Source: Bacteroidales bacterium (GTDB lineage Bacteria > Bacteroidota > Bacteroidia > Bacteroidales > JAFGXI01). From it: DNA of 35,954 bases. Below, in pieces: positions 1-35,954 of the stretch. Made by a program: the position numbers and the translations under genes. The stretch's first letter is position 1. Each line of letters begins with the position of its first letter. The stretch lies in the NCBI GenBank assembly GCA_030627705.1, contig DAOVTE010000004.1:1-35954 (forward strand). The letters are read 5' to 3'. The notes under the pieces were generated by a model that did not search any database, was not told the origin of the DNA, and saw only the letters and a list, made by a program, of their open reading frames with translations.

Positions 1-2790
1 GCAGCATCTACAGCTAATACAAAATTACGTTGGGTTCAGTTAGCAAATTCTTCTGCTGGTTGGGACGCATGGGGGATAGACGAAATAGGTGTAACTTGCC
101 CTATGAATACCTCAGTAATATGGTCTCATGGACCAACAGTATCAAATCCACCAACAATAAATCCAACAGTTAGCGACTGGTATGTTGTAACATACTACGA
201 TACTATTTCAGGAGCTAGTACACCAGATTCTATTTACATTAATGTTTTTCCATATCCTACAACAGACTTTACAGCTATGTCTCCAGTTTGTATTAATAAT
301 AGTTCAATGGTAAACTATTACGGAACAGGTACATCATCTGCTACTTATACATGGAACTTTGGACCAGCAATGGCTATTCCAGGAACAGGTCAAGGCCCAC
401 ATACAGTAAATTGGATGGCGCCAGGTACATATAACATAACTTTATCAGTAGATAGTGGAGGATGCACATCACCGTTAGATACCGTAGAAGTTATTGTAGT
501 TCCACTTGCCACGGCAGTGATATCTGGAAATCCTAGTATTTGTGAAGGAACAAATGCAGCATTACAAATAGATCTTACAGGAACAGGCCCATGGGATGTT
601 GTTTATACCGATGGCACAAATAATTTTACAATAAATAATATTAATAGTTCACCTTATGCATTAGTTGTTAATCCTGCAACTCCAAGTACTTATACATTAG
701 TATCCGTTTCCGACTCCGATTGTGGTGCAGGAAATGCTAGTGGACAAGCTCAAGTATTATTTCATACTTTACCAACAGCAACAGTATCAGGCACACAATC
801 TATTTGTGATGGCGATAATGCAAATATCACATTTGATTTAATAGGAACAGGTCCTTGGAATTTCTCATATACTGATGGAGTAAACACATACACAGAAACA
901 GGGGTTGCAATGAGTCCTTATACTGTATCACATGGTCCTTTTGGTATTTCCACAACAACATATACCTTGTTAAGTATTAGCGATGCAAATTGTACAGGAT
1001 TTGGCCTAAGTGGATATGCACAGGTTTCAGCTCATCCAATACCTACATCAGATTTTACAACATCAACCTTAAACTGTTTTGGAAATAAATCTAACATTAC
1101 TTATACAGGAACAGCATCTTCAGCAGCAACTTTTACTTGGGATTTCGGTGGAGGAAATGCTAGTCCGGGAATTGGACAAGGTCCTCATTTAGTAAATTGG
1201 CAAACCAGTGGTAATAATTACATATTATTACAAGTAACAGAAAATGGATGTATGTCATCAGTTGGTTTTAATAATATTAATAATCCAAATGATATTGTAT
1301 CAACAATAAATGGACAAGATTTATTATGTAATGGAGATGAAACAGGAGAAATATCAGTTATTGCTTCAGGAGGAACAGGAGGTAATTATACCTACGAATG
1401 GAGTGTTCCTGGTGATACAAGTACAATAAGCAATTTAGATGCAGGAATGTATCATTTAACAGTAACTGATGATAATAATTGTGTAGATATTCAGCATATT
1501 ACAATAAACGAGCCAGCAGAAATTATTGTTCAAACGCCAGTAGATTTATATATATGTAATGGTAGATCAGTTATTATTAACGCAGACGTTACAGGTGGAA
1601 CATTACCATATACTTATGTTTGGAATGGTCAGTTGGGTACTAATATAGTAACAGATAATCCTATTGCAGATAGTTCTTATACAGTGGTTGTGACAGATGT
1701 AAATAATTGTGAAGCAACAACAACAACAAATATTTTTATAAGTGACCCAGTAAGCGTTACACTTTACTCTAATATAGATTCATTATGTCCAGGAGAGAAT
1801 GCAATGATTACTGCTGATATTCATAGTCCAGCAGGAGGACCATATACTCTAAGTTTGGTAGATGTTAATGGTAATAATGTTTCATTAGTATCAACACCTT
1901 TCGAGATATCTACCGATTCAATAAATCAAGTAATATTACAAGTTTTAGATGGTTGTGGATCAGAGGATAAAGACACGTTAAAGTTTAATTTTTATCCAGT
2001 ACCAGAAGTAGACTTTAGTGTAGATGTTTATAACGGTTGTCAGCCTTTGGCAATTAATTTTAACCAAATTGCAGCCCATACCGAGGGTCAAAAATATCTT
2101 TGGAATTTTGATAGTAATCAACAAGATAATGTATCAAATGAATATGAGCCAGAGCATTTATTCGAATATACAGGATTATTTGATGTTAGTTTAACAGTAT
2201 TATCGAATAAAGACTGTAAGGCAACAAAGAAAAAGGAAGCTTTTATAACAGTTTATGAAAAGCCAATAGCAGATTTTGCTGCAAATCCAGAGGTTGTTTC
2301 CTTATTAAAGCCAGAGGTTTCTTTCGAGAATTTATCAACAAGCACAGATATTTGTTATTGGAATTTCAATAATGGAGACACATCAAAATATATAAATCCG
2401 GTTCATTATTTTACAGAATCAGGTGAGTTTGAAGTAGAGCTAGAGATTATTACTTTCCATGGTTGTAGAGATACAGTTATAAGTAAGATTATAGTTGAAG
2501 ATCCATTAGCATTTTATGCACCAACAGCATTTTCGCCAGATGACGATGGAGTAAACGAGATATTTAAAGTTTATGGATCAGGAATACAAAAAGATAACTT
2601 TAAGTTGTATGTTTTCGATAGATTTGGAGAAGAAATTTTCTTCTCAGATGATATAAATATAGGTTGGAATGGAAAAGTTAAGAGTGGTTCGTCTGTTGCC
2701 TCAACAGGACCTTATGCTTGGTTCTGTTCATACAAAGATTTACAAGATAATGATAGAACACAAACAGGTAATATATTGTTACTAAAGTAG
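1..2790 (+). CDS. Large secreted/surface protein (5' partial) with PKD-like, Ig-like and SprB-like repeats and a gliding-motility/T9SS type B C-terminal sorting domain (CHU_C)
   Basis: Frame 1 is open from base 1 (AASTANTKLRWVQLANSSAGWDAWGIDEIGVTCP...) into the 103..2790 ORF. C-terminus 'APTAFSPDDDGVNEIFKVYG...LYVFDRFGEEIFFSDDINIGWNGKVKSGSSVASTGPYAWFCSYKDLQDNDRTQTGNILLLK' is typical of CHU_C. SprB-like repeat 'LCNGDETGEISVIASGGTGGNYTYEWSVPGDTSTISNLDAGMYHLTVTDDNNC'; PKD-like 'YLWNFDSN...' segments. Confidence 0.9.
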   Translation, partial: AASTANTKLRWVQLANSSAGWDAWGIDEIGVTCPMNTSVIWSHGPTVSNPPTINPTVSDWYVVTYYDTISGASTPDSIYINVFPYPTTDFTAMSPVCINNSSMVNYYGTGTSSATYTWNFGPAMAIPGTGQGPHTVNWMAPGTYNITLSVDSGGCTSPLDTVEVIVVPLATAVISGNPSICEGTNAALQIDLTGTGPWDVVYTDGTNNFTINNINSSPYALVVNPATPSTYTLVSVSDSDCGAGNASGQAQVLFHTLPTATVSGTQSICDGDNANITFDLIGTGPWNFSYTDGVNTYTETGVAMSPYTVSHGPFGISTTTYTLLSISDANCTGFGLSGYAQVSAHPIPTSDFTTSTLNCFGNKSNITYTGTASSAATFTWDFGGGNASPGIGQGPHLVNWQTSGNNYILLQVTENGCMSSVGFNNINNPNDIVSTINGQDLLCNGDETGEISVIASGGTGGNYTYEWSVPGDTSTISNLDAGMYHLTVTDDNNCVDIQHITINEPAEIIVQTPVDLYICNGRSVIINADVTGGTLPYTYVWNGQLGTNIVTDNPIADSSYTVVVTDVNNCEATTTTNIFISDPVSVTLYSNIDSLCPGENAMITADIHSPAGGPYTLSLVDVNGNNVSLVSTPFEISTDSINQVILQVLDGCGSEDKDTLKFNFYPVPEVDFSVDVYNGCQPLAINFNQIAAHTEGQKYLWNFDSNQQDNVSNEYEPEHLFEYTGLFDVSLTVLSNKDCKATKKKEAFITVYEKPIADFAANPEVVSLLKPEVSFENLSTSTDICYWNFNNGDTSKYINPVHYFTESGEFEVELEIITFHGCRDTVISKIIVEDPLAFYAPTAFSPDDDGVNEIFKVYGSGIQKDNFKLYVFDRFGEEIFFSDDINIGWNGKVKSGSSVASTGPYAWFCSYKDLQDNDRTQTGNILLLK

Positions 2791-2792
2791 AA

Positions 2793-3206
2793 TTATAATA
2801 TTTTTATTTTACGATTTTTATTGTTTAATATATCAATATTTACCTTAACAATACTGTCTGGTAGAAGAGGCTCAATAATTTGCGGCCACTCTATCAGACA
2901 TATTTTTTTAGACAAAAAATAATCTTCAACGCCAAAATCTAGAGCTTCTTCAATATCTTCTATTCTATAAAAATCGAAATGAAAAATGGTTTCGTTTTTT
3001 AGAGTTAAGTATTCGTTAATTATTGAAAATGTTGGGCTAGTAATATTATCGATTACACCCATTTTTTTTGCTATGTTTTTTATAAGAGTTGTTTTTCCTG
3101 CACCCATTTTTCCGTTAAAAACAACAATGTTATTTTTCTTTGTAAGCTTTATTATTTCCTTAGATACTTTGTCTAATTCTGATATATTATCTATAATAAA
3201 TTCCAT
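2793..3206 (-). CDS. tsaE: tRNA threonylcarbamoyladenosine biosynthesis ATPase TsaE
   Basis: P-loop 'GKMGAGKTTLIKNIAKKMG', 'SPTFSIINEY', 'HFDFYRIEDIEEALDFGVEDYF', 'ICLIEWPQ': hallmark TsaE motifs; 137 aa. Confidence 0.95.
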   Translation of the reverse strand: MEFIIDNISELDKVSKEIIKLTKKNNIVVFNGKMGAGKTTLIKNIAKKMGVIDNITSPTFSIINEYLTLKNETIFHFDFYRIEDIEEALDFGVEDYFLSKKICLIEWPQIIEPLLPDSIVKVNIDILNNKNRKIKIL

Positions 3207-3211
3207 GTGTT

Positions 3212-4768
3212 TTATTTGTTAGGACTTAACGTTATAACAGGAATTAACATTTCTTCCATACTTACACCCCCGTGTTGGAATGTGTTTTTGTAGTACTTTG
3301 CATAATGATTATAGTTATTAGGGTAGGTAAAGAAATCATTATTTGTAGAAAAAATATACGATGAACTAATATTAGTTTTAGGTAAACCTCCGTCTTCTGG
3401 ATTTATTATTTCAAATACCTCTTTTTGCTTATAGCTTAAGTTTCGTCCTTGTTTATAACGTAGATTTGTAGTTGTATCTCTGTCGCCAACTACTTTTATT
3501 GGATTATTTACTTTTATAGTTCCGTGATCTGTTGTTATAATAACTTTCACATCTTGATTAGATAATTCTTTAAATAAATCTAGTAGGGTAGAGTGGTTAA
3601 ACCACGATAAAGTTAAAGAACGATAAGCAGCTTCATCTTCGGCAAGTTCTTTAATCATCTGCATTTCAGTTCTTGAATGCGAAAGAATATCAACAAAATT
3701 ATATACTACAACAGATAAATCGTTTTTAAGAATATTTTTTAAATTATTATTTATTTTCTTACCAAATGCATTATTTAGAACTTTACCATAATACGTCGAA
3801 TAATTTTTATTTAGTCTTTTGATATGAGTCTTAAGAAGATCTTCTTCGTTTAGGTTTTTTCCTCCCTCTTGGTCGTCGTCTAACCAAAGATGTGGATAAT
3901 GCTTTTTTATATCAGAAGGCATTAATCCTGCAAACATTGCATTTCTAGAATATTGTGTTGCAGTAGGTAATATTGAACTCATTATTGCTTCATCTTCAAC
4001 ATAGAAATATTTTCTTATTTCAGGTTGTAGAATTTTCCATTGATCAAATCTTAAATTATCAATTAACACAATAAATACTTTGTTTCCTTTGTCTATTAAT
4101 GGAAAAACTTTATCGGCAAGAACATTCTGTGATGTTAATGGCTTATTAGTATTGTTTTTATCAAACCAAGAAAAATAATCACGCTTTATAAACTTAGCAA
4201 AGGCAATGTTTGCTTCTGTTTTTTGCATTTTAAGTATTTCTGAGATTGTATTGTCTTTTAACTTCTCAATCTCTAATTCCCAGTAAATAAGCTTTTTATG
4301 TATTTCTATCCAATCGTCTAGAGTTATGCAATCATTAATTTCTATTGCAATTTTAGAAAAAACAGATTGATAGTCTGATGTAGTTTTTTCAGATATTAAT
4401 CTACTTTTATCTATAGTCTTTTTTATTGCTAGTAAAATCTGATTTGGATTAACTGGTTTTATTAAATAATCAGTAATTTTTCCTCCAATAGCTTCTTCCA
4501 TAATATCTTCTTCTTCGCTTTTTGTAATCATTATTACAGGAAGAATAGGAAAATGTTGTTTTATTTCTTTTAGCACTTCTAGCCCAGAAATACCTGGCAT
4601 ATTTTCGTCTAAAAATACTAAATCATATTGATTATTATTTATTAAATCCAATGCATCACTACCATTATTAGTAGTATCAACATCAAATCCTTTTTCCTTT
4701 AGGAATAGAATATGTGGTAATAAAATATCAATTTCGTCGTCTACCCAAAGTATTAGAGGTTTACTCAT
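3212..4768 (-). CDS. porX: PorX: response-regulator receiver fused to PglZ-type alkaline-phosphatase-fold domain (T9SS regulator)
   Basis: N-terminal receiver 'ILWVDDEIDILLPHILFLKEKGFDV...LVFLDENMPGISGLEVLKEIK...DYLIKPVNPNQI', then PglZ-like 'VFIVLIDNLRFDQWKIL', 'LPTATQYSRNAMFAGLMP', 'VKVIITTDHGTIKV', 'FQHGGVSMEEMLIPVI'. Confidence 0.93.
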   Translation of the reverse strand: MSKPLILWVDDEIDILLPHILFLKEKGFDVDTTNNGSDALDLINNNQYDLVFLDENMPGISGLEVLKEIKQHFPILPVIMITKSEEEDIMEEAIGGKITDYLIKPVNPNQILLAIKKTIDKSRLISEKTTSDYQSVFSKIAIEINDCITLDDWIEIHKKLIYWELEIEKLKDNTISEILKMQKTEANIAFAKFIKRDYFSWFDKNNTNKPLTSQNVLADKVFPLIDKGNKVFIVLIDNLRFDQWKILQPEIRKYFYVEDEAIMSSILPTATQYSRNAMFAGLMPSDIKKHYPHLWLDDDQEGGKNLNEEDLLKTHIKRLNKNYSTYYGKVLNNAFGKKINNNLKNILKNDLSVVVYNFVDILSHSRTEMQMIKELAEDEAAYRSLTLSWFNHSTLLDLFKELSNQDVKVIITTDHGTIKVNNPIKVVGDRDTTTNLRYKQGRNLSYKQKEVFEIINPEDGGLPKTNISSSYIFSTNNDFFTYPNNYNHYAKYYKNTFQHGGVSMEEMLIPVITLSPNK

Positions 4769-4898
4769 TTTGTTAGTTTAAAAGTTAATAAAGTCTATAA
4801 AATTAAAAGTTTAAAAGATTTGTAAATATAACTCGTAATTAATATAATTATTTTGTCAGTACTTTATAAATTTTTAACCTATAACTTTTAACCAAATT

Positions 4899-5774
4899 TT
4901 ATGCGCTTTGTGTTGGAATTTTTCTGTCTACCTTTTTAACTAAACCTTGTAATACTTTACCTGGACCAACTTCTGTAAAATCTGCTGCTCCACCATCAAG
5001 CATATTTATAACTGTTTGTGTCCAGCGTACAGGAGCAGTTAGTTGTTTATTTAGATTTAATTTTATTTCAAATGGTTCTGTAACTGCTTGTGCTGTTACA
5101 TTTTGGTAAATTGGGCAAATAGGTTTAGAAATTTGCACTTTATTAATTGCCTCTTCTAATTCTGTTCTAGCTGGTTCCATAAGTGGTGAGTGAAATGCTC
5201 CACCAACATTTAGTTTTAATGCTCGTTTTGCACCTAATTCGTTAAGGATTTCTATTGCTAAATCTATTCCTTTTACAGAACCAGAAATTACTATTTGACC
5301 AGGACTATTATAGTTTGCAGGAACAACAATGTCTTCTATATTCTGACAAGTTTCTTCAACAATCTTATCCTCCATACCCAAAATTGCAGCCATTGTAGAC
5401 TTCTCAATTTCGCAAGCTTTTTGCATTGCTAAAGCACGTGCTGATACTAATCGTAAACCATCTTCGAAACTTAAAGCGTTTGCGGAAACTAACGCCGAAA
5501 ACTCTCCAAGCGAGTGCCCAGCAACCATTTCAGGCTTAAAATCGTTACCTAAAGTTTTAGCTAAGATTACAGAGTGTAGAAATATTGCAGGTTGAGTAAC
5601 TTTAGTTTCTTTTAATTGTTCATCTGTTCCGTTGAACATAATATCTGTGATTCTAAAACCAAGAATTTCGTTTGCTTTTTCAAACATTTCTTTTGCTACA
5701 TCAGAATTATCGTATAAATCTTTACCCATTCCAATAAATTGAGCCCCTTGCCCAGGAAAAATATATGCTTTCAT
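4899..5774 (-). CDS. fabD: Malonyl-CoA:ACP transacylase
   Basis: 'FPGQGAQFIGMGKDLYD', 'GHSLGEFSALV' nucleophile elbow, 'GGAFHSPLMEPA', 'EVGPGKVLQGLVKK'. Confidence 0.97.
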   Translation of the reverse strand: MKAYIFPGQGAQFIGMGKDLYDNSDVAKEMFEKANEILGFRITDIMFNGTDEQLKETKVTQPAIFLHSVILAKTLGNDFKPEMVAGHSLGEFSALVSANALSFEDGLRLVSARALAMQKACEIEKSTMAAILGMEDKIVEETCQNIEDIVVPANYNSPGQIVISGSVKGIDLAIEILNELGAKRALKLNVGGAFHSPLMEPARTELEEAINKVQISKPICPIYQNVTAQAVTEPFEIKLNLNKQLTAPVRWTQTVINMLDGGAADFTEVGPGKVLQGLVKKVDRKIPTQSA

Positions 5775-5789
5775 CTTGTTAAAATTTTA

Positions 5790-6419
5790 TTATAAAGTTC
5801 TGTTCTTAATTAAATTTATAAACTCTTGTCTGGTGTTATCATTTAGTAAAAAAGCACCTGTAAAATCAGAAGTTGTGGTTATTGATCCTTGTTTTTGTAC
5901 TCCTCGCATTTGCATACACATATGTTGAGCCTCAATTACAACAGCAACACCAAGAGGTTCAAGAGTGTTTTGTATACAGTCTTTTATTTCCGTTGTTAAC
6001 CTTTCTTGAATTTGTAAACGTCTTGCAAAAGCATCTACAACTCTAGCAATTTTACTTAATCCAGTTACTTTACCATTTGGTATGTATGCAACGTGAGCTT
6101 TTCCAAAAAACGGCAACATATGATGCTCGCACATTGAGTATAATTCAATATCTTTTACAATCACCATTTGTCGATAGTCCTCGGTAAACATTGCCGAACG
6201 TAGTATTTCTTCAGGATCCTGATCATAACCTTGGGTGATAAATTGCATTGCTTTGGCAACTCTAACAGGAGTCTTTTCTAGGCCTTCTCTTTTGTTATCT
6301 TCACCTAAGTGATGTAATACTTCTTTGTAATGTTCTGCTAATTTCTCTGTAGTTTTGTCATCGTACCTTTCAATTTTTACGTACTTACTATCAGGTTTAT
6401 TATTTGATAAAAAATCCAT
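5790..6419 (-). CDS. folE: GTP cyclohydrolase I
   Basis: '[24 protein letters not shown]', '[48 protein letters not shown]', '[11 protein letters not shown]'. Confidence 0.97.
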
Positions 6420-6558
6420 TCTATTTTTTTATTTTTTACTATTAAATTAACTTTGCGAACAAATCTAGTAATTATTTATTTAATATATCTATCAATTATA
6501 TTTATTAAATTTGTAACATATATTAGGTTTAAATAATTAATTAATACATAAATAATAT

Positions 6559-7224
6559 ATGCGAATTTTAATTGTTTCAGCATCGGTTATTGAGATAAAA
6601 AAACTGTTAAGTTTTACTTCGGCAGTAAAGAAATTTGATGATACTTTTATTGCTGAATATAAGTCAAATAAGATTACATTTCTTATTACAGGTATAGGAT
6701 TAACTACAACAGCTTATAAATTTACAAAAGCAATTTTAAATAATAATTTCGATTTGGTAATAAATGTTGGAATTGCAGGAAGTTTTAACTCTAATATTAA
6801 TATAGGTGATATTGTAAATGTTATATCAGAGCAATTTGGAGATTTAGGCATTGATAATAATAATGAGTTTGTAACCTTATTTGATGAAAATCTATTAAAA
6901 GATGAATTCCCATATTCAGATAAAAAATTGATAAATATTAATAAAACTGATTTTTTTAGTAATTTACCGAAAGTAAGTGGAATATCAGTTAATACAATAT
7001 CAGGAAGTAAAAAAATAATTGAAAAAAGAATATCAATATTTAATGCAGATATAGAAACAATGGAAGGTGCTGCAATTTTTTATATTGCATTGCAAGAGAA
7101 AATTAATTTCTTAGAGATTAGAGCAATATCAAATTACGTAGAGCCACGAAATAAAGAAAATTGGGATATTAAATTAGCAATATTAAATCTGAATAATAAG
7201 ATTATAGATTTTATTAATGAATAA
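6559..7224 (+). CDS. mqnB: Futalosine hydrolase (MqnB), nucleoside-phosphorylase fold
   Basis: 'LITGIGLTTTAYKFTKAI', 'LVINVGIAGSFN', 'ETMEGAAIFYIAL', 'EIRAISNYVEPRNKENWDIKLAI' plus proximity to mqnD. Confidence 0.88.
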   Translation: MRILIVSASVIEIKKLLSFTSAVKKFDDTFIAEYKSNKITFLITGIGLTTTAYKFTKAILNNNFDLVINVGIAGSFNSNINIGDIVNVISEQFGDLGIDNNNEFVTLFDENLLKDEFPYSDKKLININKTDFFSNLPKVSGISVNTISGSKKIIEKRISIFNADIETMEGAAIFYIALQEKINFLEIRAISNYVEPRNKENWDIKLAILNLNNKIIDFINE

Positions 7225-7852
7225 TTCTATGGAAGAAGATAAGTCAGCACTTGAAATTTTAAAAGAATTTGCGGAGAAATCCAATAGAGAAATTAAGCAT
7301 TTTAGAAAAGATTATCCTGTAGATCGTCTTAGACCAAGGTTCTTATATAAAAGCTATACTATTATTAAAGATGAAATTAGTAATCATGTTTATTTTATAA
7401 ATTATAGTGATTCTATGGCAGTTGGTAATAACGCTTTTTTTAGTGGGTTTTTCTTTCCGATTTCAGCTACCGATTCTGTAAATATTAATATTAGAAAGAA
7501 GAATATTTTAGACAAAGTAAATCCTTTTTCGAATAAAAGGACTTATATGACTCGTTTTTCAGATTTTAATTCTAAAGTTATTATTACCGAGAATGAATTA
7601 AATTATACAAATAAAATATTAAATAATTATAAAGTACATACATTAATTATTGAGGCTTTAGATCTTGACGAAAGAATTAGGGTTGGGGTAAATAATCTAA
7701 AAATAGGTGCAATACAAGATATTAATGAGAATTATGAATTGAAAACAGGTTCGTATTTTGAAATTTATATTATTGGACAGTGGCTCCTCAAGGATTCTAT
7801 AATTGAAGAATTATTTAATATAGCTAACAAACTAAAAGAGTTGATAAAATAG
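7217..7852 (+). CDS. Uncharacterised protein encoded between mqnB and mqnD
   Basis: 211-aa ORF; start overlaps the mqnB 3' end by 8 bp (7217-7224), implying translational coupling. No motif recognised. Confidence 0.75.
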   Translation: MNNSMEEDKSALEILKEFAEKSNREIKHFRKDYPVDRLRPRFLYKSYTIIKDEISNHVYFINYSDSMAVGNNAFFSGFFFPISATDSVNINIRKKNILDKVNPFSNKRTYMTRFSDFNSKVIITENELNYTNKILNNYKVHTLIIEALDLDERIRVGVNNLKIGAIQDINENYELKTGSYFEIYIIGQWLLKDSIIEELFNIANKLKELIK

Positions 7853-7922
7853 TGCAAATTTAAAAGGAACCTCAATTTAGGAGAGTGTTCTTGGGTAGAA
7901 CTTAACTTTATAAACTAAAAGA

Positions 7923-8753
7923 ATGAAATTAACATTAGGCTTTTCGACCTGTCCGAATGATACATTTATTTTCGATGCAATGGTGCATAATAAAATAGAC
8001 ACCGAAGGCTTAGAATTCGATTTGGTTTTAGGTGATGTAGAAGAGCTAAATCGTATGGCTTTTAAAGGCGAAATTGATATCACAAAAATATCGTATCATG
8101 CGTACGCATACATTTCTGATAAATATAAAATTCTAAATTCGGGCTCAGCATTAGGCCAAAATAATGGTCCAATTTTAATAAGTAAACGAAAGGTTTATTC
8201 AGATGAGATTAACGATTTAAGAATTGGTATACCTGGCAAAAACACAACAGCAAATTTGCTTTTGAGTATTGCCTATCCAAGAATAAAATCTAAAAATGAA
8301 TATGTCTTTTCAGATATAGAAGAAGCAATACTTTCCAATGAAATTGATGCAGGACTAATAATACACGAAAGTAGATTTACTTATAAGCAGAAAGGTTTAA
8401 AAAAAGTAGTAGATTTAGGCGAGTATTGGGAACGCGAAACAAATTTACCAATACCTTTGGGCGGAATAATTATTAATAGAAATCTGCCAATAGAAGCGCA
8501 AAACAAAGTAGACAGGGTTTTGCACGAAAGTATTAAGTACGCATTTGCAAACCCAGACTCTAGCTACGAGTATGTAAAAACTTATGCGCAAGAGATGAAA
8601 AAAGAAGTTATGCAAAATCATATAAAGTTATACGTAAATAACTTTACTTTGCAAATTGGTAGCGAAGGAAGAAACGCAATAAATAAATTGTATGAAAAAG
8701 CTATTGAAAATAAGATTATTAAAGAAATAAATAAAAATATATTTTTAGATTAA
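7923..8753 (+). CDS. mqnD: 1,4-dihydroxy-6-naphthoate synthase (MqnD)
   Basis: 'LTLGFSTCPNDTFIFDAMVH', 'DITKISYHAYAYISDKYKILNSGSALG', 'GIPGKNTTANLLL', 'IHESRFTYKQKGLKKVVDLGEYWERETNLPIPLGGI'. Confidence 0.95.
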   Translation: MKLTLGFSTCPNDTFIFDAMVHNKIDTEGLEFDLVLGDVEELNRMAFKGEIDITKISYHAYAYISDKYKILNSGSALGQNNGPILISKRKVYSDEINDLRIGIPGKNTTANLLLSIAYPRIKSKNEYVFSDIEEAILSNEIDAGLIIHESRFTYKQKGLKKVVDLGEYWERETNLPIPLGGIIINRNLPIEAQNKVDRVLHESIKYAFANPDSSYEYVKTYAQEMKKEVMQNHIKLYVNNFTLQIGSEGRNAINKLYEKAIENKIIKEINKNIFLD

Positions 8754-8763
8754 AATTTAAGTT

Positions 8764-9066
8764 ATGGTGAAACACGTAGTAATGTTTAAGTTAAAAGATT
8801 ATCCAGCTTTTAACGAACGTCAGTTCAAATTAATGACAATTAAACAAGAATTAGATGGATTAAAAGATAAAATTAAAGAGGTTCAATCTTTTGAGGCAGG
8901 AATAAATTTTAATATCACACCAAATGCTTTTGATATTGTATTAGTTTCTGAATTCGAAAATATTGGCGATTTAAATAAATATAAAGTGCATCCAGAACAT
9001 GTAAGAGTTGTGGAAATAATAAAAGAGGCAACTGTTAATTATGCTGTTTCTGATTATTTAATATAG
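8764..9066 (+). CDS. Dabb (stress-responsive alpha/beta-barrel) family protein
   Basis: 'MVKHVVMFKLKDYP...', 'FDIVLVSEFENIGDLNKYKVHPEHVRVVEII...AVSDYLI' matches the Dabb fold pattern; 100 aa. Confidence 0.85.
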   Translation: MVKHVVMFKLKDYPAFNERQFKLMTIKQELDGLKDKIKEVQSFEAGINFNITPNAFDIVLVSEFENIGDLNKYKVHPEHVRVVEIIKEATVNYAVSDYLI

Positions 9067-9111
9067 ATATAATTATTTAAGCTTTCAACCTTAATAAACA
9101 TTCAACGATTT

Positions 9112-10086
9112 ATGCTATATCCATTAAAATTTGAGACAATCTTTAAAGAAAAAATCTGGGGTGGTAGTAAAATAAAATCTATACTAGGAAAAGATTATTC
9201 CCCTGCCGAAAATTGTGGAGAAACTTGGGAACTTTCAGGTGTAAACAATGAAGTTTCCGTTGTAAAAAACGGTAACCTTAAAGGAAATACTATTCATGAT
9301 TTAGTAGAAATTTATATGGGAGACCTTGTTGGCGATTCGGTTTACGATAAATTTGGTTTAGAATTTCCTCTGCTAATTAAATTTATTGACGCAAACGATG
9401 TGCTTTCTATTCAAGTTCACCCAGACGATAAGTTAGCAGAAAAAAAACATAATGCATACGGTAAAACAGAAATGTGGTATGTTATGCAAGCAGAGAAAGA
9501 CTCAGAAATTATTGTAGGCTTTAAAAACAATACTAATGAAAATGAATATTTAAAGCATCTAAAAGATAATAGCTTGAAAGATATTCTAAATGTAGAAAAA
9601 GCTAAGACTGGAGATGTTTTTTATATTCCTGCAGGAAGAATTCACGCAATAGGTTCAGGGATTTTACTTTGCGAGATTCAACAAACTTCTGATATTACAT
9701 ATCGAATTTTCGATTGGAACAGGAAAGACAAAAACGGAAACGAACGAGAATTACATACTAAATTTGCAGTAGAAGCCATAGATTATAATACTTACGACGA
9801 TTATAAAATTAAATATTCTAATAAAGAGAACATATCTAACGAGATTGTAGCGTGTAATTATTTTACTACAAATTTTATAGATTTAAGAAATAATACTCAA
9901 AAGGATTATTTCGAAATAGATTCGTTCGTAATATATATATGTTTAGATGGGGAATTTGATATAGTTTATAACGAAATAGAGAAAACTAACATCAGTAAAG
10001 GCGAACTTGTACTTCTTCCAGCAGAGTTAAATGCAATAGAATTACAACCAATAAATAATGCAAAAATTTTAGAAGTTTATATTTAG
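9112..10086 (+). CDS. manA: Mannose-6-phosphate isomerase, class I
   Basis: 'KFETIFKEKIWGG', 'ISIQVHPDD'-like 'LSIQVHPDDKLAEKKHNAYGKTEMWYVM', 'FYIPAGRIHAIGSGILLCEIQQTSDITYRIFDWNR'. Confidence 0.94.
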   Translation: MLYPLKFETIFKEKIWGGSKIKSILGKDYSPAENCGETWELSGVNNEVSVVKNGNLKGNTIHDLVEIYMGDLVGDSVYDKFGLEFPLLIKFIDANDVLSIQVHPDDKLAEKKHNAYGKTEMWYVMQAEKDSEIIVGFKNNTNENEYLKHLKDNSLKDILNVEKAKTGDVFYIPAGRIHAIGSGILLCEIQQTSDITYRIFDWNRKDKNGNERELHTKFAVEAIDYNTYDDYKIKYSNKENISNEIVACNYFTTNFIDLRNNTQKDYFEIDSFVIYICLDGEFDIVYNEIEKTNISKGELVLLPAELNAIELQPINNAKILEVYI

Positions 10087-10104
10087 AAAATTTAATTTTA
10101 GAAG

Positions 10105-10707
10105 ATGAAAATAAAGAAAGCAGAATTCGTAATAAGTAATACCGATATTAAAAAATGTCCTACTCCAGATATGCCAGAATACGCATTTATTGGGCGATCT
10201 AATGTTGGAAAATCTACATTAATAAACCTTATTACAGATCGTAAAAGTTTAGCAAAAACATCGGTTAAACCAGGAAAAACACAACTTATAAATCATTTTA
10301 TTATAAACAAAGAGTGGTATCTAGTAGATTTACCAGGCTATGGGTATGCAAAAACATCCAAGTCTCATAGAATGGAATTTCAGAAATATATTAAACAATA
10401 TATTACAAAGCGAGAGAACCTAATGAACCTTTTTGTATTAATAGACTCTCGTCACGATTTAATGAAAATAGATGCAGAGTTTATGCAATGGCTAGGCGAA
10501 AGTGGAGTCCCTTTTTCTATTGTTTTAACAAAAATTGATAAATTATCTAGCTCGCAGTTAAATAAAAACCTTAAAAAGTTTAAACTTGATATGCTTAAGT
10601 CTTGGGAAGATGTTCCTAAAACTTTTGTTACATCATCATTAAATAAACAAGGCAAAGATGAGATATTAAATTTTATAGAAACTGTGAACGAAATGCATAA
10701 TAAATAG
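10105..10707 (+). CDS. yihA: Ribosome biogenesis GTPase YihA/EngB/YsxC
   Basis: G1 '[12 protein letters not shown]', '[15 protein letters not shown]', G3 '[11 protein letters not shown]', G4 'LTKIDKLS'. Confidence 0.96.
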
Positions 10708-10751
10708 TAATGTTTGGGTAAAACATCTTACAACTGTGAGCATTATTTATA

Positions 10752-10787
10752 AAAAAAAGCCCCAGAACAAAGTGTTCTGAGACTTTT
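10752..10787 (-). terminator. Rho-independent terminator between yihA (+) and the lipoprotein gene (-); best oriented for the minus strand, possibly bidirectional
   Basis: AAAAAAAAGCCCCAGAACA-AAG-TGTTCTGAGACTTTT. CAGAACA (10763-10769) pairs with TGTTCTG (10773-10779). Read on the minus strand, the hairpin is followed by a U8 tract. Confidence 0.75.
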
Positions 10788-10818
10788 GGAATTATTAGGG
10801 ATTAACAATTATGCTTAT

Positions 10819-11601
10819 TTATTGGCAAGTTGTGTCTTCTAAAGTTGCAGTCCAACAATGCCATTCACTATCGCCAAAGTGATTTGGATTTTTTATTCGG
10901 CCATTTTTATTAATGCTGTTCCACTCTATCTCAGTTAAGTTATTTAATTCTACAGCGTAGATATCATAAAATGCATTAAGCGATTGGGCAGGGTCAATTC
11001 CATAAGAAATATATCCTCCATTTCCTGCTGCACCAGAAATAACATTTGTGTATTTAATATCTGCTGTACCAGCTGTAACATCTCTATTCCAAATAATATC
11101 AATATATCCGTCAGAATTTACTGTTGGACTTTGATTTAGCGACCAAGTTCCAGATTTACCATCGATTCTAGATTTTCCTGTGTACCACAAGAAATCAGCG
11201 TATTCGCCAGATTCTGTTAAGTACATTTCCCAAAGAACGTAATCACCATCAATCTCGGCATGTAATGCTGCAGTATGGTTAGAAATAGTGTAAGACCATA
11301 TCCAAGAACCATCATCTTGATATACACCTTCGTGATTAAAAGCTTCTCTAAAAGCAGCAACTGGAATAATCATATTTGCAGTAACAACTAAATTCCATAC
11401 TCCAACATTTAATGATGCATGATTCCAGTTTGCATTAATTGTATCTAAAGATTTATTATTCTTATCAAAATCAGAAAAATCCATCTTGAATGTAGATTCT
11501 GGCGGAATTTCTGGAGTTTCTTCATTTTTCTTATCACAAGATGTATTAAGAATCATTGCCGAAATCAATAGTATTAACGTAATTTTCATGAATTCATTCA
11601 T
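10819..11601 (-). CDS. Hypothetical lipoprotein
   Basis: 260-aa ORF; hydrophobic N-terminus with lipobox-like 'ILLISAMILNTSC|DKKNEETPEIPPE'. Remaining sequence not assigned. Confidence 0.8.
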   Translation of the reverse strand: MNEFMKITLILLISAMILNTSCDKKNEETPEIPPESTFKMDFSDFDKNNKSLDTINANWNHASLNVGVWNLVVTANMIIPVAAFREAFNHEGVYQDDGSWIWSYTISNHTAALHAEIDGDYVLWEMYLTESGEYADFLWYTGKSRIDGKSGTWSLNQSPTVNSDGYIDIIWNRDVTAGTADIKYTNVISGAAGNGGYISYGIDPAQSLNAFYDIYAVELNNLTEIEWNSINKNGRIKNPNHFGDSEWHCWTATLEDTTCQ

Positions 11602-11788
11602 CCTAAATATTTTGTAATTTGTATATTTATAATTTTAATACACAAAATATGGATTTAACCCTTATTAATATTAATTTTTTTTAATTTCTGTAATTATAAA
11701 TTATATACAGTAACATAAGTTATAAAAGTAAAAGTTACCATAAAATTATATAAAAATAAAAATCTGATAATTAATAGAAAGATAAAAA

Positions 11789-11818
11789 TTGTTATTAACT
11801 AAAATTTTATTAATTTTG
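11789..11818 (+). promoter_or_regulatory. Candidate Bacteroidota-type promoter for rpsF-rpsR-rplI
   Basis: TTG at 11789-11791 and TAATTTTG (TANNTTTG) at 11811-11818, 19-nt spacing, ~28 bp upstream of the rpsF ATG (11846). Confidence 0.6.
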
Positions 11819-11845
11819 CAGTCCAAATAAATAAATTTAATAATT

Positions 11846-12205
11846 ATGTTAAACCATTACGAAACCGTTTTCATTTTAACTCCCGTTTTATCTGATAATC
11901 AGGTAAAGGAGACGGTAAAGAAGTTTAAAGACATAATGTCTAAGAACAGTGCAAAGATTGTGCACGACGAAAATTGGGGACTAAAGAAATTAGCCTATCC
12001 AATTCAAAAAAAATCAACTGGTTTTTACTCTTTAATTCAATTCGACGCAGAAGGCGATTTTATTGAGAAACTAGAAACTGAATTTAGAAGAGACGAAAAA
12101 GTAATTCGTTTTTTAACTTTCAGACTAGATAAAGAAGCATTTTTATATGCCGATAAGAGAAAAAATAAATTAAAAGAGTCTAAAACAAATAAAGAGGAGA
12201 AATAA
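11846..12205 (+). CDS. rpsF: 30S ribosomal protein S6
   Basis: '[31 protein letters not shown]...[24 protein letters not shown]...[19 protein letters not shown]'. Confidence 0.97.
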
Positions 12206-12208
12206 ATT

Positions 12209-12475
12209 ATGGCGCAAGATCAAGAAATTCGTTATTTAACTCCAGTATCTGTTGATGTTAAAAAGAAAAAATACTGTAGATTTAAGAAAAATAAAATTAA
12301 ATATATAGATTATAAAGATCCTATATTTTTAAGAAAATTCTTAAATGAGCAAGGAAAAATATTACCACGCAGAATTACTGGTACATCATTAAAATTTCAA
12401 CGTAAAGTTGCTCAAGCTGTGAAACGTTCAAGACATATTGCACTATTGCCATATGTTACTGATATGATGAAATAA
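12209..12475 (+). CDS. rpsR: 30S ribosomal protein S18
   Basis: '[65 protein letters not shown]'. Confidence 0.98.
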
Positions 12476-12492
12476 AAATAGGAGGAAAAATT

Positions 12493-12936
12493 ATGCAAGT
12501 TATATTAAAACAAGATATACCAAATTTAGGTTATAAAAATGATATCATTAATGTAAAATCAGGTTATGGTAGAAATTTTTTAATTCCCAAGGGACGTGCT
12601 ATTTTAGCAACCGAAACTGCAAAGAAAGTATATGCAGAGAATGTGAAACAAAGAGCTCATAAAGAAGAAAAAATTAAGAATGATGCTTTAGCTGTTGCTA
12701 AACAATTAGAAAATTCTGTTTTATCTATTGGTGCAAAAACAAGTACTACAGGCAAAATATTTGGCTCTGTAAACACAATTCAAATTGCTGAAGCAATTTC
12801 TAAATTAGGACTTACAGTAGACAGAAGAAATATCAAAATTTCTGGTGATATAAAAGAAGTTGGTAAATATGCTGCTTCTGTTAAACTTCATAAAGAAGTT
12901 AAAGTAGATATAGAATTTGAAGTAGTTGCTGAGTAA
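12493..12936 (+). CDS. rplI: 50S ribosomal protein L9
   Basis: 'MQVILKQDIPNLGYKNDIINVKSGYGRNFLIPKGRAILAT...GKIFGSVNTIQIAEAI'. Confidence 0.98.
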   Translation: MQVILKQDIPNLGYKNDIINVKSGYGRNFLIPKGRAILATETAKKVYAENVKQRAHKEEKIKNDALAVAKQLENSVLSIGAKTSTTGKIFGSVNTIQIAEAISKLGLTVDRRNIKISGDIKEVGKYAASVKLHKEVKVDIEFEVVAE

Positions 12937-12961
12937 TCAGGCTGCTTTATTGTTAAAATAT

Positions 12962-12998
12962 AAAAGCTGTTTTATTTTAAATAAAACAGCTTTTTTTT
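12962..12998 (+). terminator. Rho-independent terminator after rplI (near-perfect palindrome, so possibly bidirectional with ndk)
   Basis: AAAAGCTGTTTTATTT (12962-12977) T AAATAAAACAGCTTTT (12979-12994), then further Ts to 12998. Confidence 0.88.
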
Positions 12999-13050
12999 GT
13001 TAATCTGTCAGTCAACCTATTTATAGTACGCCACAAATTTATTAATTATT

Positions 13051-13467
13051 TTAAAATCTTTCAGTTTTAGAAAAATGAAAATCTGCCTCAATAATAGCAT
13101 TTTCATCACTATCTGAGCCGTGAACAGCATTATTCTGAATAGATTCTGCAAAAATCTTTCTTATTGTTCCTTCTGCTGCTTCTGTTGGATTTGTTGCTCC
13201 TATTAATTTTCTAAAATCTTCTACTGCATTTTCTTTTTCGAGAATAGCAGCTACAATAGGACCCGATGTCATAAATTCTACAAGTTCTCCATAAAATGGT
13301 CTCTCTTTATGAACTTCGTAAAAAGCCATTGCTTGGGCTTCTGATAGTTCTGTGTATTTCATTGCACGAATTGTAAAGCCTGCATCGTTTATTTTTGCTA
13401 ATATTGGACCAATATTGTTGTTTTTTACAGCATCTGGCTTAATCATTGTAAATGTAATATTACTCAT
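13051..13467 (-). CDS. ndk: Nucleoside diphosphate kinase
   Basis: '[27 protein letters not shown]', '[25 protein letters not shown]', '[12 protein letters not shown]' (active-site His). Confidence 0.97.
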
Positions 13468-13504
13468 AGATCTTTCTTTTAATTTTATACAAATATATAA
13501 TTTA

Positions 13505-14167
13505 TTATTTAATTGCTCTTAGCATATGTCTTTTTCCTGGAGGTCCATCTATTATTTCTACTTTAAAACCTATGCTTTTTAATAACCTTTTTACTTCTCC
13601 TTTTACCGAATAAGTAACAAGAATACCTCCTATATTTATTTGATTATATATATTGTTAAATATTTCTTTTGACCAAAGTTTTGGTTGTACATCAGGTGCA
13701 AAAGCATCAAAGTATACTAAATCAAAATTAATATCTGTTTCAAAGGTTTTTATATCTGCTTTATATTTTATAAGGCTAAAATTCTTGTCAATAATAATTT
13801 TAGAATTCCATATATTAGAATTTATTAAATCATAAACTTCTTTATTTATTATTGTGCCATTATAGTTAAGTGTATCAATTTCTTGTTGATTTAAAGGATA
13901 TTTTTCTACAGCATAATAATTTACAGTTTTATTTAATTCTTTAGAATTAATATAAGTTAGAATAGTGTTTAATCCTGTTCCAAAACCAACTTCGAAAATA
14001 TTTATATGATTATTTTTTATTTGTTCGAAACCATTTTTAATATATATATGATTAGACTCTTGAATAGCACCGTGCGTAGAGTGATAATTCTCGTTTAATT
14101 CTGGAATAAAAATAGAGCTCGAATTATCATCTGTTTTAATAATTATTCTGTTTAAGTAATCTCTCAT
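13505..14167 (-). CDS. mnmD: tRNA (mnm5s2U34) methyltransferase-like protein, MnmC N-domain/MnmD type
   Basis: '[18 protein letters not shown]' SAM motif, '[26 protein letters not shown]...[41 protein letters not shown]', stand-alone 220 aa. Confidence 0.88.
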
Positions 14168-14283
14168 TTTGTGTTTATTTTATCAAAAATAACTAATTTT
14201 GTTTATTGTAAATATATAAATGTAAAACAATATTAATATAATTAATTCGTTAGCTTAAATTACCTTTAATTTGTAAAATTAGA

Positions 14284-16377
14284 ATGATTAAATCAAAAAT
14301 AGTATATATATTAGTAATTACTTTGTTATCGCTAAATACTTTTTCGCAAAGTAGAAAAGCTAAAAGAGCAGATATGCATTTTGAGTCTAAGGAATATTTT
14401 CTTGCTTTAGATTTATATAAGGAAGCTTATAAAGATTCTAAAGATAAACCAGAGAAAGCATATCTTACATTCAGGTTAGCAGAGTGCTATAGATTTATCA
14501 ACAATACAAAAAAAGCAGAAATTAAATATAAAAGTTGTATTAAAAAACAATACTCGAACCCAATAGCTGTTCTTTATTTTGCAGATATGCTAAAGAAGAA
14601 CGAGAAATATACAGAAGCTGTAGAACAGTATGCTGCCTATGTTAAGTTAATACCAGATGATATAAGAGGTACTATGGGATTAGAATCGTGTGAACTAGCA
14701 GAAAAATGGAGAGCTACTCCTACGCGATATATGATTGCAAATATTAAAGAATTTAATACAAAAGAAATGGAGTTTACTCCAGCTTATGTAAGCGACGACT
14801 ATAAAGAACTTTATTTTACATCTACAAGAAAGAAAGACAACTTTACAAAATTTAATAATGTTTCTGGTCAGAATTTTACTGATATTTTCTCGTCTAAATT
14901 AGATAGAAAAGGGGAGTGGAGCGAGCCAGAACCAGTTGTAGACACAATAAATTCTCCTTATGATGAAGGCTCGCCTTCTATGTCGTCTGATTACAGAAGT
15001 ATGTATTTTACTAGGTGTAGAGTAAAAAGAGGCGAGTTATTAGGTTGTCAAATATTTAAAGGAGTGCGTTCTGCTGGCGAGGATTGGTCATCAACTGAAA
15101 TGATGCAAATAGTTGACGATAGCATAAACGTTGGACATCCAGCTATTTCTAAAGACGAATTAACCATGTATTTTGTTGCAACAATGGCAAGAGGCTATGG
15201 GCAAACAGATATTTATAAAGTAGTGCGTAAAACTAAAGGTGGGAGATGGGGAAGCCCGATAAACCTTGGCCCAGATATTAATACTATCGGAAACGAAGTT
15301 TATCCTTTTATTAGAGAAGATGGAACATTATTCTTTTCCTCTGATTATCATCTGGGAATGGGAGGTTTAGATATTTTTAAAGCAACGAAAAATGGTAAAA
15401 AATCTTGGAAAATAGAAAATGTAAAATATCCTATAAATTCGTATTCAGATGATTTTGCTATTATTTTTAAAGGAAACGAAGAAGAAGGCTTTTTTACCTC
15501 GACTAGAAAAATTACAGAATTACCAACAGACCCACCAACAATAATTAGAGGGAAAGGTGGCGACGATATATATTCGTTTATTTTACCTCCAATAAATTTT
15601 GTTTTAGAAGGAACAATAAAAGATGAATCTACAGATGAACCAATAGATGGAGCGACTATTAAATTTTATGGTAGCGATGGAACAGATATAACACTAACGA
15701 CTGATTCTTTGGGTGAATATAAATATAGATTGAGCTCTGAAACCGATTACGTATTTAAAGTCTCAAAAAAAGGATATTTAAATGGAAAGGGTAAGGAAAC
15801 TACTGAAACACAAATTTATAGCAAAACTTTTGAAAATAATATTTATTTATCGCAAATAGATAAGCCTGTAGAAATTCAAAATATACTTTACGATTTTGGT
15901 AAATGGGAATTACGAGAAGAATCTAAGCCTGCACTTGAGAAACTTGTTGATGTGTTAAAAAATAATCCTAATATTACAATAGAGCTTGGCTCGCATACAG
16001 ATAAAGTTGGAGAAGCAAAAGCGAATATAATATTATCGCAAAAACGAGCACAAGCAGTTATTGATTATTTAATAGAATACGGAATAAACAAGGATAGATT
16101 AACAGCAAAAGGTTATGGCGAGAGTGTACCTAAAATCTTAAATCTTAGAATTGCAAAAGAATCTAGATTTGAATATGGAGATACAATGAACCTTGAATTT
16201 GTAAATACACTCGAAGTAAATTTAAAAAACTACATTGCAACAACTGAAGATTTAGAAGAGAAAAAAGTTAAAAAAATGGCGGTTCTACAAGCTAGAATAG
16301 ACGAGGCAAATCAAATTAACCGTAGAACCGAGTTTAAAGTAATTTCAACAAAATATATTTCGGAAATTGATTGGTAG
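14284..16377 (+). CDS. PorE-like OmpA-family protein: TPR + PD40 beta-propeller + carboxypeptidase-regulatory-like domain + OmpA C-terminal domain
   Basis: N-terminal signal and TPR-like repeats; WD40/PD40 ('ELYFTSTRKKDNFTKFNNVSGQNFTDIFSSKLDRKGEW', 'RSMYFTRCRVKRG'); CRD 'LEGTIKDESTDEPIDGATIKFYGSDG...TDSLGEYKYRL'; OmpA 'ILYDFGKWELREESKPALEKLVDVLKNNPNITIELGSHTDKVGEAKANIILSQKRAQAVIDYLIEYGINKDRLTAKGYGES'. Confidence 0.85.
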   Translation: MIKSKIVYILVITLLSLNTFSQSRKAKRADMHFESKEYFLALDLYKEAYKDSKDKPEKAYLTFRLAECYRFINNTKKAEIKYKSCIKKQYSNPIAVLYFADMLKKNEKYTEAVEQYAAYVKLIPDDIRGTMGLESCELAEKWRATPTRYMIANIKEFNTKEMEFTPAYVSDDYKELYFTSTRKKDNFTKFNNVSGQNFTDIFSSKLDRKGEWSEPEPVVDTINSPYDEGSPSMSSDYRSMYFTRCRVKRGELLGCQIFKGVRSAGEDWSSTEMMQIVDDSINVGHPAISKDELTMYFVATMARGYGQTDIYKVVRKTKGGRWGSPINLGPDINTIGNEVYPFIREDGTLFFSSDYHLGMGGLDIFKATKNGKKSWKIENVKYPINSYSDDFAIIFKGNEEEGFFTSTRKITELPTDPPTIIRGKGGDDIYSFILPPINFVLEGTIKDESTDEPIDGATIKFYGSDGTDITLTTDSLGEYKYRLSSETDYVFKVSKKGYLNGKGKETTETQIYSKTFENNIYLSQIDKPVEIQNILYDFGKWELREESKPALEKLVDVLKNNPNITIELGSHTDKVGEAKANIILSQKRAQAVIDYLIEYGINKDRLTAKGYGESVPKILNLRIAKESRFEYGDTMNLEFVNTLEVNLKNYIATTEDLEEKKVKKMAVLQARIDEANQINRRTEFKVISTKYISEIDW

Positions 16378-16587
16378 GGTTTAATTATATGGCAATAAGG
16401 TGCCGCAGGCTAAATCATATAGAAACTAATTTGTTTAATAATTTTTATATCTAACTTATAAAAAACAACAATTCGTATATCAATAATAAAGAGAAATTGT
16501 TCTTAGTTTCTGCTTTAATCAAAAAAAATAAATTAACGACAAAAGTCCTGTTTTTTTCAAAATAGATGCTTTTATTTTGCATAGATA

Positions 16588-17646
16588 ATGAAACCAGATA
16601 ATAACAGATTATTAGAAAAATTAGCATCAGCGTCCGAAGCTCTGGAATTAATAGAAAAAAAATTTAAATTTCTTTTTGATTATAGTAGTGATGAGATTTT
16701 TGTTAGCGATTTAAAAGGAAACTTCTTAGAAGTTAATCAAGTTGCTTGCGATAGCCTTGGTTATACCAAGAAAGAAATGCTTAGCATGAATTTTAAAAGC
16801 ATTAAAACTCCAAAGTATAGAGAATTTGTGCTAATAAATATAAAGAAAATATTAAAAAAAAAACGATATACATACGAATCTAAACACATTACTAAAGACG
16901 GCAAAATCTTTTCGGTAGAAATGAAAAGTAGAATTATAGATTATTACGGAGAAACTGCAATAATAAGTGTTGCCCGTGATATTTCGGAAAGAAAAGAACT
17001 AGAAAATAAAATTCTGCATACAATAATCGTAACCGAAGAAAAAGAACGAAAACGTTTTGCAAATGATTTACACGATGGATTAAGTCCAATACTTTCAGCA
17101 ATAAAATTATATACTGATTTACTTAAAAAAGATAGTTTTAAACAAACTAGTAAAGAAGAAATATTAAGTAATATTGAGGAACTTGTAGAATTATCAATAT
17201 CTAGTGCAAAAGAAATTTCGAATAACATTACTCCTAGTATCTTACACGACTTTGGATTATCAAAAGCAATAGAAAGGTTTTGCGTTTTTATAGACAATAC
17301 AAAATCAATAAATATTACTACCAAAACTAACGAATATAAATTCTCGGAAAGAAGTATAGAAGAAAGTATTCTATATCAAACCACAAAAGAGCTTATTAAT
17401 AATACATTAAAACACGCATCAGCAAAAAATATAAGATTAGAACTTAAGAGTAGCGATAATCTAATTATTATGCATTATAGCGACGATGGAATTGGTCTAA
17501 ATTTAAAAGACCACCTTAAAAATAGTTCAGGTTTAGGCTTAAATAATATAATTAATAAAATTAAATCGATAAAAGGAAACTGCGATTTTTACAACGGAAA
17601 AAATGCAGGAATGAAAGTTCTAATATCAGTAAAACTTAATAAATAA
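16588..17646 (+). CDS. PAS-domain sensor histidine kinase, HisKA_3/NarX-type
   Basis: PAS 'LFDYSSDEIFVSDLKGNFLEVNQVACDSLGYTKKEML'; 'ERKRFANDLHDGLSPILSAIKLY' H-box; HATPase 'NNTLKHASAKNIRLELKSSDNLIIMHYSDDGIGLN...SGLGLNNIINKIKSIKG'. No TM segments seen (probably cytosolic). Confidence 0.93.
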   Translation: MKPDNNRLLEKLASASEALELIEKKFKFLFDYSSDEIFVSDLKGNFLEVNQVACDSLGYTKKEMLSMNFKSIKTPKYREFVLINIKKILKKKRYTYESKHITKDGKIFSVEMKSRIIDYYGETAIISVARDISERKELENKILHTIIVTEEKERKRFANDLHDGLSPILSAIKLYTDLLKKDSFKQTSKEEILSNIEELVELSISSAKEISNNITPSILHDFGLSKAIERFCVFIDNTKSINITTKTNEYKFSERSIEESILYQTTKELINNTLKHASAKNIRLELKSSDNLIIMHYSDDGIGLNLKDHLKNSSGLGLNNIINKIKSIKGNCDFYNGKNAGMKVLISVKLNK

Positions 17647-17647
17647 T

Positions 17648-18277
17648 ATGGAAATAATAACTGTAATTATTGCCGACGATCACGAAATATTTAGAAAAGG
17701 ATTAAGAACTGTTCTAAACGAAATTCCTTTTATTAAAGTTGTGGCAGAGTCTTCTAACGGATATGAATTAATTAAAGAAATGAAATCAAATCCTGCCGAG
17801 ATAATATTAATGGATATTAAGATGCCCATAATTGATGGCATAGAAGCCACAAAAAAAGTAATTAAAAAATATCCAGGAACACGAGTAATTGCATTAACAA
17901 TGCACGAAGAAATAAGTTATTTTAATAAAATGATAGATGCAGGCGCAACTGGGTTTCTTCTAAAAAAAACAAATAGAGCACAACTAGAAAAAGCAATAAT
18001 TGCAATATATAACGACGAAACTTTTTTCTCAGAAGAATTTATAATTAGTAAAAATAAAACTACACCAAAAAAAGCAAGTATAATTATTTCCGAAAGAGAA
18101 AAACAAGTTCTAGAACTTATTTGCAAAGGATATTCTAATGTCGAAATTGCTATAGAGCTAGGTATTAGCAAAAGAACTGTCGATGGCCACCGCTCTAGAT
18201 TATTCGATAAAACAGGAGCAAAGAACTCTCCAAATCTTGTGCTATTTGCAATTAAGAATAACTTAATAATTGCGTAA
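17648..18277 (+). CDS. NarL/LuxR-family response regulator
   Basis: Receiver 'VIIADDHEIFRKGLRTVL...IILMDIKMPIIDGIEATKKV...GATGFLLKKT' and LuxR HTH 'ISEREKQVLELICKGYSNVEIAIELGISKRTVDGHRSRLFDKTGAKNSPNLVLFAI'; starts 1 bp after the kinase gene. Confidence 0.96.
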   Translation: MEIITVIIADDHEIFRKGLRTVLNEIPFIKVVAESSNGYELIKEMKSNPAEIILMDIKMPIIDGIEATKKVIKKYPGTRVIALTMHEEISYFNKMIDAGATGFLLKKTNRAQLEKAIIAIYNDETFFSEEFIISKNKTTPKKASIIISEREKQVLELICKGYSNVEIAIELGISKRTVDGHRSRLFDKTGAKNSPNLVLFAIKNNLIIA

Positions 18278-18607
18278 GAATTTTTTTTTAGTTATAAATA
18301 ATTGGCAAAGCTTAAGAATAATTCATAAATATATTCGTGTAAACCAATAAATAAAGGGGTTAATTATCATATAAAAAAGTAATATATACAGGTGTAAAAT
18401 ACCCAATAAATAAAAAAAGTAAAACTTTATTAATTATTTTTAATTTTATGTCTACACTGGTTTAGTGTGTTAAGTTTATGTGTGAGTTATCTGCACAAAT
18501 AAAAACTTACAAACAACGCTTTGTTTCTTATTGTTATTATCATATTAGGGTATTTAGACCTAATCTTCTATTTGTATTATCACTCTACCACAGTTCTATA
18601 CGTGTCT

Positions 18608-18615
18608 TAACTTTG
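18608..18615 (+). promoter_or_regulatory. Candidate -7 element upstream of the receiver/hydrogenase genes
   Basis: TAACTTTG (TANNTTTG) 51 bp before the ATG at 18667; no convincing -33 TTTG at standard spacing. Confidence 0.35.
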
Positions 18616-18666
18616 TCGTATTAATTTTACTAAAACAAAAAACAAATAATTTTAAATATATTTATC

Positions 18667-19158
18667 ATGAAAACAGCAAAAAGAATTTTAATTGTAGACG
18701 ACGATACTGATATCATAAACGTAGTTAGAACAATTTTAGAAAATGAAAATTACGAAGTTTTCGAAGCAAACGGAAAAGAAGAAGCTCTTAAACTTTTAGA
18801 AACTCTTAAACCTAACCTTGCAATTCTAGATGTAATGATGAATACTCAATACGAAGGATTCGAGTTAGCAGAAGAAATTAAAACGAACCACAAAGAAATA
18901 CCTGTTGTAATGCAAACTTCTATAGAGGTGTTTAATTCTCCAGATGCCGATGCTATGGGATACGCACGTGCTTATAGAAACCAAATGAAAGACAAAAATA
19001 TGGAAGTGCTACTTGTTCAAAATACAATCTCTTGCAATGCAGGAATAGATTACCGAAACGAAGAAGGAAAAATAATTTGGTTACCAATAGATGGATTTAT
19101 TCGCAAACCTGTAAAAGCAAAAAACTTATTAGAAACGATTAATAAAATTGTAAGATAA
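18667..19158 (+). CDS. Receiver-only response regulator with long insertion between the conserved T/S and the KP motif
   Basis: 'RILIVDDDTDIINVVRTIL', phospho-acceptor in 'LAILDVMM', 'IPVVMQTS' ... 'GFIRKPV'. T84 to K147 is 63 residues versus ~22 in CheY-like proteins. No output domain. Confidence 0.88.
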   Translation: MKTAKRILIVDDDTDIINVVRTILENENYEVFEANGKEEALKLLETLKPNLAILDVMMNTQYEGFELAEEIKTNHKEIPVVMQTSIEVFNSPDADAMGYARAYRNQMKDKNMEVLLVQNTISCNAGIDYRNEEGKIIWLPIDGFIRKPVKAKNLLETINKIVR

Positions 19159-19290
19159 AAATAACTCATAATATGTGTTTTAATACTTAACCACATATAA
19201 AAGGCTGTTTCGAAAGCCATTGTAACATATAATTTGCAATACCTAGAGCAGCCTAATTTCTTAATAAAATATAAATAATTATCAAAAGGG

Positions 19291-19755
19291 ATGGAAAAAG
19301 TAAAAGAAATATTACAAAACTATTCAAGTGAAGGAAGAGAAAATTTGATTCCTATTTTACAAGATATACAAGATAATAATGGGTGGTTATCAGAAGGTTC
19401 TATAATCGAAGTTGGCAACCATTTAAATTTACCAGTAAGTAAAATTTATGGCGTTGCAACTTTTTACAATCAGTTTAGTTTTCAGCCAAAAGGAAAATAT
19501 CACGTTCAGGTTTGTAGAGGTACAGCCTGCCACGTTTTAGGCTCAGCTTCAGTATTAAAAGAATTAGAAAGTACATTAAAAATTAAACCCGACCAAACTT
19601 CAAAAGATGGACTTTTTAGTTTAGAGATTGTTGCCTGTATAGGTGCGTGTGGATTAGCTCCTGTAATATCAATAAATGGAGAATTTCACGCAAAAATTAC
19701 CTCAGATTCTATTAAACAAATAATCGATAATTATAAACAACAACAAAACAATTAA
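19291..19755 (+). CDS. hydC: [FeFe]-hydrogenase NuoE-like subunit (HydC/HndA; thioredoxin-like [2Fe-2S])
   Basis: 'LIPILQDIQDNNGWLSEGSIIEVGNHLNLPVSKIYGVATFYNQFSF', 'VCRGTACHVLGSASVLKELE', 'VACIGACGLAPVISING'. Confidence 0.93.
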   Translation: MEKVKEILQNYSSEGRENLIPILQDIQDNNGWLSEGSIIEVGNHLNLPVSKIYGVATFYNQFSFQPKGKYHVQVCRGTACHVLGSASVLKELESTLKIKPDQTSKDGLFSLEIVACIGACGLAPVISINGEFHAKITSDSIKQIIDNYKQQQNN

Positions 19756-19757
19756 TT

Positions 19758-21695
19758 ATGTCAGAATTTATAAAATATAAAGAATTTATTATAGATAATG
19801 TTTTAATTAATTCTAAAAATAATAACGAAGAATATAAACACAAAATAAATATTCTAAAAAGAGAAATAGTATACAAACCAATTATTTTTATAGGAACAGG
19901 AACTTGCGGTTTAGGTGCAGGTGCAGGAAAAACATTAAATGTAGTAAAGCAATATATAGAAGAAAATAAAATTGATGCCCAAATAATAGAAACCGGCTGT
20001 ATAGGATTATGTTCTGCCGAACCATTAATGGATATTCAATTACCAAATAAGAACAGAATATCATTCGATAATGTTACCCAAGACAAAGTTGTAGATATAC
20101 TAAATAATATATTTAAATATAATAATAAGCAAGAGGCTTTATGTCAGTTTCCGTCAGAAAATAACGAAAGTTGGGAAGATGTAATTCCTATAAATGAGAT
20201 ACCATTTTTTAAACCTCAAAAACGAATTGTTCTTAAAAATTGTGGAATTATTAATCCTATAAGCATAGAAGAATATATTGCAAATGGAGGATACAAAAAT
20301 TACATTAAAGTTATAAATAATGATAAGCCATTAGAGATTTGTGATATAATAGAAAAAAGTGGTTTACGAGGTAGAGGTGGCGGAGGTTTTTCTACGGGAA
20401 AAAAATGGAAATTTGCACTAAATACACCCAGTAATCAACGATATTTAATTTGCAATGCAGACGAAGGTGATCCTGGTGCATTTATGGATAGAGCTGTAAT
20501 AGAGGGCGATCCGCACAAGCTTATAGAAGGAATGGCAATTTCTGCCTTTGCAATTGGAGCAACAAAATCATATGTATATATCCGTGCAGAATATCCTTTA
20601 GCTATAGAAAGACTTAAAATTGCAATGCAACAAGCTAAAGATTATGGTCTGGTAGGAGAAAATATTTTTGGTTCAGGAATAAATTTTGAAATAAAAATAA
20701 AAAAAGGAGCAGGCGCATTTGTTTGCGGCGAAGAAACAGCCCTTATTCACAGCATAGAAGGTAAAAGAGGAATGCCACGCCCTCGTCCTCCATTCCCTGC
20801 AACAAGCGGATTATTTGGCAAACCTACAATTATCAATAATGTAGAAAGCCTTTCTAATATTGCCGCAATTATAGAAAATGGCAAGGATTGGTTTGCATCA
20901 ATAGGAACAGAAAATAGTAAAGGAACAAAAGTATTTGCCTTATCTGGAAAAATCTCGCTTACAGGATTAGTAGAAATCCCAATGGGAACAACAGTAAGAG
21001 AGGTGCTTTTTGATATTGCAGGTGGCATTCCAAATAATAAAAAATTTAAATCTGTACAAATTGGAGGGCCTTCGGGAGGATGTATTACCGAAGAAAATCT
21101 AGACATACCAATAGATTACGATTCGCTTCTAGAAGTTGGTGCAATGATGGGTTCTGGCGGTTTAGTTGTAATGGACGAAGATACTTGTATGGTAGATGTC
21201 GCAAAATTCTTTATGGATTTTATCCAACGAGAAAGCTGCGGTAAATGTATTCCTTGCAGAGAAGGAACTCGCAGAATGCTAGAAATATTAGAAGACATTA
21301 CAAAAAAACCAGCAAACGGGGATTCTCACGATGCCTTAAAAAGATTTAAAGGAATAACTCAACTGGAGAAACTAGGAAAAGTAATAGGCGAAACATCTTT
21401 ATGTGGATTAGGTCAAACCGCACCAAACCCTGTTTTAAGTACGTTAAAATGGTTTCGTAACGAATACGAAGAACATATCTTCGAGCGTAAATGTTCGGCA
21501 GGAGTTTGTACTGATTTAAGAGTTTTTACAATAGATGTAGATAAATGTACAGGATGTACAATTTGTGCAAGAAAATGTCCGACAGATGCAATAATTGGAG
21601 CTAAGAAAACTCCTCATTTTATTGTAGACGACAAATGTATATCGTGTGGAACTTGTGACGAAGTGTGTAAATTCGATGCAATTTTAATAAACTAA
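19758..21695 (+). CDS. hydB: [FeFe]-hydrogenase NuoF-like flavoprotein subunit (HydB/HndC) with C-terminal 2x[4Fe-4S] ferredoxin domain
   Basis: 'GLRGRGGGGFSTGKKWKFA', 'ICNADEGDPGAFMDRAVIEGDPHKLIEGM', 'GAGAFVCGEETALIHSIEGKRGMPRPRPPFPA', 'ESCGKCIPCREGTRRML', C-terminal 'CTGCTICARKCPTDAI...CISCGTCDEVCKFDAI'. Confidence 0.96.
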   Translation: MSEFIKYKEFIIDNVLINSKNNNEEYKHKINILKREIVYKPIIFIGTGTCGLGAGAGKTLNVVKQYIEENKIDAQIIETGCIGLCSAEPLMDIQLPNKNRISFDNVTQDKVVDILNNIFKYNNKQEALCQFPSENNESWEDVIPINEIPFFKPQKRIVLKNCGIINPISIEEYIANGGYKNYIKVINNDKPLEICDIIEKSGLRGRGGGGFSTGKKWKFALNTPSNQRYLICNADEGDPGAFMDRAVIEGDPHKLIEGMAISAFAIGATKSYVYIRAEYPLAIERLKIAMQQAKDYGLVGENIFGSGINFEIKIKKGAGAFVCGEETALIHSIEGKRGMPRPRPPFPATSGLFGKPTIINNVESLSNIAAIIENGKDWFASIGTENSKGTKVFALSGKISLTGLVEIPMGTTVREVLFDIAGGIPNNKKFKSVQIGGPSGGCITEENLDIPIDYDSLLEVGAMMGSGGLVVMDEDTCMVDVAKFFMDFIQRESCGKCIPCREGTRRMLEILEDITKKPANGDSHDALKRFKGITQLEKLGKVIGETSLCGLGQTAPNPVLSTLKWFRNEYEEHIFERKCSAGVCTDLRVFTIDVDKCTGCTICARKCPTDAIIGAKKTPHFIVDDKCISCGTCDEVCKFDAILIN

Positions 21696-21744
21696 ATTTA
21701 TATCAAGTTGGTTAATTTATTTGTATCAACAAAAATTATAAGAA

Positions 21745-23463
21745 ATGAAAATATCAATAAATAATATAATTCACGAGGCAGAAAAACAAGAAACAATACT
21801 AGATATCTTGAACAGAAACGGTATTAAGGTTCCAACTCTATGCCATATAAAAGATATGTTTCCATCTGGAGCTTGCCGTATGTGTTTAGTCGAAGATACA
21901 ATATCAGGTAAATTAATTACCTCGTGTTCTTCTGTAGCTACAGAGAATATGAAAATACAAACACACTCGCCAAGAGTAACTGAAGCACGAAAAACAATTG
22001 TAGAATTATTATTGTCTAATCACCCAGACGACTGTTTATATTGCGTAAGAAATAAAAATTGTGAGCTACAGAACCTTTCAGAAGAACTTTGTGTTACCGA
22101 AAGAAGAATTAGAGGCAATAAAAATTCACTGTCAATAGATAGAGCAAGTTCTAGTATTGTTCGCGATCAAGAAAAATGTATTTTATGTGGTAGATGCGTT
22201 CGAGTTTGCGAAGAAGTAATTGGAGTTTCTTGCATAGATTTTATTAATAGAGGTAGCAAATCTATAGTTGGCACAGCTTTTAATAAAGGATTAAATGTTT
22301 CTAGTTGTGTAAATTGTGGACAATGTATAATGGTTTGTCCGACAGGTGCATTAACCGAGAAAAATCATTTTTCCGAAATAAAAATAGCATTACAAGATCC
22401 AAGTAAAACAGTTGTAATACAATATGCTCCATCTATATCTGTTTCGCTTGCCGAAGAATTTAATATGAAACCAGGCAAAGATATTAATGGAAATATTAAT
22501 GCAGCATTACGAAAATTAGGTTTCGATTTTGTTTTCGATACAACTTTTGGTGCAGACTTAACAATAATGGAAGAGTCATCGGAACTTATTCAACGTATTA
22601 CAAACAAAGAAACTTTGCCAATGATTACAAGTTGTTGTCCAGGTTGGGTTAAATACGCCGAAGAATTTTATCCGGAAATGATAAAACATATTTCTTCTTG
22701 CAAATCGCCTCAACAAATGACAGGCGCAATGATAAAAAGTTACTTTGCAGAAAAAGAAAATCTAAAACCTAAAGATATTTATTCTGTTTCTATAATGCCT
22801 TGTACAGCAAAAAAATTCGAAGGACAAAGAGAAGAAATGACTCAAAAAGGAATAAGCGATGTAGATGCAATTCTTACAACCAGAGAGTTTGTAAAGTTTA
22901 TTAATATGTTCGGAATAGATTTAGAAAAACTACAACCAGAACTTACCGATTCCCCTTTAGGAACAAGAACATCAGCAGGCAAAATATTTGGAACAACAGG
23001 TGGTGTTGCCGAAGCAGCATTGCGTACAGCCTACTTTAAGCTTACAGGTAAAGAGTTAATGGAATTTAAAATTAATGATGTTCGTGGATTAGATAACCGA
23101 AAAGAAACTAAAATAAAGATTGGTGATTTAGAATTGGGTGTTGCAGTTGTAAACGGATTAGGAAACGCAAAAAAATTACTAGAAGAAATAAAAGCAGGCA
23201 GAAAAGATATACATTTTATAGAAGTAATGGCTTGCCCTGGTGGATGCGTAGGCGGTGGTGGTCAGCCAATAAATATGGATACAGAGGCTATAAAAATTAG
23301 AGCAAAATCGCTTTATAATATCGACGATAATGCATCTATAAGAGTTTCGCATAAAAATCCAGATGTAGTTGCTTTGTACACCGAGTTTTTAGGCGAACCA
23401 TTAAGTCATAAATCTCATAAATTATTGCACACATCTTACAATATGAGAAAAGTTATTTTATAG
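21745..23463 (+). CDS. hydA: [FeFe]-hydrogenase catalytic subunit (HydA/HndD), group A3-like
   Basis: N-terminal [2Fe-2S] 'GIKVPTLCHIKDMFPSGACRMCLVE'; His-Cys cluster region 'HPDDCLYCVRNKNCELQ'; 2x[4Fe-4S]; complete H-cluster motifs L1 'TSCCPGW', L2 'MPCTAKKFE', L3 'VMACPGGCVGGGGQP'; small-subunit tail 'LYTEFLGEPLSHKSHKLLHTSY'. Confidence 0.97.
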   Translation: MKISINNIIHEAEKQETILDILNRNGIKVPTLCHIKDMFPSGACRMCLVEDTISGKLITSCSSVATENMKIQTHSPRVTEARKTIVELLLSNHPDDCLYCVRNKNCELQNLSEELCVTERRIRGNKNSLSIDRASSSIVRDQEKCILCGRCVRVCEEVIGVSCIDFINRGSKSIVGTAFNKGLNVSSCVNCGQCIMVCPTGALTEKNHFSEIKIALQDPSKTVVIQYAPSISVSLAEEFNMKPGKDINGNINAALRKLGFDFVFDTTFGADLTIMEESSELIQRITNKETLPMITSCCPGWVKYAEEFYPEMIKHISSCKSPQQMTGAMIKSYFAEKENLKPKDIYSVSIMPCTAKKFEGQREEMTQKGISDVDAILTTREFVKFINMFGIDLEKLQPELTDSPLGTRTSAGKIFGTTGGVAEAALRTAYFKLTGKELMEFKINDVRGLDNRKETKIKIGDLELGVAVVNGLGNAKKLLEEIKAGRKDIHFIEVMACPGGCVGGGGQPINMDTEAIKIRAKSLYNIDDNASIRVSHKNPDVVALYTEFLGEPLSHKSHKLLHTSYNMRKVIL

Positions 23464-23525
23464 CAATATATAATAATCTAAATTTGCATTGATTTAAATA
23501 TTTATCAATTTTTTAAAAAAAAATA

Positions 23526-25511
23526 ATGCCTAAATTTTCGAGCGAAAACCCTCTTGTATATACTATAAAAAATTTGTGTAAGGTTTGCTATACCTGCGTT
23601 AGAGAATGTCCTGTAAAGGCAATAAAAATAGACAATGGTCAGGCAGAAGTTATACAAGAAAGGTGTATTGCTTGCGGAAACTGCATACAAGTTTGTAGTC
23701 AAGGTGCTAAAGTTTTTTTTAATTCTACCGATAATGTTTTTGATATAATTAAGTCGGAAGAAAAAACCATTGCTTGTATTGCTCCAAGTTTCCCTGCAGA
23801 ATTTAACGAAATAGATAATTACAAGCAATTAGTTGGAATGATGAGGGAAATTGGTTTCGATTATGTAACCGAAGTTTCGTTCGGAGCCGATTTAGTAGCA
23901 AGAGAATATAAACATATTTTTGATAATAATAAATCAACACCAATTATTACATCGGATTGCCCTGCTATAGTTTATTATATAGAGCATTATCATCCGGAAA
24001 TTGCAAATTCGTTAGCTCCGATATTATCTCCAGCAATGGCTATGGCAAAGGTTGTAAGAAAAAAATATGGAGCAAACACAAAAGTAATTTTTATTGGACC
24101 TTGTGTAGCAAAAAAAGCAGAGTCAGATTATTTCGATGAGGTAATAACCTTTACAGAACTAAAACAAATGTTTGTATCGCAGAATATAAATCACGCAAAT
24201 GTTAAAGAATCGCAGTTCGATGGACCACACTCAGGAAAAGGAGCAATTTTTCCTGTAAATCACGGATTATTAAAAAGCATAAATAAAACCGAAGGTTTCG
24301 AAGCAGGACAAGTTATTACAGCAGAGGGTAAAAAGAAATTTAAAGAAGCTGTTAAAGAATTTAAGCAAGGAGCTTTAAAAACACAGCATTTAGAATTACT
24401 AAGTTGCGATGGTTGTATTCAGGGTCCAGGTATGACAGATAAAGGAAATTTATACGCAAAACGTAAAAATATTTTTATGTATGTTAAATCTAAATTAGAA
24501 ACATTAGATGAAGAAACATGGCAAAAAGATATGCAGTTTTTTAGCGATATAGATTTATCTAGAAATTTCGAAATTATAGATAGAAGGTTAATAAAACCCG
24601 ACGAAAAACAAATTGCTGCGCTTTTAATTAAAATGGGAAAAACTAGCCCTAATGATTTATTAAATTGCGGAACTTGTGGTTACGATACTTGCAACGAGCA
24701 CGCAATTGCTGTGCTTCAAGGTCTTGCTGAACAAGAAATGTGTTTGCCATTTACAATAGAGGAATTGCATAAATCTATTAAGGATTTAAGTGTCTCGAAT
24801 AAAATTTTGGCAGATACTCGCCAAGCTTTAAAACAATCGGAGAAGCTCGCAAGTATGGGACAGGTTTCTGCAGGTATTGCTCACGAATTAAATAATCCGT
24901 TGGGAATTATTACCTTATATAGCAGTGCTTTAAAAGACGACTTAGATGTAAAAAGTGAGGTTTATCAAGACATTAAAATTATTGACGAACAAGCGGAAAG
25001 ATGTAAAAACATAGTTGGTGGATTGCTAAATTTTGCACGAAAAAATAAAGTTCAACTTTCCGATTCAAATATTACAAAACTTATAGAACATAGCTTCGAT
25101 TCTATTCTTAAACCTAAAAATATTACAATCAATTTTATAAATAATATAGAAAATAATATAGTGAAATTAGATTACGACCAAATGATGCAAGTAATAACTA
25201 ATTTAGAGAAAAATGCAATAGAAGCTATGCCAAACGGAGGAAGATTGCTTGTAGAATTATCAGAAACAATCAAAAATGTAGAGATAAAAATTTCTGATAA
25301 TGGAACAGGAATCTCACAAGAAAATTTAGAAAAAATATTCACTCCATTTTTTACAACCAAAATAGTAGGAAAAGGAACAGGTCTGGGCTTATCGCTAGTA
25401 TACGGCATAATTAAAATGCACAAAGCAAAAATTAATGTAAAGTCTAACGATAAACCAGAAAAAGGAGAAACAGGAACAACATTTTTAATTACAATACCAA
25501 AAGATTTATAA
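23526..25511 (+). CDS. Sensory [FeFe]-hydrogenase-like domain fused to [4Fe-4S] (Fe-S/PF04060-like) domain and a histidine kinase (HydS-like, group C1-like)
   Basis: N-terminal 2x[4Fe-4S] 'CKVCYTCVRECPVKAI...CIACGNCIQVCSQGA'; H-domain with altered motifs 'ITSDCPA', 'IGPCVAKKAE', 'LLSCDGCIQGPGM'; 'CGTCGYDTCNEHAIAVLQGLAEQEMC' (Cx2Cx4Cx16C); HisKA 'SAGIAHELNNPLGIITLYSSAL' and HATPase 'NLEKNAIEAMPNGG...DNGTGISQENLEKIFTPFFTTKIVGKGTGLGLSLVYGIIKMH'. Confidence 0.92.
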   Translation: MPKFSSENPLVYTIKNLCKVCYTCVRECPVKAIKIDNGQAEVIQERCIACGNCIQVCSQGAKVFFNSTDNVFDIIKSEEKTIACIAPSFPAEFNEIDNYKQLVGMMREIGFDYVTEVSFGADLVAREYKHIFDNNKSTPIITSDCPAIVYYIEHYHPEIANSLAPILSPAMAMAKVVRKKYGANTKVIFIGPCVAKKAESDYFDEVITFTELKQMFVSQNINHANVKESQFDGPHSGKGAIFPVNHGLLKSINKTEGFEAGQVITAEGKKKFKEAVKEFKQGALKTQHLELLSCDGCIQGPGMTDKGNLYAKRKNIFMYVKSKLETLDEETWQKDMQFFSDIDLSRNFEIIDRRLIKPDEKQIAALLIKMGKTSPNDLLNCGTCGYDTCNEHAIAVLQGLAEQEMCLPFTIEELHKSIKDLSVSNKILADTRQALKQSEKLASMGQVSAGIAHELNNPLGIITLYSSALKDDLDVKSEVYQDIKIIDEQAERCKNIVGGLLNFARKNKVQLSDSNITKLIEHSFDSILKPKNITINFINNIENNIVKLDYDQMMQVITNLEKNAIEAMPNGGRLLVELSETIKNVEIKISDNGTGISQENLEKIFTPFFTTKIVGKGTGLGLSLVYGIIKMHKAKINVKSNDKPEKGETGTTFLITIPKDL

Positions 25512-25522
25512 TACCTAGAAAT

Positions 25523-25918
25523 ATGGAAAACAAAGATATTACAATTTTAATTGCAGACGACGATTACGATTATCTAAACCAAATGGACTTTCATTTAAAA
25601 AAATTTGGATTTAAAACTATATTGGCAAATAGCCAAAAAGAATGTGAAGAAATTATTGAAACAACAAAGCCAAATTTGGCAATTTTCGATTTAATGATGG
25701 AAAACGACGATAGTGGTTTTATTTTATCATATAAATTAAAAAAGAAATATCCAGACGTTCCTGTAATTCTTGCAAGTGCAGTTTCATCGGTAACAGGATA
25801 CATATTCGAGCAAGAAAACACAGATGAACAAAACTGGATAAAAGCCGACAAGTTTCTAGAAAAAGGAATACGACCAGATCAATTACACAGAGAAATAAAT
25901 AAATTATTAGAATTGTAA
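25523..25918 (+). CDS. Receiver-only response regulator (degenerate KP motif)
   Basis: 'ITILIADDDYDYLNQMDFHL', 'LAIFDLMMENDDSGFILSYKLKKKYPDVPVILASAV', C-terminal 'FLEKGIRPDQLHREINKLLEL' instead of KP. Confidence 0.88.
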   Translation: MENKDITILIADDDYDYLNQMDFHLKKFGFKTILANSQKECEEIIETTKPNLAIFDLMMENDDSGFILSYKLKKKYPDVPVILASAVSSVTGYIFEQENTDEQNWIKADKFLEKGIRPDQLHREINKLLEL

Positions 25919-25928
25919 AACAAGTATT

Positions 25929-27050
25929 ATGGAAACTTTAACAATATTAACAGTAGACGACGAAATAGGAATAAGAACTGGTGTTAAAAGAGCATTAAGA
26001 AATTTTATAGTTAGTTTCCCTTTTCACGAAGATGATTTTAATTTCGAGATAATTGATGCCGCTTCAGGCGAAGAAGCTTTAGAAATAATTTACAGCAAGC
26101 ATATAGATATTATTTTGCTCGATAATATCTTGCCAGGGATAGAAGGCATTGAAGTTTTAGAGAAATTAAAACAAGATAATATTAACTCTGCAGTTATGAT
26201 GATAACCTCGCACGCATCTATAGACCTTGCTGTGAAAGCTACCGACAATGGTGCGTTTAATTTTATTCCTAAACCATTTACGCAATTAGAACTTAAATCT
26301 GCTATAGAAAATATCACTAAGCATTTATTAATAAAGAGAATTACGCACAAAATGAAAAATGAAGCTAAGCAGATTAGATTTCAGTTTTTATCGGTTTTAT
26401 CTCACGAATTAAAATCGCCAATTAATGCAATAGAGGGTTACTTGCAAATGATGAAAGAAGAGGAAGTTGGAAAAGATATCTCGGCATATAAAAATATGAT
26501 AGACCGCTCTATTGAAAGAATAAATGGGATGCGTGGGTTAATTATGGATATGCTAGATTTAACCAAAATAGAATCTGGAAAAAAGAACAGAGAACTAAAC
26601 AAAGTAAATATTATTGATATTGCTAAAATGGCTATAGACTCTATTATACCCATTGCTGTACAGAAAAATATAAATATAGAATCTAATTTTCCAGAAGAAT
26701 TAATCTCAAATGTAGACAGTACAGAAATTGAGATAATATTCAATAATTTATTATCAAATGCTGTAAAATATAATAAGGATAATGGTGAAGTAAACTTTAC
26801 AATTAAGGAAGAAAACAACAATATTAAAATCACAATTTCTGATACAGGTATTGGAATGAGTAAAGAGGATATTGCAAGATTATTTAAGGAGTTTACAAGG
26901 ATAAAAAACCGAAAAACGCAAAATATTCCTGGTAGCGGCTTAGGTCTTTCTATAATGAAAAAGTTGGTGGATTTAAATAATGGGAGTATAAAAGTAGAAT
27001 CCGAAATAGATAAAGGCTCTGTGTTTACAGTTTATTTACATATTGAATAA
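25929..27050 (+). CDS. Receiver-histidine kinase hybrid (REC-HisKA-HATPase_c)
   Basis: 'LTVDDEIGIRTGVKRAL...IILLDNILPGIEGIEVLEKLK...FNFIPKPFTQLE' then 'FLSVLSHELKSPINAIEGYLQMM' and 'ISDTGIGMSKEDIARLFKEFTRI...GSGLGLSIMKKLVDLNNGSIKVESEIDKGSVF'. Confidence 0.95.
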   Translation: METLTILTVDDEIGIRTGVKRALRNFIVSFPFHEDDFNFEIIDAASGEEALEIIYSKHIDIILLDNILPGIEGIEVLEKLKQDNINSAVMMITSHASIDLAVKATDNGAFNFIPKPFTQLELKSAIENITKHLLIKRITHKMKNEAKQIRFQFLSVLSHELKSPINAIEGYLQMMKEEEVGKDISAYKNMIDRSIERINGMRGLIMDMLDLTKIESGKKNRELNKVNIIDIAKMAIDSIIPIAVQKNINIESNFPEELISNVDSTEIEIIFNNLLSNAVKYNKDNGEVNFTIKEENNNIKITISDTGIGMSKEDIARLFKEFTRIKNRKTQNIPGSGLGLSIMKKLVDLNNGSIKVESEIDKGSVFTVYLHIE

Positions 27051-27193
27051 ATACAAAAAGTATTTTATATCATTACCGTCAAAACTTCTAAATTATTCTC
27101 AATCTTAAATTTATTAAATTAGTTTGTAATTAAACGTGTAATTGGCTGAATAAAACTTAGTTAATTTTTTTTTAAGATGTGACTACCTAATCA

Positions 27194-27586
27194 CTATTTA
27201 TAATCCCTATTTATTTCTTCTTTTGTAGGAAATGAAGTTTGTTTATCACCAGCTTCTCTAACCCAGTATAGAGATTTTCCTGTTCCTTTACAAGCAAAAC
27301 CAAAAGTAGTGTCGTTAGGCGCAATATTAAATCTATAAAAACAATTCCATTTTTTATCGCGCTCTTGCAAAGCGATAAGAATATCAACTTTTTGATCGCA
27401 AATATTTTTATAGAATGCTTTATAAATATCTTCGCTGTATGTGCATTTGTCACAGGGTTGGCTCCACTCTGTACGATATTTTTTTACACAGTTATTCCAG
27501 CTTTTTTCTTGTAAATTATTACTCTTAGTAAACGATAAAGAAATAAAAACTATGGCGATAAATGTAAATATTAATATGTTTCTCAT
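27194..27586 (-). CDS. Small cysteine-rich exported protein, unknown function
   Basis: Signal-like 'MRNILIFTFIAIVFISLSFTKS' and six Cys in the mature region (NNC, QPC, DKC, NIC, WNC, FAC). Confidence 0.7.
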   Translation of the reverse strand: MRNILIFTFIAIVFISLSFTKSNNLQEKSWNNCVKKYRTEWSQPCDKCTYSEDIYKAFYKNICDQKVDILIALQERDKKWNCFYRFNIAPNDTTFGFACKGTGKSLYWVREAGDKQTSFPTKEEINRDYK

Positions 27587-27631
27587 TTTTTAATAATTAA
27601 AAATTTATAGTTTGTTTTTTAAACGCAGCTA

Positions 27632-28159
27632 TTATTTGCATCTGTTATTATTGTAAATGATCTTAGCTTCTTTGTTTCCAAGCTTTTTGGATTTTTTCCA
27701 GTCTTTGCAAGCTTCTTTTTCTTGACCAAGGAACTTTTTAGCCCAACCTCTATTGTTGAATGCCTCTTGATTTTTTGGATCTAGACTAATAACCTTATTA
27801 AAATCAGTAATAGCCTTATTATATTGTTTATCTTTATTATAAGCACTTCCTCTACTCAAATATGCCCAAATATGATTGTCTTGAACTTTTATTATTTTAG
27901 AAAAATCATTAATAGCAGATTTGTAATTTTCTGTTATAGAATATGAAAAAGCTCTTTGTAAAATTGCATTGTAATTTTTGGGATTAGCATTAATTGCTTT
28001 AGTATAACTATCTATTGCTTTATTATACTCTCCAGAATTAAAATGTTTCTCACCTTGCTTGTATAATGCATCACTATCTTGAGAAAATACTATTGTAGAA
28101 ATTAACACCAGTGCTGATAAATATAAGAATCGTATCATAATATATTTTGTTTGATTCAA
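27632..28159 (-). CDS. TPR-repeat exported protein
   Basis: Signal-like N-terminus and three to four TPRs ('ALYKQGEKHFNSGEYNKAIDSYTKAINANPKNYNAILQRAFSYSITENYKSAINDFSKII...'). Confidence 0.88.
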   Translation of the reverse strand: MNQTKYIMIRFLYLSALVLISTIVFSQDSDALYKQGEKHFNSGEYNKAIDSYTKAINANPKNYNAILQRAFSYSITENYKSAINDFSKIIKVQDNHIWAYLSRGSAYNKDKQYNKAITDFNKVISLDPKNQEAFNNRGWAKKFLGQEKEACKDWKKSKKLGNKEAKIIYNNNRCK

Positions 28160-28234
28160 AACTACAAAAAATATTATTAATAAATGTGTAACCTTTTTAG
28201 TAAATTTAACGTCTTACTAGCGAATAAATAATTT

Positions 28235-28714
28235 ATGACAGCTGCGGAGTATAATGTTTGTGTAGAACAATTTGGTGATAATGTGTTTAGATTTATTTTA
28301 AAAAGCATTAGAAGTGAAGATTATGCGAAAGATATAGTGCAAGATACCTACGAAAAAGTATGGAAAAACCATAATTCAATTACTTTTTCTAAGGCTAGGT
28401 CTTATATATTTTCTACAGCATATCATACTATGATTGATAATATTAGAAAGAACAAAAGAAAAGGAGACTTCAATAATGTAAAAGAACCTTCGCATAATGA
28501 ACAATACTCAGATTTGCACGAGATTTTACATCAAGCTATTAATTATTTACCCGAGATACAGAAAAATGTAATATTACTTAGAGATTACGAAGGTTATTCT
28601 TATAAAGAAATAGGAGAAATAACTAATCTTAATGAGTCGCAAGTAAAAGTTTATATATATAGAGCTAGATTGTTTTTGAAAAATTATATTGGGAACCTAG
28701 AAGTGATAATTTAA
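28235..28714 (+). CDS. ECF-type RNA polymerase sigma factor
   Basis: Region 2 'AKDIVQDTYEKVWKNHNSI...ARSYIFSTAYHTMIDNIRKNKR', region 4 'LPEIQKNVILLRDYEGYSYKEIGEITNLNESQVKVYIYRARLFLKNYI'. Confidence 0.94.
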   Translation: MTAAEYNVCVEQFGDNVFRFILKSIRSEDYAKDIVQDTYEKVWKNHNSITFSKARSYIFSTAYHTMIDNIRKNKRKGDFNNVKEPSHNEQYSDLHEILHQAINYLPEIQKNVILLRDYEGYSYKEIGEITNLNESQVKVYIYRARLFLKNYIGNLEVII

Positions 28715-28736
28715 AACTAACAAAGTAGAATAATTA

Positions 28737-29369
28737 ATGAATATTAATAAAGAAAATTACGAATTTGTTTTTATCGATTATATCGATGGAAAGTTATCGG
28801 CACATGATATTGCTGATTTAATGATTTTTTTTGCTGAGAACCCTAAATTAGACATAGAAACAAGCAATATAGAAAAGGTTATATTAGATCCTAAAACTAT
28901 TACATTCTATGATAAAGATTCGCTTAAAAGAACAGAAAATATTATTGAAGGAAGTCTAGATGATAAATGCATTGCTTACTTAGAGAATGATTTACCTGAA
29001 AAAGAAAGAGTAGAGTTCGAGCAATTTATTAATAGCGATATTGAAAAGAAAAAAGAATTATTTAATTATAAGAATACAATTCTTACACCTAATAATACTA
29101 TTGTTTATCCCAATAAAACTAAACTAAAAAAGTCGTTAGTTTTAAATATAAGAAGAGCTCAGTTTATTTCTTATATTTCGTCGGCAGCAGCTGTAGTTTT
29201 ATTTATTATTTCTTTTAATACTTATGGTCAACGAGCTACTAATCCAGATTATTCTAAGGTTAAATATAGTTACCTAGACAAGTCTATGATAGAGAAAGTA
29301 AAAGAAGTTATAGAGAGCCTTAATGATGGATTTATACCTGATTTAAATAATAATATTAGGCTTTATTAA
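28737..29369 (+). CDS. Putative anti-sigma-factor-like single-pass membrane protein
   Basis: Immediately downstream of the ECF sigma; 'CIAYLENDLPEKERVEFEQFINSDIEKKKELF' (anti-sigma-like helical segment), one TM 'FISYISSAAAVVLFIISF'. Assignment is by context. Confidence 0.6.
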   Translation: MNINKENYEFVFIDYIDGKLSAHDIADLMIFFAENPKLDIETSNIEKVILDPKTITFYDKDSLKRTENIIEGSLDDKCIAYLENDLPEKERVEFEQFINSDIEKKKELFNYKNTILTPNNTIVYPNKTKLKKSLVLNIRRAQFISYISSAAAVVLFIISFNTYGQRATNPDYSKVKYSYLDKSMIEKVKEVIESLNDGFIPDLNNNIRLY

Positions 29370-31154
29370 TCCCATTTTTTTCATAAGATAAGAGGCATTC
29401 ATTTTTTGTGTAATGCCTTTTCGTAGTTTATAATCAAAAATAACATCGTCATTTTCAAATTCAATCTCGAAACAATAATTCTCGAAATTATCAGTCTGTT
29501 TTTGTTCTAAATTTCCTAAAGATAAATCGTGGGTAGCAACTAATCCACTTACGTTATAGTTAATAATCTCTTCTAAAAAAGCCTTAGAACCTTGCTCTTT
29601 ATCTACCGAATTTGTTCCTTTTAAAATCTCGTCTAAAATTATAAACAAATCTGTATTGCTTTCTAGTTCTGTTTTTAGCATTTTTAGTCGCAATAATTCT
29701 GCGTGAAAATACGAGACTTGCTTGCTTAAATCGTCAGAAGTTCGCATACTTGTAAAAAGCCTAATAGGCTTAAATATAAGCTCTTTGGCAGAAACAGAAG
29801 AGCCAATCATTGCAAGAACTAAATTAACACCAACAGAACGCAGAAAAGTACTTTTTCCTGCCATATTTGCTCCAGTTACAATCTTTATTCTCTTTATATC
29901 ACGAATTATGAACTCGTTTCCTATTCTGGTTTTTTCGTTAATTAAGGGATGTCCCAAATCTTTTGTATCAAATAAAATTTTATCGTTTGGTTTAGGGAAA
30001 CTACTTTCAGGATTATTATGAGCAAATATTGCTAAACTAATATATGCATCAAAATCTTTTAAAACAGAAAACCAATTAAGTATATCGCTCTTATATTTTT
30101 GTTTGTATTTTTCAATTTTATCAATAATCTGTAAATCCCAAAGCAAAAAACCATTAAGCAAAACGCCAACAATAATGTTTAATCTTGTGTCAAGTAAATT
30201 GCCTAGTGTAAAAATCTTTTTTAGAGTTTTGCTTGCCGAATTATTAGAGCCATTTAAATCATTCTGCCTTTGTATTAATAAACCAGAAATAAATTCCCTT
30301 TCCTCTATAAGCCTAATTAACTTAGAATATTTATTAAAAACTATTAGCCTTTTACTTATAGAACTGTGTATTTTATTAATATGCTTTAGATAAAATCCGA
30401 CTATAATTAGATTTGTAATAAAAATTACAACAACCAATGTAGGGCTAATAATACCAAATATAGATAATATTATTACAACTAAAGATAGTGCTGGCAGCAA
30501 GTAAAGCAATATTGATAAAAGCTTGTTTTTTATAAACGCGTTTTGGTTATTTAACCAAATATTTATAGATTCTAAATCTTTAAAGCTATCTTTAAAACCT
30601 AAACCTGTAGCGATAAAATCCTGTATCCAATTTAAATTGGTACTTAGCTCTTTTACGGCTTTTTGTTTATCAATAATTTGATTGTTCTTTAAGAATGGTT
30701 TATTAAACCAACTTGCCAGGTTTTCTGTTCCTAAAAAAGTTGATGTTCTATTTATAGAATCAAAAATTGAGTGTTTTCCAAAGATGTCTAAATCATAAGT
30801 GAAATTATGTTCAGGATTAATAAACTGTTTTCCGTTGCAATAAAGTTTGTTGTTGTTATCGATTAAATTTAACTCATGTTTGTTGATATCTACAAGGTGT
30901 TTATAATAATTCTTTTTATCAGATATTTTTGAGCTAAACCTTAATAAAGGCAAGAAAAACACAAACCAAAGAAAAGAGTATATGCTAATTGCAGTAACTG
31001 TACTCTTTAATAGAAAATAGAAAACTACCGAACCAAGTAAAAAATACACTAATCTTGTAATTGCAATTTTACGTTGTTTAGATTTTAGATTATTATAAAC
31101 AGCCTCGTATTTATTAAGAAGTTCTTTATATGTTTTTTCTATTGTTGAATTCAC
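29343..31154 (-). CDS. Membrane-anchored MutS-family ATPase (MutS domain V only, no mismatch-recognition domain)
   Basis: Walker A 'VTGANMAGKSTFLRSVGVNLVLAMIGSSVSA', 'MRTSDDLSKQVSYFHAELLRLK', 'LFIILDEILKGTNSVDKEQGSKAFLEEI', 'SGLVATHDLSLG'; N-terminal and mid-protein hydrophobic segments. Confidence 0.9.
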   Translation of the reverse strand: MNSTIEKTYKELLNKYEAVYNNLKSKQRKIAITRLVYFLLGSVVFYFLLKSTVTAISIYSFLWFVFFLPLLRFSSKISDKKNYYKHLVDINKHELNLIDNNNKLYCNGKQFINPEHNFTYDLDIFGKHSIFDSINRTSTFLGTENLASWFNKPFLKNNQIIDKQKAVKELSTNLNWIQDFIATGLGFKDSFKDLESINIWLNNQNAFIKNKLLSILLYLLPALSLVVIILSIFGIISPTLVVVIFITNLIIVGFYLKHINKIHSSISKRLIVFNKYSKLIRLIEEREFISGLLIQRQNDLNGSNNSASKTLKKIFTLGNLLDTRLNIIVGVLLNGFLLWDLQIIDKIEKYKQKYKSDILNWFSVLKDFDAYISLAIFAHNNPESSFPKPNDKILFDTKDLGHPLINEKTRIGNEFIIRDIKRIKIVTGANMAGKSTFLRSVGVNLVLAMIGSSVSAKELIFKPIRLFTSMRTSDDLSKQVSYFHAELLRLKMLKTELESNTDLFIILDEILKGTNSVDKEQGSKAFLEEIINYNVSGLVATHDLSLGNLEQKQTDNFENYCFEIEFENDDVIFDYKLRKGITQKMNASYLMKKMGLIKPNIII

Positions 31155-31360
31155 TATTTATGTTTTTGCAAATTTGTATAAAATTATGTTACAATAAAGG
31201 CTATTTATCTTAATATAATTTAAATTTTTTAATAAAGATTTATAGCCTATAAACTTTGCAAAGGTATTTCTTTAACTTTCACAAAAAAAAATTATCTTTA
31301 CAATGTTCTGAGTATATAGATAGAATAATATAAGAAAACATAATAAAAAAATAGAAATAG

Positions 31361-32371
31361 ATGAAGTATCCAAAAAAAGTTTCCATCGGTGATATTACAG
31401 TAAGAGATGGGTTTCAGCACGAAGAGCAATTTATTCCTACAGAAGCAAAAATATGGCTTGCAGAAGAATTAATTTTATCAGGATTCAAGAAAATTGAACT
31501 AACAAATTTTGGTAATCCTAAAGGAATGCCACAGTTTAAAGATTCTGACGAATTAATGAAAGGCCTACATAAAAGCAAGAAAGTAGGACATTTAATGAGC
31601 GAAATAGAAACTACTGCAGTTACAATTAGAGAGCGTGCTATTGATCGTGCTATTGAAGCTAAGAAAGAAGGCTGGGGACCAGATAGAATTCTTTTAATGG
31701 TATCTACAAGCGAAGCTCATCATAGAAAAAACTCAGGTATTTCGCTTGATGAATATTGGAAAATGAGCGAAGAATACATTAAAAAAGCTACTGATGCTGG
31801 AATAAAAGTAAACGGTACAGTTAGTACAATTTGGGGATGCCCAATAAAAGGCCCAACTGACCCTAAAAAAGCATTAGAATTTACAAAAAGATGGTTAGAT
31901 ATAGGAGCAACAGATGTTGAGCACGCAGACCACGATGGTTCTGCATCTCCAGATAGAGTTTACGATTATTTTTCTATGATTTTAGATGCAATCCCAGATA
32001 CAACAAAACATATTGCACATTTCCATACAACAAGGGGATGGGGTAATGCAAATGTTCTAGCAGCATTACAAGCAGGTATAACTCATTACGAAGCTACAAT
32101 GGGTGGTATAGGTGGACAACCAGCAAACTTTGTTAGTGGAGTTCCGGTTGCAGGTACAGGCGCATACTATTATAAAGACCCAAGTTTAGTAGGGTTAGTT
32201 TCTATGGAAGACATGGTAGTTATGATGGATGAAATGGGTATTGACACTGGTGTTGATATTAATAGAGTTCTTAAAACAGGTGCAATGGTAGAAAGAATCG
32301 TAGGAAGAACATTACGTTCCGAAACAGTAAAAACAGGTAGAATACCTAAAGAACTTTCTGGTAGAAGGTAA
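31361..32371 (+). CDS. HMGL-like / pyruvate carboxyltransferase family TIM-barrel enzyme (hydroxymethylglutaryl-CoA lyase-like)
   Basis: 'SIGDITVRDGFQHEEQFIPTEAKIWLAEELILSGFKKIELTNFGNPKGMPQFKDSDEL', 'VNGTVSTIWGCPIKGPTDP', 'TKHIAHFHTTRGWGNANVLAALQAGITHYEATMGGIGGQPAN'. Confidence 0.85.
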   Translation: MKYPKKVSIGDITVRDGFQHEEQFIPTEAKIWLAEELILSGFKKIELTNFGNPKGMPQFKDSDELMKGLHKSKKVGHLMSEIETTAVTIRERAIDRAIEAKKEGWGPDRILLMVSTSEAHHRKNSGISLDEYWKMSEEYIKKATDAGIKVNGTVSTIWGCPIKGPTDPKKALEFTKRWLDIGATDVEHADHDGSASPDRVYDYFSMILDAIPDTTKHIAHFHTTRGWGNANVLAALQAGITHYEATMGGIGGQPANFVSGVPVAGTGAYYYKDPSLVGLVSMEDMVVMMDEMGIDTGVDINRVLKTGAMVERIVGRTLRSETVKTGRIPKELSGRR

Positions 32372-32392
32372 AATTACAAAACACGTAAACAC

Positions 32393-32429
32393 AAAAAAAA
32401 CCTTGAAGTTTAACTTCAAGGTTTTTTTT
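32393..32429. terminator. Bidirectional Rho-independent terminator between convergent HMGL-like and trxA genes
   Basis: A8-CCTTGAAGTT-T-AACTTCAAGG-T8, perfect 10-bp arms (32401-32410 / 32412-32421) with an A tract and a U tract on either side. Confidence 0.92.
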
Positions 32430-32455
32430 ATAAATATTTTTTAAGGATTTAAACC

Positions 32456-32815
32456 TTATTTTGTAACTTTTAATACATCAGTAATAGCTTTTTCAAAAGT
32501 TTCTTTTGGTAAAGCACCTTGCGCCATTTGTGGTTGTCCATCCATAGGAACAAATAATAACGAAGGAATACTTTGTACACCAAAAACACCAGCCAATTCT
32601 TGTTGATCTTCTGTGTTTATTTTGTAGATAACGATTTTATCGCCATACTCTTTTTGTAACTCTTCTAATACAGGAGCAACCATTTTACATGGCTGGCACC
32701 AATCTGCATAAAAATCTATTAAACAAGGAGCGCCACCTTCATATTTCCATTCTTTATTATCTGCGTAATTAAAAACTTTTGTTTTAAATGTGTCAACTGT
32801 TAAATGTTCTAACAT
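32456..32815 (-). CDS. trxA: Thioredoxin
   Basis: 'LIDFYADWCQPCKMVAPVLEELQKEYGDKIVIYKINTEDQQELAGVFGVQSIPSLLFVP', with WCQPC (variant of WCGPC). Confidence 0.93.
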   Translation of the reverse strand: MLEHLTVDTFKTKVFNYADNKEWKYEGGAPCLIDFYADWCQPCKMVAPVLEELQKEYGDKIVIYKINTEDQQELAGVFGVQSIPSLLFVPMDGQPQMAQGALPKETFEKAITDVLKVTK

Positions 32816-32975
32816 CTTATCTTAAATTTATATTAATAATTCAATTTATTTTTAGATCACATATCAATTAAAATACCATTTTAATATTAATGCCAAATCG
32901 TATTAAAATCTATCAATTAATTGTAATTTTGTCAATAAGTATGTACAAATTGTCATACTTTAATATATTATTGAT

Positions 32976-34400
32976 ATGGTTGATCAATTACAAAATAAAA
33001 TATTTAAGATAATTTCTAATATTGTTGATGATAATAATATAGAATCATACGTTATAGGTGGATTTGTACGAGATATTTTATTAAAACGAGACTCTAAAGA
33101 TATTGATGTAGTTGTAGTTGGAAGCGGAATATCAATAGCTAAACAAGTTGCAAAAAAAGTAGGCAATTTAAAAGTGTCTGTTTTTAAAACCTTTGGAACT
33201 GCAATGTTTAAATATAATGATGTAGAAGTAGAATTTGTTGGTGCACGTAAAGAATCATACAATAGAAATTCAAGAAAACCAACTGTAGAAAACGGAACAT
33301 TAAAAGACGACCAAGAACGACGAGATTTTACAATAAATGCCCTAGCCATATCATTAAATAACAAAACTTACGGAAAACTTATAGACCCTTTCGGTGGGAT
33401 AAACGATCTAGAAAACAAAATAATTAAAACTCCGTTAGATTCTGACATTACTTTCTCCGACGATCCTTTACGAATGCTTAGAGCAATTAGATTTGCAACA
33501 CAACTAGATTTTACAATAGAAGAAAAAACATTTAATTCTATAGTTAGGAATAAGGATAGAATAAACATAATTTCGAAAGAGAGAATAGTTGATGAGCTAA
33601 ATAAAATTGTAATGTCGACAAACCCATCGTACGGATTTAGATTACTTGACAAAAGCGGATTGCTAAAAATTATTTTCCCAGAGCTTTACGAATTAAAGGG
33701 CGTTGAGATAATAGATGGTTTGGCTCACAAAGAAAATTTCGATCATACGGTTAAAGTTTTAGATAATTTGTGTAGAACTACCGACGATTTATGGCTGCGG
33801 TGGGCGGCTATTTTCCATGATATTGCAAAAACACGTACCAAAAAATTTATTACAGGACAAGGTTGGACATTTCATGCACACGAATTTGTTGGTGCCAAAA
33901 TGGTTCCTAAAGTCTTTAACCGAATGAAATTGCCAATGAACGAAAAAATGAAATTTGTTCAGAAAATGGTATTATTACATTTGCGACCAATTAATCTTGC
34001 ACAAGAAAAAGTTACAGACTCTGCAGTACGTAGACTATTATTCGATGCAGGCAACGATATAGATAAACTTATGCTTTTAGCAGAAGCCGATATCACATCT
34101 AATAATAGAGCAAAGGTTAGCAAGTTTATGAATAATTTTGCTTTGGTGCGTCGTAAACTAAAAGAAGTGGAGGAAAAAGACAATATCCGAAACTGGAAAT
34201 CTCCAATATCTGGCGAGTTAATTATTTCCACATTCAAGATCTCACCATCTAAAACCGTTGGTATTATTAAAGATTCTATAAAAGATGCTATTCTAGATGG
34301 CGAAATAGAAAACAACTACGAAAGTGCCTATAATTTTATGTTAAAAAAAGGCTCTGAGCTTGGCTTATCCGATACCAAAGGGTATTGCGAAAAGTTTTAA
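32976..34400 (+). CDS. cca: CCA tRNA nucleotidyltransferase / poly(A) polymerase family with HD domain
   Basis: 'YVIGGFVRDILLKRDSKDIDVVVVG', 'RRDFTINALAISLN', 'LIDPFGGINDLENKIIKTP', 'DDPLRMLRAIRFATQLDF', 'RWAAIFHDIAKTRTK' HD motif. Confidence 0.94.
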   Translation: MVDQLQNKIFKIISNIVDDNNIESYVIGGFVRDILLKRDSKDIDVVVVGSGISIAKQVAKKVGNLKVSVFKTFGTAMFKYNDVEVEFVGARKESYNRNSRKPTVENGTLKDDQERRDFTINALAISLNNKTYGKLIDPFGGINDLENKIIKTPLDSDITFSDDPLRMLRAIRFATQLDFTIEEKTFNSIVRNKDRINIISKERIVDELNKIVMSTNPSYGFRLLDKSGLLKIIFPELYELKGVEIIDGLAHKENFDHTVKVLDNLCRTTDDLWLRWAAIFHDIAKTRTKKFITGQGWTFHAHEFVGAKMVPKVFNRMKLPMNEKMKFVQKMVLLHLRPINLAQEKVTDSAVRRLLFDAGNDIDKLMLLAEADITSNNRAKVSKFMNNFALVRRKLKEVEEKDNIRNWKSPISGELIISTFKISPSKTVGIIKDSIKDAILDGEIENNYESAYNFMLKKGSELGLSDTKGYCEKF

Positions 34401-34490
34401 CTGTTCTTTATTGTTCAGAAATTTGCATTTTGAGAAATTAATAATATCAATTTATACCGAAGATATTAGCAACCATTTTGTCTATTAAAC

Positions 34491-34533
34491 CTATATATTT
34501 AGATTTAACGAAAATGTTCGTTAAAATATATAG
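34491..34533. other. Long imperfect hairpin in the cca / TPR-gene intergenic region
   Basis: CTATATAT-[TTAGA]-TTTAACGAA-AATG-TTCGTTAAA-ATATATAG: 9-bp inner and 8-bp outer perfect stems around a 5-nt bulge, no U tract. Confidence 0.55.
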
Positions 34534-34850
34534 TCTTCATAAGTTAAAGATTAGACTTTGCACTTAATTAGTTTCTAAACTTATTAAAATTAAGGACAGT
34601 ATATATTTTGATACCGTGTTGAGTCTGATATTATTTCTGCAGAAATTATTGTTGATGAGGCTGTTTTTTTTGTGTGTAAAAAGTGGTGGCTTGAATATTG
34701 ATTTTTTGATAATAGTATTGTTTATAATAATACTATGACTAGTAAAATAATTCTAAATATGAAAGTCTTTTTACCATAAAACATATTTTTGACTATATTT
34801 TACAAGAAATATTTATTATATTTACAAAAATAATCTAAATAAATGTAAAA

Positions 34851-35954
34851 GTGAGAAAGATAACATTTATAATATTAGCTCTTTTTTTATTCATTATTAA
34901 TCTTAATGCACAAGATATAAATAAGGCATTTGAATATTTCAATTCTAAACAATACGAAGAAGCAGCTAAAGAGTTTGAAGCACTTATACCTAATTACAAA
35001 AATCTATACGGAGAAAAGGATACGACAAATTTACTCTTATATTATTATATACAGCTGTAAGTTTTGATAGAGATAATAACTACAAAAAAGCAGAAGAATA
35101 TTACATAGAATGTAATACTGTTTATAAAAAAAATGGTTATGTTAAAAATCGAAATTATGCTGTTAGTTGTGGCAACCTTGCATTATTATATAGTAACACA
35201 GGTAATTATAGTAAAGCTGAACTACTTTATATTGAACTAAAAGAAATACGAGAAAAAGTATTAGGAAAAGAGCACCCAGATTATGCTACAAGCTGTAATA
35301 ATCTAGCTGCAATATATAAAATCACAGACAATTACCAAAAGGTCGAACAACTTTATATTGAAGTAAAGGCAATACGTGAAAAAGTATTAGGCAAAGAACA
35401 TCCGGATTATGCTACAAGCTGTAATAACCTTGCTGGATTATACTACAATATGGGTAACTACCAAAAAGCAGAACCGTTTTATATTGAAGCAAAAGAAATA
35501 GAAGCAAAGGTATTAGGCAAAGAACACCCAGATTATGCTACAAGCTGTAATAATCTTGCTGGATTATACTACAATATGGGTAACTACCAAAAAGCCGAAT
35601 CGCTTTATGTTGAAGCAAAAGTAATACGAGAAAAAGTATTAGGCAAAGAACACACGGATTATGCTACAAGCTGTAATAATCTTGCCGGATTATACGACAA
35701 TATGGGTAATTACCAAAAAGCCGAACCACTTTATATTGAAGCCAAAGCAATCCGAGAAAAAGTATTAGGCAAAGAACACCCATATTATGCTACAGGTTGT
35801 AATAATCTTGCCCTATTATATATTAACATAGGCAATTATAGTAAAGCAGAATTGCTTTATATTGAAGCAAAAGAAATAGAAGCAAAGGTATTAGGCAAAG
35901 AACACCCAGATTATGCTACAAGCTGTAATAATCTTGCTGGATTATACTACAATA
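34851..35954 (+). CDS. Exported kinesin-light-chain-like TPR protein, 3' partial, interrupted by an apparent frameshift (GTG-start N-terminal frame 34851-35060; TPR array in the -1 frame from about 34994 to the window end)
   Basis: N-terminal 'MRKITFIILALFLFIINLNAQDINKAFEYFNSKQYEEAAKEFEALIPNYKNLYGEKDTTN' ends at TAA 35058-35060. The frame starting at 34994 reads '...LLYTAVSFDRDNNYKKAEEYY...GNYSKAELLYIELKEIREKVLGKEHPDYATSCNNLAAIY...' with no stop to the end. Confidence 0.85.
35155..35954 (+). repeat. Tandem 126-bp (42-codon) TPR repeats
   Basis: The anchor TTATGCTACA (first copy diverged) recurs at 35155, 35281, 35407, 35533, 35659, 35785 and 35911, spaced exactly 126 bp. Confidence 0.95.

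Follow-up and report, generated by a model that had tools for sequence, protein, structure and literature searches.

What does a receiver without an output domain do directly in front of a hydrogenase, and where does the large segment ahead of its conserved lysine come from? Few signalling domains are as abundant as receivers, whose core is rarely changed; a receiver of this type is encoded in a Bacteroidales genome within the window considered here (the whole analysed stretch of 35,954 nucleotides, contig DAOVTE010000004.1). The genes around it, all on the forward strand, are the following.

16588–17646, +: PAS and NarX-type histidine kinase (Pfam), found upstream in some of the loci with long receivers
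17648–18277, +: NarL/LuxR-type response regulator (Pfam, NCBIfam)
18667–19158, +: stand-alone receiver with internal duplication, 163 residues, without output domain (Pfam, AlphaFold2 model)
19291–19755, +: hydC, thioredoxin-like 2Fe–2S subunit, directly downstream of the receiver (PF01257, E = 6.1e-52)
19758–21695, +: hydB, Nuo51-like flavin and FeS subunit (Pfam)
21745–23463, +: hydA, [FeFe] hydrogenase (above the NCBIfam group A6 cut-off, 812 versus 765 bits)
23526–25511, +: hydS-like sensor with ferredoxin, Fe_hyd_lg_C, FeS, HisKA and HATPase domains (Pfam)
25523–25918, +: RR2, short-form stand-alone receiver with a Ser-to-Lys spacing of 29, outside the long-form clade (Pfam, tree)
25929–27050, +: RR_HK, receiver–HisKA–HATPase protein (Pfam)

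No terminators were found between the genes of the window, and promoter matches in it are at chance level. Elsewhere in the window (3212–4768, reverse strand) is a receiver fused to a longer C-terminal domain, whose product presumably resembles PorX of type IX secretion.

The receiver and its insertion

As originally predicted, the open reading frame at 18667–19158 (+) encodes exactly a receiver-only protein of 163 residues. Response_reg (PF00072) covers residues 7–85 only (E = 1.3e-19; 70.8 bits against a gathering threshold of 30.2), and the absence of any other Pfam domain leaves the protein without an output domain. Its Response_reg residue set is complete (D11, D12, D55, T84 and K147), and with every catalytic residue retained a pseudo-receiver is ruled out. 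Membership of the NCBIfam DVU0259/DivK family (NF045717) was rejected at 47.5 bits against a curated cut-off of 160. By its adjacency to hydrogenase genes the protein belongs to the hydrogenase-linked receiver subfamily, as defined in this analysis. No further copy exists in its own genome, in which RR2 comes closest (36% across the receiver half).

Alignment confirms that the switch residue T84 and K147 are 63 residues apart, 41 more than in ordinary receivers; three ordinary receivers encoded in the window show a spacing of 22, and about 22 is usual across the canonical CheY-type β4–α4–β5 segment. An AlphaFold2 model built with 14 family sequences (mean pLDDT of 88, pTM of 0.85) has the (β–α)5 core fold (Foldseek probability of 1.00), and Foldseek matches it to ordinary receivers with TM-scores by target length of up to 0.84 among the matches listed. 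Between β4 (residues 80–84) and β5 (residues 143–146) the model places a strand (88–91), a helix (96–106) and three further strands (114–119, 125–130 and 136–141), with a pLDDT of at least 78 in every ten-residue block of this stretch. The extension is thus predicted to be an ordered α/β element inserted between β4, carrying the switch T84, and β5, carrying F144 and K147. The model of RR2, a short form, lacks an ordered α4 (residues 88–99 have pLDDT below 50); the long form is thus predicted to have order in a region where RR2 lacks it. No solved structure with the insertion was found, nor a Pfam or NCBIfam name for it.

The insertion, whose sequence string had been quoted correctly, recurs in 53 relatives with distinct cores, at a mean pairwise identity of 0.51–0.52 as compared with 0.50–0.66 for the α/β core. 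Recurrent, conserved like the core and predicted to be ordered, it exceeds what chance would give, and the possibility raised with the original prediction, that it is disordered and non-conserved, is not borne out. D55, F144 and K147 are the same in all 53 relatives, as are D11 and D12 in each of the 52 rows that extend to them, and position 84 holds Thr in 45 relatives and Ser in 8.

Origin of the insertion

The insertion is composed of two layers, a hairpin region common to shorter hydrogenase-linked receivers and an extra internal duplication of 34 residues. The corresponding segments of the gene, all on the forward strand, are listed here.

18826–18921, +: copy 1, comprising the end of β3, α3 and β4 (residues 54–85), its last residues being the switch T84–S85 (self-comparison, profiles)
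18829–18831, +: codon of the phospho-acceptor Asp55 (invariant in 53 of 53 relatives)
18922–19023, +: copy 2 (residues 86–119), tandem duplicate of copy 1 (hhalign, modelled secondary structure)
19024–19089, +: hairpin region (residues 120–141), with strands 125–130 and 136–141 (AlphaFold2 model, comparison)
19090–19155, +: β5, K147 and α5 (residues 142–163), with F144 and K147 invariant (model, conservation)

The hairpin region matches the TGxxF...W segment of the short receivers. Family sequence comparisons make it near certain that the remaining stretch of about 34 residues arose as a tandem duplicate of the β3–α3–β4 unit of the receiver itself. Self-comparison of the family alignment gives a single dominant diagonal, with the copies offset by 34 columns of the alignment (by 32 residues in the window protein, whose copy 1 is two residues shorter), and the duplicated units align as LDVMMTTQYEGFELAKEFTDNPELKGIPTLMQTS with IDVLTTTKPDVQAMAREFRNDPNYKELQVILVRD. 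The best ungapped score between the copies is 42.6, against a mean of 15 and a maximum of 29 in 2,000 trials with permuted columns (P of about 1e-6 and 2e-7), whereas other pairs of units inside the receiver reach P values of 0.004–0.95 as against 2e-7 for the copy pair. Aligned by hhalign, copy 2 matches copy 1 at E = 1.7e-7 when 14 sequences are used and at 1.8e-8 when the set is enlarged to 53. In the model, copy 2 contributes the helix 96–106 and the strand 114–119, and its E87 is aligned with D55. A weak profile match to CheY (4hnq, E of about 1) aligns the insertion to CheY α3–β4, consistent with the duplication.

The likeness to β3–α3–β4 could in principle reflect generic α/β composition in an unrelated captured segment, and in the window sequence alone the copies align with only 4 identities. 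Such a capture is nevertheless very improbable given the family-level E values above and the poor scores of the other unit pairs. Copy 2 also scores on average 43.5 with copy 1 of its own family, as compared with a mean of 19.6 and a maximum of 27.1 for the α3–β4 segments of other receivers. A profile of copy 2 only, run against unduplicated receivers and so independent of copy 1, matches the β3–α3–β4 unit of L110 (6e-9), L112 (9e-9), L111 (1e-8) and L115 (4e-6); RR2 and ordinary receivers give nothing below E = 0.03 with it.

These four short forms share a DVMM.T..EGFE/EGYE loop and a TG..F/L...W.PVDxF.EKP region, with the consensus DVMM.T.QEG.EMA...LTSVD..TG..F/L...W.PVDxF.EKP and a T-to-K spacing of 28. 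From their sequences they look like the unduplicated state, still extant in related genomes: 28 residues plus the added 34 make 62, and the spacings measured in long forms are 61–63. More distant short forms are L028, L030, L060 and RR2; short forms in general have no duplication and a T-to-K spacing of 24–29, in contrast to the 61–63 of long forms. Short receivers stand directly after hydCBA in L111, L112 and L115, and beside other hydrogenase genes in L028, L030 and L060.

Copy 2 itself looks catalytically dead: while 49 of 53 relatives have an acidic residue (31 Asp, 18 Glu) aligned with D55, the copy-2 equivalent of T84 has turned to Asp or Asn in 50 of them. In a tree computed without the insert columns, 51 of the 53 long forms fall on one branch (support of 88), and the divergent long forms L113 and L114 lie near this main branch without a resolved position; on this tree the duplication may have had one origin, or two.

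Linkage to the hydrogenase operon

Searching for the insertion beside [FeFe] hydrogenases, as had been suggested, places 47 of the 53 long receivers right before hydC, in the same orientation and with gaps of 9–345 bp. Full-length matches (E < 1e-25) occur in 39 genomes of an order-level scan of 295, and a search with the C-terminal half in 198 class-level genomes turned up one other genome, in which the receiver again stands directly before hydC. Beyond Bacteroidota the search consisted of a single contig scan with two narrow peptide patterns; it returned 15 loci, all from Bacteroidota, and a search of plasmids gave no match. In all 15 scan loci the receiver gene has hydC and hydB after it in the same orientation and, where the contig permits, hydA, hydS, RR2 and RR_HK in that order. 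An orthologue of HydS is present in 37 of the 39 genomes with a long form, as compared with 56 of the 256 others (Fisher P of 3e-19, a value inflated by the relatedness of the genomes and, like the other Fisher value below, indicative).

The linkage is strong but not absolute, as four of the 53 relatives have no hydrogenase in view; strict linkage is accordingly rejected, and the original prediction's concern about receivers with no hydrogenase link applies to this small minority, the other 49 being near hydrogenase genes. In L107 and L113 a histidine kinase gene follows the receiver (after 3 and 9 bp), in L109 (a 3.5-kb contig) a HATPase protein follows after 146 bp, and L114 has neither kinase nor hydrogenase next to it. 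Two further long receivers are near other hydrogenase genes. L125 has HydB/HydC-type genes and two Fe_hyd_lg_C-type proteins, one of them divergent with a SpoIIE-like neighbour. In L126 (5154–9215) the receiver is followed by HydS, after 64 bp, and RR_HK, without adjacent hydCBA; this cassette faces genes for a HydB-like protein and an NADH-ubiquinone-20-kDa-type subunit, and the facing operon is probably a bidirectional [NiFe] (Hox) hydrogenase set.

A NarL-type receiver lacking a DNA-binding domain is often encoded directly 5′ of the long receiver (for example L071, 2012–2434, and similar reading frames). In L023 (9431–10357), L079 (1486–2526) and L108 (7947–8918) the frame is open from an upstream NarL-type receiver into the long receiver, which could mean that two receivers are fused in tandem or that translation starts internally.

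An alternative control module

Genomes with the long receiver mostly have a single HydS (35 of 37 in the order-level scan); two or more HydS are found in 50 of the 56 HydS-bearing genomes without the receiver versus 2 of the 37 with it (P = 5e-17, among related genomes). The receiver and a second, divergent HydS behave as if they were alternative control modules. The second HydS occupies one common position, divergent from hydC, in seven loci (L127–L132 and L135), referred to here as class B. A SpoIIE-type protein follows the second HydS in six of these, and in six of the seven a Rex-like repressor follows RR_HK, L132 being incomplete on both sides, and the assignments resting on Pfam for the L127 proteins and on sequence likeness for the others.

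The two operon classes have similar hydS, RR2 and RR_HK genes, and each keeps RR2 between the other two. On the HydA and HydB trees a single branch (support of 99) separates the two classes by receiver presence; the class changes twice on the HydC tree, three times each on those of HydS and RR2, and once on that of RR_HK (support of 84). In an AU test a clean split on the HydS tree is not rejected either (p = 0.22), so that these trees are only suggestive of a receiver that travels with the hydrogenase and not with HydS. Among the class B loci, hydA of L130 (9196–10908) has altered H-cluster motifs (ATHCPSW, TTCTARK and TCKEGC); the others compared are canonical or near-canonical.

Proposed function

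The receiver is best explained as part of the control cassette of a Bacteroidota HydABC [FeFe] hydrogenase; the anatomy of the family is near certain. Phosphorylation of the receiver is likely. In receivers, phosphorylation of the aspartate moves the β4 threonine and the β5 aromatic residue. Here D55 would be phosphorylated by a neighbouring kinase, the candidates being RR_HK, the NarX-type protein and HydS with its hydrogenase domain. Because T84 and F144 bracket the extension in sequence, phosphorylation should re-pose it through this switch, and the re-posed extension would then bind or release a partner protein; lacking an output domain, the receiver would act by protein contact. The extra ordered surface probably grips a partner in hydrogen control, and the original view of the insertion as a candidate interaction surface is a reasonable one, since the insertion is predicted to be ordered, is conserved and is strongly linked to hydC–hydB–hydA. 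We tentatively favour a docking protein that belongs to the hydrogenase operon and is switched by phosphorylation, with HydCBA as its most likely partner. If HydCBA is the partner, hydrogenase activity or assembly would be adjusted directly, without DNA binding. Naming HydCBA is guesswork, to which gene order and the HydA and HydB trees lend some weight. A more specific proposal, that the receiver is a phospho-switched allosteric subunit of HydABC exerting post-translational two-component control, for which sister lineages would use a HydS2–SpoIIE–Rex module instead, is unlikely.

A kinase could be the partner instead, and is the chief alternative. The single-domain receiver FixT inhibits the kinase FixL (PMC7078487), and by analogy the long receiver might dock on HydS, RR_HK or the NarX-type kinase and inhibit or modulate it, the duplication serving as the kinase-binding face. 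The receivers of L126, L107, L113 and L109, which adjoin kinase genes without adjacent hydCBA, suggest a kinase as the constant partner, and the anticorrelation between the receiver and a second HydS points the same way. Loci without the receiver nevertheless keep similar HydS, RR2 and RR_HK, so the cassette kinases do not need it, and RR2, encoded between hydS and RR_HK, is already their obvious partner; feedback of this kind is somewhat unlikely. Less probable still is a phosphorelay intermediate or phosphate sink (Spo0F- or CheY1-like) between the kinases and the NarL-type regulator, with the extension setting specificity. A gene for a NarL-type receiver or regulator does lie just upstream in many long-form loci, and the frames of L023, L079 and L108 mentioned above run from one receiver into the other; against this, Pfam recognised no HPt gene among the regulatory genes of the window, and a sink does not need a conserved, ordered extension of 34 residues.

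A role for the cysteine of the ISCNAG loop has fared worst. A cysteine does sit in the insertion loop, and FixT binds an Fe–S cluster through a four-Cys motif (PMC7078487), but Cys123 is the sole cysteine of the protein and is found in 1 of 53 relatives, namely this one, the position being Gly in 46. Redox or Fe–S sensing through it has almost no chance of being correct, and as such a site the cysteine is effectively refuted at the family level.

In the docking protein that we favour, a β–α–β duplication made in place, with the catalytic site kept, would be a route to a new binding face without an output domain. The near-constant site before hydC and the near exclusivity with a second HydS make the route from HydS-type cassettes to the target hydrogenase testable; this route is at present only assumed (PMC10055695).

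Relation to known systems

The protein resembles CheY-like receivers (PF00072) in its core fold, in all catalytic residues and in the aromatic switch residue (here F144), and differs from them in that the canonical α4 segment is replaced, with the added residues lying between the switch threonine and the lysine. Receiver insertions as such are already known: in fungal Ssk1 and hybrid-kinase receivers, large loop insertions have been proposed to bind the target (PMC8510515). These lie in the α2–β3 or α3–β4 loops rather than between β4 and β5, and those of Ssk1 are rich in Pro and Ser and thought to be disordered (PMC8510515), whereas the present one is predicted to be ordered and contains a duplication.

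FixT, the single-domain Fe–S receiver of Caulobacter, is likewise stand-alone and acts by protein contact in a redox-controlled two-component system (PMC7078487), as is proposed for the long receiver; with one cysteine, the latter lacks the four-Cys cluster motif and shows no sign of a cluster. FixT was the nearest case found: no paper turned up on internally duplicated receivers or on such hydrogenase-linked stand-alone receivers in a search that left most subscription journals outside. Among the group C sensory [FeFe] hydrogenases, HydS is assumed to regulate a hydrogenase encoded in its operon (PMC10055695); the account of HydS given there mentions no such receiver. In the same account TmHydS has a PAS domain, whereas the HydS-like protein of the window carries a HisKA/HATPase kinase.

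The first H-cluster motif of HydS (23526–25511) reads TSDCPA or SSDCPA among the proteins compared, with Asp in place of the proton-transfer Cys in 11 of 12. According to PMC10055695, Ala is the commonest occupant of this position in sensory enzymes, and prototypical enzymes tolerate Asp alone as a replacement of the cysteine.
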